A stretch of DNA of 64,000 nucleotides, taken from Urbifossiella limnaea (GTDB lineage: Bacteria > Planctomycetota > Planctomycetia > Gemmatales > Gemmataceae). The stretch lies in the NCBI RefSeq assembly GCF_007747215.1, contig NZ_CP036273.1:62001-126000 (forward strand), in the 5' to 3' direction. A program made the translations under genes and the position numbers. This document shows positions 1 through 64,000 of this stretch, piece after piece; positions within the stretch are counted from its first letter, which is position 1, and each line of letters starts with the position of its first letter. The notes under the pieces are model-generated. The model did not search any database, was not told the origin of the DNA, and saw only the letters and a list, made by a program, of their open reading frames with translations.

Positions 1-987
1 GAAGCCCTTCGCCCGCTGCTTCATCAGCTCCGCCAGCAGCACCGTGCCGTCGCCGGCCGAGCCGCCGCCGATGTTGTCACCGAGATCGACGAGCAGCACC
101 GGATGCTGCTGCGACGCCACGGCACGGGCAACCGCCTCGGCCGGCGTCGGGCACGGCACGTTCAGCTGCTCGCGGACGTTCCACATCGCCGCGGCCAGCT
201 CGTCGGCGACCGCCTTCGCCTTGGCCCGGTCGCCGTCGGCGACGACGATCACGCTCGGCCCCATCTCGGGCACGTCGGCGTAGGGGAAGCCGGCCATCAC
301 GCTCACTGACAGTACCTGCGGCGCCCGCTCTGCCTCGCGCGCCATCCGCATCAGCAGCGCCATCGGCTCGCGGGCCGTGTCCTGGCCGAGCAGGTTGAGA
401 ATCAGCGGCGGCTTGGCGACGTGGACGACCGGCTTGACCTCCCCCTTCACGGCCCGCGCCAGCAGCTGCGCCGCCAGCCGGCCGCGGGCGCGCTGGTCGA
501 CGTGCGGGTACGTCTGGTAGCCGACGAGGACGTTCGCCGTCTCCGCCATCTGCGGCGAGACGTTGCCGTGGAAGTCGAGCGACGCCGCGATCGGCACGTT
601 CGGCCCGACCGCGGCGCGGAGGCGGCGCAGAATCTCGGCGTCGGCGTCGGGGTACGTCGGCGTGACCATCGCGCCGTGCAGCGCGACCAGTACGCCGTCG
701 GGCTGCGCCATCCGCACGCCGGTGACGAGCGCGTCCGAAACGTGCTCGAACAGCGCGTCGGCGACCGGCCCGGACGGCGTAGCCCACGCCATCGCCAGCG
801 GCACCACGTCGAAGCCGTACGTCTCGGCGCCTTCGAGGAAGCCGCCGACCTCGTGGTGCGCCTCGCGCCACACCGGCACCAGCGCGGCGCCGTAGGTCAG
901 GCTCCCCTCGCGGAAGCGGTCGAGGTCGGCCGCCGACCGGGAGAAGGTATTCGACTCGTGCATGAACCCGCCGACCGCGATCCGCAT
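1..987 (-). CDS. M81 (MlrC-type) metallopeptidase, C-terminus cut by window edge
   Basis: The frame is open from an ATG at 987 to the left edge, giving 329 codons without a stop. The protein starts MRIAVGGFMHESNTFS, the usual N-terminus of M81 peptidases, which are related to microcystinase C (MlrC) and are thought to be zinc enzymes acting on small or cyclic peptides. Likely metal and active-site motifs are visible: LVALHGAM near residue 104, SLDFHGNVS near 137-143 and a TYPHVD motif near 159. Near the edge lies the glycine-rich stretch LVDLGDNIGGGSAGDGT. The family is usually about 480-500 residues, so roughly a third is missing. It is divergent from asd with 120 bp between. No signal peptide is seen, so it is probably cytoplasmic. 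The family call is firm; the substrate is unknown. Confidence 0.88.
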   Translation of the reverse strand, partial: MRIAVGGFMHESNTFSRSAADLDRFREGSLTYGAALVPVWREAHHEVGGFLEGAETYGFDVVPLAMAWATPSGPVADALFEHVSDALVTGVRMAQPDGVLVALHGAMVTPTYPDADAEILRRLRAAVGPNVPIAASLDFHGNVSPQMAETANVLVGYQTYPHVDQRARGRLAAQLLARAVKGEVKPVVHVAKPPLILNLLGQDTAREPMALLMRMAREAERAPQVLSVSVMAGFPYADVPEMGPSVIVVADGDRAKAKAVADELAAAMWNVREQLNVPCPTPAEAVARAVASQQHPVLLVDLGDNIGGGSAGDGTVLLAELMKQRAKGF

Positions 988-1107
988 ATCCGTCACTCCT
1001 GGGGAGAAGCCTTCCACCGAACCCGACCGGTCGGCCGGTGTCAATCAGATTCCGTATCTTTTCCCGTGCGGCCGCGCGGCCGCGTTCCTCTCACCGGTGG
1101 TGCAACA

Positions 1108-2124
1108 GTGGCCGTGAACGTGGCGGTGGTCGGGGCGACGGGGGCCGTGGGTGACCTGATCCGGACGGTGCTCGCCGAGCGCCAGTTCCCGGTCCGGACG
1201 ATCAAATTCCTCGCGTCCGAGAAGAGCGCCGGGAAAACCGTCACGTTCGCCGGCAAAACCTACCCCGTCGAGCCGATCCGCGCCGAGGCGTTCGCCGGCG
1301 TGCAGATCGTCCTCAGCAGCACGCCCAGCTCCGTGAGCAAGGAGTTCTCGCCGATCGCGGCGAAGGCCGGCGCCATCGTCGTGGACAACTCGTCGGCGTG
1401 GCGGATGGACCCGGACTGCCCGCTCGTGGTGCCGGAAGTGAACGCCGACCAGCTGCACCACATCAAGAAGGGGATCGTCGCCAACCCGAACTGCGTGGCC
1501 ATCCCGCTGTGCGTGGCGCTGAAGCCGCTGCACGACCTGGGCGGGGTGAAGCGGGTCGTCGTCTGCACCTACCAGTCGTCGTCGGGCAAGGGGGCGAAGG
1601 GGCTGGCCGACTTCGAGTCGCAGCTGGCCGCGTTCGCCGCCGGCGGCCCGGTCCCGGCCCCGACGGCGCACCGGGCGCAGCTGGCCGGGAACGTCATCAC
1701 CCTCGACTGGACCCTCGACCCGAACGGGTACACCGAGGAAGAAAACAAGGTCATCAACGAGACGAAGAAGATCCTGGGCGACGCCACGATCGGCGTGAAC
1801 CCGACGTGCGTGCGGGTGCCGGTGCGGGTGTCGCACAGCGAGGCGGTGACGGTGGAGTTCCACCGGCCGGTGAGCGTGGCCGCGGCGAAGGCGGCGCTGG
1901 CCGTCGCGCCCGGGGTGGTGCTGATGGACGAGACGAAGGGGGAGTTCCCGCAGCCGCTCCACGCCACCGGCACCGACCACACCTACGTCGGCCGGGTGCG
2001 GCAGGACCCGAGCTGCGCGAACTCCCTGAGCCTGTGGGTGGTGGCCGACAACCTCCGCAAGGGCGCCGCCAGCAACGCCGTGCAGTGCGCCGAGGAACTG
2101 GTGAAGCGCGGCATCGTGAAGTAA
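1108..2124 (+). CDS. asd: aspartate-semialdehyde dehydrogenase
   Basis: The 338-residue protein makes L-aspartate semialdehyde from aspartyl phosphate with NADPH, on the shared path to lysine, threonine, methionine and diaminopimelate. The Rossmann motif GATGAVG lies at residues 9-15, DNSSAWRM near 93-100, and the catalytic cysteine is in NPNC (residue 129). RVPVRVSHSEAVTVEF carries the expected substrate-binding arginine and the general-base histidine. Two in-frame GTG codons (1108 and 1114) are possible starts, and the upstream frame stays open but looks non-coding. The length fits the family. asd, truA and aroA lie on one strand, each separated by a long palindromic element. One oddity is NPNCVAIP where NPNCSTIQ is commoner; the cysteine is kept. 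Confidence 0.93.
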   Translation: MAVNVAVVGATGAVGDLIRTVLAERQFPVRTIKFLASEKSAGKTVTFAGKTYPVEPIRAEAFAGVQIVLSSTPSSVSKEFSPIAAKAGAIVVDNSSAWRMDPDCPLVVPEVNADQLHHIKKGIVANPNCVAIPLCVALKPLHDLGGVKRVVVCTYQSSSGKGAKGLADFESQLAAFAAGGPVPAPTAHRAQLAGNVITLDWTLDPNGYTEEENKVINETKKILGDATIGVNPTCVRVPVRVSHSEAVTVEFHRPVSVAAAKAALAVAPGVVLMDETKGEFPQPLHATGTDHTYVGRVRQDPSCANSLSLWVVADNLRKGAASNAVQCAEELVKRGIVK

Positions 2125-2136
2125 AGCCGAAGACGG

Positions 2137-2272
2137 TTGGCCGCAAAAAGGCACAAAAGACACAAAAATAAGCCAAGACCGAAGCCAGGAGCGAGAACAG
2201 AACCAAGATCGGATTTGTATTCTGTTCTGTTCGGTCTTCCTTTTTGTGTCTTTTGTGCCTTTTTGCGGCCAA
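2137..2272. repeat. palindromic element, 32-bp perfect stem (A-rich 'GGCACAAAAG' family, copy 1)
   Basis: Arms 2137-2168 and 2241-2272 are exact reverse complements over 32 bp. The stem contains AAAAAGGCACAAAAGACAC, strikingly AT-rich for this genome. The 72-nt loop has a second imperfect pairing (AAGACCGAA against TTCGGTCTT, AGAACAGAA against TTCTGTTCT). It fills the gap between the asd stop and the truA start. A second copy lies at 58967-59072. Confidence 0.95.
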
Positions 2273-2291
2273 CCTGCTTTTGCTGCCCGCC

Positions 2292-3047
2292 ATGCGGAAC
2301 CTCCGCCTCACGCTCCGCTACGACGGCACCGACTTCTCCGGCTGGCAGACGCAGCCCGGCCGGCGCACCGTGCAGGAGACGCTCCAGGACGCCATCGCGG
2401 CGATCACGCAGGAGCCGCGGGTGCGGGCGAACGCCAGCGGCCGCACCGACGCCGGGGTTCACGCGCTGGGTCAGGTGGCGAACGTGTACAGCGCCACGCG
2501 GCTGAGCTGCGACGCGCTGCGGAAGGCGATCAACGCCAAGCTGCCGGCGGACGTGGCGGTGACGGACGTGGCCGAGGCGGCGCAGAGCTTCTGCGCGAAC
2601 AAGGACGCGGTGGCGAAGCGCTACCGCTACGTGATCCGCGACGGCCGCGTGCCCGACCCCTTCACGCGGAAGTACGCCTGGTTCGTGAAGACGAACCTCG
2701 ACGCCGACGCGATGCGCCGGGCCGGCGCGTGCCTGGTCGGCCGGCACGACTTCCGCTGCTTCGAGACGGAGTGGCCGAACCGCCTCACCAGCGTGCGCAC
2801 GGTCACGGCGCTGACGGTGGAGCGCGTCGAGGAGACGATCCGGCTGGAGGTGGAGGCGGACGGGTTCCTGTACAACATGGTCCGGGCGATCGCCGGGACG
2901 CTGGTGCAGGTCGGCCGCGGCTACTGGCCGGAGGCGCAGGTGGGCGAGGTGCTGCGGGCGATGGACCGCCGCCTGGCCGGCCCGACGGCGCCGCCCGAGG
3001 GGCTGTTCCTGCTGCGGGTCACATACCCCGGCGAGCCGGGAGCGTGA
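2292..3047 (+). CDS. truA: tRNA pseudouridine(38-40) synthase TruA
   Basis: The 251-residue protein converts uridines 38-40 of tRNA anticodon arms to pseudouridine. The N-terminus MRNLRLTLRYDGTDFSGWQ is diagnostic, and the catalytic aspartate is D53 in SGRTDAGVHALGQ. Later landmarks are FCANKDAVAKRYRYVI, RHDFRCF and DGFLYNMVRAIAGTLV. An in-frame ATG at 2244 lies inside the preceding palindrome and is an unlikely start; the ATG at 2292 matches family N-termini. The last residues (GEPGA) and the TGA stop are encoded by the left arm of the next palindromic element, so the present C-terminus appears to be set by that element. Confidence 0.95.
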   Translation: MRNLRLTLRYDGTDFSGWQTQPGRRTVQETLQDAIAAITQEPRVRANASGRTDAGVHALGQVANVYSATRLSCDALRKAINAKLPADVAVTDVAEAAQSFCANKDAVAKRYRYVIRDGRVPDPFTRKYAWFVKTNLDADAMRRAGACLVGRHDFRCFETEWPNRLTSVRTVTALTVERVEETIRLEVEADGFLYNMVRAIAGTLVQVGRGYWPEAQVGEVLRAMDRRLAGPTAPPEGLFLLRVTYPGEPGA

Positions 3048-3127
3048 GCGACCGGAGCGCGCCCCGAACTCACGCGACCGCGGCGGAGCGGTGCACGCAC
3101 TCCGGTCGCTCACGCTCCCGGCTCGCC
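3030..3127. repeat. palindromic element, 28-bp perfect stem overlapping truA 3' end
   Basis: Arms 3030-3057 and 3100-3127 are perfect reverse complements (core GGGAGCGTGAGCGACCGGAG). The truA stop TGA (3045-3047) lies within the left arm, and the right arm ends 11 nt before the aroA ATG. The 42-nt loop is GC-rich with no further long pairing. Confidence 0.93.
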
Positions 3128-3138
3128 TTGACGGACTT

Positions 3139-4461
3139 ATGCACGACTACCCCGCCGAGTTCGCCATCGTCCCGCTGACCGCCGCGCCGAGCGCGACGGT
3201 CACCGTCCCCGGCAGCAAGAGCATCACCAACCGCGCCCTCGTACTCGCGGCGCTCACACCGATGGACGTGCCGCTACGGCTCACCGGTGCCCTCCTCAGT
3301 GAGGACACCGAGGTGATGGTCGCGGCCCTTCAAGCACTCGGCTACGCCGTCGAACCGCACTGGGACGCCGCCGAGCCGTACGTCTGGTTCCCGTACCAGG
3401 AGCGAGCGACCGTCCCGGCGACCGAGGCCGACTTGTTCGTCGCCAACTCGGGCACCACCGTCCGGTTCCTCACCGCACTCGTCGCCGCCGGGCGCGGCCG
3501 CTATCGGCTCGACGGCATCCCCCGGATGCGGGAGCGGCCGATTCGAGACCTGCTCGACGCGCTCAACCAACTCCGCGGCGTCCGGGCCACGAGCGAAGCC
3601 GGGAACGGCTGCCCGCCGGTGGTCATCGAGTCGGACGGGGTCTGCACCGGGCAGCGGGTCACCGTCCGGGCCGGGGTGAGTTCTCAATTCCTTAGCGGTC
3701 TGCTGATGGCCGCCCCGCACTACGCGGGTGACGCCGAACCCGTTGAGATTGAAGTGGTCGGCCCGACAGTGTCCGAGCCGTACATCGCCATGACGCTGGC
3801 GATGATGCGACAGTGGGGCTACGAGGTCGAAGCGGTCGGAAACGTGTACCGCGTCCCGGCCGCTTCACTCCACAACCTAGCGAACTACGCCATCGAGCCC
3901 GACGCCTCGGCGGCGTCATACTTCTGGGCCGCGGCGGCCGTGGCCGGCGGGCGCGTCACCGTGGCCGGGCTGACACGGCAGTCGCTCCAGGGCGACGTGC
4001 GGTTCGTGGACGTGCTCGCGCAGATGGGCTGCCGCGTCGAGGAGTGCGACAGCGGCATCACCGTCCACGGCGGCCGGCTCCGCGGCGTCGACGTGGACAT
4101 GAACGACATCAGCGACACCGTCATGACGCTCGGCGCCGTCGCCCTCTTCGCCGACGGACCGACCACCATCCGCAACGTCGCCCACATCCGCCACAAGGAA
4201 ACCGACCGCATCGCGGCGCTCGCCACCGAGTTGCGGAAGTTCGGCGCCGCCGTCGCGGAGCGCGACGACGGGCTGACGATCACGCCGGGGCCGCTGCGGG
4301 GCGCCGCGGTGGACACGTACAACGACCACCGCATGGCGATGAGCCTGGCGCTCGTGGGGCTGAAGGTGCCGGGCGTCGTGATCCGCAACCCGGGGTGCGT
4401 GGCGAAGACGTACCCCGATTTCTGGCGTGATTTGGAGGCGCTGAGGCGACACGAAGAATGA
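3139..4461 (+). CDS. aroA: 3-phosphoshikimate 1-carboxyvinyltransferase (EPSP synthase)
   Basis: The 440-residue enzyme joins shikimate-3-phosphate and phosphoenolpyruvate in the shikimate pathway. PGSKSITNRALVLAAL (catalytic lysine near residue 27), LFVANSGTTVRFLTAL, RMRERPIRDLL, SSQFLSGLLMAAP, HIRHKETDRI and NDHRMAMSLAL are all present in order. An upstream in-frame ATG at 3091 lies inside the palindromic element; the start at 3139 gives the usual N-terminus. The gene ends RRHEE, and its TGA is the first codon-sized part of the next palindrome arm. It is co-oriented with asd and truA. The PGSK..TNRAL spacing and tolerance class were not assessed. Confidence 0.95.
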   Translation: MHDYPAEFAIVPLTAAPSATVTVPGSKSITNRALVLAALTPMDVPLRLTGALLSEDTEVMVAALQALGYAVEPHWDAAEPYVWFPYQERATVPATEADLFVANSGTTVRFLTALVAAGRGRYRLDGIPRMRERPIRDLLDALNQLRGVRATSEAGNGCPPVVIESDGVCTGQRVTVRAGVSSQFLSGLLMAAPHYAGDAEPVEIEVVGPTVSEPYIAMTLAMMRQWGYEVEAVGNVYRVPAASLHNLANYAIEPDASAASYFWAAAAVAGGRVTVAGLTRQSLQGDVRFVDVLAQMGCRVEECDSGITVHGGRLRGVDVDMNDISDTVMTLGAVALFADGPTTIRNVAHIRHKETDRIAALATELRKFGAAVAERDDGLTITPGPLRGAAVDTYNDHRMAMSLALVGLKVPGVVIRNPGCVAKTYPDFWRDLEALRRHEE

Positions 4462-4546
4462 CCAATTTCCAATGACCCACCAATGACCACGGAAGACACC
4501 GCTGGTGTTCCGTGGTCATTGGTGGGTCATTGGAAATTGGTCATTC
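4456..4546. repeat. palindromic element, 39-bp perfect stem ('AATGACC' family, copy 1)
   Basis: Arms 4456-4494 and 4508-4546 pair perfectly over 39 bp around a 13-nt loop. The core is CAATGACCCACCAATGACCA. It lies between the convergent aroA and TerB-like genes and contains the aroA stop codon in its left arm. A sibling with the same core is at 48871-48964. It could act as a bidirectional terminator, but there is no T-tract. Confidence 0.95.
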
Positions 4547-4921
4547 TCAGCAGTACTTCGTCACTAGCGCCTCGAACTCGGCGCAGCACTTCGTCGCACT
4601 GCTCTTGAGGTCGCGCAGCAGCTGCTTCTCCAGGTCGTCCACCTTACCGTCGGCGGTGATGAACTTCTCCAGCCACGCCGTCTCGGCGGTGCTCACCTCG
4701 CCGTCGGCCAGCACCGCCTTCTTCACCACGTCCAGCACGAACTGGTGGAACTCGGCCACCGCCTTCGGCGCCTCCTTCCGCAGCTCGATCAGGAACTCCG
4801 CCTCGGCCTTGCTCACCACGCCGTCGGCCAGGATCGCCTTGCGGACGATCTCCGTCTCCTTCCGCTCGATGTACCCGTCCATCAGCAGCAGGTCCTTCGC
4901 CAGCTTCTTCCAGTCGGCCAT
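4547..4921 (-). CDS. TerB-like tellurite-resistance-domain protein
   Basis: This is a 124-residue all-helical acidic protein. Three repeats of the form ADGxVxxAE are visible (LADGVVSKAEAEF, LADGEVSTAETAW, TADGKVDDLEKQL) with LLLMDGYIERKETEIV before them, the pattern of the TerB/DjlA-type helical bundle domain. TerB domains are thought to bind metal or partner proteins, often in stress or membrane-linked complexes; no ter operon is present here. An alternative start six codons upstream (4939) exists, but MADWKKLAKDLLLMDG fits the domain edge better. It is a single gene, convergent with aroA across a 39-bp palindrome and divergent from the pseudokinase. Confidence 0.75.
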   Translation of the reverse strand: MADWKKLAKDLLLMDGYIERKETEIVRKAILADGVVSKAEAEFLIELRKEAPKAVAEFHQFVLDVVKKAVLADGEVSTAETAWLEKFITADGKVDDLEKQLLRDLKSSATKCCAEFEALVTKYC

Positions 4922-5142
4922 GGTCGGGCTCCCGCGCAAGGGTCGGTGCCGCCGGCGCTTTCCGGCGTGACCTCAGTATAGACCCCGCGCGATTACGGGT
5001 CGTTACGGAACGTTACGCCCCGGCCGCAACCGCCGCTCGTCTTCTCTGCGGCGGGCCGGCGAAACCCGCCGCCGGCCGGATTCGTCATCTAAACTTCGGG
5101 CCGGAGGCCGGGACGCCTCCCACCCCGCCGCGGACCGCCCCC

Positions 5143-6480
5143 ATGCCCACCGCCCCCGCCCCACCCCCCGCCGTCACCGACCGCCAGGCCTTCCTCGCCG
5201 CCCTCTGCCGCTCCGGCATCCTCGCTCCGGCGCGGCTCGCCAAGGCGACCGCCGCCGTCCCCGACGACGCCACCGCCGCCGCCGCCGCCGCCGCGCTCGT
5301 CGCCGCCGGCTTCCTGACGCGCTTCCAGGCCGGCCGGCTCCTCGCCGGCCGCACCGACGGGTTCGTCATCGACCCCTACGTGATCCAGGAGGAAGTCGGT
5401 CGCGGCCCCGGCGGGCGGGTGTTCAAGGCGCTGCACGGGTCGATGCACCGCACGGTGGCCATCAAGGTGCTGGCCGCCGGCCGCACCCGCACCCCGGACG
5501 CGAAGGAGGCCTTCCGCCGCGAGGCGCGGGCCGCCGCCGGGCTGAACCACCCCAACATCATCACCGCGTTCGACGCCAGCGAGCGCGGCGAGCGGGCCTA
5601 CGTGGCCACCGAGTACGTCGACGGCCCGGACCTGGCCCGGCTGGTAAAGGCGCGCGGCCCGCTGCCGGCGGCCGAGGCGTGCGAGATCGTCCGGCAGGCG
5701 GCCGTGGCGCTGGAGTACGCCCGCGAACAGGGCATGACCCACAGCGGCATCAAGCCCACGAACCTCCTCGTGGCGCGGGCGTCGAAGACGCTGCCCGGGT
5801 GCGTGGTGAAGGTGGCCGACTTCGGCATCTCCCGCCTGGCCCCGGCCGACGCGGCGGTGGACACCGACACGCAGCTGCCGGCCGCGGGCGCCGCCGACTA
5901 CGCGGCCCCCGAGGCGGCCGGCGACCACCGCTCCGACCTGTACTCGCTCGGCTGCGTCTTCTACTTCCTGCTGACCGGCCGGCCGCCGTTCCCCGGCGGC
6001 AGCGCCGAGTCGAAGGCGAGTCGGCACCGGGGCGAGTTCCCGGCGCCGGTCGAGGCGCAGCGGCCGGACGTGCCGCCGGGCGTGGCCGAGGTGGTACGGC
6101 GGCTGCTGGCGAAGGATCCGAACGCGCGGTACCCGTCGGCGGCGGCGCTGGCGGCCCGGCTGGACGCGCTCGCCGGCGGTGCCGGGGACGAGGACGGCGG
6201 CTACGTGGCGTTCGACGTGCCGGCGGGGCAGGCGTCCAGTTCGTACCAGCCGGGCTACCTGACGGGGATGAACCCGCCGCCGGCGCCGACGACGGGCCGG
6301 CACGCCCCGGTCGGGGAGACGCTGTCGGACGCGTCGCCGTGGGCGGCGCTGACCGACGAAGTGCGGCCGCCGCGGCGGCGCGGTGGGGTGTCGGCGGTGA
6401 CGCTGCTGGCGGTGGTGCTGTCGGTGGCGGGGGCGGTGGCGCTGGGCGCGTCGCTGGTGTTAAAGGCGGTGGCGCGGTAG
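5143..6480 (+). CDS. Hanks-type serine/threonine pseudokinase with C-terminal membrane anchor
   Basis: The 445-residue protein has a kinase-like domain at residues 80-350 preceded by about 75 alanine-rich residues. The glycine loop is VGRGPGGRV, the ATP-binding lysine is K108 in VAIKVLAAG, and the metal-binding VADFGISRL is kept near 224-232. The catalytic loop, however, reads THSGIKPTNLL (residues 199-209) in place of HRDLKPxN, so the catalytic aspartate is glycine 202 (GGC for GAC). The activation segment GAADYAAPEAA also departs from GTPxYMAPE. A single membrane segment ends the protein (VTLLAVVLSVAGAVALGASL), giving a cytoplasmic kinase-like domain. It is probably a regulatory or scaffolding pseudokinase. 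It is flanked by TerB-like and MFS genes with no obvious operon. Confidence 0.87.
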   Translation: MPTAPAPPPAVTDRQAFLAALCRSGILAPARLAKATAAVPDDATAAAAAAALVAAGFLTRFQAGRLLAGRTDGFVIDPYVIQEEVGRGPGGRVFKALHGSMHRTVAIKVLAAGRTRTPDAKEAFRREARAAAGLNHPNIITAFDASERGERAYVATEYVDGPDLARLVKARGPLPAAEACEIVRQAAVALEYAREQGMTHSGIKPTNLLVARASKTLPGCVVKVADFGISRLAPADAAVDTDTQLPAAGAADYAAPEAAGDHRSDLYSLGCVFYFLLTGRPPFPGGSAESKASRHRGEFPAPVEAQRPDVPPGVAEVVRRLLAKDPNARYPSAAALAARLDALAGGAGDEDGGYVAFDVPAGQASSSYQPGYLTGMNPPPAPTTGRHAPVGETLSDASPWAALTDEVRPPRRRGGVSAVTLLAVVLSVAGAVALGASLVLKAVAR

Positions 6481-6486
6481 GTTGGG

Positions 6487-6536
6487 TTGCCGCTTGCGGC
6501 GTAGCGGCGTCGACGCCGCTACGCCGCAAGCGGCAA
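6487..6536. repeat. 50-nt perfect palindrome ('GCCGCTTGCGGC' family, copy 1)
   Basis: The whole 50 nt equals its own reverse complement, with no loop (centre GCGTCGACGC). It begins 6 nt after the stop of the pseudokinase gene and ends 10 nt before the stop of the convergent MFS gene. Related elements are at 23026-23071 and 28044-28101, with a weaker relative at 43013-43048. Confidence 0.96.
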
Positions 6537-6546
6537 GAACAAAAGC

Positions 6547-7860
6547 CTATCCTTCCTCCTCCACCGGCTTCGTCGCGTCCAGGAACAGCCCGCAGCCGAC
6601 GGCCACCGCGTAGGCGACCGCCCCCACGCCGAACGCCGCGCCCCACCCGCCGGCGATCTGCACCTCGGTCAGCAGGATCGGCGACAGCGCCGCGCCGAAG
6701 TTCCCGAGCATGTTCCCCCAGCCGAGCGCCGCCCCCACGTTCCGCCCGCCCACGTCCTGCGCGAACGCCCAGATCGACGGCACGCCAACGTCCTGGCACA
6801 GCGACATCATCACCAGCATCGCCACCACCACCCACAGCGGCGGGCCGGCCGCGGCCACCGCGCACGTCACGCAGCACGTCCCCATCATCGCCATCATCGG
6901 CCCCGACCGCCCCCACCGCGGGCCGAACCGCCGGCGGCAGCCGTCGGCCACGTACCCGCCCAGGAACGTCCCCACGCACCCGGCGAACAGCACGCCCGAC
7001 TGCACCCAGCCGCGCACGCCCAGGTCCACGTCGGCGTCCTTGAGGAACGTCGGCAGCAGGGTGATGAGGAACGCCCACGACAGGTTGACGCAGAACTGGA
7101 TGATGCCGAACAGCCACATGTTCGGCGTCCGCGCCAGCAGCCCCAGCCGCCCCAGGAACGACAGCTCCCGCCGCGGCGCGGCCGGCGGCCGCGCGTGCCA
7201 CTCGGCGGCCGGGTCCGGCTCCGGCGCGTACGCCGGCGCCGCCTCCGCGATCCCCTCCGGCGGCTTGTCGCGGACGAACGCCCAGAACCCGACGGCGACC
7301 ACGATGCCGAACAGGCCGTAGACCACGAACACGCCGCGCCAGTGGACGCCGGACGGGTTCTCGCCCCACGTCACCATGCCGACGGCGACCAGCGCGGCGG
7401 CAAGCACCGCGGTCATGGCCGGCGCCACGGCCCCGCCGAGCCGGCCGCCGGCCGCGACGGTGGCGCTGAACCGGCCGCGCTCGTCCGGCCGCGCCCACCG
7501 CTTCACCAGCCCCGCGGCCGCCGGGTACGCCCCCGCCTCGCTGATGCCGAGCAACAGCCGCACCACCACCAGCGCCGCGAACGACCACACCAGCCCCGTC
7601 GCCGCGGTGACGATCGACCACGCCGCGATGCACAGGGTGAGGACGAGCCGCGGGCCGAACCGGTCGGCGAGGGCGCCGCCGGGGATTTGCATCAGGGCGT
7701 AGGTGAAGAAGAACGCCCCGAGCGCCCGGGCGCGCTCGCGGTCGGTCAGGCCGAGGTCGGTCTGGATGGGGTCGGCGAGGATGGAGACGCAGACGCGGTC
7801 GATGTACATCCACATCGCCGCGACCGCGGTGATCCACACGACGACGTGGCGGTTGGGCAT
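6547..7860 (-). CDS. MFS transporter (anion:cation symporter-like)
   Basis: A 437-residue, 12-segment major facilitator. The start MPNRHVVVWITAVAAMWMYIDRV follows the pattern of the ACS family (hexuronate, galactonate and phthalate carriers) with an early D/R pair in the first helix. MFS signature loop 2-3 is visible as GALADRFGPRLVL, and RLLLGISEAGAYPAAAGLVKRW in helix 4-5 is typical of ACS members. The second half repeats the pattern (GGYVADGCRRRFGPRWGR). An ATG 24 codons upstream (7932) gives a poor N-terminal extension and overlaps the next repeat, so 7860 is preferred. The substrate cannot be read from the sequence. It stands alone on the minus strand. Confidence 0.88.
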   Translation of the reverse strand: MPNRHVVVWITAVAAMWMYIDRVCVSILADPIQTDLGLTDRERARALGAFFFTYALMQIPGGALADRFGPRLVLTLCIAAWSIVTAATGLVWSFAALVVVRLLLGISEAGAYPAAAGLVKRWARPDERGRFSATVAAGGRLGGAVAPAMTAVLAAALVAVGMVTWGENPSGVHWRGVFVVYGLFGIVVAVGFWAFVRDKPPEGIAEAAPAYAPEPDPAAEWHARPPAAPRRELSFLGRLGLLARTPNMWLFGIIQFCVNLSWAFLITLLPTFLKDADVDLGVRGWVQSGVLFAGCVGTFLGGYVADGCRRRFGPRWGRSGPMMAMMGTCCVTCAVAAAGPPLWVVVAMLVMMSLCQDVGVPSIWAFAQDVGGRNVGAALGWGNMLGNFGAALSPILLTEVQIAGGWGAAFGVGAVAYAVAVGCGLFLDATKPVEEEG

Positions 7861-7892
7861 GGGCGGGTTTCGCAGGGGGGAATCAAATCGGG

Positions 7893-8025
7893 GACTAACC
7901 ACAGAGTCACAGAGGGCACCGAGGGAAGACACAAGGCCGAGAGAAGACAGAAGGTTGATTTCAAACTCTGCTTCGTCTCGGTCTTCTGTCTTGTCTCTGT
8001 GCCCCCTGTGACTCCGTGGTTAGTC
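7893..8025. repeat. palindromic element, about 50-bp imperfect stem ('ACCACAGAGTCACAGAG' family)
   Basis: Outer arms 7893-7919 and 7999-8025 pair with 2 mismatches in 27 bp, and the pairing continues inwards with more mismatches (7920-7945 with 7972-7998). It is markedly lower in GC than its surroundings. It sits between the MFS and dipeptidase genes, both on the minus strand, and ends 12 nt from the dipeptidase stop. Confidence 0.9.
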
Positions 8026-8037
8026 CTGCTTTCGGTT

Positions 8038-9099
8038 TCAGTTCGGCAGCACGTCCGCGAAGAACCGCAGCCAGTTGCCGTGCATCACGGCTTCGATGTC
8101 GGCCGTCTTGTAGCCGCGCTTCGCCAGCAACTCCGGGATGCGCTGCAGGTCGGCGATCGTGTCCAGGTCGGCCGGCACCTGCTCCGTGCCGTAGCCGCCG
8201 TCCAGGTCGCTCCCCACGCCGGCGTGCTTGCAGTTGCCGGCGAGCTGGCAGATGTGGTCGATGTTCTCGACGGCGCGGTCGATCGTCACCTCGCGCTGGC
8301 TCTGGCCGCGCACCCAGCCGGGTTGCAGCATCACCGCGTCGAACGCCACGCCGAGCACGCCGCCGCGGCTGATGACGTGCTTGATCTGCTCGTCCGAGAA
8401 CTGCCGCTGCCAGTCGGCGAACTTGCGGGCGTTCTGGTGGCTCGCCAGCACCTTGCCGCCGAACCGGTCGGCCACCTGCCAGAACGCCTTGTCCGACAGG
8501 TGCGTCATGTCCAGCGCGATGCCCAGCTCCTCGATGTTCCGCAACAGCGGCAGCGCGTCCACGGCCAGGCCCACCTCGCACTGCGTGCCGCCGCCGTAGC
8601 GGTTGGGGCCGTAGTGGGTGATGCCGATGGCCCGCAGCCCCATCTCGTACCACTCGCGGATGTTGTCCGGGTCGAGTACCGGGTCGCCGCACTCCATGCT
8701 CAGGATGTACCCGAACGGCGTGCCCGCCGGGTCGGCGCGCCAGTCGGCGACGTGCTGCTGCAGCTCGCGCTTCGTCTTGATGCTGCGCATCCAGCCGGCG
8801 CGCTCCATCGCCTTGTAGTAGTACAGGTGGCTCATCGCCACCGCGTAGCAGGCCTCGGGCGTGGTGTACCCGAACGGGTGGTTGATCTGCCGCTCCTGCC
8901 GCGCCAGCACCGTGGCCACGCCGACGCCGATTTGCGCCTTCTTCAGCTCCGGCAGGCTGACCGTGTTGGTCCGCCGGCCGGGGTCGGTCATGTTGTGGGT
9001 GATTTCCTGGACGCGGATCTCGGCCACGGCCATGCGGAGGTCGCGGTTCCAGTCCACGCCGTTGAGGCCGAGGTCGAGGTGCGAGTCGAACAGCAGCAT
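8038..9099 (-). CDS. membrane dipeptidase (peptidase family M19)
   Basis: A 353-residue binuclear-zinc dipeptidase of the renal dipeptidase/amidohydrolase fold. The N-terminal metal motif is FDSHLDL, the bridging glutamate is in ILSMECGDP, and later metal histidines are in MGLRAIGITHYG, DMTHLSD and ASHQNARKF. GVGSDLDGGYGTEQVP is the M19 C-terminal signature containing the aspartate. The start at 9099 (MLLFDSHLDLGLNG) was chosen because the 48 upstream codons are proline- and arginine-rich non-coding type. There is no signal peptide at this start, so it is predicted cytoplasmic, unlike the mammalian enzyme. It hydrolyses dipeptides or possibly D-amino-acid dipeptides; the substrate is open. 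Confidence 0.9.
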   Translation of the reverse strand: MLLFDSHLDLGLNGVDWNRDLRMAVAEIRVQEITHNMTDPGRRTNTVSLPELKKAQIGVGVATVLARQERQINHPFGYTTPEACYAVAMSHLYYYKAMERAGWMRSIKTKRELQQHVADWRADPAGTPFGYILSMECGDPVLDPDNIREWYEMGLRAIGITHYGPNRYGGGTQCEVGLAVDALPLLRNIEELGIALDMTHLSDKAFWQVADRFGGKVLASHQNARKFADWQRQFSDEQIKHVISRGGVLGVAFDAVMLQPGWVRGQSQREVTIDRAVENIDHICQLAGNCKHAGVGSDLDGGYGTEQVPADLDTIADLQRIPELLAKRGYKTADIEAVMHGNWLRFFADVLPN

Positions 9100-9233
9100 G
9101 AGGTGGCTCCGAGGCGGGAGCCACCAGTCTACCCGCCGCGGGTAGCCCGCGGCGAGCGAAAACGGGAACCGACGCTCAAGCCGGGGGCATTGTGTGTACG
9201 GCTCCCCCCCGGGGGGTCGAGGCACGCATTGAG

Positions 9234-9677
9234 TCAATGACACAAAAGAGTGTGAGGGCGACGACAGCGGGCCGACAGCCGGGCGGCGAGGTCGAGCATG
9301 GCCAGGACGGCGTCGAGCGCGGTGCGGAAGCCGCCGCGGCGGAGGGTGTAACCCGTCCGCTGCTCGGCGGATAAGTTCCGCCAGTCGTCGTCGGACAGGA
9401 CGGCGAGCCGGTCGGCGGCCGTCGGGTGCTCGAACACGTGGTACACGGTCCGCTCCTCGTAGCGGGCGATGCGAAACCGCCCGGGTGGTCGCCAGCCTCT
9501 CACCTCCGGCGAGTCACCCGAGCGGCCCGGTTCGCGGCCGCCTCTTACCCGTCCCGCACGGCCCGCCGCTTCTCCCCTCGGCGGGTTCGTGGGGCCGACG
9601 AGCCGGCCGCGGACAGCGGGGTGGAACTCGCTCCGAAGAACGATCCCCGCTGTGATGAGGACATTATCGCGCCCCAC
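9234..9677 (-). CDS. possible small hypothetical gene or remnant
   Basis: This frame is open for 147 codons. Only the second half looks protein-like: FRIARYEERTVYHVFEHP..ADRLAVLSDDDWRNLSAEQRTGYTLRRGGFRTALDAVLAMLDLAARL, which has normal amphipathic helices and acidic residues. The first half is rich in arginine, glycine and proline and is probably non-coding, so the true start is unclear (perhaps a non-ATG codon near 9480). No family was recognised. It may be a decayed gene. Confidence is low. Confidence 0.3.
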   Translation of the reverse strand: MGRDNVLITAGIVLRSEFHPAVRGRLVGPTNPPRGEAAGRAGRVRGGREPGRSGDSPEVRGWRPPGRFRIARYEERTVYHVFEHPTAADRLAVLSDDDWRNLSAEQRTGYTLRRGGFRTALDAVLAMLDLAARLSARCRRPHTLLCH

Positions 9678-10060
9678 GGGCGGCGATCAAGGGTAATTCA
9701 CCACGAAGATGATCGATGAAGTAAACTTCATCAATTCGGCTCGGGGATGGCTCTGGTGTTTCGTAGGTCGGGTCGAGGCTTTGCGAGGCCCGACGCGGCG
9801 CGGTGGGCGCGTGTGGGTTGTCACAAACAGTTTGTTCGTGGGGTTTTACGGCCGTAAGGCGTCGACGTGGATTCGGGCGCGTGTCTCGATTGAACGCCGC
9901 CGACGCCGGCCCGGTTCGCACCCCGTGGCGAAATGCCGACGCCCTCCGGGCACAAGTCCCGAGCCGGGTCACCGAAATCGAACGGCGCACCCGGGCGGCG
10001 TAACCCCGGAGCCCCCACCTTGGCTCAACCGCGCTACCCCCGGCGGCCGATACAACCCGC
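9678..10060. other. gene-poor interval with small hairpins
   Basis: No convincing gene is seen. Two short inverted repeats occur: GATGAAGT-AA-ACTTCATC at 9715-9732, and a GTCGGGTC/GGCCCGAC hairpin at 9767-9794 (8-bp stem with a G-U pair) in the context GTAGGTCGGGTCGAGG. Base composition is lower in GC around 9660-9860 than in neighbouring genes. Apparent open frames here have no recognisable domain. Confidence 0.5.
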
Positions 10061-11593
10061 GTGAACGCCCCCACCCGCCTCGCGCTGACGTGCCTCGCCG
10101 GGCTGGCCGGCTGCGCCGGGCCGCGGCTGCCGACGGCGCACTACCCCCTCCCCCAGGGGCCGCCCGACGCCCACGCCGCCGGCGTCCTCACGTACGCACC
10201 GCGCCCCACGCCGCCGGCCGACCCGAAGGCCGGCCCGTTCGACCTGCCGCCGGGGCTCCCCGGGGCCGGGCCGCCGATCGCCCCGCCGACGTTCGGCAAG
10301 GACACGCCGCAGGCCGAGCGCGAGGCCGCCGTCCGCAAGCGGTACCCCGCGCTCACCCCCGTCGGCCACCTCGACGCGCCCGCCGGCGAGCCGCTGTCGC
10401 TGGCCGACCTGCGCGCGATGGCCGCGGCGCAGAGCCCCGTCCTGCGCCGCGCCGCCGCCGAGGCCGACGCCGCCTACGGGCAGGTGATCCAGGCCGGGCT
10501 CTACCCCAACCCGACCGTCGGCTACCAGGTCGACCAGGTGCAGCCGGCGCTGCGCATCCCGGAGGGCGTGAAGGGGAGCGGCGCCGGGCAGCAGGGCGGG
10601 TACGTCAACCAGCTCATCAAGACGGCCGGGAAGCTGAAGCTGGCGCAGCAGGTGGCCGGGTTCGACTACGTGAACGCGCTGGTGGCCGTGCGCCGCGCCG
10701 AGGCCGACGTGGCGGCGGCGGTGCGCGCGCAGTACTTCGCCGTGCTCGTGGCCCGCGAGGGCGTCGAGGTCAACCGCGCGCTGGTGGCGCTGGCCGACGA
10801 GGCGTACCGCCGGCAGCTCGCCGAGACCGCCGCCGGGCAGACCGCCGGCTACGAGCCGCTGCAGGTTCACGCGATGGCCGAGCAGGCCCGCAACGCCCTC
10901 ACGCAGGCCGAGGCCAACTACCGCGGGGCGTGGCGCCAGCTGGCCGCGGCCGTGGGCCGGCCCGACCTGCCGCCCGCGCCGCTGGCCGGCTCCGCCGACC
11001 AGCCGCCCCCGGACTTCGACGCCGACCGCCTGCGCGCGTGGGTGCTGGAGCAGCACACCGACGTGCTGACCGCCCGCAACACGCAGGCGCAGGCGCAGGC
11101 GAACCTGGTGCTCCAGCGCCGCTCGGCCATCCCGGACGTGACGACCAACCAGTACCACGAGTACGACAACCTGGCGCAGACGTACCAGTTCGGCCTGCAG
11201 GTCGGCATCGAGTTGCCGCTGACGGACCGCAACCAGGGGAACGTCCGCAGCGCGGCGGCGCGGATCACCCGGGCGGCGGCCCACCTCCAGGCCACGCAGG
11301 CCGACCTGGCCGGGAAGGTGGCGGAGGCGTTCGCGCGGTACGAGTCGAGCCGGACGATCGCAACGCGGCACCGCGAGCACATCCTGCCGAGCCTGGGCCG
11401 GGCGTACGCGGCGCTGGTCCGCCGCCACCGGACGGAGCCCGACAAGGTGGCGTTCGACGACGTGGTGCTGGCGCAGCAGAACCTGGGCCAGGCGCAGCAG
11501 GCGTACCTGAGCGCGCTGGACGCGCAGTGGCGCGCCGTGGTGGACCTGGCGAACCTCGGCCAGCTCGACGACCTGTTCCCCCCGGCCCCGTAG
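10061..11593 (+). CDS. TolC-family outer membrane efflux lipoprotein
   Basis: The 510-residue protein starts at GTG with a lipoprotein signal ending LAGC (cysteine 18). After a proline-rich linker of about 100 residues, two outer-membrane-efflux repeats follow. Landmarks are EPLSLADLRAMAAAQSPVLRRAAAEADAAY, GLYPNPTVGYQ, GGYVNQLIKTAGKLKLAQQV and, in the second half, GIELPLTDRNQGNVRSAAARI. These match TolC/CusC-type trimeric channels, which span the outer membrane and a periplasmic helical barrel. No RND pump or membrane-fusion gene is adjacent in the window, so the partner is presumably encoded elsewhere. Confidence in the family is high; the exported substrate is unknown. Confidence 0.88.
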   Translation: MNAPTRLALTCLAGLAGCAGPRLPTAHYPLPQGPPDAHAAGVLTYAPRPTPPADPKAGPFDLPPGLPGAGPPIAPPTFGKDTPQAEREAAVRKRYPALTPVGHLDAPAGEPLSLADLRAMAAAQSPVLRRAAAEADAAYGQVIQAGLYPNPTVGYQVDQVQPALRIPEGVKGSGAGQQGGYVNQLIKTAGKLKLAQQVAGFDYVNALVAVRRAEADVAAAVRAQYFAVLVAREGVEVNRALVALADEAYRRQLAETAAGQTAGYEPLQVHAMAEQARNALTQAEANYRGAWRQLAAAVGRPDLPPAPLAGSADQPPPDFDADRLRAWVLEQHTDVLTARNTQAQAQANLVLQRRSAIPDVTTNQYHEYDNLAQTYQFGLQVGIELPLTDRNQGNVRSAAARITRAAAHLQATQADLAGKVAEAFARYESSRTIATRHREHILPSLGRAYAALVRRHRTEPDKVAFDDVVLAQQNLGQAQQAYLSALDAQWRAVVDLANLGQLDDLFPPAP

Positions 11594-11653
11594 CGGCGCC
11601 GCGTGTTTCCTGGTCAGCCTTGATCCGCGCCAGGGGTCGGGGACAATACGGGT

Positions 11654-11878
11654 ATGAGCACCGCACCCGCCGCCGTCCCGTTCGCTGACGCGATCCCGCC
11701 GGAGCTGGAGGCGGACACCCAGGCTGTTCTCGACAAGCTCACCACGGGCCGGCCGCTGGACCCGGAGGTCCGCGCCCGGATTCACCAGGCGGCGGCCCGG
11801 GTGCGCGAGGAACTTGTCCGCAAGTACGGCGTCCTCGACATCGGCGTCCCCGCCGTCCGCGAGTTGCGCGACCGCTGA
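11654..11878 (+). CDS. small antitoxin-like hypothetical protein
   Basis: A 74-residue protein. The central ..AVLDKLTTGRPLDPEVRARIHQAAARVREELVRKYGV.. followed by LDIGVPAVRELRDR resembles small proteins that in many bacteria precede PIN-domain toxins (helix - 'PLDPEV' turn - helix - acidic C-terminus). That comparison is from memory of the pattern. No PIN or other toxin gene follows; the next 250 bp are a large palindromic element. The gene starts at ATG 11654, 60 bp after the TolC-like gene. It could be an orphan antitoxin or an unrelated regulator. Confidence 0.6.
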   Translation: MSTAPAAVPFADAIPPELEADTQAVLDKLTTGRPLDPEVRARIHQAAARVREELVRKYGVLDIGVPAVRELRDR

Positions 11879-11920
11879 GGCCGAATCCATTCGATCCAAG
11901 AACGGGGTTGTACAGGCAGC

Positions 11921-12138
11921 CGGTTTTCAGGCCGAAGGCCTGACAGCCCTCAGCCCAGGGCAAGGCCCGAAGGGCCGCCGCCCTGGGTCCGGGGTGCGAG
12001 TGGCCGTGCAGGCTGAAGGCCTGCGAGCCGGCTCCCAGCCCTTCAGGCTGGGGGGTGATTCGTGCCGCGTACCCAGGGCGGCGGTGCTGCGCACCTGGCC
12101 CTGGGCTGAGGGCTGTCAGGCCTTCGGCCTGAAAACCG
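11921..12138. repeat. large composite palindrome, 41-bp perfect outer stem (copy 1)
   Basis: Outer arms 11921-11961 and 12098-12138 are perfect reverse complements over 41 bp (containing CAGGCCGAAGGCCTGACAGC). Inside, a second stem pairs 11974-11987 (CGCCGCCCTGGG region) with 12072-12084, and smaller motifs such as CAGGCTGAAGGCCTG are themselves near-palindromes, giving a cruciform-like nested structure of about 218 nt. A second copy with the same internal order is at 56885-57087. It separates the antitoxin-like gene from the HNH gene. Confidence 0.95.
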
Positions 12139-12204
12139 AAGGCCGAGGAGCGGCCGAAGACGCGTTCCCCCGCGGAGCGGGGAAACGAGGTAAATAGAGG
12201 CCGT

Positions 12205-12981
12205 CTAGTGAATCTCGATCGTGCCTGCGAAGGGCTTCTCGGTCTGGATCGTGACGGAGTTCGCGGGAATAGTGACGGTCGCGCTCAACCCCTCCTTGAG
12301 CCCCTCGTCGGTCTTCGTGTACACCTTGAACGACGGGGCGAACCCGCGACGGTGTACGCTGACGGGAACGCCGAAGATGAACACCCCCTCGTGCTCGATC
12401 CAGTCCTCCTCGGTGAACTCTCTCGTGTACGGTGCGATTGGTTCAGGTGGACTCAACACCTGCCCGAGCTCCTTGCTGTCCCCGCTCTTCCAGGCGGTCA
12501 CGAGCAAGCGGCCCTTCTCGGTGAGTTGCACTTGGTAGGTCACGAGGGTCCAGTTGTTGTTCGCCTTGAGGGAGAACACGACGAGCCCGGCCCCGACGAG
12601 GCGGGAGAACTGGAGCACCCCATCCCCTGACATGACGAGCAGCTGCTCGGGGATGGTGTGGAGGAACAGCAGCTTGTCGATCGTGTCCAGGTCGAACGCC
12701 CGGCCGAGGGTCATGAGCATGGACTTCCAGGCGAAGATCGACGCCTCCTTGATCGTCCCCCGGTGGTACAGGGCGTGACACGTCGGGCAGAGGGCGATGA
12801 GGTTCCAGGGCTCGTCCGGTCCCCCGACGTTCACCTCCCAGATGTGGTGCATGTCGAGGGCGAGGATATTGCGGCACGTCGGGACGGCGCAGCGATACCC
12901 GGATTCCGTCAGGACCTTGGTAACGAGGTTGACCGGAAGGTTCTTCCGCTCCTCGGGCTTCGTCCGCTTCGCCTTGCCCAT
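12205..12981 (-). CDS. HNH-endonuclease-domain protein with unknown C-terminal region
   Basis: In this 258-residue protein residues 1-75 hold a zinc-binding HNH fold: CAVPTCRN (C31/C36), LDMHHIWEVNVGGPDEPWNLIALCPTCHALYHRG, with the catalytic histidine in MHH and structural cysteines in CPTC. HNH enzymes nick or cut DNA; such modules occur in restriction, mobile and antiphage proteins. Residues 80-258 are not recognised; they are beta-rich with few charged clusters and end KPFAGTIEIH. Base composition is visibly less GC-rich than the flanking genes and codon use is more mixed, suggesting acquisition. Just upstream is a duplicated fragment of the smc 3' end. Confidence 0.78.
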   Translation of the reverse strand: MGKAKRTKPEERKNLPVNLVTKVLTESGYRCAVPTCRNILALDMHHIWEVNVGGPDEPWNLIALCPTCHALYHRGTIKEASIFAWKSMLMTLGRAFDLDTIDKLLFLHTIPEQLLVMSGDGVLQFSRLVGAGLVVFSLKANNNWTLVTYQVQLTEKGRLLVTAWKSGDSKELGQVLSPPEPIAPYTREFTEEDWIEHEGVFIFGVPVSVHRRGFAPSFKVYTKTDEGLKEGLSATVTIPANSVTIQTEKPFAGTIEIH

Positions 12982-13005
12982 GACACTCTCTTCTGACGCA
13001 GGTGG

Positions 13006-13102
13006 CTCACGCCGCCTGCCGCGCCTCGGGCTCCTCGTCGGGCCAGTCCTCGAACCGCATCGGCAGCACGCGGCTGATGCCGCTCTCCTGCATCGTCACG
13101 CC
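13006..13102 (-). repeat. duplicated 3' end of smc (direct repeat, copy 1)
   Basis: This segment repeats 13975-14068 with only a few changes and in the same orientation. Read on the minus strand it encodes MQESGISRVLPMRFEDWP..EARQAA and a stop (13093-13007), against ..DEEPAQQAA in smc itself. It starts exactly where the TIGR03067-domain gene stops (its TGA overlaps the GTGACG of the repeat). The two copies flank that gene as about 95-bp direct repeats. It is a fragment without a coding role of its own. Confidence 0.93.
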
Positions 13103-13899
13103 TCCGGCGTGGTCAGCCCGGCGCGCTTCAGCACCGCCACGAGCACCGCCGACGCCGCCAGCCCGGCCGCGGACCCGGCCAGCAGCGCCAGCCCCCAGCC
13201 GAGCCAGCCGTGCTCCGGCTCCAGCAGCTTCCGCAGGTTCTCGTACACCCCGAGCGTCAGCGGCAGGGCGACGCCGAACAGCACGCCGAACCCGGCCAGG
13301 CCCGCCCGCGTGAACCGGTCCGCCCGGGTGAGCCGCGACAGCCCGTAAGCCAGCAGCCCCACCAGCACCCCGCTGACGGTACACCGCACCGCCAGCGCGC
13401 CCCACACCCCCAGCTCGCCGACCACGCCCTTCTCCGCCGCCTCGCCGAACCCGCCGCCGACCATCAGCGACACGATGAGCACGACCCACCACACGGCCGG
13501 CGTGATGCTCGGCGGCGGCTGGTCCGGCACCCGCACCCACACGCTCAGGGTGTGGCCGCTCCCCGGCGGGCTCGCGAATGCCGTCGGCCGATCGCCGTCG
13601 GGGCCGGCGGCGCACGCCACCAGCACGTCGCCGTCCACGCGGAAGATTTGCCGCAGCGTGTGCCCGGCGGCCGCACCGGTGTTGATGGTCACGTCGGACC
13701 GGGGCGGGTCGGTCGAGTGGTCGGCCACGGACGTGCCGGTCTGGTAGACCCGGCCGAGTACCGTCACCGTGTACCCGTCCGGGGTGACGGTGAGGTGCGT
13801 GGACCGGCCGACCGGAATGTCCTTGCCGTCGGCGACCACCGCGGCCTGCCGCCAGGTGCCCACGGAAGCCGGCGCGCGGCCGGGGGTCGGTTCGCTCAT
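13096..13899 (-). CDS. TIGR03067-like domain protein with C-terminal membrane segments
   Basis: A 267-residue protein. Residues 12-120 match the pattern of the TIGR03067 domain, common in Gemmata-type planctomycetes: GTWRQAAVVADGKDIP at the start, DVTINTGAAAGHTLRQIFRVDGDVLVAC in the middle and RPTAFASPPGSGHTLSVWVR at the end. Four hydrophobic stretches follow (WWVVLIVSLMVGGG, AVRCTVSGVLVGLLAYGL, AGFGVLFGVALPLTLGV, GLALLAGSAAGLAASAVLVAVL), so the domain is probably held at a membrane. The domain's function is unknown. The gene lies directly downstream of smc on the same strand and is bracketed by two copies of the smc 3' end, which suggests it was inserted there by recombination. Confidence 0.78.
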   Translation of the reverse strand: MSEPTPGRAPASVGTWRQAAVVADGKDIPVGRSTHLTVTPDGYTVTVLGRVYQTGTSVADHSTDPPRSDVTINTGAAAGHTLRQIFRVDGDVLVACAAGPDGDRPTAFASPPGSGHTLSVWVRVPDQPPPSITPAVWWVVLIVSLMVGGGFGEAAEKGVVGELGVWGALAVRCTVSGVLVGLLAYGLSRLTRADRFTRAGLAGFGVLFGVALPLTLGVYENLRKLLEPEHGWLGWGLALLAGSAAGLAASAVLVAVLKRAGLTTPEA

Positions 13900-13975
13900 C
13901 GGGAGCCTCGGCGGGAAAGAGGTGCCGACAGGCTACCGCCCGGTCGGGCGGGTGTCAAAGGGTTCGTCCGAACGC

Positions 13976-16900
13976 TCACGCCGCCTGTTGCGCGGGCTCC
14001 TCGTCGGGCCAGTCCTCGAAGCGCATCGGCAGCACGCGGCTGATGCCGCTCTCCTGCATCGTCACGCCCCACAGGCGGTCCGCCGCGGCCATCGTCCGCT
14101 TCTTGTGCGTGATCACGATGAACTGGCTCCGGTCCAGGAACTCCCGCAACACACCCGCCAGCCGCGCCGTGTTCGCCTCGTCCAAAGCCGCGTCCACCTC
14201 GTCCAGCAGGCAGAACGGGCTCGGCTTGTTGCGGAAGATCGCCAGCAGCAGCGCGATCGCCGTCAGCGTCCGCTCGCCGCCGCTCAGCAGCGACAGTGCC
14301 CGCAACTCCTTCCCCGGCGGCCGCGCCGTGATCTCGATGCCGCTCTCCAGCACGTCCACGCCGTCCTCCAGCACCACGTCCGCCTGGCCGCCGCCGAACA
14401 GCTTGCGAAACAGCTCCTGGAAGTAGCCGCGGACCGCGGTGAGGGTGTTCGTGAACAGCGCCCGGCTCTCGCCGTTGATCGCGTCGATCACGTCCGTCAG
14501 CGACTTCCGCGCGGCGGCCAGGTCGTCGTGCTGGGCCTTCAGCCCGTCGTGCTCGGCTTCCACCCGCGCCAGCTCGTCCAGCGCCTCCAGGTTCACGCTG
14601 CCGAGGCGGGCCAGCTTCTTCCGCAGGTCGTCGATCTCCTGCGCGGCGCTCAGCGCCGGGCCGGGGTCGGCGCCGTCCGCGGGCTCCTGCGTCAGGTCGA
14701 TGCCGTAGTCCTCGCGGAGGCGGGCGGCGACGGCCTCGCGGCGCGCCCGCAGGTCGTGGACGGCCAGGTCCCGCGCGTGCGCCGCGGCCTGCTGCTCCTG
14801 CCAGCCGGTGCGGATGCCGTCGAGCTCGCGGCGGGCGGCGTCGCGGGCGGCGCGGTCGGCGGCGGCGCGGCCGGACAGCCCCGCGGCCTGCCGCTCGCGC
14901 GCCTCCTTCTCGGCGAACGCGGCCGCGGCCGACGCGGTCGCCCGGAGGATTGAGAGAACCGTCTCGGCGAGGCGCCCCTGAGCGGTCCGGAACGCGGCCG
15001 ACTGATCGATCGCCTCGATCTTCCGCTTCCGCAGGTCGGCTTCCAGGCCGGCGAGCCGGTCGCGGGTGCGGTCGCGGTCGGCGGCGGCGCGGCCGGCACT
15101 CACCTGGGCCGCGGTGTGCGCCTCCTGCGCCGCGGCCTGCGCCTCGGCCGCGGCCTTCGCCTCGGATTTCAGCCGCTCCAGCTCCGTCTCCAGCCCCGCG
15201 GCCTCGGCCTCGGCGGCCTCCGCTTCGAGCTTCGCGCCCACCCACGCGGCCTCGGCCCGGCGCACCTCCTCCTCGTCGGTCCGGGCCTCGGCGCGCAGCA
15301 GTTCGATGCGGTCGTCGAGCTCGTCGAGCTGCTGGCGCTGCACCGCGATGCGCTGCTGAAGGTCGCCGGCCTCGCCGGAAAGGAGGTCGATTTCCGCCTC
15401 CGCGGCCTCGGCGCGGCCGGCGACGGCGTCGGCGTCGCGGCGCAGGTCGGCGAGCTCGGCTTCGGCGGCGGTCACGTCGGCGGCGAGGGCGCGCGACTGG
15501 TCGCGGAGGTCGCGCAGCTCGCTCTTGCGCGACACCAGCCCGGCGCCGCCGACGACGGGGCCGACGGTCAGGGTGCCGTCCGGTTCGAGGAGGTCGCCGG
15601 CGCGGGTGATGACGCGGCGGCCCGGGTGCCGGCGCGCGTCGGCGAGCGTGTCGGCGAGGACGACGGCGCCGAGGAGCTGGTCGGGCAGCGCGGCGAAGTC
15701 GGGGTGCTCGCAGCGGACGAACGACGCGAGCGTGAGCGGCGAGCCGTCGGCGTCGGCCGGCGGATTTGGCGGCGCGAGCGGGATGAACCCCACGCGCCCC
15801 GGCACGCCGGTGACCGCGGCGACGACGGCGTCCACCGCGCCCGGGTCGCGCACCACGAACCGCTGCGCCGCGTCCCCGAGCGCCAGTTCGACGAGCCCCG
15901 CGACCTCGCGCGGCACCGTGAGCAGGTCCGCGACGAGCGGCAGGGGCGTCGGCAGGGTGCGGGTGCCGGTTCGCAGCAGGTCCAGCACCGCGCGCACGCC
16001 GGCGCCGAGCCCCTCCTGCGCCCGCTCCAGTCCTTCCAGCACCTCGACGCGGCCGCGCAGGTCGCCCTGCCGCACGCGCAGCGCTTCGAGCCGGCCCTGC
16101 ACCGTTTCCTGTGCGTGGTCGAGGGCGTCGCGCTCGGAATGGAGCCGGTCCAGGGAGTCGCGGGCGTCGGCGAGACGCGCCTGCACGTCGGCGTCGGCGC
16201 GGGAGAGGCCGTCGAGCGCGGTTTCGAGGCCGCCGCGGCGCGCGCCGAGGTGGCCGAGCTCGCCGCGCTTGCGGGTGTAGCCGGCCTGCAGCCGCTCGAC
16301 CTGCTCCAGGCTCGCCGTCGTCCGGCCGCGCGCCGCGGTCGCCCGGCGCACCAGGTCGAACTGTCGCTCCTGCCCCGCGGTGATGCGCGCCGTCACGTCG
16401 GCGGCGTGACTCGTCGCGGCGGCCAGCGCGGCGGTCGCGGCTTCCGCGGTGTGCGTCTCGGCCACGAACGCCGCGTCCGCGGCCTGCGCGGCGCTCGCCG
16501 CCGTCGCCAGCTCGGCCTCGATGCCGCGCAGGCGGGCGGCGATGTCGGCGCGGGCCTTCGCCACGCGGGCCACCTCCGCCTCGTGCTCGGCGGCGGCGGC
16601 GCGGTCGTGCTTCGCCCCGGCCTCGAACCCGGCGATGCGCTGGCGCGCGTCGGCGAGCGCCGCCTCCTCGCGGCGCAGCTCGGCCTCCGTCGCCGTCACC
16701 GCGGCGTCGAGCGCGCGGGCGGTGCGGTCCAGCTCCTCGGCGCGCGCCGCCGACCCTCCGGCCGCGGCGGTCAGCTCGGCGAGCGCCGCTTCCTCCGCGG
16801 CCAGCGCCGCCGACAGGTCGCGGTACTCCTTCGCCCCCAGGCCGACGCGCAGCTCCTTCAGGCGGTCCGAATACTCCTTGTACTTCTGGGCCTTCGACGC

Positions 16901-17521
16901 CTGCATCCGCAGCGTGCGCAGCTGCGCGTCGAGGCCGTCCAGGCGGTCGCGCGATCGCGTGAGGTTGCTCTCGACGGCGACCAGCTTCCGCAGCGCCTCG
17001 TTCTTCTTCGCCTTGAACCGGCTGATGCCGGCGGCCTCGTCGAAGATTTCGCGGCGGTCCTTCGTGGACGCCTGCAACAGCTCGTCCACGCGGCCCTGGG
17101 CGATGATCGTGTAGCCGCCGGACCCCGCGCCGGTGCCGAGGAAGATGTCCTTGATGTCCTTCAGCCGCGACATCATGCCGTTGATGAGGTACTCGCCGGT
17201 GCCGTCGCGGTAGACGCGGCGCGTCACCTGCACCTCGTCGGCATCGACCCCCAACAGCCGGCGGGCGTTGTCGAAGGTGACCGTCACCTCGGCCATGCCG
17301 AGGCTCTTGCGGGAGGAGGAGCCGTTGAAGATGACGTCGGCCATCTCGCCGCCGCGGAGGCTCTTGGCGGACTGCTCGCCGAGAATCCAGCGGACGGCGT
17401 CGACGACGTTGCTCTTGCCGGACCCGTTGGGGCCGACCACGGCGGTGACGCCGGGGGAGAAGTCGAGCCGGGTCTTGTCGGCGAACGACTTGAACCCGAC
17501 GAGTTCGAGGCGGCTGAGCAT
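13976..17521 (-). CDS. smc: chromosome segregation protein SMC
   Basis: A 1181-residue structural-maintenance-of-chromosomes ATPase. The N-terminal head has FKSFADKTRLDFSPGVTAVVGPNGSGKSNVVDA (Walker A near 32-39); the C-terminal head has LLSGGERTLTAIALLLA and PFCLLDEVDAALDEANT (signature and Walker B). Between them are two long coiled coils rich in alanine, glutamate and arginine, with a hinge at about 490-660 (VPGRVGFIPL, VVLADTLADARRHPGRRVIT, GDLLEPDGTL). It condenses and helps segregate the chromosome as a dimer with ScpA/ScpB, not seen here. The length fits the family. Its last 31 codons are duplicated at 13006-13102. The start at 17521 (MLSRLELVGFKSFADKT) is the standard one. Confidence 0.96.
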   Translation of the reverse strand: MLSRLELVGFKSFADKTRLDFSPGVTAVVGPNGSGKSNVVDAVRWILGEQSAKSLRGGEMADVIFNGSSSRKSLGMAEVTVTFDNARRLLGVDADEVQVTRRVYRDGTGEYLINGMMSRLKDIKDIFLGTGAGSGGYTIIAQGRVDELLQASTKDRREIFDEAAGISRFKAKKNEALRKLVAVESNLTRSRDRLDGLDAQLRTLRMQASKAQKYKEYSDRLKELRVGLGAKEYRDLSAALAAEEAALAELTAAAGGSAARAEELDRTARALDAAVTATEAELRREEAALADARQRIAGFEAGAKHDRAAAAEHEAEVARVAKARADIAARLRGIEAELATAASAAQAADAAFVAETHTAEAATAALAAATSHAADVTARITAGQERQFDLVRRATAARGRTTASLEQVERLQAGYTRKRGELGHLGARRGGLETALDGLSRADADVQARLADARDSLDRLHSERDALDHAQETVQGRLEALRVRQGDLRGRVEVLEGLERAQEGLGAGVRAVLDLLRTGTRTLPTPLPLVADLLTVPREVAGLVELALGDAAQRFVVRDPGAVDAVVAAVTGVPGRVGFIPLAPPNPPADADGSPLTLASFVRCEHPDFAALPDQLLGAVVLADTLADARRHPGRRVITRAGDLLEPDGTLTVGPVVGGAGLVSRKSELRDLRDQSRALAADVTAAEAELADLRRDADAVAGRAEAAEAEIDLLSGEAGDLQQRIAVQRQQLDELDDRIELLRAEARTDEEEVRRAEAAWVGAKLEAEAAEAEAAGLETELERLKSEAKAAAEAQAAAQEAHTAAQVSAGRAAADRDRTRDRLAGLEADLRKRKIEAIDQSAAFRTAQGRLAETVLSILRATASAAAAFAEKEARERQAAGLSGRAAADRAARDAARRELDGIRTGWQEQQAAAHARDLAVHDLRARREAVAARLREDYGIDLTQEPADGADPGPALSAAQEIDDLRKKLARLGSVNLEALDELARVEAEHDGLKAQHDDLAAARKSLTDVIDAINGESRALFTNTLTAVRGYFQELFRKLFGGGQADVVLEDGVDVLESGIEITARPPGKELRALSLLSGGERTLTAIALLLAIFRNKPSPFCLLDEVDAALDEANTARLAGVLREFLDRSQFIVITHKKRTMAAADRLWGVTMQESGISRVLPMRFEDWPDEEPAQQAA

Positions 17522-17530
17522 GGCTTTGGA

Positions 17531-17648
17531 GTGGGCAGTGGGCCGTGGACAGTGGGCCGTTAAGGACAGGAGCCGGGAGCGGGACGACGAAGCCCGAGGG
17601 CGGTGAACCCCCGGGCTCGGTCTTCACTGTCCACGGCCCACTGTCCAC
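17531..17648. repeat. palindromic element, 24-bp stem ('GGCCGTGGACAGTG' family)
   Basis: Arms 17531-17554 and 17625-17648 pair with one mismatch over 24 bp. Each arm holds tandem words (GTGGGCAGTG-GGCCGTGGACAGTG). The loop of 70 nt is GC-rich. It lies between the start of smc and the stop of the FlgI-like gene, both on the minus strand. Confidence 0.9.
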
Positions 17649-17654
17649 GGCCCG

Positions 17655-19670
17655 CTACCGCCCGAACACCGTCCCCGGGTTCGTGCCGCGCGGGGCGGCG
17701 GCCGCCGGCGCCGGCTCGGTCGCGGTCGTCGGCACCACCGGGCTCAGGCCTTCGGCCTGGGCCGGGGCCGCCGGCTGGCGCGGGCCGAACAGCCGACCCG
17801 GCTCGCGGCTCAGCGGCGCCCGCACCGGGGCGTCGGCCGGCCGCGCCTCGCTCGGGTCCGCCGGCAGGTCCACGCCCGCGGCTTCGAGTTCGAGGCTCGA
17901 CGCGCCCACCCGGGCCACCTCCACGTCGGCCTTGACCAGCGTCGGGTCCAGCCGGGCGAAGTTCGCCAGCTGCTGCACGGAGAGCTGCCGCGGGATCGCG
18001 TCCTGGGCCAGCGCCGCGGTCATCACCTGGGCGTTGTCGGCCCGGCGGACCAGCTCGACCGCCTCGCCGTACCCGCCGCCGAGCCGCGCCACCGTCGCCA
18101 GCACCGCGGTCAGGTCGGTCGGGCAGGTCACTTCCTTCACGTCCGGCTGGCCCTTCACCCGGACGATCCGGCTCACCTTCGCCTCCGGGCCGTTGGCCGG
18201 CACGCTGACGGTGAACTCGGTCCCGAGCGGCAGCGTGAACGGGCCGCGCAGCTTCACCGAGTCGCCGAACACCACGATCTCCGAGCGGCGGTCCGACGCG
18301 ACGTGGACCATGCCGGGCGAGCCCGCGGCCACGCGGTGGACGTGGAAGCTGTCGTTGAGCAGGGTGCCGCGGATCGCCGGGTGCTGCTCGTCGGCCAGCC
18401 GCAGGGCGATGAACGCGCCGTACCGCACCTGCGGGTCGGGGTTGCCGAGCAGGTCGGTGAGGCGGTCGGTGCAGGCGGCGTCGTCCATCACGGCCAGCGC
18501 CTTCAGGGCGTGCGCCCGCAGGGCGGGGTGTTCTTCCACCGTCTTGGCGAGCACCTCGGCGCCGTCGGTGTGGCCGAGGTACGTCAGCGCCTCCGCGGCC
18601 GCGAACCGGACCCACGGCGACGGGCTCTCGAGCCCCACCCGCAGCGGCCGCCGGCTGTCGCCGCCGAGGGCTTCGAGCTTCACCGCGGCGACGAGGCAGG
18701 TGGCCGGGTCGAGCAACTCGGCGGCGAGCTTCTCGCGGTAGATGCTCCCCGGGGCGACCGGGATCATCGGCACCTGGCGGGACACGAGGAGGAAGCGGTG
18801 GTGGTTGTGGCGGTAGGCGTGGGGGACGTTGACGACGATGGCCTTCGGCTGCGCCTCGGCCACCTTGCGGCCGGGGTCGCCGTTGGCGTGGAAGGTGGCG
18901 TTCAGCCGCTCGGCCACCTCGGCGGCCATGCGGATGTTGTCGTCGCCGGCCTTCAGGACGTAGAAGTACGGGCGGTTGTCGGCGACCTTCGCCCCGGCCC
19001 ACACCTTGCCGACGCGGCGGGTCGGCTCCTCGCCGTCCACCGTCGGGTTGGCCCGCTCGGCGCTCTCGTAGGTGCCGGCGACGACGGCGGCCTTGTCGAC
19101 CGTGCGCGCCCACGTCTTGCCGAGCAGCAGCCGGCCGGGCGGGCCGCTCGGGGCGGTGCCCTTGGCCAGCGCCGAGATGTTCGAGGTGGTGTCGTACTCG
19201 GTCAGCTCGCACGGGTACAGCAGGCCGCCGCGGAGGCTCACCGTCTTGCTGTCCTCGGGGACGGTGACGGTCAGGTCGAGCGTCTCGCCCTTCCGCGCCC
19301 CCGGCGGGATGACGGCCGACACGAGGACCAGCGAGGTGGTCTTGGTCGGGTCTTCGAGGATGTCGCGGATGTTGGTCCAGCCCTGCTTCTTCAGGCTGGT
19401 CTCGAGCATGGTCCGCCACCCGCCGGCGGGGGCGTGGCTGCCGGCGCCGGGCGGGAGGCGGTAGACCAGGGCGACGCCGCTGACGTGGACCGGCCCCATG
19501 TTGTCGGGGATGGTCTTGCTGCCGACGGTGGCGTAGGCGTCGGGGTCGATCGGCTCGTCGGAGCCGATCTGCGACCGGCCCTGTACCTTCTCGGCCGGCG
19601 TGTTCAGGCACCCGGTCGGGAGCACGGCGACGGCCGCCAGCCCGCCCCACAGGACGCTCGCCCGGAGCAT
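17655..19670 (-). CDS. lipoprotein with FlgI (P-ring)-like domain and HEAT-type repeats
   Basis: The 671-residue protein has a lipoprotein signal ending LPTGC (cysteine 21). Residues of about 50-200 follow the FlgI P-ring pattern: GVALVYRLPPGAG.., the ML..LKKQGW..IRDI stretch, SLVLVSAVIPPGARKGETLDLTVT and KTVSLRGGLLYPCEL. Residues of about 350-480 contain HEAT/armadillo-like repeats (SPWVRFAAAEALTYLG, HPALRAHALKALAVM, DPQVRYGAFIALRLA). A further beta domain and a proline-rich tail follow. No flagellar gene is nearby, so a secretin-side or envelope-ring role is a possibility rather than motility. It is divergent from gspE, which fits an envelope complex, but this is inference. The upstream in-frame ATG at 19760 lacks a signal peptide. 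Confidence 0.75.
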   Translation of the reverse strand: MLRASVLWGGLAAVAVLPTGCLNTPAEKVQGRSQIGSDEPIDPDAYATVGSKTIPDNMGPVHVSGVALVYRLPPGAGSHAPAGGWRTMLETSLKKQGWTNIRDILEDPTKTTSLVLVSAVIPPGARKGETLDLTVTVPEDSKTVSLRGGLLYPCELTEYDTTSNISALAKGTAPSGPPGRLLLGKTWARTVDKAAVVAGTYESAERANPTVDGEEPTRRVGKVWAGAKVADNRPYFYVLKAGDDNIRMAAEVAERLNATFHANGDPGRKVAEAQPKAIVVNVPHAYRHNHHRFLLVSRQVPMIPVAPGSIYREKLAAELLDPATCLVAAVKLEALGGDSRRPLRVGLESPSPWVRFAAAEALTYLGHTDGAEVLAKTVEEHPALRAHALKALAVMDDAACTDRLTDLLGNPDPQVRYGAFIALRLADEQHPAIRGTLLNDSFHVHRVAAGSPGMVHVASDRRSEIVVFGDSVKLRGPFTLPLGTEFTVSVPANGPEAKVSRIVRVKGQPDVKEVTCPTDLTAVLATVARLGGGYGEAVELVRRADNAQVMTAALAQDAIPRQLSVQQLANFARLDPTLVKADVEVARVGASSLELEAAGVDLPADPSEARPADAPVRAPLSREPGRLFGPRQPAAPAQAEGLSPVVPTTATEPAPAAAAPRGTNPGTVFGR

Positions 19671-19808
19671 ACGGTTCCCCTCCGGCAGCCGGCGAGTTCC
19701 CCCGAACCCGATCCCGGCCGCCCGACCCGACTGCGGATACGGCGATTCGTCGCGGACCATACCGCGGCGTCGGATTCGGTCAAGGCCGAAGTGCGCGGCT
19801 CGGCCGAA

Positions 19809-19836
19809 GCCCGCCCGTTGCAGCGGGCGGGGTTTT
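19809..19836 (+). other. GC hairpin followed by T-run in the gspE leader region
   Basis: CCCGCCCGTTGCAGCGGGCGGG forms a 7-8 bp stem followed by GTTTTC on the plus strand. It lies between the divergent FlgI-like lipoprotein and gspE genes, so it may be an upstream attenuator-like structure or a relic terminator. It was read by eye only. Confidence 0.4.
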
Positions 19837-19913
19837 CAGCCCCGACCGTCCCAACCGGACCCTCCCCGGCCGCCCGGCTTACCCAGATTCAGCCCCTTCT
19901 CATCGGCGTCGGG

Positions 19914-19919
19914 TACAAT
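19914..19919 (+). promoter_or_regulatory. candidate -10 box TACAAT for gspE
   Basis: TACAAT (five of six consensus bases) lies 38 bp before the gspE ATG. No good -35 hexamer at 16-18 bp spacing was found. The same TACAAT word occurs upstream of the zinc-ribbon gene at 60771. Confidence 0.35.
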
Positions 19920-19951
19920 CCCCCTACGCACCGCTACGCACCGGGCCTGCC

Positions 19952-21715
19952 ATGCAGCTGCTCCAGACGCTCGTCGACCGCGGCCTGCTCCCCGCCGCGG
20001 ACCGCGGCCGCGCCGCCGATGCCATCGCCGCCAGCCCCAACTTCCCGCCCCACCAGGTGCTCGTCGACAGGGGCTTCCTCAAGGAAGAAACCCTCCTCCC
20101 CGTCCTCGCCGAGGAGTTCGGCCTCGAACTGGTCGACCTGTCGCACGCCACCGTCACCCCCGAGGTGCTCGCGGCCATGCCGCCGCGGCTCGTCCACCGC
20201 AAGAACCTGTTCCCGCTGTCGCGCCACAACGGCACCCTCGTCGTCGCCACCGGCGACCCGTTCGACGCCTACGCCCTGGACGAGCTCGCCACGCTCACCG
20301 GCCTGCACGTGCTGCCGGTGCTGGCCCCGGGCCGCGAAATCGCCCGCCTCATCAAGGCGCACTTCGGCGTCGGCGGCGACACGATCACGGCCCTCCTCGC
20401 CGAGCGCGAGGAGGAAGAGGTCGAGCTGCTGGAGAACATCGAGGCCGACGACAGCGAGCTCGCCAAGCAGGCGCAGGACGCCTCGGTCGTGAAGCTGGTG
20501 AACCAGATTCTCGTCGAGGCCGCCAACGAGCGGGCGTCGGACATCCACGTCGAGCCGGAGGAGAAGGGCCTCCGCATCCGCTACCGCATCGACGGCCTGT
20601 TGCAGCAGCAGAACGTGCCGCCGGAGATCAACCGGTTCCAGCTGGCGATCCTGAGCCGCCTGAAGATCATGGCCCGGCTGAACATCGCCGAGAAGCGGCT
20701 GCCGCAGGACGGCCGCATCAAGATGAAGGTCGCCGGCCGCGAGATCGACGTCCGCGTGTCCATCATCCCGATGGTGCACGGCGAGGGCGTCGTCATGCGT
20801 CTGCTCGACAAGGGCCGCATGGCCTTCAACCTGAAGACGTGCGGCATGCTGCCGGACATTTACGACACCTTCAAGCAGCTGATCGACCGCCCGCACGGCA
20901 TCGTGCTCGTCACCGGCCCCACCGGCTCGGGTAAGTCCACGACGCTGTACTCGGCGCTGAACGAGATCAAGGACGAATCGACCAAGATCATCACCGTCGA
21001 GGACCCGGTCGAGTACCAGCAGGAAGGCATCAGCCAGATCCAGACGCACACGAAGATCGGGCTGACGTTCGGCGCCGCGCTCCGCAGCATCCTGCGCCAC
21101 GACCCGGACGTGATTCTCGTCGGCGAAATCCGCGACCTGGAGACGGCCGAGATGGCCATCCAGGCGTCGCTGACGGGTCACATGGTGTTCAGCACGCTGC
21201 ACACGAACGACGCGCCGAGCGCCTTCACCCGCATGATCGACATGGGCGTCGAGCCGTTCCTGGTGTCGAGCACGGTGGAAGGGGTGATGGCGCAGCGGCT
21301 GGTGCGGACGATCTGCCCGGACTGCAAGACGGCGTTCGAGCCGGACCTGGACGACCTGCCGCTGGACTTCCCGCTCCGCAAGGGCGGCGTGAAGCCGAGC
21401 CCGGAGATCGCCATCCAGCAGGGGATGGTGGAGATGATGGGCGACGCCCAGAACGGCGGCAAGCTGTGGAAGGGCGTGGGCTGCCGGGCGTGCCGGCAGG
21501 GCGGGTTCCGCGGCCGGACGGGCATCCACGAGCTGATGGTGAACAACGAGGTGATCAAGGACCTGATCGTGCAGCGGGTGAACTCGGGCGTGATCCGCCT
21601 GGAGGCGCTGCGGTCCGGCATGGTGACGCTGCGGCAGGACGGCTGGCGCAAGGTGCTCAACGGCACCACCACCGTGGACGAGGTGGGGCGGGTGACGGCT
21701 GGGGACATTAGCTAA
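19952..21715 (+). CDS. gspE: type II secretion / type IV pilus assembly ATPase (GspE/PilB family)
   Basis: This 587-residue cytoplasmic hexameric ATPase powers pseudopilus assembly. An N-terminal MshEN/GSPII_E domain (..LLPVLAEEFGLELVDL..) covers residues 1-150. The catalytic part has the signature VKLVNQILVEAANERASDIHVEP, Walker A GPTGSGKSTT near 324, Asp box EDPVEYQQEGISQ, and Walker B VILVGEIRDLETAEMA near 388. The tetracysteine zinc motif is split: CPDC near 456 and CRAC near 510, with an unusually long acidic insertion between them. The gene heads the secretion cluster. Its TAA stop is immediately joined to a 33-bp palindromic element that ends at the gspF start codon. Confidence 0.94.
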   Translation: MQLLQTLVDRGLLPAADRGRAADAIAASPNFPPHQVLVDRGFLKEETLLPVLAEEFGLELVDLSHATVTPEVLAAMPPRLVHRKNLFPLSRHNGTLVVATGDPFDAYALDELATLTGLHVLPVLAPGREIARLIKAHFGVGGDTITALLAEREEEEVELLENIEADDSELAKQAQDASVVKLVNQILVEAANERASDIHVEPEEKGLRIRYRIDGLLQQQNVPPEINRFQLAILSRLKIMARLNIAEKRLPQDGRIKMKVAGREIDVRVSIIPMVHGEGVVMRLLDKGRMAFNLKTCGMLPDIYDTFKQLIDRPHGIVLVTGPTGSGKSTTLYSALNEIKDESTKIITVEDPVEYQQEGISQIQTHTKIGLTFGAALRSILRHDPDVILVGEIRDLETAEMAIQASLTGHMVFSTLHTNDAPSAFTRMIDMGVEPFLVSSTVEGVMAQRLVRTICPDCKTAFEPDLDDLPLDFPLRKGGVKPSPEIAIQQGMVEMMGDAQNGGKLWKGVGCRACRQGGFRGRTGIHELMVNNEVIKDLIVQRVNSGVIRLEALRSGMVTLRQDGWRKVLNGTTTVDEVGRVTAGDIS

Positions 21716-21801
21716 GTTGGTAGTTGGCAGTTGGCAGTTGGTAGTCGGACGCGATCCGGCACGGCTGGCGACTACCAACTGCCAACTGCCAACTACCAAC
21801 T
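21715..21801. repeat. palindromic element, 33-bp perfect stem, exactly filling the gspE-gspF gap
   Basis: Arms 21715-21747 and 21769-21801 pair perfectly over 33 bp. The arms contain tandem copies of the word AGTTGGC / AGTTGGT. The left arm begins on the last base of the gspE TAA stop and the right arm ends one base before the gspF ATG. No separate Shine-Dalgarno sequence fits between the genes. Confidence 0.96.
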
Positions 21802-23013
21802 ATGCCAGACTTTACCTACGACGCCCTGAACCGCACCGGGTCGAAGACCACGGGCACCATCGCCGCCAACACCGAGCGCGAGGCCGCCATGGCCCTCGAC
21901 GCCAAGGGGCTGTTCCCCACCCGCATCGCCCTCGCCCGCACCCAGGCCGCCACCGGCGGGTTCTTCAGCCGCGTCTCCGCCCGCAACCTCGCCACCTTCT
22001 ACTCCCAGCTCGCCGACCTGCTCCAGACCGGCGTGCCGCTGCTGCGGTCGCTGGAGCTGCTGGAACGCCAGAGCACCAACCCCAAGCTCCAGGCCGTCGT
22101 CCGCGAGGTGCGCGGCAAGGTCGCCGACGGCACCGGGCTGGCCCAGGCCATGGCCCAGCACCCCAGCGTGTTCGACGAGCTCGCCGTCAGCATGGTCAAG
22201 GCCGGGCAGGAGGGCGGCTTCCTCGAAGACGTGCTCAAGCGCATCAGCGTCTTCGTCGAGCACCAGGAGGACATCAAGGCCAAGGTCGTCGGCGCCCTCG
22301 CCTACCCGGCCTTCCTGGCGCTGGCCGGGTTCCTCGTGCTGAACATCCTGGTCATCTTCTTCGTGCCGAAGTTCGCGCCGGTGTTCGAGAAGCTCAAGGA
22401 GAAGGACGACCTGCCCGGCCTCACCATGGCCCTCATGGCGTTCAGCGACTTCCTCCGCTCCTGGCAGGGGTTCGTCGTGGGCGTCCTCGCCGTCGTCGGA
22501 TTCGTCGCATTCGTCCGCTGGACGCGCGGCAACGGCCGCGTGTGGGCCGACCGCGTCCGCATCCGGCTGCCGCTGTTCGGCAAGGTATTCCTCGCGCTGG
22601 CGCTGTCGCGGTTCACCCGCATCCTGGGGACGATGCTGCACAACGGCATCCCCATCCTGCGGGCGCTGACCATCGCCAAGGACTCCACCGGCAACCGCGT
22701 CCTCACCGCCGCCATCGAGAAGAGCGCCGAGAACGTCACCGCCGGCGAGAAGCTCGCCGACCCGCTCCGCAAGTCGGGCTACTTCCCGCCCGATGTCGTT
22801 GAGATGATTGCGATTGGGGAAGAAGCGAACACGCTCGAACGGGTGTTGATCGACATTTCGGACAGCCTGGAGAAGCGCACGGCCCGGCAGCTCGAACTCA
22901 TGGTCAAGCTGTTGGAGCCGATCATGTTGCTCGTCATGGCTGGCGTCACGCTGCTGGTCGTCGCCGGGCTGCTGCTGCCGGTCTTCAAGATGGGTCAGAC
23001 CGTCGGAGGGTAG
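21802..23013 (+). CDS. gspF: type II secretion inner membrane platform protein GspF
   Basis: The 403-residue protein is a PilC/GspF platform. It starts MPDFTYDALNRTGSKTTG, then holds two T2SSF repeats: the first around VSARNLATFYSQLADLLQTGVPLLRSLELL, the second around ALSRFTRILGTMLHNGIPILRALTIAK. Three membrane spans are visible (LALAGFLVLNILVIFFVPKF, FVVGVLAVVGFVAF, IMLLVMAGVTLLVVAGLLLPVF). The second-domain signature VVEMIAIGEEANTLERVL is complete. It anchors the GspE ATPase at the inner membrane and directs pseudopilin polymerisation. Translation begins directly after the palindrome arm, so initiation may be coupled to gspE. Confidence 0.94.
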   Translation: MPDFTYDALNRTGSKTTGTIAANTEREAAMALDAKGLFPTRIALARTQAATGGFFSRVSARNLATFYSQLADLLQTGVPLLRSLELLERQSTNPKLQAVVREVRGKVADGTGLAQAMAQHPSVFDELAVSMVKAGQEGGFLEDVLKRISVFVEHQEDIKAKVVGALAYPAFLALAGFLVLNILVIFFVPKFAPVFEKLKEKDDLPGLTMALMAFSDFLRSWQGFVVGVLAVVGFVAFVRWTRGNGRVWADRVRIRLPLFGKVFLALALSRFTRILGTMLHNGIPILRALTIAKDSTGNRVLTAAIEKSAENVTAGEKLADPLRKSGYFPPDVVEMIAIGEEANTLERVLIDISDSLEKRTARQLELMVKLLEPIMLLVMAGVTLLVVAGLLLPVFKMGQTVGG

Positions 23014-23025
23014 TCGTAAGGTGTT

Positions 23026-23071
23026 GCCGCTTGCGGCTTAGCGGCGTGAACGCCGCTAAGCCGCAAGCGGC
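23026..23071. repeat. palindromic element, 21-bp perfect stem ('GCCGCTTGCGGC' family, copy 2)
   Basis: Arms 23026-23046 and 23051-23071 pair perfectly with a TGAA loop. It shares the outer half of its stem with the elements at 6487 and 28044. It lies 12 nt after the gspF stop. Confidence 0.95.
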
Positions 23072-23164
23072 GAAACCGGGAGCGGCCCCCTGGGGGTAAT
23101 CCTGAGACCGAAATGAGTCGCTCGATCGGCCGTTCTCTCATCACCGGTTAAGCCCCCCTGCGGC

Positions 23165-23170
23165 TATAGT
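23165..23170 (+). promoter_or_regulatory. candidate -10 box TATAGT upstream of gspG
   Basis: TATAGT followed by TAACATTG stands out in a GC-rich gap about 64 bp before the gspG ATG. A -35 match at the right distance is weak. A separate promoter for the major pseudopilin would make sense because it is needed in excess; this is inference. Confidence 0.35.
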
Positions 23171-23233
23171 TAACATTGTCCCCCCCGCCAGTACGGCCCC
23201 GCTTCTGCCGACGGACCGAAGGAGACCGCGACC

Positions 23234-23683
23234 ATGATCCTCACCCCCGCCTCCACCGCCCTCCGCCGGGCCAACCGCCGGGCCGGCTTCACGCTCCTCG
23301 AAGTGCTGGTCGTGGTCGCCATCCTGGTCATCCTCTCCACGGTCGCGGTCATCTCGACCATGACGTACCTGGAGACGGCCCGCAAGAGCCGGGCGCAGCT
23401 GCAGTGCAAGAGCCTGGCGCAGACCATCGAGGCGTACTACGTGAACCCGCAGAGCGGGAACCAGTACCCGACGAGCCTGCAGGACCTGCTCACCCCGCCG
23501 TTCGGCGGCGGCTCGATGCTCAAGAACGGCCAGGACGACCTGGTGGACCCGTGGGGCCAGCAGTACCAGGTGCAGTTCATCCAGGGGCAGGACGGCAACC
23601 AGGTGCCGCTGGTGTACACGAACGCGAAGGACGGCACCCCCATCAGCCAGTACGGCGCGGGGCCGCTGTCCAAGATGCAGTAG
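23234..23683 (+). CDS. gspG: major pseudopilin GspG
   Basis: The 149-residue protein has a type III signal RRAGFTLLEVLVVVAILVIL, with cleavage expected after the glycine and methylation of the new N-terminal phenylalanine; glutamate +5 is present. The body has YLETARKSRAQLQCKSLAQTIEAYY and the G-specific C-terminal part YPTSLQDLLTP..., DPWGQQYQV. ATG 23234 is preceded by GAAGGAGACCGCGACC, a good ribosome-binding site. It polymerises into the periplasmic pseudopilus. A prepilin peptidase gene is not in the window. Confidence 0.93.
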   Translation: MILTPASTALRRANRRAGFTLLEVLVVVAILVILSTVAVISTMTYLETARKSRAQLQCKSLAQTIEAYYVNPQSGNQYPTSLQDLLTPPFGGGSMLKNGQDDLVDPWGQQYQVQFIQGQDGNQVPLVYTNAKDGTPISQYGAGPLSKMQ

Positions 23684-23755
23684 CGGCCGGTCGCGGAGTT
23701 GTCGGCGCGGCGTTTCAGGACTCAGGAACGGATCCCCTACCCCACCGGTGACGCA

Positions 23756-24304
23756 GTGACCCGCCTTCGCCCCCGCCGCGCCGGCTTCACCCTGATGGAG
23801 ACGATGGCCGTCCTGGCCATCATCCTCATCATCGCCGCGGTCACGTTCCCGACGATCAACGGCCTGAAGGGGAACGCCGACCAGCGCGCCGCGGCCGACA
23901 TGGTCCGCGGCCGCATCGCCGACGCCCGCGGGCTGGCGATGGAGCGCGGCGAGCCGTACCGCCTGGCCATCAGCGCCGACGGCACCCGCATCCGCCTGGC
24001 CCCGGACACCGCCGACTTCGGCAGCCTCCCCGCGGCCGACGAGCCCGGCGCCGCCGTGACGTGCCTGGAGTCCCGGCTCGACAAGGCCACCGCCGGGCTG
24101 ATCGCCGACGAGTCGGCCGACGCCCCCGCCGGCGACGGCTCGTGGGTCACGGTCGGCACGTTCCTGCCGGACGGCACCTGCCGCGAGGTCGGCTCGGTGA
24201 TCGCCGTGAGCGAGGGCGGCTACCCGCCGATCCGCATCCAGCTCCGCGGCGTGTCCGGCTCGGCGCGGGTGCTGCCGAACGACAGCAAGTACGGGGGTGG
24301 GTGA
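23756..24304 (+). CDS. gspH: GspH-like minor pseudopilin
   Basis: About 182 residues from GTG 23756; an open frame extends to a TTG at 23699 but adds a non-typical leader. The prepilin motif is RRAGFTLMETMAVLAIILIIAAV. The next segment (NADQRAAADMVRGRIADARGLAMERGEPYRLAIS) is the usual GspH/FimT N-terminal helix and strand pattern. The C-terminal half is beta-rich (GSWVTVGTFLPDGTCREVGSV). It follows gspG after 70 bp, and its TGA overlaps the start of the next pseudopilin gene by one base, so the two are translationally coupled. Confidence 0.85.
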   Translation: MTRLRPRRAGFTLMETMAVLAIILIIAAVTFPTINGLKGNADQRAAADMVRGRIADARGLAMERGEPYRLAISADGTRIRLAPDTADFGSLPAADEPGAAVTCLESRLDKATAGLIADESADAPAGDGSWVTVGTFLPDGTCREVGSVIAVSEGGYPPIRIQLRGVSGSARVLPNDSKYGGG

Positions 24305-24783
24305 TGCCCCGGCCGACCGGCCGCGCCCGCCCCGGCCTCACGCTCATCGAAGTCCTCCTCGCGCTGGCCATCCTGCTCATGTCGCTGGCCGCCATCGGGC
24401 AGCTGGTGGACGTGGGCAGTAACCACGGCACCGTCGCCCAATTCCACGTCCGCGGCACCCGCCTCGCCCAGGACAAGCTCGCCGAGTGCGAGGCCGGCGT
24501 CATCGACGTCACGGCCGGCGGCGGCGGCACGTTCGAGCACGAGCCCGAGTGGTCGTGGAGTGTCGACTCGCAGCCGGAGACGGCAACGAACCTGTACCGG
24601 GTGACGGTGACGGTGAGCCGGGACGACCGCGGCAAGCCGTTCGAGGTGGTGCTGGCGCAGCTGATCTACGACCCGGCCATGACCGGCTCGGCGGCGCAGG
24701 CGCAGAAGCCGTCGCAGGCGGACGTGGACGCGGCGGAAGTGAACGGCGGGACCGGGACGCCCGCCACGGGGACCATGCCATGA
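24304..24783 (+). CDS. gspI: GspI-like minor pseudopilin
   Basis: A 159-residue protein beginning MPRPTGRARPGLTLIEVLLALAILLMSLAAIGQLV: a prepilin leader in which leucine replaces the usual phenylalanine after the glycine, with glutamate +5 kept. LAQDKLAECEAG is typical of GspI. The rest is short and beta-rich (WSWSVDSQPETATNLYRVTVTVS). Its stop and the start of the next gene overlap (ATGA at 24780-24783). It is assigned to I by order and motif. Confidence 0.83.
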   Translation: MPRPTGRARPGLTLIEVLLALAILLMSLAAIGQLVDVGSNHGTVAQFHVRGTRLAQDKLAECEAGVIDVTAGGGGTFEHEPEWSWSVDSQPETATNLYRVTVTVSRDDRGKPFEVVLAQLIYDPAMTGSAAQAQKPSQADVDAAEVNGGTGTPATGTMP

Positions 24784-26237
24784 GGCTGAACCGGACGCGG
24801 CGCGGCGGGTTCACCATCCTGGAGGTGATGCTGGCGAGCCTGATCGCCATCTTCCTCCTGGCGGCCCTGTACTTCGCCATGGACATCACGCTCCGCCGCA
24901 CCACCATGAGCCGCGAGGCGCTCGACGCCGACAACCTCTCCCGCGCCGCGTTCAACCGCATCAACCTCGACCTGGCCTCGGCGCTGGGGCCGCTGCCGCC
25001 GAAGTCCGGCGGGAACAGCGCCGCCGGCACCCCGCCCCCGGCCTCCGACGGCGGCATGTCCGCCGACATGTCCGGCATGACAACCGGCGACCCCGCCGCG
25101 GCCGCGGCCCCGATGGCGGACCCGGCCGCGGCGCTCCCCGCGGCCGACGGCAGCACCCCCGCCCCCGCCGACGACGGCGCCGCCGAAGCCACGGTCGCGG
25201 CCCCGAAGGCGGCCGACATCTCGTTCCAGGCCGGCGTCGTCGGCACGGACAAGACGCTGACCATTTACGCCAGCGGCCTGCCGAGCTCGCTGGCCTTCAC
25301 CGGCGAGCTGGCGGCGCCGACGGCGGCGCAAACGTCGAGCGACCTGCGGCGGATCACGTACTGGCTCCGCTCGGGGGGCGGGTTGTGCCGACAGGAACGG
25401 GCGTGGGTCACCGCCGACGGGGTGCGGAACTCGTCCGACCCCGACCTTTCCGACGAGGACGGTGATACCCTCGTGGACGAGGTCACCGACGTGACGTTCG
25501 AGTACTTCGACGGCGCCGGCTGGGTGACCAGCTGGGACGGCAGCACGCCGGCCGCCGACGGCGTTTCGCCGACCGGCCCGCCGCGCGCCATCCGGGTGAC
25601 GCTGACGTTCGAGGTGCCGTCGAACCGGCCGGGCCAGCCGCCGCAGTCGAAGACGGCGGTGCAGGTGATCCGCGTGCCGGCGGCGCCCGGCCCGGTGACG
25701 CCGGAGATGGTCGAGCCGAGTACCGACAGCGGCGCCGTGACGCCGGACACCGGCAGCTCGACGGACCCGGCCGCGCAGGGCGCCACGCCGGCGGCCGGTG
25801 GTGCAGCCGGTGCCGGTGGTGCGGGCGGCGCTGGCGGTATGGGTCCGGGCGGCATGGGCGGGCGCGGCGGCCAGGGTGGCGGTCCTGGCGGCGCTGGCGG
25901 TATGGGTCCGGGTGGCGGCCGCGGCGGTCAGGGCGGTGGCCCTGCTGGCGGTGGCGGCATGGGCCCGGGTGGTGGCGCGGGCGGACGCGGCGGTCAGGCT
26001 GGCGGTGCGATGGGCGGACCGGGTGGCGCGGGTGGCGCCCGAGGTGGTCAGGGCGGCGGACCCGGCGGTGGCGGCGCGGGCGGTGCTGGTCCGGGCGGCG
26101 CCGGCGGCGCTCGCGGTGCGGCTCCGGGTGGCGCCGGCGGTGCTCGCGGTGGCGCGGGCGGTGCGGCTCCGGGTGGCGCCGGTGGCGCGCGGGGAGGCGC
26201 GGGTGGTGCCGCAGGCGGGGCGCGCGGCGGACGCTAA
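24780..26237 (+). CDS. gspJ: GspJ-like minor pseudopilin with long glycine-rich C-terminal tail
   Basis: This is a 485-residue protein, more than twice the usual GspJ length. The leader is RRGGFTILEVMLASLIAIFLLAALYFAMD. A proline/alanine/aspartate-rich insertion (residues 75-155) precedes the GspJ-like core DLRRITYWLRSGGGLCRQER and a TLVDEVTDVTFEYFDGAGWV region. From residue about 340 to the end the sequence is almost only Gly, Ala, Arg, Pro, Gln and Met in GGAGG / GPGG / RGGQGG units (about 145 residues, DNA 25795-26234). Such a tail is not expected in a pilus-tip pseudopilin. It could be a flexible or adhesive extension, or a slippage-expanded tract. The frame is uninterrupted, so the tail is translated if the gene is. 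Confidence 0.8.
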   Translation: MRLNRTRRGGFTILEVMLASLIAIFLLAALYFAMDITLRRTTMSREALDADNLSRAAFNRINLDLASALGPLPPKSGGNSAAGTPPPASDGGMSADMSGMTTGDPAAAAAPMADPAAALPAADGSTPAPADDGAAEATVAAPKAADISFQAGVVGTDKTLTIYASGLPSSLAFTGELAAPTAAQTSSDLRRITYWLRSGGGLCRQERAWVTADGVRNSSDPDLSDEDGDTLVDEVTDVTFEYFDGAGWVTSWDGSTPAADGVSPTGPPRAIRVTLTFEVPSNRPGQPPQSKTAVQVIRVPAAPGPVTPEMVEPSTDSGAVTPDTGSSTDPAAQGATPAAGGAAGAGGAGGAGGMGPGGMGGRGGQGGGPGGAGGMGPGGGRGGQGGGPAGGGGMGPGGGAGGRGGQAGGAMGGPGGAGGARGGQGGGPGGGGAGGAGPGGAGGARGAAPGGAGGARGGAGGAAPGGAGGARGGAGGAAGGARGGR

Positions 26238-26267
26238 CGAAACACCTGGCCGGCGGTCGGCTCGGTT

Positions 26268-26415
26268 CTTAACCCCGGAGGGTGTCGGCGTGTAGCCCGG
26301 GGTGGAACCCCGGGCGGCCTGCGGCGGAGTCCGTGGGGTCACGCCCCCCGGTTCCACGCCCACGCCGCCCGGGGTTCCACCCCGGGCTACACGCCGACAC
26401 CCCTCCGGGGTTAAG
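26268..26415. repeat. palindromic element, 51-bp stem (longest in the window)
   Basis: Arms 26268-26318 and 26364-26415 pair over 51 bp with one single-base bulge. The stem contains TGTAGCCCGGGGTGGAACCC. The 45-nt loop has additional weaker pairing. It lies between gspJ and gspK inside the secretion cluster; the right arm ends 57 nt before the gspK ATG. Confidence 0.95.
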
Positions 26416-26472
26416 ACGCAGACACGACAGCCGCCCGCCGCCCCCACGATTCACCCCGCGAGGACCGCACCG

Positions 26473-28032
26473 ATGAGGCTCCGCCGGCCCGCCGCCGACA
26501 CCGGCCGCCGTGCCCCGCGCCGCGGGTTCGTCATCGTCGCCGTCCTCATCGTCGTCGTCGTCCTGTCGCTGGCCGCGTACCGGTTCACCGACCTGATGAC
26601 CGCCGAGTACCGCGCCGCCGCCCGCTCGCAGGACTCGGCCCAGGCCCGCGCCGCCGCCCGCTCCGGCGTCCACTACGCCGCCGCGATGCTGTCCGACCCG
26701 AGCATCCTCAACGGCGAGCTCGGCGGCAACCCGTACGCCGACGGCGCCTTCTACCCGCAGCTCGTCCGCGACGGCGGCGTGGCCCGCCAGGTGGCCCGCT
26801 TCGTCCTCGTCGCCGTGCTGCCGGACGGCAACGGCGGGTACGAGCAGCGGTACGGGTGTGTCATCGACGAGGCGAGCCGGCTGAACATCAACACCCTCAT
26901 CCAGCTCGACGACTCGGGGCAGCTGCTCTACGACGCGCTGATGAAGCTGCCGAACATGACCGAGGACGTGGCCGCCGCCGTCGTGGACTGGGTGGACCCC
27001 GACGACGACCCCCGCGAGGGCGGGGCCGAGTCCGACTACTACCTCGGGCTGGGGCAGCCGTACCGGTGCAAGAACGGCCCGCTGAACAGCGTCGAGGAGC
27101 TGCTGTTCGTCCGCGGGGTGACGCCGCAGGTGCTGTACGGCTCGGACCGCAACCGCAACGGGGTGGCCGACGACGACGGCAGCGGCGGCACGTTCGACCG
27201 CGGCCTCGCCGACTTCCTGACGGTGTACGGCCGCGAGATCAACACCGACTCGCAGGGCCAGCTGCGCACGAACGTGAACGAGGCCGACGACCTGCCGGGG
27301 CTGTACCAGAAGCTGACCGCCCGGCTGCCGCAGGAGCTGGCCGACTTCATCATGGCGTACAAGATGTTCGGCCTGGCCGGCACCAACAGCCGCGGCGGCA
27401 CCACGGCGGCGACCGTCGCCGGCGGCCCGGCCGAGGTGAACGCGGCGGTCACGCTGACGCTGGAGACGCTGCCGGTGAACAAGCGGCGGATCACCAACTT
27501 CCTCGACCTGGTGACGGCCCGGGTGACGCTGCCGCGGGTGCCCGGGGCGCCGGCCGACACGCCGCAGATGATCGTGTCGTCGCCGCTGGCCGACCCGGAC
27601 AAGTTCGCGGCCATGTTCGGCGAGCTGATGGACAAGGCGACGACGACGACGAACGTGGAGCTGACGCCGCGGATCAACCTGAACACGGCCCCGCGCGAGG
27701 TGCTGATGGCCGTCCCCAACATGACCGAGGAGGAGGCCGACGCGATCATCGCCCAGCGCGACGCGCTCAACCCGACGGACCCGGGCACGGTGACGGGCGC
27801 GTGGGTGGTGACGAGCGGGGCGGTGAGCCAGGCGACGTACCGGCGGATCGGCAAGTACGTGACCGGCCGCACGATGGTGTACCGCATTCAAGCCGTGGGG
27901 TACTTCGGCAGCGGCGGCCCGGTGGCGCGGGCGGAGGCCGTCATCGACATCAACCAGGGCGCCCCGCGGACGCTGTACTTCCGCGACCTGACCGACCTGG
28001 ACACGCCGCGCGGGTTCGAGCCGCCGCGGTAG
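26473..28032 (+). CDS. gspK: GspK-like minor pseudopilin (type II secretion)
   Basis: The 519-residue protein starts with a basic leader and RRGFVIVAVLIVVVVLSLAAYRFTDLM, the K-type N-terminus (no glutamate +5, as expected for GspK). QARAAARSGVHYAAAML is typical of the next helix. The SAM-like helix-hairpin-helix domains are visible as CVIDEASRLNINTLIQ..., LMKLPNMTEDVAAAVVDWVDPDDDP (the GspK D-rich calcium motif) and RINLNTAPREVLMAVPNMTEEEADAII. The start at 26473 excludes an upstream frame that runs through the palindrome. It probably caps the pseudopilus tip with the I and J proteins. Confidence 0.9.
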   Translation: MRLRRPAADTGRRAPRRGFVIVAVLIVVVVLSLAAYRFTDLMTAEYRAAARSQDSAQARAAARSGVHYAAAMLSDPSILNGELGGNPYADGAFYPQLVRDGGVARQVARFVLVAVLPDGNGGYEQRYGCVIDEASRLNINTLIQLDDSGQLLYDALMKLPNMTEDVAAAVVDWVDPDDDPREGGAESDYYLGLGQPYRCKNGPLNSVEELLFVRGVTPQVLYGSDRNRNGVADDDGSGGTFDRGLADFLTVYGREINTDSQGQLRTNVNEADDLPGLYQKLTARLPQELADFIMAYKMFGLAGTNSRGGTTAATVAGGPAEVNAAVTLTLETLPVNKRRITNFLDLVTARVTLPRVPGAPADTPQMIVSSPLADPDKFAAMFGELMDKATTTTNVELTPRINLNTAPREVLMAVPNMTEEEADAIIAQRDALNPTDPGTVTGAWVVTSGAVSQATYRRIGKYVTGRTMVYRIQAVGYFGSGGPVARAEAVIDINQGAPRTLYFRDLTDLDTPRGFEPPR

Positions 28033-28043
28033 TCGCACTCCAG

Positions 28044-28101
28044 TTCGGTTGCCGCTTGCGGCTTCGCGCTGGGAAGCGCGAAGCCGCAAGCGGCAACCGA
28101 A
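28044..28101. repeat. palindromic element, 27-bp perfect stem ('GCCGCTTGCGGC' family, copy 3)
   Basis: Arms 28044-28070 and 28075-28101 are perfect over 27 bp with a GGGA loop. The outer half is shared with 6487-6536 and 23026-23071, while the inner half (TTCGCGCT) is private. It lies between gspK and the PilM/GspL-like gene. Confidence 0.95.
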
Positions 28102-28139
28102 CCACACGACGATAGACCACACTGAACCGTAGGTGTTCC

Positions 28140-29735
28140 TTGTCCCGATTCCTGGCCATCGACCTCGACGCCCAGGGCGTGTTCGTCGCCGCCGCCACCG
28201 TGAAGGGGGCCGCGACGCGCCCCGAGCAGGCGCTCGCGTGGGTGCCCGGCGCCGACCACGGCCCGCCGCCGCTCTCCGCGGACACCGCCAAGGCGCTCGG
28301 CGAGGGGCTCCGCGAGCGGCTCCGGGCCGCCGGCATCGCCCCCGCCCCGGCGCTGGTGAGCGTCGGCCGCGACCGCGTCATCTTCCGCGAGGTGACGTTC
28401 CCGCCCGTGCCGCTCAGTGAGGAACCGGCCGTCGTCCGCTTCCAGGTGCTGAAGGAGCTGCCGGACAACCCCGAGGACCTGGTCCTCGACTACGCCCCGC
28501 TGCCGGACACGGCCGACGGCCAGCGCCGCGCCACCGTCGTCGTCATCCGCAAGGACATTTTCGTCGCCGTGCAGGCGATGTGCGCCGCCGCCGGGCTGCG
28601 GCTCGCCGCCGTCACCCCGCGGCCGTTCGCCGTCGCCGCCGGGCTCGCCGCTGCGGTTGCCAACGGCGAGGCCGACCGGCCGCCGGACGGGACCGACGCC
28701 GCGGTCGCCACGCTCGGGCCGGGCGGCGGCGAGTTCACCGTGGTGCGCGGCTCGGCCGTGGCGTTCACCCGCACGGTCGCGGCGCAGGTGGTGGTCAACG
28801 ACGCGCTGCTGGTCGCCGAGTTGAAGCGGAACGTGGCCGTGAACCCGGGGCCGACGCCGGTCGGCGTGCTGTACGTGGCCGAGCCGGAGGGCCGCGTCGG
28901 CGGGTGGGGCGCCCGCCTGCGGCGCGCCGGGTACACCGGCGTCGTCAAGTCGTTCGACCCGCTCGTGAACGCCCCGGCGACGGTGCCCGACGAGCTCCGC
29001 GGCCGGTTCGCCGCCGCCGCCGGCCTGCTCGCCGCGAAGGCCGCCGGCGCGGTGCCGATCAACTTCGCCGCCCCGCGCCAGCCGCGGGCCGTGGCCGACC
29101 CGAAGAAGAAGCTGATGCTGATCGCCGGCGTCGCCGCGGGGCTGCTGCTCGTGGTCGGCACCGCGGTCGGGTACCTGATCGTGGACTCGGCCGACTCCCG
29201 GCTGGCGCTGCTGAACGAGGAGAAGGCCGACCTGGAGAAGCAGCTGGAGGACCTCAAGCCGGACCGGGAGCGGCTGAAGGCCGCCGACCAGTGGCGGACC
29301 CGCGAGGTGAACTACCTCGACGAGCTGTACGACCTGTCGGACCGGATGGCGGCCGACGACAAGCTGCGGGTGACGAAGGTGGAGGCCGTGGCCCAGCGGA
29401 TCGAGAAGGGCGGCAAGCAGGACGCGCAGGCGACGCTGAAGCTGACCGTCGGCGTGAAGGCGCCGGAGGCGGCGTCGGCGCTGCTGTCGGCGTTCGAGGC
29501 GGACAACCGGGCGGGGAACAAGTTCTACCTCGGGTCGAAGAAGCTCGGCGGCGCCCTGACGACCGGCGAGACGGCGTACAAGCAGTCGTTCACGCTGGAG
29601 ACGAAGGTGAACCACCGCGACCCGAAGGACTACACGCGGCTGCCGGCGTTCACCCCGCCGCCGCGCCGCGGCGCGTACGGCACCGCGGCCCCGCCGACCG
29701 CCGCGGCCCCGCCGACCGAAGACGAGTTGCCGTGA
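28140..29735 (+). CDS. gspL: GspL/PilM-PilN-like assembly protein
   Basis: The 531-residue protein appears to start at TTG 28140. Residues 1-310 have the actin-like PilM/GspL cytoplasmic fold: FLAIDLDAQGVFVAAA at the N-terminus, PALVSVGRDRVIFREVTFP.., LKELPDNPEDLVLDYAPL, and a second subdomain ending with TVVRGSAVAFTRTVAAQ. A single membrane helix follows (LMLIAGVAAGLLLVVGTAVGYLIV), then a coiled coil (LLNEEKADLEKQLEDLKPDRERLK) and a PilN/ferredoxin-like periplasmic region. So it looks like PilM fused to PilN, the GspL arrangement, and would link GspE to the inner membrane. The tail is proline-rich. A 5' TTG start is unusual and should be treated as provisional. Confidence 0.8.
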   Translation: MSRFLAIDLDAQGVFVAAATVKGAATRPEQALAWVPGADHGPPPLSADTAKALGEGLRERLRAAGIAPAPALVSVGRDRVIFREVTFPPVPLSEEPAVVRFQVLKELPDNPEDLVLDYAPLPDTADGQRRATVVVIRKDIFVAVQAMCAAAGLRLAAVTPRPFAVAAGLAAAVANGEADRPPDGTDAAVATLGPGGGEFTVVRGSAVAFTRTVAAQVVVNDALLVAELKRNVAVNPGPTPVGVLYVAEPEGRVGGWGARLRRAGYTGVVKSFDPLVNAPATVPDELRGRFAAAAGLLAAKAAGAVPINFAAPRQPRAVADPKKKLMLIAGVAAGLLLVVGTAVGYLIVDSADSRLALLNEEKADLEKQLEDLKPDRERLKAADQWRTREVNYLDELYDLSDRMAADDKLRVTKVEAVAQRIEKGGKQDAQATLKLTVGVKAPEAASALLSAFEADNRAGNKFYLGSKKLGGALTTGETAYKQSFTLETKVNHRDPKDYTRLPAFTPPPRRGAYGTAAPPTAAAPPTEDELP

Positions 29736-29740
29736 CCGGA

Positions 29741-29785
29741 ATGACGAATGACGAATGACGACCCGCGTCGTTCGTCATTCGTCAT
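29741..29785. repeat. palindromic element, 20-bp stem ('GAATGACGAATGACG' family, copy 1)
   Basis: Arms 29741-29760 and 29766-29785 pair with one mismatch; the arms are tandem ATGACGA words. It starts 5 nt after the gspL stop and ends 36 nt before the next gene. The same word family occurs in frame inside the kinase gene at 32223-32279. Confidence 0.88.
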
Positions 29786-29821
29786 GGGTCCTTCCCGCAC
29801 ACCACCGAGCCCGCCGCGCCG

Positions 29822-31585
29822 ATGAACGCCAGAGAACGCACCCTCGCCGCCGCCCTGATCGGGATGATCGTCCTCGCCGTCGGCGGGGCCGCCGCGTGGC
29901 TGTTCGTCCTCGTGCCGTACGCGCAGAAGACGCAGGCCGCTGACAAGCTCACCGTCGACGTCGAGAAGCTGGCCGCGGAGCTGAAGGCCGCCCGGAAGGA
30001 GGCGCCGCGCCTCACCGAGGCCCGCAAGCGGAGCCTCCCCGCCGACGCCTCGCTGGCCAAGCGCGAGTACGCCGAGATGCTGGCCCGCGTGCTCCAGAAG
30101 GCCGGCGTCGCCCCCGGCTACCGCATCACCGAGAAGTCGCCCGACCCCGCCGGCACGCCGCTGCTGCCGGGCGCGGGGAAGAAGCTGGCGTACCAGAAGG
30201 TCAGCTACGAGGTGTCGTTCGAGCGGGCCGACATGTGGAACGTCAAGGACGTGCTCGAGGGCTACTACCGGCTCAACGTGTTGCAGCAGATCACCCACCT
30301 CGACATCAAGGTGGACCCCACGCCCACCCCCGCCGGCAAGGCGAAGGTGGCCGGCGACCGGCACGACCTGATCGTCAAGCTCGGCACCGAGGCCATCATC
30401 CTCGACAACGCCGAGAACCGCCGCACGCTCCTGCCGGTGCCCACGGCGTTCGCCGCCGTCGGCGGGTGGCTCGGGTACAACGGCGTCGCCCTCAGCCCCG
30501 AGGCCGGCCGCGGCATCACCCCGATGCAGCTGGCGCCGGTGCTGGCGACGAAGACCCGCGACTACAGCCTGCTGGTGCTGAAGGACCCGTTCCACGGCCC
30601 GCTGCCGCCGCCGCCGCCGATGTCGCTCGGCCGCATCGCCGACGTGGCCGTCAAGGTGGGCGAGAAGCTCGACCCGATCCGCGTGCCGGTGGTCGCCGAC
30701 GCCGACTACGTCGGCAAGGTGAGCCTGACGGCGACGGTGGAGGGCGGCCCGTTCAAGGGCACCGAGGTGAAGATCGACGACGCCCGCAAGACGCTGAAGC
30801 TGGAGCCGAAGGCCGGCGAGACGGGCACGGGCACGGTCACCGTGTACGCGAAGGCGGCGAACGGGCAGAAGGCCGAGCGGTCGTTCAAGGTGCGGGTCGA
30901 CGAGCCGCCGGCGGAGAAGGAGCCGACGCCGGTGGCGGCGAAGGAGGACATCGCCGCCGACATCGTGCTGATCGGCGTGTCGATCCGGTCGGACGGGACG
31001 GCGACGGCGTTCGTGCGGGACAAGTACAACCCGCTGACGTACGAGCTGGAGGCGTCGGCCCGGCGGGTGAAGGTGATCCAGTACGAGCACCTCGGCCAGC
31101 GGAAGAAGCAGAACAAGGCGTACCGCCCGGACGCGGAGAACGGGTTCGACATCGACGACGACGGCAACACCGGGACGAAGCGGAACTTCAAGGTGGTGTC
31201 GGTGGACGACGGCGGGCTGGTGGTGGAGGACCTGAAGGCGAACGAGGCGCCGAAGGCGGCGGACCCGAAGGCGGCGAAGGGCGGCCCGGTGAAGGGCGGC
31301 CCGCCGCTGCTGGTGAAGGCGCCGCCGCTGGTGAAGGCGCCGCCGGCCCCGGCGGACGGGCTGGCGGGCGCGGTGGGGTTCGCGTCGGTGGTGCGGCCGA
31401 AGGTGACGGGTCCGGTGCTGTACCGGTGGGCGCCGGGCCAGTCGCTGGCGAAGCTGACGCCGCTGTCGGCGGCGGAGGCGAAGCGGGTGCTGGCGCGGTC
31501 GGCGGCGACCGGCCCGGTGGGCGCCGCGGCGGTGTCGGCGCCGTCGTCGGACGACCCGATCGTGGCGCCGCCGAAGGGGAACTGA
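29822..31585 (+). CDS. large GspM/PilO-like membrane-anchored protein
   Basis: The 587-residue protein has one N-terminal membrane helix (ALIGMIVLAVGGAAAWLFVLVPY), a coiled coil (TVDVEKLAAELKAARKEAPRL) and a ferredoxin-like region (YQKVSYEVSFERADMWNVKDVLEGYYRLNVLQQITHLDIKV), the plan of GspM/PilO. These are normally under 250 residues; here another 350 residues follow, including Ig-like beta stretches (VGKVSLTATVEGGPFKGTEVKI) and lysine/proline repeats (GGPVKGGPPLLVKAPPLVKAPP). Position after the L protein supports the role of completing the inner-membrane platform. The extension may replace GspC-type contacts, but this is conjecture. No secretin gene follows. Confidence 0.72.
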   Translation: MNARERTLAAALIGMIVLAVGGAAAWLFVLVPYAQKTQAADKLTVDVEKLAAELKAARKEAPRLTEARKRSLPADASLAKREYAEMLARVLQKAGVAPGYRITEKSPDPAGTPLLPGAGKKLAYQKVSYEVSFERADMWNVKDVLEGYYRLNVLQQITHLDIKVDPTPTPAGKAKVAGDRHDLIVKLGTEAIILDNAENRRTLLPVPTAFAAVGGWLGYNGVALSPEAGRGITPMQLAPVLATKTRDYSLLVLKDPFHGPLPPPPPMSLGRIADVAVKVGEKLDPIRVPVVADADYVGKVSLTATVEGGPFKGTEVKIDDARKTLKLEPKAGETGTGTVTVYAKAANGQKAERSFKVRVDEPPAEKEPTPVAAKEDIAADIVLIGVSIRSDGTATAFVRDKYNPLTYELEASARRVKVIQYEHLGQRKKQNKAYRPDAENGFDIDDDGNTGTKRNFKVVSVDDGGLVVEDLKANEAPKAADPKAAKGGPVKGGPPLLVKAPPLVKAPPAPADGLAGAVGFASVVRPKVTGPVLYRWAPGQSLAKLTPLSAAEAKRVLARSAATGPVGAAAVSAPSSDDPIVAPPKGN

Positions 31586-31628
31586 CCGCCGAAGTGACTT
31601 GTCGGGTGTCGTGTGATACCATCGGGCG

Positions 31629-34600
31629 ATGGCCGCGCCCGACCCCCTCGCCACCCGCGACCCCGACCCCGGCGCTACCGCCGCGCCCGACGACCCCCTC
31701 GCCACCCACACCCCCGACGCCGCCGCCACCGGCACCCCCGCCCCCGCCGGCGGGTACGTCCTCGGCGACGAGATCGCCCGCGGCGGCATCGGCGTCGTCT
31801 ACCGCGCCGCCGACACCGGCCTCGGCCGCGAGGTCGCCGTCAAGGTGCTCCAGGACCGGTTCGGTGCCGCGTCCGGCACCGCCCGCCGGTTCGCCGACGA
31901 GGCCCGCATCACCGGCCGGCTCAGCCACCCCGGCATCCCGCCCGTCCACGCCTTCGGCACCCTCCCCGACGGCCGGCCGTTCCTGGCCATGAAGCTCATC
32001 AAGGGCGACACCCTCGCCGAGCTGCTCGCCCGCCGCCCCGACCCCGCCGCCGAGCGCGGCCGGTTCGTCGCCGCGTTCGAGCAGGTGTGCCAGGCCGTCG
32101 GCTACGCCCACAGCCAGGGCGTCATCCACCGCGATCTGAAGCCGGCGAACGTGATGGTCGGGGCGTTCGGCGAGGTCCAGGTCATGGACTGGGGGCTCGC
32201 CCGCGACGGGACTGACGAAGGCCGAATGACGAATGACGAAGCCCCGACGCGCGAGTCGTCGTTCGTCGTTCGTCATTCGTCGTTGACCCAGGCCGGTGCC
32301 GTCATGGGCACGCCGGCGTTCATGCCGCCGGAGCAGGCGCGCGGCGACACCGACCGCATCGACGCCCGCAGCGACGTGTTCGGGCTCGGCGCCGTCCTGG
32401 CCGTCGTGCTCACCGGCCAGCCGCCGTTCGCCGGCCCCACCGCCGAGACCACGTGGGCGGCGGCCACCCGCGGCGAAGTGGCCGACTGCTTTGCCCGACT
32501 CGACCGGTGCGGCGCCGAGCCGGAACTGATCGGGCTGTGCCGGCGCTGCCTCAGCCCCGACCCGGCGGGGCGGCCGGCCGACGGCGGCGAGGTGGCGCGC
32601 GCCGTGGCCGGGCTGCGGCAGGCGGCCGACGACCGCGCCCGCCGGGCGGAACTCGAGCGCACCCGGGCCGAGGTGCGCGCCGCCGAGGAGCGGAAGCGGC
32701 GGCGGGCGCGGCGGCTGCTGGTGGCCGCCGGGCTGGCGATCGTCGCCGGGCTCGCGGCCGTGGCGTGGCGCGCGGAGCGCGCGGAGACCGCCCGCGCCGC
32801 CGAGCTTCAAGCCCGTCGGCTGACCACCGAGCGCGACGTACTCGCCGCGCTCAACGAGGCCGAGGCGCTCCGCGCCGAAGGGGCGCGGCAGGCCGACGAC
32901 CCCGCGCGCTGGGCGCTCACCCTCACCGCCGCCCGGTCCGCCCACAAGCGCGCCGCGGCGCTGCTGGCGGCCGGCGACCCGACCGACGAGCTGACCGCGG
33001 CGGTCGCCGCCGCCGCCGCCGGGCTCGACGCCGACGACCGCGACCGCGCCCTCCTCGCCGAGCTCGACCGGATCGCCGACGAGAACGACATCCGGTTCAT
33101 CATGCCGGTCACGATCACCGACCGCGTGTCGGTGCGGTACGCGGCCGCGTTCCGGGCCGCGGGGATCGACCCCGGCGCGGCCGAGCCGGGCGGCGTGGCG
33201 GCGTGGCTGAAGGGGCACCGGTTCCGCGACCGGCTGACCGCCGCGGTGCGGGCGTGGCGCAGCGCCGCCCCACTGGTGGAGCCCGGCTCGCCGCCGCCCG
33301 CCGGGGGCGCGGCCCCGCCGCGCCTGCGCGACCGACTCCGTGCCGTCCTCCTGTTGGCGACGGACGACCCGTTCACCCGCGAGTGGTGGGCGGCGGCCGA
33401 GCGGCCGGACGAACCGAAGCTGCGGGCGCTACTGACGCGCCCGGAGGTGGCGCGGATGTCGGCCCGGGAGCTGGGGGTGTTGGCCGAGGGGTTGGCGGAC
33501 GGGTCTGGTGGCACGATCCTGGCCGTTCAGGCCGAGCTCGCCCGGGTCGCCTACGAGCGTGCCCCGGGCGAGTTCTGGGCGCACATGCGGCTGGGGTTCC
33601 GCAGTTCCGAACCCGATGACCCGGAGATCATCCGCCACTTCACCGCCGCCGTCGCCGCCCGCCCCCGCAGCGTGGCCGCCCGGCTGGCGCTGGGGATGGC
33701 GCTCAAGGAGGCCCGGCCGGACAGCCCGGACGGCGGCCGCCTCGTCCGCTCGGCAGTCGAGCTCGACCCCGCGTCGCCGTGGCCACACATCCTCATCGGC
33801 ACGTCGGGCGCCTTCGCCGCGGACTACGACGAAACCGTCGCGGCCCTGCGCCGGGCCGTCCAGCTCGACGCCGACCTGGCGTTCTTCATGATCACCGTAC
33901 TGTACAGCGAAATGGTCGCCGGCAGCCGCGGAGTGAAGGCGCTGACCCCGGTCGAGCTGGCCCGGGCGTGCGACGAACTGATCGCCGCCCGGCCCGATCA
34001 CCCCGGCGGGTACGACTTCCGGGCGAAGGTGCGGGTGGCCGCCGGCGACAACCGCGGGGCGCTCGCCGACCTGCGGGCGTCGGCGGCGCGACCGAAATCC
34101 GGCTACGCGGGCCGGTCCCTCTCCCAGTTCCAGCACGTACAGCTCGAGCAGCTTGCCGGGTGGGAGGCGAAGCTACCGGCCGTCCTCCGCGGCGAGCTCC
34201 GGCCGGCGACCCCGGCGGAGTGGTTCCAGCTGGCCCGGTACTGCGCCACTTTCGAGCACCGCTACGCCCTCGCGGTCCGGTTCGCGACCGAGGCCGGGGC
34301 CGAGCGGCCGACGGTGGACGTGGTGCAGGCGGCCGGTTGGGCGGTGCAGGCGGGGTTCGGGCTCGGGGCCGACGGGCCGGGGCTGTCGGTCGAGGAGCGG
34401 GCTCGGCTGCGGCGGCAGGCGCTGGACGTGCTCCGAACGGCGCGGACGAAGGGCGGCCCGATCGCGACTCTCATCGGCCCGGTGGCCCGCACCACGCGAA
34501 CCCTGGCCCCGACCCGCGACCCGGTGGCGCTGGCCGCGTTGCCCGCCGACGAGCGCGAGGGGTGGGTCCGCTTCTGGGCCGAGCTGGCGGCGTCACCGCC

Positions 34601-34643
34601 TCCTCCGCCGCCGGCCCCGCCGCCGCGCGAGGTGAAGCGGTAG
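31629..34643 (+). CDS. receptor-type serine/threonine protein kinase with TPR-like extracytoplasmic region
   Basis: The 1004-residue protein is a complete Hanks kinase: glycine loop ARGGIGVVYRA (50-60), lysine 72 in VAVKVL, HRDLKPANVMV (167-177, aspartate 169) and a DWG variant of DFG (187-189). Between DWG and the GTPAFMPPEQ motif is an insertion of about 24 residues (196-219, ending RHSSLTQAG) coded by a palindromic element. Cytoplasmic regulation of envelope functions is likely. A basic region and membrane helix (RRLLVAAGLAIVAGLAAVAWRA, near 358-378) follow, then about 600 residues with TPR-like helices (ALGMALKEARPDSPDGGRLVRSAVEL, DYDETVAALRRAVQLDADLAFF). It lies 43 bp downstream of the GspM-like gene on the same strand, but a functional link is unproven. 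Confidence 0.9.
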   Translation: MAAPDPLATRDPDPGATAAPDDPLATHTPDAAATGTPAPAGGYVLGDEIARGGIGVVYRAADTGLGREVAVKVLQDRFGAASGTARRFADEARITGRLSHPGIPPVHAFGTLPDGRPFLAMKLIKGDTLAELLARRPDPAAERGRFVAAFEQVCQAVGYAHSQGVIHRDLKPANVMVGAFGEVQVMDWGLARDGTDEGRMTNDEAPTRESSFVVRHSSLTQAGAVMGTPAFMPPEQARGDTDRIDARSDVFGLGAVLAVVLTGQPPFAGPTAETTWAAATRGEVADCFARLDRCGAEPELIGLCRRCLSPDPAGRPADGGEVARAVAGLRQAADDRARRAELERTRAEVRAAEERKRRRARRLLVAAGLAIVAGLAAVAWRAERAETARAAELQARRLTTERDVLAALNEAEALRAEGARQADDPARWALTLTAARSAHKRAAALLAAGDPTDELTAAVAAAAAGLDADDRDRALLAELDRIADENDIRFIMPVTITDRVSVRYAAAFRAAGIDPGAAEPGGVAAWLKGHRFRDRLTAAVRAWRSAAPLVEPGSPPPAGGAAPPRLRDRLRAVLLLATDDPFTREWWAAAERPDEPKLRALLTRPEVARMSARELGVLAEGLADGSGGTILAVQAELARVAYERAPGEFWAHMRLGFRSSEPDDPEIIRHFTAAVAARPRSVAARLALGMALKEARPDSPDGGRLVRSAVELDPASPWPHILIGTSGAFAADYDETVAALRRAVQLDADLAFFMITVLYSEMVAGSRGVKALTPVELARACDELIAARPDHPGGYDFRAKVRVAAGDNRGALADLRASAARPKSGYAGRSLSQFQHVQLEQLAGWEAKLPAVLRGELRPATPAEWFQLARYCATFEHRYALAVRFATEAGAERPTVDVVQAAGWAVQAGFGLGADGPGLSVEERARLRRQALDVLRTARTKGGPIATLIGPVARTTRTLAPTRDPVALAALPADEREGWVRFWAELAASPPPPPPAPPPREVKR
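32223..32279. repeat. palindromic element inside a kinase gene, 18-bp stem ('GAATGACGAA' family, copy 2)
   Basis: Arms 32223-32240 and 32262-32279 pair with one mismatch. Words are those of the element at 29741. Here it is in frame within the kinase gene and encodes roughly GRMTNDEAPTRESSFVVRHS between the DWG and GTP motifs. Confidence 0.85.
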
Positions 34644-34660
34644 CGGGTGAGAACGCGAAA

Positions 34661-34688
34661 AGCCCGGGGACGGCCGTCCCCGGGCTTC
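34661..34688. terminator. perfect GC palindrome between convergent kinase and clpX genes
   Basis: AAGCCCGGGGACGGCCGTCC and its complement form a 28-nt perfect palindrome flanked by GCGAA and TTCGC, so the stem can reach about 18 bp. It lies between two convergent genes, the expected place for a bidirectional terminator. The T-run is very short. Confidence 0.65.
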
Positions 34689-34713
34689 GCATGTCGAGGT
34701 GCTTGGCCGGCGC

Positions 34714-36012
<1,299 letters not shown>

Positions 36013-36232
36013 GCGGGGTCCCCAGGGCAGGGTTCGGGGGGAGTGATTGGGGCGGCGGCGCCGGTCAGCGGGCCGGGGCTCGGCGTCGGGGAAGTACCCC
36101 GACTTCAGGCTAATCATACCGCGACCGGATTCGGGCGCGACACGGGTTCTGAATAACTGTCCTAATCGGTTTCGGGCGACGGCCCGACCCTGCGGGTTCT
36201 GCCCCGCGGGCCGGATGCGGCAGAATCGCCGG

Positions 36233-36661
36233 TTACGTCGGCCGGGGCGGGGGTTGTGGGTCGTCGAAGTAGTCGTCGGGGAGCGGCCCCGGCAGCGTCG
36301 GGTTCGGGGGCGCGGGCGGCGCCGGGGCCGTGTCCAGTGCCGCCGGACTCTTGGTTTCGACAGCCGAAGCCGGGCCTTTCAGCCTGGCGGCGGCCTTCTG
36401 GCGGAGGCGGGCGTACTCCTCCTCGGTGATCTCGCCGCGCTCCAACATGCCGCGGAAGCCGGTCAGCTCGGCGGCGCCGTCGGCGGTGCCGGGGGCGAGC
36501 CCGCTCTTCCGCCAGCGGTCGACGAAGTAGATGACGACGCCGCCGGCGAGCAGTGCGGCGGCGATGGCCAGGGAGGCGTAGAGGAGTTCGGGCTTTTCCC
36601 AGGGCGTGCCGGGCGGCTTGCCGCCGGCTTGCGCGAACAGGGAGAGCAGCGACGACGACAT
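36233..36661 (-). CDS. membrane protein with SHOCT domain
   Basis: 142 residues: a short N-terminal segment, one membrane helix ([22 protein letters not shown]) and then a SHOCT-like motif ([29 protein letters not shown], residues about 67-95). The tail is alanine/proline-rich and ends [19 protein letters not shown] domains are short oligomerisation motifs. Function unknown. It lies upstream of clpX on the same strand, separated by 220 bp with no gene. Confidence 0.72.
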
Positions 36662-36734
36662 CCGGGCGCCTCGGGTGCGGGCGTGGCGTCGTCAAGGGTA
36701 GCCCAAACTGCCCCGGCGGGAAAGCCCGCCCCGC

Positions 36735-37621
36735 TTACGGTGTGGTCAGGAGATCATCCCAGCCGGCTGCGGTCGGGATAGCGTCGAACATCCGTTCGAG
36801 CCGGTCGCGGTCGGCGATAGCGGCCAGGGAGGCGTCGACGGCGGCCGGCGGCGGGCCGAACTGACGCGTACCGAACCGTGTCACGAACCGCCGGGCCTCT
36901 TCGACCTGTCCTTCCACTTTCCCTTCGGCTTGGCCCACAACCTTACCCCGCCGGAGGATCAGTTGGTACGTCGTCGAGTCTTCCAGGGTCATGCTCAGTC
37001 CCTCGTAGATGGCCCGGACTTTCTCCTCATCATACCGCAAGCCGCACAGGATGAACTGGCTCCGAACAGCACCTTCGCCAGGTGCGGCGGCACGTCCGGC
37101 TCGGTCAAGCGGTCGCGGAATCGCTCGACCGCCCCGTCCAGATTCCCGGCGGCCGCGTTCGTCAGCACGGCCAGCGGGGCCAGCCCGGGGCCGGCGCTCA
37201 GGAACGACGCCACCGACTCCGCCCAGACGCGCACCACCGTGTACCCAAACGTCAGGTGCGGGGTCGGGCCGATCGCCAGTGCCAGCGTGCCGGTCAGGTC
37301 GGTGGCGTTCGCCTTCGGCCGCAGCAACACCAGCACCGAGTAGGTCGGCAGCCCTGTCGCGCCGAACGCGGCGACGTTGTACCGCAGCAGCTCGGCGGGG
37401 ATGCCGAGGCGGCCCGAACTCTCGAACTCGACGTGGACGGCGAACGGCGGCGCGGCGTTCACCCGGAACAGCCGGTCGGCTTGCAGTGTCGTCGAGAGGT
37501 CGGTGTCGATCAACTCCGCCGGCCCGGTCGGCAGCCCGGCCCGTGCGGCGAGGAACGCCGCCCAGTCCGGGACGTGGTCCAGCACCAGCGACTTCAGCGT
37601 CGTGTCGTACTCCTTCGCCAC
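36735..37621 (-). pseudogene. frameshifted Rpn/PD-(D/E)XK-type nuclease (recombination-promoting nuclease family)
   Basis: From a GTG start at 37621 one frame reads VAKEYDTTLKSLVLDH..., LIDTDLSTTLQADRLFRVN, AVHVEFESSGRLGIPAELLRYNVAAFG..., through TEPDVPPHLAKVL. It then loses the family pattern, and the continuation (SQFILCGLRYDEEKVRAIYEGLSMTLEDSTTYQLILRRGKVVGQ.., ending WDDLLTTP) is in another frame. The switch is near 37060 and fits loss of one base. Together the two parts make a normal-length (about 295 residue) protein of the Rpn-like/DUF4351-type group. The conserved VEFESS strand is the likely nuclease motif. It could also be a sequencing error. Members are often multi-copy and mobile-like. 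Confidence 0.75.
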
Positions 37622-37855
37622 ACCCGCGCCCTCCCCGATCACCCTTGTCGGCCCCCGACTCCAGGTTGGTTGCGGCACTTCCGCGAAGTTCCCGGCGGCT
37701 CGCGCCCGGTCGCGCGCCTTCCGCGCCCCGGCGCGGTGGCGCCGGTCGGCGGGTCGACTGTCGGCGGTTCCGCCGGCGAAACCGGCCCGGAGCCCGCGAC
37801 CGGCCGCGGGAATGAGGTAAGCTGAAGGGGACGTGCGGCTCGGAACGGACCCAAC

Positions 37856-37883
37856 TTGACGGTTTTTCCGGCGGCCGTATAAT
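37856..37883 (+). promoter_or_regulatory. sigma-70 consensus promoter for dnaG-rpoD
   Basis: TTGACG (37856-37861), a 16-bp spacer and a perfect TATAAT (37878-37883). It is the best promoter in the window. The expected start is at about 37890, giving a leader of roughly 300 nt before the dnaG GTG. Confidence 0.8.
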
Positions 37884-38193
37884 TCGCAGTGCGTCAACGG
37901 ATTGGCGCACCGACCCTGAGGCTCAGGAGAGAGCCGCGGCACCCGTCGAGGCCCGCCCCCCACCCCACGGCAATTCTCCCCCACCGGCCGCCAGGCACCG
38001 CCCGGCGCGACCGACCCGACCGGGGACTGCCGGCTCCACCGAAGCCCGGGGATCACGGGACCACGACACCACGCCGAAGGCCGATCGACCCGCGGACCCG
38101 TACCGACCGCCGACGCCCCCGTCCCGCCCCGATTCGCCCGGCCGACCTTCCGGCCGCGGCGGGACGCCGCCCGCCGGCAACCGCAGGTGACAC
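37884..38193 (+). promoter_or_regulatory. long C-rich 5' leader of dnaG
   Basis: Beginning at the predicted transcript start is a hairpin GTGCGTCAA-CGGA-TTGGCGCAC (37889-37910, 9-bp stem with a G-U pair) followed by CCTGAGGCTCAGG. The rest is strongly C-rich on the plus strand with few G runs, so it should be poorly structured. No coding frame with recognisable content was seen. It could carry regulatory RNA contacts or simply protect the 5' end. Confidence 0.5.
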
Positions 38194-40059
38194 GTGCCGT
38201 CCGACCCGGTGGAGCTCACCCGCCAGATCAAGGCCTCGTGCGACATCGCCGATGTCGTCGGCGGGTACCTCACGCTCGTGCCGGCCGGCCCGGTCTTCAA
38301 AGCCATCTGCCCGTTCCACACCGACAGCCGCCCCTCCCTGGACGTCGACAGCCGCCGCCAGCGGTACAAGTGCTGGAGCTGCGGGGCGCACGGCGACGTG
38401 TTCAGCTTCGTCGAGCACATGGAGAAGGTCGGGTTCCGCGAGGCCCGCGAAATACTCGCCAAGAAGGCCGGAATCAAGCTCGACGAGCAGCCGTCGCCCC
38501 AGGACCAGGCCCGCAGCCGGCTCCTCGGCGTCATGCGCTGGGCCGCCGAGCTGTACCAGACGAACCTGCTCAACTCCCCGGACGCGGCCGCCGCCCGCAC
38601 CTACGTCGGCGAGCGCAAACTGAGCGGCAAGACGACCCGCGACTTCGGCCTCGGCTACGCCCCGCTCGGCGGCGACTGGCTCGTCCAGCGCGCCCATATC
38701 GACCGTGTGCCGCCCGAACTCCTGGTCGAAGTCGGCCTCCTCGGCAGCCGCATGGAGGGCCGCGGCTTCTACGACCGCTTCCGCGACCGGGTGATGTTCC
38801 CGATCCGCGACGTCCAGGGACGGGCCATCGGCTTCGGCGGGCGGATCATGCCCGAAAGTCCCCTCCTCCCCCGCGCCCCGAAGTATTACAACTCCACCGA
38901 AACGCCGCTGTTCTCGAAGTCGGACGTGCTCTACGGGCTGGACCTCGCCCGCCACGCCGGCCACGCCGCCGGGTACCTCGCCGTGGTCGAGGGCTACACC
39001 GACGTGATGATGGCCCACCAGTGCGGGGTGCCGCAGGTCGTGGCCACGATGGGCACCGCCCTCAACGCCCGGCACGTCGCCCAGCTGCGGCGGTACGCCC
39101 CCAAGGTGGTCCTCGTCTACGACGCGGACGCCGGCGGCATGACGGGCGTGGACCGGGCGCTGGAACTGTTCGTGTCCGAGAGCGTGGAACTCGCCGTCGC
39201 TACCCTGCCCGACGGGCTCGACCCCTGCGATTTGCTTGTCCGACCCGAAGGAGTGGGTACGTTCAACAAGGTCCTGACCGGCGCCGAGGACGCCCTCGAC
39301 TTCGCCTTCCGCCGCCTCCTCGGCGACGCCGGGGCGCCGTCCGTCGAGGTGAGCCGGAGCGTGCTGGACCGCATCCTCGGCGTGATGGTGAAGTCGGCCA
39401 GCTGGAACGCGAAGGGCGCGTACCCGACCGAGCTGCGGGTGAAGCAGGAACTCATCATGACCCGGCTGTCGTCCCGCCTGGGGCTGAAGCTGGAGACCGT
39501 GTGGGCCCGGCTCGGCGAGTTGAAGCTCGACTACCGCCGCCACGAAGCCGAGCAGGCCCGCCGGGCGGCGCCGGCGCCGCTGGTGCAGGCGTCCGCGGCC
39601 CGGACCACGGCGGCGCCGCCGGCGGCGAAGCGGGCCGGCCCCGCGGAGGCGTGCGAGAAGCAGCTCGTGGAGCTGCTGCTGGCCGACCCCGGGCTGGTGC
39701 CCACGGCCGCGCTCGCCGTGACGCCGGACGTGATCTCCCACAGCGGGCTGCGGCGGCTGCTCGGCGAGATGTACGCCATCCAGGCCGCCGGCGCCGTCCC
39801 CGACCTGGACGCCCTCCGCGAGCGGCTGGCCGACCGCCCGGACCTGTACGACGCGGCCCAGAAGCTCCACTTCGTCGGCACCTCGATGGGCCGCGAGCCG
39901 GAGGAGCGGGCCGAGTGGCTGAACCGTGTGCTGACGCGGTTCAGTGATTTGAAGGCCGAGGCCGACCGGCGGCGGGTGCGGGACGCGCTCGCCGCCGGGG
40001 CCGACGACGCCACCGAGCTGCTCCGCCTCCTCCAGGGGCGGGGGCGGTTGCCGGACTGA
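38194..40059 (+). CDS. dnaG: DNA primase DnaG
   Basis: The 621-residue enzyme synthesises RNA primers at the fork. It starts at GTG. The CHC2 zinc site is C39/H42/C60/C63 ([25 protein letters not shown]). The RNA polymerase domain holds the TOPRIM motifs: [13 protein letters not shown] (acidic E/D) and [21 protein letters not shown]. The C-terminal region (about 430-620) is helical as in the DnaB-binding domain. rpoD follows on the same strand, the classical primase-sigma pairing of the macromolecular synthesis operon, but no rpsU is upstream. The dnaG stop is followed at once by a tandem-word element. Confidence 0.95.
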
Positions 40060-40060
40060 C

Positions 40061-40140
40061 GAGTGCGGAGTGCGGAGTGCGGAGTGCGGAGTCGAAGACA
40101 GCAGTTCTTCACGCCGCACGCCGCACGCCGCACGCCGAAC
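40061..40140. repeat. tandem-word imperfect palindrome ('GTGCGGA' family)
   Basis: The left arm (40061-40097) is about five copies of a 7-mer GTGCGGA; the right arm (40109-40143) is four copies of CACGCCG. Arms pair except for one regular mismatch per 7-mer (A facing a G). It separates dnaG from rpoD and ends 18 nt before the rpoD ATG. Confidence 0.82.
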
Positions 40141-40160
40141 TTCCCAAGGGAGCACCACGG

Positions 40161-41891
40161 ATGGGCGCCACCGTCACACGATCCACCCGCCGCCGGCCCG
40201 CCGCCGACGGCACTGTGGGAGGGGTTCGGATGGACTGGAAAGCGGACGAGACGCTCCTGGCGCTCATCAAGCGCGGCAAGGAGTCCGGCTCGCTCACCTT
40301 CGACGAGGTGAACCAGGCGCTGCCGGAACTCTCGGAGCCCGAGCGGCTCGCCGAGGTCCAGGAGCTCCTCGAGCAGTACGGCATCAGCCTCATCGACGAG
40401 GCCGACACCGAGGAGGCCGACGAGAACCCGGCCGCCGTCACCGCCGAGCTGCTGGCCGAGGCCGAGCTCGCCCCCGCCTTCGAGGACTCCGACGGCGACG
40501 GCCGCCACATCGACGACCCCGTCCGCATGTACCTCACCCAGATGGGTGAGATTCCCCTGCTGACCCGCGACAAGGAAATCGCCCTCGCCCGCAAGATCGA
40601 GGTGACCCGCCGCCGCTTCCGCCGCAAGGTGCTGGAGTGCGACTACGCCATGCGGCAGGTGGTCGAGACGCTCAAGCGCGTCATGTCCGGCGACCTGCCG
40701 TTCGACCGCACCATCAAGGTGAGCCAGACCGAGAACCTGGAGAAGGACAAGATCCTCCAGCGGATGCCGCACAACCTGCGGACGCTGGAGCCGCTGATGG
40801 AGCACAACGTCGAGGACTTCCAGCGGATGACCGACGACCGCACCGAGAGTGCGGAGCGCGAGGGGCTGCGCGAGCGGCTGCGGCTGCGGCGGCGGAAGAC
40901 CGTCACGCTCGTCGAGGAGCTGTCGATCCGGACGCAGAAGGTCCAGCCGCTGATGAAGAAAATGGAGCAGATCGGCGGGCGGATGACGGAGCTGGAGGAG
41001 GGCGTGACGGCGCTGCGCGGCAACCGCGCCGCCCGCGAGGAGAAGGCCAACCTGGAGAAGGAGCTGCAAGACTTGCAGCTCATCACCCTGGAGGAGCCGG
41101 CGAGCCTGCGGAAGCGCGTGGCCGTGATGAAGCAGCGGTTCCTGGAGTACGAGCAGGCGAAGCGTGAACTGTCGGGCGGCAACCTGCGGCTGGTCGTGAG
41201 CATCGCCAAGAAGTACCGCAACCGCGGGCTGTCGTTCCTCGACCTGATCCAGGAAGGCAACACGGGCCTGATGCGGGCGGTGGACAAGTACGAGCACCGC
41301 CGCGGCTTCAAGTTCAGCACGTACGCCACGTGGTGGATCCGGCAGGCGATCACGCGGGCGATCGCCGACCAGGCGCGGACGATCCGCATTCCCGTCCACA
41401 TGATCGAGACGATGTCGCGGCTGCGGAACGTGTCGAAGGCGCTGCTGCAGCAGCTCGGCCGCGAGCCGACGATCGAGGAGACGGCGAAGGCGGCGAACAT
41501 CACGTACGAGGAGTGCAAGCGGGTCCTGAAGATCAGCCGGCAGCCGATCAGCCTGGACCGGCCGGTGGGGGAGAGCGAGGACTCGTACTTCGGCGACTTC
41601 ATCGAGGACGACTCGGTGGAGAGCCCGGTGAGCGCCGCGGCGAACGAGATGCTGAAGGACAAGATCGAGGGCGTGCTGAAGACGCTGACGTACCGCGAGC
41701 GCGAGATCATCAAGCTCCGCTACGGTCTGGGCGACGGCTACACGTACACCCTCGAAGAGGTCGGCCGCATCTTCAAGGTGACGCGGGAGCGGGTGCGCCA
41801 GATCGAGGCGAAGGCGGTGCGGAAGCTCCAGCACCCGGTGCGCAGCCGGCAGTTGGAAGGCTTCCTCGACGCGGCCCGCCAGCGGGGCTGA
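40161..41891 (+). CDS. rpoD: RNA polymerase primary sigma factor RpoD
   Basis: The 576-residue sigma-70 starts at ATG 40161 after AAGGGAGCACCACGG; an alternative ATG at 40230 gives [16 protein letters not shown]. Region 1.1 is present ([32 protein letters not shown]). Region 1.2 reads [29 protein letters not shown], region 2 [57 protein letters not shown], region 3 [25 protein letters not shown], region 4 [39 protein letters not shown]. It directs housekeeping transcription. The moderate non-conserved insertion between regions 1.2 and 2 is coiled-coil-like ([15 protein letters not shown]). Confidence 0.96.
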
Positions 41892-41902
41892 GTTGTGGGT
41901 GA

Positions 41903-41983
41903 GGCGAGCGGCCCGCGTGAGCGGGCTGTTCCTGAGCACACTAGATGCGATCAGGAACAGCCCGCTCACGCGGGCCGCTCGCC
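41903..41983. repeat. palindromic element, 33-bp perfect stem ('GGCGAGCGGCCCGCG' family, copy 1)
   Basis: Arms 41903-41935 and 41951-41983 pair perfectly over 33 bp (core AGCGGCCCGCGTGAGCGGGC). It lies 12 nt after the rpoD stop. Other copies are at 55476-55556 (inside a gene) and 61049-61129. Confidence 0.96.
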
Positions 41984-42034
41984 TGCGCGAGCGGTCGTCG
42001 CGCCGTAGAATGCCCGCAAAGGAGCCGGCCGCCT

Positions 42035-42739
42035 ATGTCCGTCACCAGCACCCTCCGCGAGTGCCACCGCCTCCGCAAGCACCTCAAAGCGCTCCAGGAA
42101 GAGATCGACCGCGGCCCCCGCGTCCTCAAGGCCCAACAGGCGCGCCTCGCCGCCGAGGAGCAGGCCCACAAGGACCACCACGAGACGATCAAGAAGCTGA
42201 AGCTCAAGCAGCGCGACGACGAGGGCACCCTCAAGCAGACCGACGCCCGCCTCGTCAAGCTCGGGCAGCAGCTCCTCGGCATCTCCGTCACCAAGGAGTA
42301 CGAGGCCAAGCAGTCCGAGATCCGCCAGGCGACCGACCTCAAGAACCAGCTCGAAGAGACGATCCTCGCCACGATGACCGACCTCGACGCGCGCACGGCC
42401 GCGATCCCGGCGGTCGAGAAGCAGTGGGCCGACGCGCAGGCGGAGTTCAAGGAGTCGCAGGCGGACGCGGCCGACCGGCTGGCGCGGATGCAGGCCGACC
42501 AGAAGGAGTCGCAGGCGGCGCTGGCCGCGGCCGAGGCGCAGCTGCCGGCGAACGTGAAGGCGATCTACGACGCGCAGGTCAGGGGCCGCGGCCCGGACGC
42601 GATGGCGGCGCTGAAGGGGAAGGTGTGCCAGGGCTGCCGCGGGTCGGTGACGGACCAGAAGATCTACGAGCTGCAGTCCGGCGGGTACGTGCCGTGCCCG
42701 AACTCCGCCTGCGGCCGGCTGCTGTACCCGGCCGAGTAA
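42035..42739 (+). CDS. coiled-coil C4 zinc-ribbon protein (DUF164/CdsZ-like)
   Basis: A 234-residue protein starting after AAAGGAGCCGGCCGCCT at ATG 42035. Residues 1-175 are a long coiled coil (HRLRKHLKALQEEIDRGPRVLKAQQARL...). Residues 185-234 carry a zinc ribbon with CQGCRGSV and CPNSACGRLLYP. This matches the zf-RING_7/C4-type zinc ribbon family (chlamydial CdsZ and relatives), small coiled-coil proteins with incompletely known roles. A possible -10 (TAGAAT, 42006-42011) precedes it, so it may have its own promoter rather than relying on rpoD read-through. Confidence 0.85.
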   Translation: MSVTSTLRECHRLRKHLKALQEEIDRGPRVLKAQQARLAAEEQAHKDHHETIKKLKLKQRDDEGTLKQTDARLVKLGQQLLGISVTKEYEAKQSEIRQATDLKNQLEETILATMTDLDARTAAIPAVEKQWADAQAEFKESQADAADRLARMQADQKESQAALAAAEAQLPANVKAIYDAQVRGRGPDAMAALKGKVCQGCRGSVTDQKIYELQSGGYVPCPNSACGRLLYPAE

Positions 42740-42778
42740 CGCCGGCCGTTCGCCCCAATCCACAGACCGAGCCGAACC

Positions 42779-43009
42779 ATGCTCACCAAGTGGAAGTACA
42801 TGACCCAGCAGTTCTCGACTGAGGGGTTGTCGGTGGACGTGGTGGTGGAGCGGCGGCACGCCGAGATGAGCCTGATGGGCGAGTACGGCTGGGAGCTCGT
42901 GTCCGCGAACGTGTTCCGCAGCCCCGACACGGGGCTGGACACGGTCATCCTCTTCTACAAGAAGCCGGTGTCGGACGTGGTCGCCACGCCGGCGCCGCGC
43001 GGGCGCTGA
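42779..43009 (+). CDS. DUF4177-like small protein
   Basis: 76 residues: KWKYMTQQFST.., then EMSLMGEYGWELVSANVFRSPDTGLDTVILFYKKP. The 'hGxxGWELV.......hhhFKR' pattern is that of DUF4177 proteins. Function unknown; soluble, no signal. It lies 39 bp after the zinc-ribbon gene and is probably co-transcribed. Confidence 0.75.
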   Translation: MLTKWKYMTQQFSTEGLSVDVVVERRHAEMSLMGEYGWELVSANVFRSPDTGLDTVILFYKKPVSDVVATPAPRGR

Positions 43010-43012
43010 GGA

Positions 43013-43048
43013 TCGCCGCCCGCGGCGGTGCAGCGCCGCGAGCGGCGA
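43013..43048. repeat. small palindrome, 15-bp stem (relative of 'GCCGCTTGCGGC' family)
   Basis: Arms 43013-43027 (TCGCCGCCCGCGGCG) and 43034-43048 pair with one mismatch and a 6-nt loop. It sits between the convergent DUF4177 and PQQ-propeller genes. Confidence 0.8.
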
Positions 43049-43053
43049 CCGAA

Positions 43054-44322
43054 CTACTCGATCGTCCACAGCGTCACACTGTCGCGGTCGCGGACGAAGA
43101 CGTGCTTGCCGTCCACCACCGGGTACGCGTACGTGCCGCCGTCGGCGACGCGGTACCTGGCCAGCTCCTTGTACTCGGCCCCGGCCGCGTCCAGCACCAC
43201 CAGCTGGCCCGCCGGCGTCAGCGTGAACAGCGCCGAGCCCGCCACCACCACCGACCCGTAGCCGCCGCCGCCGCCCTTGCCGCCGAAGCCGCCCTTCCCG
43301 CCCTTGCCCGGCTGCGGCGCCGCCGTGCCGCCCGCGGCCGCCGGCCGGCCCGTCCACGCCGTCTTGCCGGTCGCGGTGTCGATGGCGAAGACGGTGCCGT
43401 CCTGGGCGATGTTGAACAGCCGGCCGCTCGCCACCGCCGGGCTGCCGTACTGCACCGGGTTCTCGTCGTTGGCCCACAGCTTCGTCGCCTCCAGCGCGTC
43501 GCCCTTGCGTTCGAGCTTCATCGCGGTGTTGGCCTTGCCGCTGCCGCCGTACATCACCACCGGCCCGGCCGTCACCGGCGTCGAGGCGTTATACTTGCTG
43601 CTGAACGCCGCCTGCCACAGCATCTTGCCGTCGGTCAGGCCCACCGCCGACACGGTGCCCGTCGTCTCGGCCACGACCGCCTTCAGGCCGCCGACGTCCA
43701 CCACCGTGGGCGAGGCGTACTTGGTGCCGTCGGACGCCCACCGCCAGCGCTCGGCGCCGGTGGCCAGGTCGAACGCGACCACCGCCCCGCCGCCGTCGCC
43801 GCCGACCTGCACGACGCACAGCCCGCCGGCGACCAGCGGCGAGCACGACGCGCTGAACCCGGGTACGCGGCCGGTGTTCTCCTTCTTCCACAATTCCTTC
43901 CCGGTGGAGGCGTCGCGGCACACCAGGACGCCCTGCACGCCGAACGTGACGACCTTGCCGTCGGCCACGGCCGGCGACGACCGCGCCGCCGGGTACCCGC
44001 TCGCCGGGCCGCCCGCGGGGGTGGTCTTGTAGCCCTCCTTCCACAGCACCTTGCCGGTGGCGGCGTCGAGGCAGCGGAGCACCTCCTGGCCGTCTTCCCA
44101 GCCGAAGGCGTACAGCTTGCCGCCGGCCAGCGCCGGGGTAGCGACGCCCTGGCCGACGGGCACGGTCCAGCCCTTCTTGAGCTCCTTCGGCCACGCGGCC
44201 GGGGCGGTGAAGCCGGCGGCGACGCCGTCGCCGGCGGGGCCGCGGAACTGCGGCCAGTCGGCGGCGACGGCGGGGAGTGTGAGTGCGAGTGTGAGTGCGA
44301 GTGCGATCCGACGCGCGGGCAT
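43054..44322 (-). CDS. secreted PQQ-binding-like beta-propeller protein
   Basis: 422 residues with a signal peptide MPARRIALALTLALTLPAVAA. The mature part begins DWPQFRGPAGDGVAAGF, the common start of planctomycete BamB-like/PQQ-like proteins. Propeller blades repeat as LYAFGWEDGQEVLRCLDAATGKVLWKE, GVLVCRDASTGKELWKKE, FAIDTATGKTAWTG. A glycine/lysine insert (GKGGKGGFGGKGGGGG) breaks the last blades. It is probably a periplasmic binding or scaffold protein rather than a dehydrogenase, because no catalytic motif was recognised. The signal peptide core is encoded by five GAGTGY hexamers. It is divergent from the ABC ATPase gene with 131 bp between. Confidence 0.85.
   Translation of the reverse strand: MPARRIALALTLALTLPAVAADWPQFRGPAGDGVAAGFTAPAAWPKELKKGWTVPVGQGVATPALAGGKLYAFGWEDGQEVLRCLDAATGKVLWKEGYKTTPAGGPASGYPAARSSPAVADGKVVTFGVQGVLVCRDASTGKELWKKENTGRVPGFSASCSPLVAGGLCVVQVGGDGGGAVVAFDLATGAERWRWASDGTKYASPTVVDVGGLKAVVAETTGTVSAVGLTDGKMLWQAAFSSKYNASTPVTAGPVVMYGGSGKANTAMKLERKGDALEATKLWANDENPVQYGSPAVASGRLFNIAQDGTVFAIDTATGKTAWTGRPAAAGGTAAPQPGKGGKGGFGGKGGGGGYGSVVVAGSALFTLTPAGQLVVLDAAGAEYKELARYRVADGGTYAYPVVDGKHVFVRDRDSVTLWTIE
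44275..44304. repeat. hexamer tandem repeat in a signal peptide
   Basis: Five GAGTGT/GAGTGC hexamers in a row. On the minus strand they encode alternating Ala-Leu/Thr-Leu pairs in the hydrophobic core. Copy changes would keep the frame and lengthen or shorten the signal peptide. Confidence 0.85.
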
Positions 44323-44453
44323 GGCGGGCCTCCTGGGGGCTGGCGGTAACAAACGCGGCGGGTGGTGAGAAGGCGATGAACGAACGGGTCGCCGGCGCGG
44401 CCGCGCCGCCCCTACACTAAACGAGCCCGCCATCATCCCCGCGACCCGCGTTC

Positions 44454-45329
44454 ATGCCGGACCCCGTCCTCACCGCCGCCGGCCTCACCAAGGACTACGG
44501 CTCCTTCCGCGCGCTCGACGACCTGAACCTGACGGTCGCCCCCGGCGAGGTCGTCGGCCTCCTCGGCCCCAACGGCTCGGGCAAGAGCACGGCCCTGCGC
44601 ATCATGCTCGGGTTCCTCCGCCCCACCGCCGGCCGCGCCACCCTCGCCGGGTTCGACTGCTGGAACCAGGGCGTCCAGGCGCGCCGGAACGTCGCGTACC
44701 TGCCGGGCGAACTGCGGCTGTACGAGACGATGACCGGCCGGCGGCTGGTGCGGTTCCTCGCCGGGCTGCGCGGCGACACGCCCGGCCCCGAGGTGGACGC
44801 GCTCGCCAAGAAGCTCGACATCGACGTCGACCGCCCGCTCACGCACATGAGCAGCGGCATGAAGCGGAAGGTGGCGCTGCTGACGGTGCTGGTGCCGAAG
44901 GTGCCGCTCATCATCCTCGACGAGCCGACGAACACCCTCGACCCGACGATGCGCGACGAGCTCCTCGACCAGCTGGCGGCGGCGAAGGCCCGCGGGCAGG
45001 CGGTGCTGTTCTCGTCGCACGTGCTGCAGGAGGTGGAGGCGGTGTGCGACCGCGTCGCCGTGCTGCGCCGCGGCAAGCTCGTTCACCTCCAGTGCATGGC
45101 CGACCTGCGCGGCGGGCGGGCCGTGTCCGCGACGCTCACCGGCCCCGCTCCGGCCGCCGGCCCCGACGGCGCGGCGCTGCCGACGGACGCGGTCGCCGAC
45201 GGCCGGCTGAGCCTGACGTACCGCGGCCCGCTGCCGGCGCTGCTGGACTGGCTGGCGCGCCAGCCGCTGACCGACCTGCGCGTCGAGCCGCAGGGGCTCG
45301 GGCCGATCTACCGCCGGTATCACGGATGA
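44454..45329 (+). CDS. ABC transporter ATP-binding protein
   Basis: The 291-residue ATPase has Walker A LLGPNGSGKSTALRIML, Q-loop ...VAYLPGELRLYETMTG, Walker B PLIILDEPTNTLDPTMRDEL and switch histidine FSSHVLQEVEAV. The signature is LTHMSSGMKRKVALLTVL, MSSGMKRK replacing LSGGQ, as in some CcmA/YxlF-type exporter ATPases. It pairs with the downstream ABC-2 permease as one exporter. Its TGA is on the first bases of a palindromic element. Confidence 0.9.
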   Translation: MPDPVLTAAGLTKDYGSFRALDDLNLTVAPGEVVGLLGPNGSGKSTALRIMLGFLRPTAGRATLAGFDCWNQGVQARRNVAYLPGELRLYETMTGRRLVRFLAGLRGDTPGPEVDALAKKLDIDVDRPLTHMSSGMKRKVALLTVLVPKVPLIILDEPTNTLDPTMRDELLDQLAAAKARGQAVLFSSHVLQEVEAVCDRVAVLRRGKLVHLQCMADLRGGRAVSATLTGPAPAAGPDGAALPTDAVADGRLSLTYRGPLPALLDWLARQPLTDLRVEPQGLGPIYRRYHG

Positions 45330-45413
45330 AGGGGTGGAGGGGTGAAGGGGTGAAGGGGTGATAACCGGGTGTCTTCGTCACGCCTTCACCCCTTCACCCC
45401 TTCACCCCTTCAT
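45326..45413. repeat. palindromic element, 36-bp stem ('GAAGGGGTGAAGGGGTGA' family)
   Basis: Arms 45326-45361 and 45378-45413 pair with 2 mismatches in 36 bp. Arms are tandem GAAGGGGT words. The left arm contains the stop of the ABC ATPase (45327-45329) and the right arm ends in ATG (45412) in frame with the permease. Confidence 0.93.
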
Positions 45414-45441
45414 GCGATCCGAACCCGCCTCGCGAGTACCC

Positions 45442-46422
45442 ATGACGCTGATCCTGTTCCAAAAACTCCTCCGCGACAGCCGCACGGCCCTCATCGTGGT
45501 GTGCGTGCTGCTGTTCCTCTTCTCCGCCATGTGGGTGAAGATTACGCAGCGCGTCACGGGCGAGATCACCCCGTTCTTTAACATCATCTCCCGCGTCGCC
45601 CGGCTCCCCGAGAACGCCTTCCGCGACGTGCTGTTCCGCGGCCCCGGCAAGGTGTCGCAGGCCGTCCTGGGCGGCGGCGACGTGCAGTTCCAGGAGCCGG
45701 ACGACTTCCTGGCCGTCGGCCTCATGCACCCCATCGTCATCATCCTGTGCTCGGTGTGGGCCGTCGGCCGGGCCGCGGGGGCCGTCGCCGGCGAGGTGGA
45801 CAAGGGGACGATGGAGTTGCTGATGTCGCAGCCGGTGCCGCGGAGCCGGCTGATCCTCGCGCACCTGATGGTGGACGCCGTTGCGATCCCGCTCTTGTGC
45901 CTGAGCCTCCACGCCGGCACGCGCGCCGGCCTGTGGCTGGTGGGGGACTTCAAGCCCGACTACACCGCGGTGCGCGAGTTCCTGGAGAAGAACGGCTCGC
46001 CGGGAATGGTCGCGCTCATCCCGACCGACGACCGGACCATCACCCCGGACGTGTCGCGTCAGCCGCTCGCGCTGGTGAACACGGCGGCGCTGATGTTCGC
46101 GCTCAGCGGCCTGACGATGGCGCTCTCGGCCGCGGGCCGCAGCCGGTGGAAGGTGGTGGGGTACGGCGTGCTGGCCGGCGTGCTGATGTTCGCGGCGAAC
46201 GTGCTCGGCCAGCTGTGGGACGCCGCCGGGTGGGTGCGGCCGTTCTCCGCGTACTTCTACTACCAGCCGCAAAAGATCATGCTGCGCGGGGGCGACTGGA
46301 CGGCCGACCCGTTCGGCGTCGCGGGGGTGCCGGTGGTGCCGGTGCTGCTCGCGGCCGGGGCGCTGGGGTACGCGCTGGCGCTGTGGGTGTTCACGCGGCG
46401 GGATTTGCCCGCGCCGCTGTGA
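45442..46422 (+). CDS. ABC-2-type transporter permease
   Basis: Starting at ATG 45442 the protein has 326 residues; an in-frame ATG at 45412 on the end of the repeat arm would add ten. Six hydrophobic spans are seen: LIVVCVLLFLFSAMW, MHPIVIILCSVWAVGRAAG, MVDAVAIPLLCLSLHAG, ALVNTAALMFALSGLTMAL, VVGYGVLAGVLMFAANVLG and VPVLLAAGALGYALALWVF. GEVDKGTMELLMSQPVPRSRLILA is the ABC-2 conserved cytoplasmic stretch. It functions with the ATPase just upstream. The substrate is unknown. Confidence 0.87.
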   Translation: MTLILFQKLLRDSRTALIVVCVLLFLFSAMWVKITQRVTGEITPFFNIISRVARLPENAFRDVLFRGPGKVSQAVLGGGDVQFQEPDDFLAVGLMHPIVIILCSVWAVGRAAGAVAGEVDKGTMELLMSQPVPRSRLILAHLMVDAVAIPLLCLSLHAGTRAGLWLVGDFKPDYTAVREFLEKNGSPGMVALIPTDDRTITPDVSRQPLALVNTAALMFALSGLTMALSAAGRSRWKVVGYGVLAGVLMFAANVLGQLWDAAGWVRPFSAYFYYQPQKIMLRGGDWTADPFGVAGVPVVPVLLAAGALGYALALWVFTRRDLPAPL

Positions 46423-46433
46423 GGTGGTGAATC

Positions 46434-46979
46434 ATGCCCGCGCTCCCCGACCCGACGGCGCCGTTCGTCGCCATCGACTTCGAGACCGCCGACCACGGCC
46501 CCGACAGCGCCTGCGCCGTGGGGCTGGTCCGCGTCGAGGGGTTGGAGGTCGTCCGCCGTGAGGTGGCGCTCATCCGCCCGCCGCGGAGCTACGTGCGCTT
46601 CACCCACATCCACGGCCTGACGTGGGAGGCACTCAAGGACGCCCCGCCGTTCGCCGACGTGTGGCCGACGCTGGCGCCGGTCCTGGACGGCGCCGCGGCG
46701 CTGGTGGCGCACAACGCGTCGTTCGACCGGCGGGTCCTGCTGGCGTGCTGCGCCGCGGCGGGGCTGCCGGCCCCGGCGGCGCCGTTCGTGTGTACCGTCC
46801 ACGTGGCCCGGCGGACGTGGAAGCTGCGGCCGAACGACCTGCCGAGCGTGTGCCGCCGGCTCGGCATCGGCCTGACGCACCACGACGCCGGCTCCGACGC
46901 CGAGGCGTGCGCCCGCATCCTCATCGCGGCGCTGGCCAACGGGCGATCGCCCGGGCCGCAAACTCCGGCTATCTTCTGA
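46434..46979 (+). CDS. DEDDh-family 3'-5' exonuclease
   Basis: 181 residues. Exo I is FVAIDFETADHG (D and E of DEDD), exo II HNASFDRRVLL, and exo III HHDAGSDAEACARILI. This is the DnaQ/epsilon-type single-domain exonuclease, perhaps involved in repair. The XPB helicase gene follows 117 bp downstream on the same strand, so they may act together; a shared operon is plausible but unshown. Confidence 0.88.
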   Translation: MPALPDPTAPFVAIDFETADHGPDSACAVGLVRVEGLEVVRREVALIRPPRSYVRFTHIHGLTWEALKDAPPFADVWPTLAPVLDGAAALVAHNASFDRRVLLACCAAAGLPAPAAPFVCTVHVARRTWKLRPNDLPSVCRRLGIGLTHHDAGSDAEACARILIAALANGRSPGPQTPAIF

Positions 46980-47096
46980 CGCCGCCGGGGCTTGCGCCCC
47001 GGTCCAACGCCCGCCGATTCCTTTCCCCTTGCCGCGTGCCGCCGCGCACCGGTAGCATTATTCGGTTCGGTCCCGACCACGACCACGCCGGTGACC

Positions 47097-48866
47097 ATGC
47101 AGCCGAAGCCGAAGCCCGCCGCGTTCCACGCCGCCCCGACGTTCGACCCCACCAACCCGTTCATCGTCCAGGGCGACCGGTCCGTCCTGGTGGAGGTGGA
47201 CAACCCCCGGTACGCCGAGGCCCGCGACGCCCTCGCGCCGTTCGCCGAGCTCGAGAAGAGCCCCGAACACATCCACACCTACCGCATCAGCAACCTGTCG
47301 CTGTGGAACGCCGCCGCCGCCGGGTTCACCGCCGACCAGATGGTCGAGGTGCTCGCCCGGTACACCAAGTTCCCGATCCCCGCCAACCTCCCCGCCGACA
47401 TCGCCGAGACGGTGTCGCGCTACGGCCGCGTCCGCCTGGAACGCCACGGGGAGGGGCTGCGCCTGGTCTGCGCCGACAAGCCGCTGCTGGTCGAACTCAG
47501 CCGCCAGAAGAAGGTGAAGGAGTACCTCGGCGACAAGCTCGACGACGTGAGCTTCGCCGTCGAACCGGCCCACCGCGGGGTGCTTAAGCTGGCGCTGATC
47601 GCCGTCGGCTACCCGGCGGAAGACCTGGCCGGGTACGCCGAAGGGTCGGCGCTGCCGATGACGCTGCGCGACGTCGCCACGACCGGGCTGCCGTTCCACG
47701 TCCGCGACTACCAGCGCGAGTCGGCCGACGTGTTCCACGCCGGCGGCGACGCCCGCGGCGGCAGCGGCGTCATCGTCCTGCCGTGCGGCGCCGGCAAGAC
47801 GATCGTCGGCATCTGCGCCATGGCCCTGCTGCAAAAGAACACCCTGGTGCTCACCACGAGCATCACCGCGGTGAAGCAGTGGCGGCGCGAGATCCTCGAC
47901 AAGACGACGCTGACCGAGGACGAGGTCAAGGAGTACACCGGCGAGACGAAGGAGATCGGCGCGGTGACGGTGGCGACGTACCAGATTCTCACCTACCGCC
48001 CCGACAAGACCGAGGACTTCCCGCACTTCGGCCTGTTCGAGCAGAAGGACTGGGGCCTCATCATCTACGACGAGGTTCACCTCCTGCCGGCGCCGGTGTT
48101 CCGCGTCACGGCCACGATCCAGGCCCGCCGCCGCCTCGGCCTCACGGCCACGCTCATCCGCGAGGACGGCAAGGAGGGCGAGGTGTTCTCGCTGATCGGG
48201 CCGAAGAAGTACGACGTGCCGTGGCGCGAGCTCGAAACCAAGGGCTGGATTGCGTCGGCGAGCTGCACCGAGATCCGCGTGGCGCTGCCGGACGACGCCA
48301 CCCGCATGGCGTACGCCGTGGCCGACCACCGGGCGAAGTACCGCATCGCCAGCGAGAACCCGGCCAAGGACGACGTGGTGGCCGAGCTGCTGGAGCAGTA
48401 CCACGACCAGCGCGTCATCGTCATCGGGCAGTACCTGGCGCAGCTGAAGCAGATCAGCCAGCGGTTCGACCTGCCGCTCATCACCGGGAGCACCGGGAAC
48501 GCCGAGCGCGAAGACCTGTACGGCCGCTTCCGCACGGGCGAGGTGCGGCACCTGGTGCTGAGCAAGGTCGGCAACTTCGCCATCGACCTGCCGGACGCGA
48601 ACGTGCTGATCCAGGTGAGCGGCACGTTCGGCAGCCGGCAGGAGGAGGCGCAGCGGCTCGGGCGCATCCTGCGGCCGAAGGGCGGCGGCGGCGGCGACGC
48701 GCACTTCTACACGCTGGTGACGCGCGACACCCGCGAGCTGGACTTCGCCCACCACCGGCAGATGTTCCTGACCGAGCAGGGCTACGCCTACGAGATCCGC
48801 GACGAGCACGAGGTGCTCAGCCGGGCCAACCGCCGCGACCTGGCTCCGGAAGAGCCGGCGGCGTGA
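47097..48866 (+). CDS. XPB-type DNA repair helicase
   Basis: The 589-residue protein is a bacterial XPB/Ssl2-like SF2 helicase. Residues 15-185 form the XPB N-terminal domain (LVEVDNPRYAEARDALAPFAELEKSPEHIHTYRIS...). Walker A PCGAGKT (229-235), LLxTS-like TSITAVKQW, DEVH box (325-328), REDG motif (355-358), and C-terminal QRLGRILRPKG (motif VI) are present. The start at 47097 gives MQPKPKPAAFHAAP; an upstream frame is non-typical. In bacteria such helicases are tied to nucleotide excision-type repair or to XPG-like nucleases; here the neighbours are a DEDDh exonuclease and a small protein resembling part of the N-terminal domain. Confidence 0.93.
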   Translation: MQPKPKPAAFHAAPTFDPTNPFIVQGDRSVLVEVDNPRYAEARDALAPFAELEKSPEHIHTYRISNLSLWNAAAAGFTADQMVEVLARYTKFPIPANLPADIAETVSRYGRVRLERHGEGLRLVCADKPLLVELSRQKKVKEYLGDKLDDVSFAVEPAHRGVLKLALIAVGYPAEDLAGYAEGSALPMTLRDVATTGLPFHVRDYQRESADVFHAGGDARGGSGVIVLPCGAGKTIVGICAMALLQKNTLVLTTSITAVKQWRREILDKTTLTEDEVKEYTGETKEIGAVTVATYQILTYRPDKTEDFPHFGLFEQKDWGLIIYDEVHLLPAPVFRVTATIQARRRLGLTATLIREDGKEGEVFSLIGPKKYDVPWRELETKGWIASASCTEIRVALPDDATRMAYAVADHRAKYRIASENPAKDDVVAELLEQYHDQRVIVIGQYLAQLKQISQRFDLPLITGSTGNAEREDLYGRFRTGEVRHLVLSKVGNFAIDLPDANVLIQVSGTFGSRQEEAQRLGRILRPKGGGGGDAHFYTLVTRDTRELDFAHHRQMFLTEQGYAYEIRDEHEVLSRANRRDLAPEEPAA

Positions 48867-48870
48867 GTTG

Positions 48871-48964
48871 GAAATGACCAATACGCAATGACCCACCAAT
48901 GACCAAGGAAGACCAGCGGGTTCTGTCCTTGGTCATTGGTGGGTCATTGCGTATTGGTCATTCC
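48871..48964. repeat. palindromic element, 39-bp stem ('AATGACC' family, copy 2)
   Basis: Arms 48871-48909 and 48926-48964 pair with one mismatch over 39 bp. The inner core (CAATGACCCACCAATGACCA) is identical to that at 4456-4546, while the outer word differs (ATACG for ATTTCC). It lies between the helicase and its small companion gene. Confidence 0.95.
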
Positions 48965-49001
48965 GGGTGATCCTGCCGCGACCGACAACCCCCGACCCAC
49001 C

Positions 49002-49241
49002 ATGAACCAACCCGTAGCTCGATTGTCCGCGAAGCTGCACCGCCGGGTGTGTCTCGTCCTCACCGAGGACGCGGTCCTCGCCGAGGAGCTGCTGTCGCGC
49101 AAGAAGCTCGCCGCGGAGGTGGCCGGGCGTCTCTCCGAGCGCGTGCTGCTGGTCCGCCCCAACCGCCTCGACGCCGTCCTCGACGAGCTCAAGAAGATGG
49201 GCCACACCCCGCAGGTCGTCGGCGGCAAGCCGGGGGGGTGA
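49002..49241 (+). CDS. small protein resembling part of the XPB N-terminal domain
   Basis: A 79-residue protein starting MNQPVARLSAKLHRR. Residues 15-73 (VCLVLTEDAVLAEELLSRKK..., LSERVLLVRPNRLDAVLDELKKMGHTPQ) follow the same pattern as residues 121-176 of the XPB helicase just upstream (LRLVCADKPLLVELSRQKK..., VSFAVEPAHRGVLKLALIAVGYPAE), with KK, V, P, L and G at matching places. That stretch belongs to the helicase-associated domain (Helicase_C_3-like) seen in actinobacterial and planctomycete XPB proteins. So it may be a stand-alone copy that contacts the helicase. It is followed by the next gene after 1 bp. Confidence 0.62.
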   Translation: MNQPVARLSAKLHRRVCLVLTEDAVLAEELLSRKKLAAEVAGRLSERVLLVRPNRLDAVLDELKKMGHTPQVVGGKPGG

Positions 49242-49242
49242 C

Positions 49243-50049
49243 GTGACACCCGCCGCCGCGCTTCACACGGCAGCCCGCCGCTACTGCATGGATCGGCACG
49301 CCTTCTGGGGCGACCGGTACAGCGAGATTGTGCGGCGGGGAGATCGCGCGCCGAACGGCTACGACTACTCACCCGAAGCGCTCGACACGTTTCCGCGCTA
49401 TCACGTGCTAAACGCCGTCCTGGTCGAGATCGAACGACTGGTCCCGGCCGACCTCGGCAACCTCGACGCGGCGCGGGAGTTGATCCTCCTCGCGGGGGAG
49501 GTAGCGGACGACCTATTCACCCGCCCGCCGAAGGGCGCGATCGAGCGGCGTGCGATGGCCGAGGAGCGCGCCGCTTTCCGCGCTCACGTTGCCGGACTGA
49601 CGGCGGCGGACCTGACCGCGGTCGAGCCGCTCCTGTACCGGCGGGTGCTGACCGAGGCCGAGTCGCAATCGTTGTGGGTGCGGCTTCGCGACCGGTGGTG
49701 CATCGGCGCGTGCTACTGGTACCCGCTCGACGGCGACCCGCCTCCTGGCGTCGAGGCGTTCGACGCGGCCGCGTTCGACCTGGCGTTTCCGCCGGACCGG
49801 CTCCGGAGACACTTGGTCGCCCGTGGGATTGGCCGGGTGTGGGCACTGCATGAGTTCGGGCCGGAGTTCGAGATTGCAGTCGAGCAGTTCGAGCCGTACT
49901 ACGCATTCGTCGAGGGGTACTGGTCGTCCGGCAACCTCGACTGGATCGTGTACGCCTCCCACGAGAGTTCCGTGACCGTCGGTGGATGGCTGTTGGACGA
50001 ACTCCGCACCGCCTGGCCGGCGCACCGGGATCACGTCTGGCGAGGGTGA
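49243..50049 (+). CDS. hypothetical protein, 268 residues
   Basis: Starts at GTG one base after the small XPB-like gene, so translation is probably coupled. The protein is soluble and acidic, with an aromatic-rich C-terminal half (EIAVEQFEPYYAFVEGYWSSGNLDWIVYASHESSVTVGGWLLDEL). No family was recognised. The N-terminus (CMDRHAFWGDRYSEIVRRGDRAP) has no signal. A link to the helicase module is by position only. Confidence 0.68.
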   Translation: MTPAAALHTAARRYCMDRHAFWGDRYSEIVRRGDRAPNGYDYSPEALDTFPRYHVLNAVLVEIERLVPADLGNLDAARELILLAGEVADDLFTRPPKGAIERRAMAEERAAFRAHVAGLTAADLTAVEPLLYRRVLTEAESQSLWVRLRDRWCIGACYWYPLDGDPPPGVEAFDAAAFDLAFPPDRLRRHLVARGIGRVWALHEFGPEFEIAVEQFEPYYAFVEGYWSSGNLDWIVYASHESSVTVGGWLLDELRTAWPAHRDHVWRG

Positions 50050-50151
50050 CCACACTTCCTCCGCGCAGTGGCTTTTCGCATCGGCGCGCGCCTATGAATC
50101 GGGCAACGCCCCCGGCCCACCCCGGGCGGGGCCGACGCAGGGTTCACCGGC

Positions 50152-50550
50152 ATGTCTCCCGAAGTCGAACTGTCGCGGGCGAATCGCCCGGTGCCGTTCC
50201 CGGACGCCGGCGCCGGCAACATCCCGGACCGCGCCGTCCGCGACCTGAGCGAGCTGTTCCGCGGCCTGGGCGACCGGTCGCGGCTGCACATCCTCTGCCT
50301 CCTGGCCCGGCACGGCGAGCTGAACGTCAGCCGCATCGGTGAGGAGGTCGGGCAGTCGCAGCCGGCGGTGAGCCACCACCTGAACCAACTCAAGAAGGCG
50401 GGGCTGGTGGAGTACCGCCGCGACGGCAAGTTCAACTACTACCGCCTACTGCCGGACGGGCTGGCCGGGCTGGTCGCCACGCTGTTCCCGGTCGGCGCCG
50501 AGCCGCGGCTGAGCCTCGGCAGCGTGGACGTGGTGTTCCGCACGGGGTGA
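50152..50550 (+). CDS. ArsR-family winged-helix transcriptional regulator
   Basis: 132 residues. The core is LSELFRGLGDRSRLHILCLLARHGELNVSRIGEEVGQSQPAVSHHLNQLKKAGLVEYRRDGKFNYYRLL, a complete ArsR-type winged helix with the recognition helix around QSQPAVSHHLNQL. No classic ELCVCD metal motif is present in the alpha-3 position (ELNVSRIGEEV instead), so the signal is unclear. It is convergent with the hemG/Y gene, with only 3 bp between the stops. Confidence 0.9.
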   Translation: MSPEVELSRANRPVPFPDAGAGNIPDRAVRDLSELFRGLGDRSRLHILCLLARHGELNVSRIGEEVGQSQPAVSHHLNQLKKAGLVEYRRDGKFNYYRLLPDGLAGLVATLFPVGAEPRLSLGSVDVVFRTG

Positions 50551-50553
50551 CCG

Positions 50554-51942
50554 TCACACCCCGCTGCTCGCCAGGAACCGCCCCACCGCCGCGGACACCA
50601 CCTCGCCCTGCTCGGCGCAGTCGCCCATGGCGATGCCGCGCAGGGCGTTCCCCGTCAGGAACAGCCCCGGGTGCCGGGCCGCGGCCGCGTCGATGCGGGC
50701 CACGCGGTCGAGGTGGCCGAGTACGTACTGCGGGATCGCCCGCGGCCAGCGCACCACCTTCACGAACACCGGCTCGCCCGTCACCCCCATCGCCAGCTTC
50801 AACTCGGCGTGGACGCGCCGCACCAGCTCGTTGTCCGACAGGTCGAACAGGTCGTCGCGGTTCACGCCGCCGCACAGCGCCCGCCACAGCACGCACCCGG
50901 CGCGGGCGCGGTCGGGGAAGATGCTCGAACACCACTGCACGCCGAGCACGTCGCGGCGCGTCCGCTGCGGGGCGATGTAGCCGAACCCGGCCGGCGCCGC
51001 CGGGCAGTCCGTCTCGCGGTAGCCGACCGCCACCACCGCCACCCGGTTGTACGGGATCGCGTCCAGCTCCGCCGCCAGCGCGTCGTCCAGCTCGGCCAGA
51101 ATCGCGGCCTGCTCGTACGCCGGGGCGGCGAGCACGACGGCGTCCGCGGCCCAGGTGTCGCCCGCCTCGCTGTACACGGTCCAGCCGCCGACCGATGGGT
51201 ACACCGAGCGCACCGTCACGCCGCAGTACACGGCCGGGCCGAGGGCGTCGGCGAGGGTGTCGGTGAGCACCTGCAGCCCCTCGCGGAACGACCACATCCG
51301 CATCGGGCCGGGCGCCGGCTCGCCGCGGGCCAGGGTCGCGACCTTCCGCGCCTTCCCGGCGCGGAGAAACCCCTTCACGATGCTGCCGTGCTGGCGCTCC
51401 ATCGCCGGCAGGCGCGGGAACGCGGCCGCGGCGCTGAGCCGCTCCGGGTCGCCGGCCTGGATGCCGGTGACGAGCGCGTCGGCGAACAGGTCGGCGGCCT
51501 CCTTCCCGGCCCGGCGCGTCACGAACGCGGCGATCGACTCGTCCCCCGGCGGCGGGGCGGCCTTGCGGAACGGCTCGGTGAAGAGCTGCCACTTGCCGCG
51601 GGGGCTCAGGAGCGGCGACGCGAGCAGGCCGAGCGGCCCGCCGGGGAGCTTCCGCAGGCGGTCGTTCAGGAACAGGTAGCGGTTCTTGCGGGCGGCCTCG
51701 GACGCGGGGATAAGGCGGTCGGCGAGGCCGACGTCGCGGCACAGGCGCGGCAGGTGCGGGGTGCGGTCGAGGAACCCGTTCGGACCCAGCTCGATGCGGA
51801 AACCGCCGTCGTCCACCGTGCCGATGTTGCCGCCCGGGTTGGCGCGCGATTCGAGCAGGGTGACGGCGACGCCGTCGGCCCGGAGGCGGTACGCGGTTGC
51901 CAGGCCGGTGAGGCCGCCGCCGACGACAACAACATGGGGCAT
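50554..51942 (-). CDS. hemY: protoporphyrinogen oxidase (HemY/PPOX-type)
   Basis: The 462-residue FAD enzyme oxidises protoporphyrinogen IX to protoporphyrin IX in haem synthesis. The dinucleotide motif is VVVGGGLTGLATAYRL, followed by a GGNIGTVDDGGFRIELGPNGFL stretch typical of PPOX; GLFLTGNALRGIAMGDCAEQGE is the C-terminal FAD motif. The start at 51942 gives MPHVVVVGGGLTG; an upstream in-frame start adds an unlikely leader. There is no signal peptide. Other haem genes are not in the window. Confidence 0.92.
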   Translation of the reverse strand: MPHVVVVGGGLTGLATAYRLRADGVAVTLLESRANPGGNIGTVDDGGFRIELGPNGFLDRTPHLPRLCRDVGLADRLIPASEAARKNRYLFLNDRLRKLPGGPLGLLASPLLSPRGKWQLFTEPFRKAAPPPGDESIAAFVTRRAGKEAADLFADALVTGIQAGDPERLSAAAAFPRLPAMERQHGSIVKGFLRAGKARKVATLARGEPAPGPMRMWSFREGLQVLTDTLADALGPAVYCGVTVRSVYPSVGGWTVYSEAGDTWAADAVVLAAPAYEQAAILAELDDALAAELDAIPYNRVAVVAVGYRETDCPAAPAGFGYIAPQRTRRDVLGVQWCSSIFPDRARAGCVLWRALCGGVNRDDLFDLSDNELVRRVHAELKLAMGVTGEPVFVKVVRWPRAIPQYVLGHLDRVARIDAAAARHPGLFLTGNALRGIAMGDCAEQGEVVSAAVGRFLASSGV

Positions 51943-52059
51943 AGTAGTCCGCTGAATCTGGCGCCGGATTCGGCTGCCGCAGTAACACCAGTTTACGAAC
52001 AGCAACACCCGCGCCGCACGGCGGCAGTTTGCGTTCTACGGTTGCGGCGGGGGGGCGCC

Positions 52060-53139
52060 ATGCAACTGTACTGCCCGGCCTGTCAGTCGGCGTTCACCGG
52101 CGTGTCGCGGTGCCCGCGCTGCGCCGGCCTGCTCCTGATGCCGGAGGAAGCCGCCTTCCTCGCCGCCGACCCGGACGCGGCCGCGCCGCGGCCGGACCGC
52201 CCGACCGCCGCCGGCCGGCTCGTCGTCGGCACCGTCGCGGCCCTCGGGGCGTACCTGGCGCTGCGGAAGTTCCTGACCGGGTGGGCCGCCGCCACCGCCG
52301 CCGACGCCGACGGGTGGTGGGCCACCGACGACGCCCTCGTCGCCGTACTCGTGCTCCAGGCCGTGTCGGCGGTGTTCGGCTCCCTGTTGGCCGGGGCCGG
52401 GCGCTCCGGCGGGCTGTGGCTCGGCTGCGTGGTCGGCGGCACCACGGGCGGCCTGTTCCTGGCCGCGGAAGTCGCCGGCGGGGCGCCCCCGGGGTACCTG
52501 GTGCTGCTGGTTCAGCCGGCGGTGCTGGCCGTGCTCGGCGGCGTGGCGGGGGCGCTCGGCGGGCGGGTGTGGGCCGGCGTGCCCGAACTCGACATGCCGA
52601 CGCCGGCGGTGCGCCGCTCCAGCTCGATCAACCTCGGCGAGGTGGTGGCGAAGCCGCAGGGCCGGCCGACGGTGTGGTGGAAGGTGCTGGCCGGCGGCGC
52701 GGTGGTGGTGGTCGGCGTCGGCTTCGCGGACCCGGCCCGGCGGCTGGTGGAGCGGAACTCGAAGGGGGCACTGCGGACCGCGAGCATGGGGCAGGCCCGG
52801 TTCCTGAGCGCGCAGCTGGCGACGCTGGCGGTGCTCGGCGGCGCCGCGCTGGCCGCGGCCGGCACCGGCGCCGGCGTGCGGCACGGCATCCTGGCGGGCG
52901 TGTTCGGCGCGGCCGGGGTGGCGGGGCTGACGCTGGCCCAGGGGGCGCTGCCGGCGCCGGCCGGCTACCTGGCCGAGCACATGAACCTGGACGCGGCCGA
53001 CGGCAACAACCCGCTGGTGCTGGGGGCGGTGGGGTTCGGGCTGGTCGTGGCCGGCGTGGTGGGCGGGTGGCTCGGCGGCACGCTGTTCCTGCCGCTGGCC
53101 CCGCCCAACATGCGCCGCGGGCGGGCACGGCTGGCCTGA
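52060..53139 (+). CDS. zinc-ribbon multi-spanning membrane protein
   Basis: 359 residues. The N-terminus MQLYCPACQSAFTGVSRCPRC is a zinc ribbon. Then about eight hydrophobic segments occur (LVVGTVAALGAYLAL, VAVLVLQAVSAVFGSLLAG, GCVVGGTTGGLFLAAEV, LLVQPAVLAVLGGVAGAL, VLAGGAVVVVGVGF, LATLAVLGGAALAAA, ILAGVFGAAGVAGLTLAQ, GAVGFGLVVAGVVGGWLGG). The family is not recognised; similar architectures are common in Gemmata-type genomes. It is divergent from the hemY gene with 117 bp between. Confidence 0.82.
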   Translation: MQLYCPACQSAFTGVSRCPRCAGLLLMPEEAAFLAADPDAAAPRPDRPTAAGRLVVGTVAALGAYLALRKFLTGWAAATAADADGWWATDDALVAVLVLQAVSAVFGSLLAGAGRSGGLWLGCVVGGTTGGLFLAAEVAGGAPPGYLVLLVQPAVLAVLGGVAGALGGRVWAGVPELDMPTPAVRRSSSINLGEVVAKPQGRPTVWWKVLAGGAVVVVGVGFADPARRLVERNSKGALRTASMGQARFLSAQLATLAVLGGAALAAAGTGAGVRHGILAGVFGAAGVAGLTLAQGALPAPAGYLAEHMNLDAADGNNPLVLGAVGFGLVVAGVVGGWLGGTLFLPLAPPNMRRGRARLA

Positions 53140-53149
53140 AACAGTCCGC

Positions 53150-53222
53150 GGGAGTCGTTGGGAGTCTTCGGGAGTGGGGGAGTAGAACCCGGGTTTACTC
53201 CCGCAGACTCCCAACGATTCCC
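53150..53222. repeat. palindromic element, 26-bp stem ('GGGAGTCGTTGGGAGTCT' family)
   Basis: Arms 53150-53175 and 53197-53222 pair with 2 mismatches over 26 bp; pairing continues weakly outwards. It lies between the convergent zinc-ribbon membrane protein gene and the PstS gene, ending 11 nt from the PstS stop. Confidence 0.88.
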
Positions 53223-53232
53223 AACAACTCGG

Positions 53233-54357
53233 CTACTCGCACACGACGGACGATAGCCGTTCCGCCGCCCGCGCCCGCAGCGCCGGCGGCAGCGGCGCGT
53301 AGTTCCGCTGGCCGGCCAGCTTCTGCCCGTCGTCGCCGACCGCCCACTTCAGGAACGCCACCACCGCCTTCGCCCGCGCCTGCGCGGCGGCGTCGCCGAG
53401 CTCCGGCTTCTGGTACACCACCGCGAAGCTCATCCCCGCGATCGGGTACGACGCCTCGCCGGGGGCGTTCGTCAGGTTGTAGGTCAGCTCGTGGAGCGAG
53501 TACGGCGGCTCGGTCTGCTTCACGTCCAGGCTCGCCGCCGCGGCCGCGGTGATGCTCGCCAGGTCGGCCCGCACGTCCTTCCCGGCCGCGTTGCGGACCG
53601 ACCCGAACGTCGCCTTCTGGTCCAGCGCGTAGGTCAGCTCGATGTACCCGATGGCCCCCGCGGTGCGCTCCACGTGCCCGGCCACGCCGTCGCTCTTCCC
53701 CTGGCGGATGCCGATCTCCTTCGGCCAGTTCGGGGCCGTGCTGGCGCCGACGGTGTTCTTGAAGGTCGCGTCCACCTTCGAGAGGTAGTCGGAGAAGATG
53801 AACGACGTGCCGCTCGGGTCGCTGCGGTACACCGGCTGGATGTCCAGCGCCGGCAGCGCGACGCCGGGGTTGACCGCCTTCACTTTCGGGTCGTCCCACC
53901 GCTTCACCTTGCCGGTGAAGATCTCGACCAGCAGCGGGCCGGTGAACGTCACCGGCTGCGCCACGCCGGGGAGGTTGTACATCGGCACCACGGCGCCGAT
54001 GACGAGCGGGACGTGGATCACGTCGCCGCCGGTCTTCCGGGCCTCCTCCAGCTGCTTGGCGTTCATCGGGGCGTCGGAGCAGCCGAACGCCGCGAGCCGC
54101 TTCGTCATCTGGCTGATGCCGGCGCCGGAGCCCTTCCCCTGGTAGTTGACCTTCACGTTGTCGCCGGTGAGCGCCTGGAACTCGTTGGTCCACACCTTCA
54201 TGATCGGCTCGACGAACGTGGCCCCCTCGGCGTTCACGTCGGCCTTGGCCAGCTTGGCGAACTCGCCGCCGGCGGCCGCGCGCGGCTCCTCGGGCGGGGC
54301 GGTCTTGCCGCAGCCGGCGGCGATCAGAACGGCAACGGGGAGAATGCGGCGGAACAT
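53233..54357 (-). CDS. pstS: phosphate ABC transporter substrate-binding lipoprotein PstS
   Basis: The 374-residue protein has a lipobox LIAAGC (cysteine 16), then FVEPIMKVWTNEFQALTGDNVKVNYQGKGSGAGISQM, the phosphate-site segment of PstS. KRLAAFGCSDAPMNAKQLEEA, PVYRSDPSGTSFIFSDYLSKV and GAIGYIELTYALDQKATFGSV are the other conserved parts. It binds phosphate in the periplasm for PstCAB. The pstC, pstA, pstB or phoU genes are not near, so this is an orphan or elsewhere-coupled copy. The true start is 54357; a much longer open frame continues upstream into the opposite-strand gene and is not real. Confidence 0.92.
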   Translation of the reverse strand: MFRRILPVAVLIAAGCGKTAPPEEPRAAAGGEFAKLAKADVNAEGATFVEPIMKVWTNEFQALTGDNVKVNYQGKGSGAGISQMTKRLAAFGCSDAPMNAKQLEEARKTGGDVIHVPLVIGAVVPMYNLPGVAQPVTFTGPLLVEIFTGKVKRWDDPKVKAVNPGVALPALDIQPVYRSDPSGTSFIFSDYLSKVDATFKNTVGASTAPNWPKEIGIRQGKSDGVAGHVERTAGAIGYIELTYALDQKATFGSVRNAAGKDVRADLASITAAAAASLDVKQTEPPYSLHELTYNLTNAPGEASYPIAGMSFAVVYQKPELGDAAAQARAKAVVAFLKWAVGDDGQKLAGQRNYAPLPPALRARAAERLSSVVCE

Positions 54358-54443
54358 GGCGGCTCCGGGAGACGGGTCCGCGGGATGTGATACGGACGGG
54401 ACGTGAAGGTTGGGTGAAGGCGGGGGCTCCGCCGCGAGCGGCG

Positions 54444-54680
54444 TCAGTCGTCGTCGTCCGCCGGCCGCGACACGGCGCGCGCCTCGACCTCGGGGCGAGG
54501 CCGCGCCGCCGCCGCCACCGGCCGGGGCGCCGGCACGGCGCCGGTGACGCGGGGCGGCTGTGCCGTCACCGCGGCCTGTACCGGCGCCGCGGGCACGTCG
54601 GCGGCGGGGCGGTGGAACACGGCGGCGGTGATGACCCCGGCGACCCCGGCCAGCAGGCCGAGCTTGGCGTCGTTCGTCAT
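54444..54680 (-). CDS. small single-pass membrane protein with proline-rich tail
   Basis: 78 residues beginning MTNDAKLGLLAGVAGVITAAVF, a pattern seen (from memory) in small planctomycete proteins that start with a similar 'DAKLGLxxG' helix. A proline/alanine-rich linker and an acidic end (RPADDDD) follow. No function known. It precedes pstS on the same strand. Confidence 0.6.
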   Translation of the reverse strand: MTNDAKLGLLAGVAGVITAAVFHRPAADVPAAPVQAAVTAQPPRVTGAVPAPRPVAAAARPRPEVEARAVSRPADDDD

Positions 54681-54840
54681 GGGTGTGCCCACGGGAGGGA
54701 CCGTTGTGCCAGTATTCCCGCGCCGCCGGCCGCGGGTCGCTTGACTTCACTCGATCCGCGCGGAAACTGGCCCAACCCGCCGCGTCGGCCCGAGCATCCG
54801 CCACCACCCGCTTCTCCCGCAGACTCGAAAGGCGCGCCCG

Positions 54841-56241
54841 ATGGGACTGTCCGAACTGGCCGCCGTCCTCGCTGTGGTCGGCGCCGTCGTCCTGGTCGTG
54901 CGCGGGTGGGACGTGCGGCTCGTGCTGCTGGCCGCGGCGCTGCTCACGGCGACCGCCAGCGACGCCGTCGGCGGGCGACTCGCGGCGCTTCCGACCGTCG
55001 TGTTGAACTTCCTGGCCACGTTCTCGAACGAGAAGTTCGTGGTGCCCATCTGCACGGCAATGGGCTTCGCCTACGTGCTGCGCCACACCGGCTGCGAGCG
55101 CCACCTGGTACTGCTGCTGACGGCGCCGCTGCGGCGCGTGCGCTGGCTGCTGGTCCCGGGCGTGGTGCTGGTGGGGTTCCTGGTGAACATCCCGGTCATC
55201 AGTCAGACGAGCACGGCGGTGTGCCTCGGCCCGGTGATCGTGCCGCTGATGCGCGCCGCCGGCTACTCGTTCGCCACGATCGGCGCGTGCCTGCTGCTCG
55301 GGGCGTCCGTCGGCGGCGAGCTGCTGAACCCGGGCGCCCCGGAGCTGCTGACGGTGGCCAGCTTCACGAATGTGACGACGCCGGAGCAGGTGAGCCGCTA
55401 CCTGCCGGGGCCGGTGTTCGTGCAGCTGGCGGTGGCGCTGGCGGTGATCTGGGTGCTGAGCGCGTGGTGGGAGAAGGCGAGCGGCCCGCGTGAGCGGGCT
55501 GTTCCCGAGCACGCCAGTGGCGCACCGGAACAGCCGGCTGACGCCGGCCGCTCGCCGGGCGAGCGTGTCAATTTCCTCAAGGCTGCCGTCCCGCTGGTGC
55601 CGCTGGTGCTGCTGTTCCTGGCCGGTCCGCCGCTGCACGCGCTCGACGTGCCCGACGCCTGGGTGGCGCCGCTGAAGGCCGGCAAGCGCGACGACGGCCT
55701 GTACAGCACCCGGCTGATCGGCCTGGCAATGCTCGTGGGCGTGCTGGTGGCGATGGCGGTGACGCCGGGCCGGGCGCGCGACTGCGTGAAGCAGTTCTTC
55801 GACGGCGCCGGCTACGGGTTTGCCAACATCGTGAGCCTGATCGTGACGGCGACGTGCTTCGGCAAGGCGATCGAGGGCGCGGGCCTGGCGGCGCTGTTGG
55901 GGAAGCTGATCGCCGCGGCGCCGGGGCTGCTGGAGCCGCTGGCGGCGTTCGTGCCGCTGGCGTTCGGGGCGGTGAGCGGCTCGGGGATGGCGAGCACGCA
56001 GAGCCTGTACGGCTTCTTCTACCAGCCGGCCCTCGACCACGGCCACGACCCGACGGCGGTGGGCGCGCTGGTGGGCGTGGGCTCGGCGGCGGGCCGGACG
56101 ATGAGCCCGGTGTCGGCGGTGACGCTGATGTGCGCGACGCTGACGTTCACGAGCCCGTTCGTGCTGGCGAAGCGGGTGGCGCTGCCGCTGCTGGCCGGGA
56201 CCGCGGCGGTGGTCGCGCTGCGGATGGCAGGGGTGGTGTGA
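54841..56241 (+). CDS. DcuC-type C4-dicarboxylate carrier with palindromic-element insertion
   Basis: The 466-residue protein has 12-13 hydrophobic segments and resembles DcuC/DcuD anaerobic C4-dicarboxylate carriers. Conserved stretches are TFSNEKFVVPICTAMGFAYVLRHTGC, QTSTAVCLGPVIVPLMRAAG, GGELLNPGAPELLTV and SGSGMASTQSLYGFF. Between membrane segments around residues 213-242 is an atypical hydrophilic loop (GPRERAVPEHASGAPEQP..) encoded by a copy of the GGCGAGCGGCCCGCG palindrome, in frame. It probably lies in a cytoplasmic loop and is tolerated. The substrate is inferred from family only. Confidence 0.85.
   Translation: MGLSELAAVLAVVGAVVLVVRGWDVRLVLLAAALLTATASDAVGGRLAALPTVVLNFLATFSNEKFVVPICTAMGFAYVLRHTGCERHLVLLLTAPLRRVRWLLVPGVVLVGFLVNIPVISQTSTAVCLGPVIVPLMRAAGYSFATIGACLLLGASVGGELLNPGAPELLTVASFTNVTTPEQVSRYLPGPVFVQLAVALAVIWVLSAWWEKASGPRERAVPEHASGAPEQPADAGRSPGERVNFLKAAVPLVPLVLLFLAGPPLHALDVPDAWVAPLKAGKRDDGLYSTRLIGLAMLVGVLVAMAVTPGRARDCVKQFFDGAGYGFANIVSLIVTATCFGKAIEGAGLAALLGKLIAAAPGLLEPLAAFVPLAFGAVSGSGMASTQSLYGFFYQPALDHGHDPTAVGALVGVGSAAGRTMSPVSAVTLMCATLTFTSPFVLAKRVALPLLAGTAAVVALRMAGVV
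55476..55556. repeat. palindromic element inside the DcuC-type gene ('GGCGAGCGGCCCGCG' family, copy 2)
   Basis: Arms 55476-55507 and 55526-55556 match the copies at 41903 and 61049. About three arm bases differ from perfect pairing, all in the right arm (for example GGCTGACGCC for CGCTCACGCG). The reading frame runs through without a stop. Confidence 0.9.
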
Positions 56242-56404
56242 GGGCGTCTCTCATTGGTTCTTGGGACGGAGACACCCCGTCGCTGGAAGCAATGACATGT
56301 CTGGAAGAAAGTTCGTGAGGGCGACGCCGCGCGGCCGTGTCTGACGCGAGTCGTTGCCCGGACGGGACTTGCGGCCGACGGCGACGGATCGACCCGATTT
56401 GGCA

Positions 56405-56851
56405 TCAGTCCCACACGTACTGCTCGTCCCATTCCACGTCGTGCCGTCGGAGCAGCCCGCGGAACTCGTCCTGAAACGACCGCCCTTGGTGGTGCTCCTC
56501 CTGATTCTCGATGTACACCCGGACCGCCTCGACGGTTGACGGGCTGACCGAGAACGCCCCGTACCCGCTCTGCCAGTAGAAGTCCGGGCCGACGTGCTGC
56601 TTGGCCCACTTCGACGACTCCTTCTTCACCTCCTCGACCACCTTGCTGACGCTGACCGTCTTGGCGAGTACGAACAGGAGGTGGACGTGGTCCGGCATCC
56701 CGCCGACGCGGACCGGCGGGCAGTCGAGCGCGGCGAGGGCGCCGCCGAGGTAGTCGAACACGCGGCCGCGGTGGGCGGGGGTGATGCGCGGCTCGCGGTT
56801 CTTGGTGCTGAAGACGAGGTGGACCAGCACCCGCGACAGGGATTGCGGCAC
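56405..56851 (-). CDS. IS200/IS605-type (RAYT-like) single-domain transposase
   Basis: 148 residues. The HUH nuclease core is visible: VHLVFSTKNREPRI at the start, GMPDHVHLLFVL (HUH as HVH), and the catalytic tyrosine region VRVYIENQEEHHQG. KWAKQHVGPDFYWQSGYGAFSVSPSTV is typical of this Y1 group. Such enzymes cut and join single-stranded DNA at palindromes; the TnpA-REP (RAYT) branch acts on chromosomal palindromic repeats. No accompanying tnpB, and no clear left/right ends, were identified. Immediately on its 5' side lies a copy of the large composite palindrome. It may be a domesticated copy. Confidence 0.9.
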   Translation of the reverse strand: MPQSLSRVLVHLVFSTKNREPRITPAHRGRVFDYLGGALAALDCPPVRVGGMPDHVHLLFVLAKTVSVSKVVEEVKKESSKWAKQHVGPDFYWQSGYGAFSVSPSTVEAVRVYIENQEEHHQGRSFQDEFRGLLRRHDVEWDEQYVWD

Positions 56852-56884
56852 GGCGAGCCTCCAGAGGCGACGGGAAGCGGTTCG

Positions 56885-57087
56885 CGGTTTTCAGGCCGAA
56901 GGCCTGGGAGCCCTCAGCCCAGGGCAACGCCCTGGGTACGGGGTGCGAACGGCCGTGCAGGCTGAAGGCCTGCGAGCCGGCTGGCAGGCCTTCAGCCTGC
57001 GGGGTGATTCGTGCCGCGGACCCAGGGCGGCGGGTGCTGCGCACCCTTGCCCTGGGCTGAGGGCTGTCAGGCCGTTGGCCTGAAAAC
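56885..57087. repeat. large composite palindrome, 41-bp stem (copy 2)
   Basis: Arms 56887-56927 and 57047-57087 pair with about 4 mismatches in 41 bp. The internal order (CAGGCTGAAGGCCTG, GGGGTGATTCGTGCCGCG, CCCAGGGCGGCGG) matches the copy at 11921-12138. It begins 34 nt before the start codon of the IS200-like transposase, on its upstream side. Confidence 0.94.
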
Positions 57088-57150
57088 GGGGGCACCACGG
57101 TGTCGGCGCCGGTCGATTCCGCCCGTTGGGCCTCGCAGACTCCATCCGAC

Positions 57151-57468
57151 CTACGACGGAAGCATCAGGCCGAAGTCACGCCCACGCCGTGTCGGCTCCC
57201 ACCCCATCTCGATCGCCTGCTTGATCGCCGCCGCCACCTGGGACGGTCGCACCGAGACAACGGGCGAGCCGAACACGCGAGCCACGGCCGGGTGTCGGCG
57301 TGCGCAGCAAAGAGCCAGCACCGAGCCGGCACACTCGGCCTGCTGCACGGTGATGACGAAGCCGGTGTTACCGTCCCACGCCATGCGGGTCGGCCGACGG
57401 GGGAAACGCCAAAGGTACTCGACTCCATCGACGACGATGCGGCGGGAGCCGTTCTTACGAACCGCCAT
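57151..57468 (-). CDS. hypothetical protein of a Gemmata-type small family
   Basis: 105 residues starting MAVRKNGSRRIVVDGVEYLWRF, then DGNTGFVITVQQAECAGSVLALCC, VVSVRPSQVAAAIKQAIEMGWEPTRRGRDFGLML. The last part (PSQVAAAI..A...GW.P...G..F) is a pattern I recall from short conserved proteins of these planctomycetes. Function unknown. It lies directly upstream of the glcD-like gene start site only by orientation; the two are separated by 9 bp (same strand, this one downstream). Confidence 0.65.
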   Translation of the reverse strand: MAVRKNGSRRIVVDGVEYLWRFPRRPTRMAWDGNTGFVITVQQAECAGSVLALCCARRHPAVARVFGSPVVSVRPSQVAAAIKQAIEMGWEPTRRGRDFGLMLPS

Positions 57469-57477
57469 TGTGTCCCC

Positions 57478-58932
57478 TCACACCGCCGCCCTTCGGCCCG
57501 GCTTCACCAGCGTCGCGCTCGGCTCGGCGCAGCCGCCGGCGGTCGGGAACAGCTTCCCGGGGCTGCACCGGTTGTCGGGGTTGAACGCCACCCGCAGCCG
57601 CAGCATGAACGCCAGGTCGTCCGGCCCGAACAGTTTGGGCATGAAGTCCAGCTTCTCCACGCCGATGCCGTGCTCGCCCGTCACGCTGCCGCCCAGGCGG
57701 ATGCACTCGTCCAGAATCTCGTGGCTCGCGTCCAGCACCTTCTGCGTCTGCACCGGGTCGCGCTCGTCGAACAGCAGCACCGGGTGGATGTTGCCGTCGC
57801 CGGCGTGGAACACGTTGGCGATGCCGACGCCGTACTTCGCCGACACCGCCTGAATGTGCCGCATGATTTCGGGCAGCTTCGTCCGCGGCACCACGCCGTC
57901 CTGCGTGCAGTAGCTGGGGTAGCCGAGCCGGCCCACCGTGCCGAACGCGCCTTTACGGGCCTTCCACAGCGCCAGCCGCTCGGCTTCGGTGTTCGCCTTC
58001 CGTACCTCGCGGGCGCCGTTCTTCAGCGCCAGCGCCTCCATGCTGTCGGCCTCGGCCTGCAGGCCCGCCTCCAGGCCGTCGGCCTCCATGATGAGCAGGG
58101 CGCCGGCGTCCAGCGGGAAGCCGAGCCGGTACGCCGCCTCGATCGAGCCGATGAACATGTTGTCGAGCATCTCCAGCGCCGCCGGCACCATCCCGGCGCC
58201 GATGATGTCGCTGATCGTGTTCGTCGCCTGGTCCACGGTGTCGAACACGCCCAGCAGCGTGCGGTACGCCTCGGGGTTCTTCGTCACCCGCACCCACACC
58301 TTCGACACGATGCCGAACGTCCCTTCCGAGCCGACGATGGTGCCGGTGAGGTCGTAGCCGGGGCCGTCCTCGCACGGGCCGCCGGTGACGACGATGCGGC
58401 CGTCGGGCAGCACCAGTTCGACGCCGAGGACGTGGTTGACGGTGACGCCGTACTTGAGCGTGTGCGGGCCGCCGCTGTTGGTGGCGACGTTGCCGCCGAG
58501 GGTGCAGGCGCCCTGGCTCGACGGGTCCGGGGCGTAGTGGTAGCCGAACGGCTTGAGGGCGTTGGTGAGCCACACGTTCACGACGCCCGGCTCGACCACG
58601 GCGTACCCGTCGCGGACGTTGATCTCCAGGATGCGCTTCATCCGCGCCAGCCCAATCATGACGCCGCCGCCGACGGGGACGCAGCCGCCGGCGAGGCTGG
58701 TGCCGGCGCCGCGGGCGAGGAACGGCAGGCCGAGCTCGTTGCACGCGCGGACGATGCCGACGATCTGCTCGGTGGTGGTGGGGAAGACGACGACTTCGGG
58801 CTTGTTCTTCTCGATGGTGAAGCCGTCGCACTCGTACACGGCGAGGTCGGCGGCGGACGTGAGGACGTGGTCGGCGCCGACGACGGCGGCCATGCGCCGG
58901 ATGAGTTGGGCCTGCGTGACGGTGGTGCTCAT
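57478..58932 (-). CDS. glcD: FAD-linked oxidase (glycolate/lactate dehydrogenase GlcD-type)
   Basis: The 484-residue protein has a PCMH FAD domain (EVVVFPTTTEQIVGIVRACNELGLPFLARGAGTSLAGGCVP) and the FAD-binding GPDPSSQGACTLGGNVATNSGGPHTLKYG stretch with DPSSQ. The C-terminal substrate domain ends AFNPDNRCSPGKLFP. HAGDGNIHP and GSVTGEHGIG are diagnostic of GlcD/D-lactate dehydrogenase. It oxidises a 2-hydroxy acid. GlcE and GlcF partners are not adjacent. The start at 58932 (MSTTVTQAQLIRRM) excludes an upstream frame that runs through the palindromic element. Confidence 0.9.
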   Translation of the reverse strand: MSTTVTQAQLIRRMAAVVGADHVLTSAADLAVYECDGFTIEKNKPEVVVFPTTTEQIVGIVRACNELGLPFLARGAGTSLAGGCVPVGGGVMIGLARMKRILEINVRDGYAVVEPGVVNVWLTNALKPFGYHYAPDPSSQGACTLGGNVATNSGGPHTLKYGVTVNHVLGVELVLPDGRIVVTGGPCEDGPGYDLTGTIVGSEGTFGIVSKVWVRVTKNPEAYRTLLGVFDTVDQATNTISDIIGAGMVPAALEMLDNMFIGSIEAAYRLGFPLDAGALLIMEADGLEAGLQAEADSMEALALKNGAREVRKANTEAERLALWKARKGAFGTVGRLGYPSYCTQDGVVPRTKLPEIMRHIQAVSAKYGVGIANVFHAGDGNIHPVLLFDERDPVQTQKVLDASHEILDECIRLGGSVTGEHGIGVEKLDFMPKLFGPDDLAFMLRLRVAFNPDNRCSPGKLFPTAGGCAEPSATLVKPGRRAAV

Positions 58933-58966
58933 GGGGGAAGTGTAGCAGCCGGCAGCAAAGGCGGGA

Positions 58967-59072
58967 TGGCCGCAAAAAGGCACAAAAGACACAAAAAGGA
59001 AGACCGAACAAATCCTGAATTCAGTCTTGGCTCGGGTCTTCTTTATGTGTCTTTTGTGCCTTTTTGCGGCCA
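58967..59072. repeat. palindromic element, 38-bp stem (A-rich 'GGCACAAAAG' family, copy 2)
   Basis: Arms 58967-59005 and 59035-59072 pair with one mismatch and one bulge. The first 31 nt are identical to the element at 2137. The loop differs. It lies between glcD and the SDR gene, both on the minus strand. Confidence 0.95.
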
Positions 59073-59088
59073 ATCCGTCTTTGGCGGC

Positions 59089-59835
59089 TCAGTGCATCAC
59101 GTACCCGCCGTCGACGTTGACCGCCTGCCCCGTCACGTTCGCCGCCCGCGCCGACGCCAGGAACACCGCCATCGCCGCGATGTCCTCGGGCGTCTGCCAG
59201 CGGTTCAGCGGCACCAGCTGGCGAATCTTCTCCGCCGCCCACGCCTCGTAATCCAGCCGCGCCTCGGGCGGCTGACGGTCGGCCCAGCTCTGCCACACGC
59301 TGCGGTTCAGCGGCGTCTGCACCATGCCGGGGCAGAGCGCGTTCACGCGCACGCCGAACGGCGCCAAATCCTTAGCGGCGCACTTCGTGAAGTTGAGCAC
59401 CGCCGCCTTCGCGGCCGAGTACGGCGGGTCGGTCGGGCTGCCGTTCTGCCCCGCCACCGACGCCAGGAACAGCAGCGTGCCCGACCGCTGTTCGGCGAGC
59501 CGCGGGGCGAAGGCGTGGGCCACGTTCACGGCGCCCATCAGGTTCACGTCGATGACGCGCGGCCAGTCGGCGGGCGTGAGTTTCCAGAAGGGGAAGCCGA
59601 ACTTGCCGGAGCCGACCGCGGCCGCGTACACGACGTGATCGACGCGCCCGAGGCGCTCCGCAGCTCGGCTCACGGCTTCGAAGTCGGTGGCGTCCACGAC
59701 CGTCTCGGCACCGGGGGCGATGTCCCAGCGCGCCACGATCGCCCCTTCGGCGGCGAACGCGTCGGCGATGGCGCGGCCCAACCCGCTGGCCGCGCCGACG
59801 ACCACCGCCACCTGGCCGCTCAAACCCAGGTCCAT
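59089..59835 (-). CDS. short-chain dehydrogenase/reductase
   Basis: 248 residues. The cofactor motif is VVVGAASGLGRAIADAF; the catalytic serine is in LFLASVAGQNG; tyrosine and lysine in PPYSAAKAAVLNFTK; C-terminal VPLNRWQTPEDIAAMAVFLASARAANVTGQAVNVDGGYV is classical. NAD(P) preference is not clear (acidic D near the end of beta-2 suggests NAD). The substrate is unknown. It is upstream of the glcD gene on the same strand. Confidence 0.92.
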   Translation of the reverse strand: MDLGLSGQVAVVVGAASGLGRAIADAFAAEGAIVARWDIAPGAETVVDATDFEAVSRAAERLGRVDHVVYAAAVGSGKFGFPFWKLTPADWPRVIDVNLMGAVNVAHAFAPRLAEQRSGTLLFLASVAGQNGSPTDPPYSAAKAAVLNFTKCAAKDLAPFGVRVNALCPGMVQTPLNRSVWQSWADRQPPEARLDYEAWAAEKIRQLVPLNRWQTPEDIAAMAVFLASARAANVTGQAVNVDGGYVMH

Positions 59836-59853
59836 GTCGCTCCCGGCCTCGGG

Positions 59854-60648
59854 CTACTTCTTCGGCGCCGCCGCCGGCTCCAGCACCACCCACACGCGGG
59901 AGAACAGCGGCGGGATGCGGTCGGTCTTCGCCTCGTAGTTCAGCTGGGCGTCGTCCTTGCTGATCTCCATCGGCACCTCGAGCATCGAGTACGCGAAGTT
60001 CGACAGCGCGATCACCTCGCCGCTGTTGGCCGCGTAGAACGGCGGCGCCTCGGGCCGGTCCGGGTTCTTCAGCAGCTGGCTGCCGGCGAACACCCAGTGG
60101 GCCGTCTCCAGGGTCCGCTTCTTCGCCGAGTTCCACACCCACTCCTGCGCCGGGTGCGTGTGCACTTTCTTGTCCTTCTGGTACGTCAGCAGAATTTTCA
60201 CCGCCGTGCCCGTGGCCGCCTTGAACTTCGGCTCGTTCGTCTTGGGGTCCACGAACTGCGCCGGGGTGCCGGGGGTGGCGCCGGCCAGCAGCAGCAGCTC
60301 GTGAATCTTGCCGGCGTCGAAGTCGGCCCGGAGCACGGCCTCGTGCTCCTTCGTCCCCTGCTTGCACAGGAACACCTCGAGCGGCCCCTCGCGGAGGCAC
60401 ACCTCGGCGACGAACCCGACGCGGCGGGTGCCGTTCGGCAGCAGCTCGATGACGAGCCCCTTCAGCTTGGGGTCTTCGATCACCTTCGAGCCGGGGTCGG
60501 CCTTCGGGTACGGCGGCAGCGGCTCGGCGTCCTTGGCCCGCGGGTCGGGGTTGGCGGCGGGCGGCTGCGCGGCGGCCGGCCACGGGGCCAGCGCCGGCGC
60601 GGCGGTGAGGCCGGCCACGGCGGCGAGGGTGAGGAGGGTTCGCGTCAT
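59854..60648 (-). CDS. secreted YdjY-domain protein
   Basis: The 264-residue protein has a signal peptide ending [10 protein letters not shown]. The YdjY-like segment is [47 protein letters not shown], with a second conserved part [21 protein letters not shown]. The C-terminal half includes [14 protein letters not shown]. YdjY domains are common in planctomycete exported proteins; function unknown. It is 18 bp upstream of the SDR start. Confidence 0.85.
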
Positions 60649-60737
60649 GGGTTCGACTCCCGGGGCGGCGTGGCCCGTACCATCAGACTACCGACGGTTG
60701 CGGAACCAACACAAACGCAAATCGCGGGTCGCGTCGC

Positions 60738-60743
60738 TACAAT
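60738..60743 (+). promoter_or_regulatory. candidate -10 box TACAAT for the zinc-ribbon gene
   Basis: TACAAT lies 28 bp before the ATG at 60771. A -35 is not clear. Confidence 0.35.
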
Positions 60744-60770
60744 CGGCCGGGCCGCCCGAGAGACGCCGCC

Positions 60771-61043
60771 ATGCCCCGCTACGACGAAGAGGCCGACGAG
60801 GACGACGACGACGAGTACGGCGACGACGGCGACGACGGCGGCGACGACGACGACGGCGACGACGACGCGGAGACGGTGCCGTGCCCGCACTGCGGCGCCG
60901 ACGTGTACGAGGACGCCGAGCAGTGCCCGCGCTGCGGGAAGTACCTGTCGGCCGAGGACGCGGCGCCGAGCCGGCCGCGCGGGTGGGTGGCGGTGGTGAT
61001 GGTGCTGGCGCTGGTCGCCGCGGTGATTTGGGTGTTCGGGTAG
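60771..61043 (+). CDS. acidic zinc-ribbon membrane-anchored protein
   Basis: 90 residues: an N-terminal tract of almost only Asp, Glu and Gly (positions 5-35), a zinc ribbon [24 protein letters not shown] and a C-terminal membrane helix [18 protein letters not shown]. The acidic tract could bind cations or basic partners. Function unknown. Confidence 0.8.
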
Positions 61044-61048
61044 AACTC

Positions 61049-61129
61049 GGCGAGCGGCCCGCGCGAGCGGGCTGTTCCTGAGCGCATCAGGCGCGCTCAG
61101 GAACAGCCCGCTCACGCGGGCCGCTCGCC
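61049..61129. repeat. palindromic element, 37-bp stem ('GGCGAGCGGCCCGCG' family, copy 3)
   Basis: Arms 61049-61085 and 61093-61129 pair with one mismatch over 37 bp. It sits between two convergent genes, and its right arm encodes the last residues (GERPA) and stop of the DUF454 gene. Confidence 0.96.
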
Positions 61130-61552
61130 CGGCTTCTCCCGCACCGTCGGCACCACGAACAGCACGACGCACAGCCCGCACGCCGCCGAGCCGCCCACCA
61201 GCCACCGCGCCCACACCGGCAGCCGCCCCGACAGGATGCTCGCCGACACCACGCACACGATCAGCACCGCCGCCACCCGCTTTCCGCGCCGCCGGATGCC
61301 CCGGTGCTCGTCCCAGTCGCGGAGCAGCGCCCCGAACACCGGCGACCGCCGCAGCCACGCCTGCAACCGCGGGCTCGACCGGGCGAAGCACCAGCTCGCC
61401 AGCAGCACCCACGGCGTCGTCGGCAGGCCCGGCAGCAGCGCCCCCAGGTACGCCAGGCCGACGCAGCCGACACCCGCCGCCAGGAACAGCCCGCGCCGCA
61501 GGCCGGTGGCGGGCGGCTTCGCGCCGGGCGGGGGATCGGCTACCATCGACAC
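61112..61552 (-). CDS. DUF454 (YbaN-like) membrane protein
   Basis: 146 residues. The DUF454 signature GLRRGLFLAAGVGCVGLAYLGALLPGLPTTPWVLLASWCFARSSPRLQAWL and a second hydrophobic pair (KRVAAVLIVCVVSASILSG, LVGGSAACGLCVVLFVVPTV) are present. Its C-terminal GERPA and stop codon come from a palindromic repeat arm. Function unknown. It is divergent from the HEAT lipoprotein gene with only 27 bp between starts. Confidence 0.88.
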   Translation of the reverse strand: MSMVADPPPGAKPPATGLRRGLFLAAGVGCVGLAYLGALLPGLPTTPWVLLASWCFARSSPRLQAWLRRSPVFGALLRDWDEHRGIRRRGKRVAAVLIVCVVSASILSGRLPVWARWLVGGSAACGLCVVLFVVPTVREKPGERPA

Positions 61553-61579
61553 ATTCTAGAGCCCCCGAAAGAGCCCGCC

Positions 61580-63883
61580 ATGCGCCGCCTCCTTGTCGCC
61601 GCCGCGTTCGCCGCCGCCGTCGGGTGCGGGAAGAAGCCCGAGCCGCCGCCCGCCGACGCCGGCGCGCCGGACGCCGCGGCCGCGCCCGAGGTGCCCGAGC
61701 GCGACCGGCTCCTCTCGCAGTTCAAGACGAAGCGCGGCGACCCGCAGCGCAAGGCCGGCGACGACCTGGCCGCGCTCGCCGAGTCCGACCCGGCCGTCAT
61801 CGACGCGGTCGTCGAACTGCTGCGCGACCGCACCACCAACGGCCCCGGCACCACCCACCCGCAGCGCGTCGGCAGCACCCGCGAGGCGGCGGCGATGCTC
61901 CTCGTGCGCTGCGGGCCGAAGGGCGAGGCGGCGCTGAAGGACCGCGGCCTCCGCGCCCTCGGCGAAGGGCTGGCCGACAAGGACGCCGCCGTCCGCGAGC
62001 ACACCGCGTACACGCTCGGCCTCCTCGGCAGCGCCGCCAAGCCGGTCGCGTCGTCGCTGCAGCGCCTCTGCTCCGACCCCGACGCCAAGGTCGCCGCCGT
62101 CGCGTTCGACGCCGTGGCCAGCGTCGGCGTCGCGGACATCACGGCGTTCGTGCCGCTGCTGACGAGCGAGAACGAGGCCACGAAGCGCCGCGCCGCCGAG
62201 ATCGTGGGGGTGCTCCCCGAGGTGCCCGGCGACGCCGTGCCGACGCTCGCCCGCGCCCTGGCCGACGCCGACCCGCTGGTCCGCGCCGCGGCCGCGTCCG
62301 GCATCACCGCCGCGAACGGCAAGGGCGTCACGGCCAAGACCGGCGAGGCGGTCGGCGCCGCCATCCGCGCCAGCTTCCCGACGAAGGCCGAGTCGGAGGT
62401 GGTGCGGCTGGACGCGCCAGAGTTCGCGCTGTGGCCGGCGCTGCGGAGCTGCGGCAAGCACGCGGCGAAGCCGGCCGCCGACCTGCTCGGCCACGGCAAC
62501 CCGCTCGTCCGCCAGCTCGCGGCGCGGGTGCTCGGCGACCTCGGCCCCGACGCGAAGGAGGCCGCCGAGCCGCTGCGGAAGGCGCTGGCCGACGACTTCG
62601 CCAACGTCGCGCTGGAGGCCGGCGGCGCCCTCGTCCGCATCGGCGAGAAGGCGGACGAAGTGGACGCCCTCGTCCGTGCCGCGCTGGCGTCGCTGAACCC
62701 GGGCGTGGCCGCGGAGGCGATCGGCGCCGTCGGCCGGATGGGGCCGGCCGGCGCGACGCACCACGCGGCCGTGCTCGGCAAGCTGGATTCGCCGCTGCCC
62801 GACGCCCGGTTCGCGGCGCTGGGGTTCGTCCGGACGCTGCCGCCGGCCGAGCGCGTGAAGCAGCTGCCGGCGATCGGCAAGGCGCTGGGCGACATGGAGC
62901 CGCTGGTCCGCGGCCGGGCGGCGGGGATTCTCGAAGACCTGGGGCCGGCCGCCGTCCCCGCCGCCGGCGCGGCCCGCGACGCCCTCTCCAAGGAGGAGGA
63001 GCCCGGCGTGCAGGAGCAGCTGGTGAACGCGCTGGCGGCGATGGGGCCGGGGGCGAAGGCGGCGGTGGGGGCGCTGCTGCCGCTGATCGCCGACCGCGCC
63101 GCCGGCACCGCCTTCCGCGAGAAGCTGATCGCCACCGCGGCGGCGCTCGACCCCGCATCCGCCGAGGTGGCCGGCGCCGTGAAGCATGCTGCCGCCTCGC
63201 CGGACGTGGGGGTCCGCTGTGCGGCGGCGCGGGCGCTCGGCACCCTCGACCCACTCCCGCCGGACGCGGCGGCGACGCTGGCGAAGATGGCGCGGACGGA
63301 CCAGGAGGTGGCGGGGCGAATCGCGGCGCTGCGCGGGCTGGTGGCCGCCGGGCCGCGGGCGAAGGCCGTGCGCGCGGACGTGCAGTCCGTCGCCGAGAAG
63401 GGGATGCCCGGCGCCGACGTGTGGGCGAAGGTGGCGCTCGCAGCGATCGACGGCGACGTGACGAAGGCGGCGCCGACGATCCGCGAGAACCTGTCGAGCC
63501 GCAACACGAACGCCCGCGCGGCGGCGGCCGCGGCGCTGCCGCTGGTCGGCCCGACGGCGGCGGACGTGCCGGCGCTGACGCGCGTCCTGCGCGACCCGTC
63601 GCCGGCGGGGAAGGCGGGCGCGGCGGCGGCGCTGGCGCGGCTCGGGCCGGCGGCGAGGGACGCGATCCCGAAGCTGGTGCCGCTGATTACCGACGCCGAG
63701 TCGGAGGTGCGGGTGGCGGCGGCGGACGCGGCGGCGGCGGTGGGGCTGCCCGCGGCGGCGCCGGCGGTGCCGCGGCTGCGGGACGCGCTGCGCGAGTTCC
63801 CGAACGACCCGCCGACGGTCGCCGCCGCGCGGCGGGCGCTGGCGCGCCTGGGGGCGGAGGTGGAAGCCCCGCGGGCGCGGTGA
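61580..63883 (+). CDS. HEAT-repeat lipoprotein
   Basis: 767 residues with lipobox AAAVGC (cysteine 16). After a short linker, about 15-17 HEAT-type repeats follow, e.g. [70 protein letters not shown] and RDPSPAGKAGAAAALARLGPAARDAI. Such repeats build curved surfaces for protein contacts. It is probably at the periplasmic face. Function unknown. Confidence 0.88.
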   Translation: MRRLLVAAAFAAAVGCGKKPEPPPADAGAPDAAAAPEVPERDRLLSQFKTKRGDPQRKAGDDLAALAESDPAVIDAVVELLRDRTTNGPGTTHPQRVGSTREAAAMLLVRCGPKGEAALKDRGLRALGEGLADKDAAVREHTAYTLGLLGSAAKPVASSLQRLCSDPDAKVAAVAFDAVASVGVADITAFVPLLTSENEATKRRAAEIVGVLPEVPGDAVPTLARALADADPLVRAAAASGITAANGKGVTAKTGEAVGAAIRASFPTKAESEVVRLDAPEFALWPALRSCGKHAAKPAADLLGHGNPLVRQLAARVLGDLGPDAKEAAEPLRKALADDFANVALEAGGALVRIGEKADEVDALVRAALASLNPGVAAEAIGAVGRMGPAGATHHAAVLGKLDSPLPDARFAALGFVRTLPPAERVKQLPAIGKALGDMEPLVRGRAAGILEDLGPAAVPAAGAARDALSKEEEPGVQEQLVNALAAMGPGAKAAVGALLPLIADRAAGTAFREKLIATAAALDPASAEVAGAVKHAAASPDVGVRCAAARALGTLDPLPPDAAATLAKMARTDQEVAGRIAALRGLVAAGPRAKAVRADVQSVAEKGMPGADVWAKVALAAIDGDVTKAAPTIRENLSSRNTNARAAAAAALPLVGPTAADVPALTRVLRDPSPAGKAGAAAALARLGPAARDAIPKLVPLITDAESEVRVAAADAAAAVGLPAAAPAVPRLRDALREFPNDPPTVAAARRALARLGAEVEAPRAR

Positions 63884-64000
63884 CGGCGGCGGGGCGCCGG
63901 CCCCGCCGGACGAAGCGCCGGAATCGATGGAAACGATGAGAGCCCGCGCTTTTCGCTTGCACCCGCGGCGCGGCTCGCGTAGCATTCACACACTCCCTTC
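63884..64000. other. right edge, possible promoter
   Basis: TTGCAC (63957-63962), 17 bp, TAGCAT (63980-63985) on the plus strand could serve a gene beyond the window; the match to consensus is only moderate. No coding frame is seen. Confidence 0.3.

What the first reader, a model, noticed from the sequence alone, without database searches (positions are those of the whole stretch)
32190..32300. Palindromic element inserted in frame in a kinase activation loop
Between the DWG and GTP-APE motifs, where phosphorylation switches the kinase on, about 24 extra residues are encoded by a GAATGACGAA-type palindrome, the same family as 29741 upstream. The frame is kept and all catalytic motifs are intact, so the element has become part of a signalling protein at its most sensitive site. 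The insert adds Ser, Thr and Arg residues.
Basis: partly seen in the sequence, partly recalled or inferred. Interest (0 to 1): 0.72.

Follow-up and report, generated by a model that had tools for sequence, protein, structure and literature searches.

The report
Palindromic repeat inside kinase activation loop
A short palindromic DNA repeat that is scattered through this bacterium's genome has become part of a protein kinase, in frame, but it fills a stretch of the activation loop that is long and variable in all related kinases, so it is probably a tolerated passenger and not a new switch.

Summary
The DNA observation is right. Window 32210-32285 is a copy of a dispersed palindrome built of heptamers, (GAATGAC)n-loop-(GTCATTC)n; 47 further arrays were collected from this 7.8-Mb Gemmataceae-type genome. 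It lies in frame in a 1004-aa Hanks-type Ser/Thr kinase and encodes 25 residues (T195-L219) between DWG and the invariant Thr220 of TQAG.

The linker is longer only against PknB. The element fills the least conserved part of the segment and is predicted disordered.

Two things add interest. At least five other genes carry in-frame copies, and a second kinase of this genome has a different heptamer palindrome at the same place. The code explains the tolerance: (GTCATTC)n reads VIRHSSF in all three frames; (GAATGAC)n has one TGA per 21 nt, changed to GGC in the kinase copy and in another gene's copy. It works like Rickettsia RPEs and intragenic REPs, in a new lineage and repeat family.

The parts
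31629..34643 (+). 1004-aa Hanks-type serine/threonine kinase gene, host of the element
   Evidence: Pfam PF00069 E 8e-34; PknB structures E about 1e-40; full-length orthologues in Gemmata-like genomes, about 48% identical
32187..32195 (+). DWG (DFG-equivalent) motif
32210..32285 (+). Heptamer palindrome element, encodes T195-L219 (TDEGRMTNDEAPTRESSFVVRHSSL); stem arms 32214-32239 and 32256-32281, loop 32240-32255
32286..32288 (+). Codon of Thr220, invariant in 50 aligned kinases, probable activation-loop phosphosite by alignment with PknB
   Evidence: phosphorylation itself is from general knowledge of PknB
32307..32333 (+). GTPAFMPPE (P+1 loop and APE-equivalent)
29739..29794 (.). Second copy of the element in the window, intergenic, between a GspL-like gene (28140-29735) and a GspM-like gene (29822-31585)
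   Evidence: stem 19/20, loop 5; gene names are weak NCBIfam matches below cut-off

Best explanation
A dispersed heptamer palindrome, (GAATGAC)n-loop-(GTCATTC)n, inserted into, or came to replace, the variable linker of the activation segment of a planctomycete Ser/Thr kinase and was kept because the reading frame survived. Shown: family membership, in-frame position, variability of the linker in relatives, intact motifs, predicted disorder. The repeat is easy to tolerate as coding DNA: because 7 and 3 are coprime, (GTCATTC)n encodes the same stop-free heptapeptide VIRHSSF in every frame, and (GAATGAC)n encodes E-stop-RMTND with one TGA per 21 nt, which in this copy reads GGC. Inferred: the segment is a flexible, largely neutral spacer, and activation still works through the invariant Thr220 outside it.
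For: Family. Frame and codon signal on both sides. Linker length and variability. Invariant residues border the element on both sides. Disorder over domain residues 156-184 (protein 196-224). Other in-frame copies in linkers or loops: CusA-like RND pump (two single arms), NMO/ketoacyl-synthase protein, LarC-like protein, multi-TM spermidine-synthase-type protein, and a GT2 gene 5' end. TGA replaced by GGC in the same frame in both the kinase copy and L058.
Against: No empty-site allele from a close strain was available; the nearest full-length orthologues are only about 48% identical, so insertion and stepwise replacement cannot be told apart. No transposase, target duplication or present mobility was shown. 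No expression or activity data.
Confidence: 0.8

Rival explanations
1. Domesticated insert: the element-coded Ser, Thr and Arg residues were recruited as an added phosphorylation or docking segment that changes how the kinase is switched on.
For: The insert carries T195, T201, T207, S210, S211, S217 and S218 and lies directly before the invariant Thr220.
Against: Linker sequence and length are not conserved in relatives; predicted disordered; similar copies sit in linkers of unrelated proteins, as expected from tolerance.
Confidence: 0.1
2. The hairpin acts at nucleic-acid level inside the gene (mRNA stem-loop or DNA cruciform that tunes expression), and the peptide is a by-product.
For: The stretch still folds better than nearly all shuffles; intergenic copies have near-perfect arms and, where genes lie on both sides, seven are convergent and none divergent.
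Against: The kinase copy has one of the worst-paired stems among the full palindromes (85%, against 95-100% for most); two of the three A-to-G changes of its right arm are silent but weaken pairing.
Confidence: 0.06
3. Chance resemblance: a GC-rich, low-complexity linker that merely looks like the element.
For: Orthologues also have HSDLTQAG at the right edge, so a few residues of the right arm could be ancestral.
Against: Best genomic match E 3.7e-14; 134 against 0 control hits for the core 15-mer, one of which is this place; inverted-repeat score above all 60 shuffles and highest of 109 loops.
Confidence: 0.02

Closest known systems
Rickettsia palindromic elements (RPE; Ogata et al. 2000 and 2002, as described in PMC10969869)
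   Same: Dispersed palindromes found in frame inside unrelated protein genes, adding a peptide at tolerant places.
   Different: RPEs are about 150 bp and not heptamer arrays, and nearly half of the first set lay in genes. Here most copies look intergenic, the unit is a 7-mer, and the host is a planctomycete.
Intragenic REPs of the GTAG and CGTC superfamilies (PMC3733652), reported also from the PVC superphylum
   Same: Short hairpins, mostly intergenic, some of them decorating proteins in frame (20-30 residues).
   Different: REPs are 20-40 bp with an unpaired GTAG or CGTC tag; GTAG ones go with RAYT transposases. The copies here are heptamer arrays with arms up to 41 bp and show no such tag.
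Heptameric tandem repeats (STRR of cyanobacteria; heptamer satellites in PMC6749651)
   Same: 7-nt repeat unit in short arrays at many places.
   Different: Here most arrays are paired with an inverted array to make a hairpin. STRR is recalled from memory and was not tested.

Membership tests
RPE-like intragenic palindromic element | Dispersed palindromic repeat present in frame in several unrelated genes | tested here: met
   Kinase, L058, L048 (twice), L062, L063, and the 5' end of a gene in L059; L048, L062 and L063 copies are single arms
RPE-like intragenic palindromic element | Sequence homology to a described RPE family | not tested
   No RPE sequences were fetched; no Rfam family matched the window
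RPE-like intragenic palindromic element | Insert absent from orthologues of the same gene | tested here: inconclusive
   Orthologues lack the palindrome but have an unrelated linker of 44 aa
GTAG/CGTC REP | 20-40 bp stem-loop with one unpaired GTAG or CGTC tag | tested here: not met
   Copies read: heptamer arms, no constant unpaired tag; CGTC occurs only as part of the heptamer register
GTAG REP / RAYT system | Y1 transposase gene flanked by the repeat | tested here: inconclusive
   Three Y1_Tnp matches in the genome; only the flanks of the one in the window were read: other repeats, no heptamer
MITE of a known insertion sequence | Terminal inverted repeats shared with an autonomous element, target site duplication | tested here: inconclusive
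   No constant direct repeat was seen at the ends of the copies, by eye only; no autonomous partner was identified
Hanks-type Ser/Thr kinase (host protein) | Gly-rich loop, catalytic Lys, HRDLKPxN, DxG, GT..PE | tested here: met

The most novel reading that the evidence does not exclude
The activation linker of this kinase class is a recurrent landing site. Two of the 15 MDWG kinases of this genome carry different heptamer palindromes (GAATGAC and GTGCGGA types) at the same place, both ending in codons for HS(S/A)LT, where element-free orthologues have HSDLT. Short pre-existing sequence such as CAYTC may seed palindromes there, so that repeat DNA repeatedly re-makes the regulatory linker of signalling kinases.
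Probability: 0.15. Interest if true: 0.65.

Novelty: new variant of a known kind. Interest (0 to 1): 0.4.

Why it matters
It shows in Planctomycetota what is known mainly from Rickettsia: palindromic repeat DNA that became part of proteins. It also gives a simple reason why a heptamer repeat suits this: one arm encodes the same stop-free heptapeptide in all three frames. The kinase case is a testable example of how far an activation linker can change without loss of function.

Tried and rejected
Rfam gave nothing. The plasmid collection gave no match. No full-length orthologue of the kinase was found in the same genus, only in Gemmata-like genomes, so no empty site could be shown at DNA level. 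None of 101 other genomes of the order has a GTCRTTC arm before GTPA[FY]M or a TCCGCAYTC arm there. The Y1 transposase in the window was considered as mobiliser and set aside for lack of heptamers beside it. A general enrichment of palindromes in kinase loops was rejected: only 2 of 109 loops stand out from shuffles, both in this genome. A literature search for palindromes in Gemmataceae found nothing on this repeat. One paper search failed on a disallowed character, and Ogata et al. 2002 is not held.

Full report
What is there. The window is 62001-126000 of a 7.80-Mb single-contig genome whose relatives are Gemmataceae planctomycetes. ORF 31629-34643 encodes a 1004-aa Hanks-type Ser/Thr kinase whose closest solved relatives are PknB kinases. 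Between DWG (32187-32195) and GTPAFMPPE (32307-32333) lies a stretch, 32210-32285, of opposed heptamer arrays: GACTGAC GAAGGCC GAATGAC GAATGAC GAAG ... GTCGTTC GTCGTTC GTCATTC GTCGTTG. Its best stem has 22 of 26 pairs around a 16-nt loop.

It is a family member, not chance. The 111-nt stretch matches many places of the genome, best E 3.7e-14. The 15-mer AATGACGAATGACGA occurs 134 times against 0 for the reversed control. I collected 48 arrays, the two in the window included. Most are hairpins with well-paired arms; some are single arms; some have a second palindrome (GACCCACCAATGAC[C/G]AAGGAAG) nested inside. Within the family the exact 15-mer is patchy: 13 of 95 genomes, and only this genome and G084 hold more than 100 hits (134 and 148). 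In G084 it belongs to a longer relative of about 135 bp.

Is it an insert? Within its own class the DWG-to-GT linker has a median of 44 aa (range 23-79, 109 distinct loops, 85% of them at least 37 aa), and here it is 37. The full-length orthologues in three Gemmata-like genomes have 44 aa of unrelated sequence there, and the closest kinases of the same genome have 43-44. The DNA identity of the element stands. So the old linker was either replaced by the element or shortened around it; the data do not decide which.

Where it sits. In 50 aligned kinases the residues D, W, G and the A two further on are invariant, then nothing until Thr180 of the domain (Thr220 of the protein), Gly183, Gly187 and Thr188. 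The element fills that gap (residues 195-219) and ends directly before the codon of the invariant Thr, which aligns with the first Thr of SVTQT in PknB (that this Thr is phosphorylated in PknB is general knowledge, not tested here). AlphaFold2 on the 50-sequence alignment gives a mean pLDDT of 85.6, with the only segment below 50 at domain residues 156-184, that is the element plus a few residues.

Why the frame survives. Seven and three are coprime, so a heptamer array reads the same heptapeptide in all three frames: (GTCATTC)n gives VIRHSSF without stops, (GAATGAC)n gives E-stop-RMTND with one TGA per 21 nt (follows from the genetic code). In the kinase copy the heptamer that would place TGA in frame is GAAGGCC (GAA GGC), and the copy in L058 has the same change in the same frame (EGRMTN). 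Of seven differences from the consensus heptamers in the kinase copy, six raise G+C, and two of the three A-to-G changes in the right arm are silent (read). This fits selection on the coding sequence and not on the hairpin, but the numbers are small.

Other genes. In-frame copies with the same codon frame on both sides lie in a CusA-like RND pump (two single arms, ASFVIRHSSFG and SSFVSRQSSFR; the second falls in a gap of the alignment to ZneA), between the NMO and ketoacyl-synthase domains of a polyketide-type protein (SSFVIRHS), in a LarC-like nickel insertion protein (RRMTKDE, in a variable linker by alignment to LarC), and in a multi-TM protein related to fused MFS/spermidine synthases. A family-2 glycosyltransferase gene has a copy at its 5' end. 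Most other copies look intergenic by codon signal. Where both sides are coding, seven lie between convergent genes and none between divergent ones, which fits 3'-end hairpins. Frame-breaking intragenic copies were not excluded.

A second kinase. All 15 MDWG kinases found in the genome were read. One, at 6217071 (L087, L223), has another heptamer palindrome, GTGCGGAGTGCGG...CGCACTCCGCAC, in the same linker (inverted-repeat score above all 60 shuffles; lag-7 identity 0.50). Related GAGTGCGG arrays occur at a few other places, one of them in this window. Both right arms end in codons for HS(S/A)LT, where the element-free orthologues have HSDLT. Whether existing CAYTC-like sequence seeds palindromes here is a guess that could be tested. 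No other genome of the order shows either arm type at this place in an exact pattern search.

Comparison with what is known. In-frame palindromic elements are known from Rickettsia (RPE) and as intragenic REPs in several phyla (PMC10969869; PMC3733652). The present family works like them, but it lacks the REP tags and no transposase could be tied to it. I file it as a new variant of a known kind.

Verdict. The element and its in-frame coding use are real; the place is a tolerant one; a regulatory meaning is unproven and unlikely. Interest 0.4.

Noticed in passing
genome coordinates 2.1-5.5 Mb (G000:C1): Only 5 of 48 collected heptamer arrays lie in this 3.4-Mb stretch (about 21 expected, binomial p 6e-7), so the family clusters in the other part of the chromosome. 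The limits were chosen after looking, and the place of the origin was not checked.
   Followed up: partly
L041, L043, L044, L054, L079 and about 35 other genome places: A second palindromic family, GACCCACCAATGAC(C/G)AAGGAAG with an inverted partner (60 half-site hits against 1 for the control), sometimes nested between GAATGAC arms.
   Followed up: partly
window 40061-40140: Intergenic array of GAGTGCG heptamers followed by GCCGCAC-type repeats, related to the palindrome in the second kinase.
   Followed up: partly
window 56501-56836 (-): Y1 transposase gene (IS200/IS605 type, RAYT-like) flanked by GGCCTGAAGGCC-like and CCCAGGGC..GCCCTGGG repeats, not by heptamers.
   Followed up: partly
L056:1998-2033 and L056:2284-2319: Single heptamer arrays inside a cluster of 17 tRNA genes, in the gaps between tRNA-Gly(CCC) and tRNA-Gly(GCC) and between tRNA-Thr(GGT) and tRNA-Leu(TAA).
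   Followed up: partly
L052:2029-2941 and L047:1972-2512: Opposed single arms bracket about 0.9 kb and 0.5 kb, as if the palindrome had cargo in its loop.
   Followed up: no
L059:1973-2079: The 5' end of a family-2 glycosyltransferase gene reads through a heptamer palindrome; ATG codons within GAATGAC could serve as its start.
   Followed up: no
L228-L247 (genome G084): A longer relative of the element, about 135 bp, GAATGACGAATGACGAAGCCCGAATGACGAATCAATGACC... with variable centre, is frequent in another genus of the family.
   Followed up: partly
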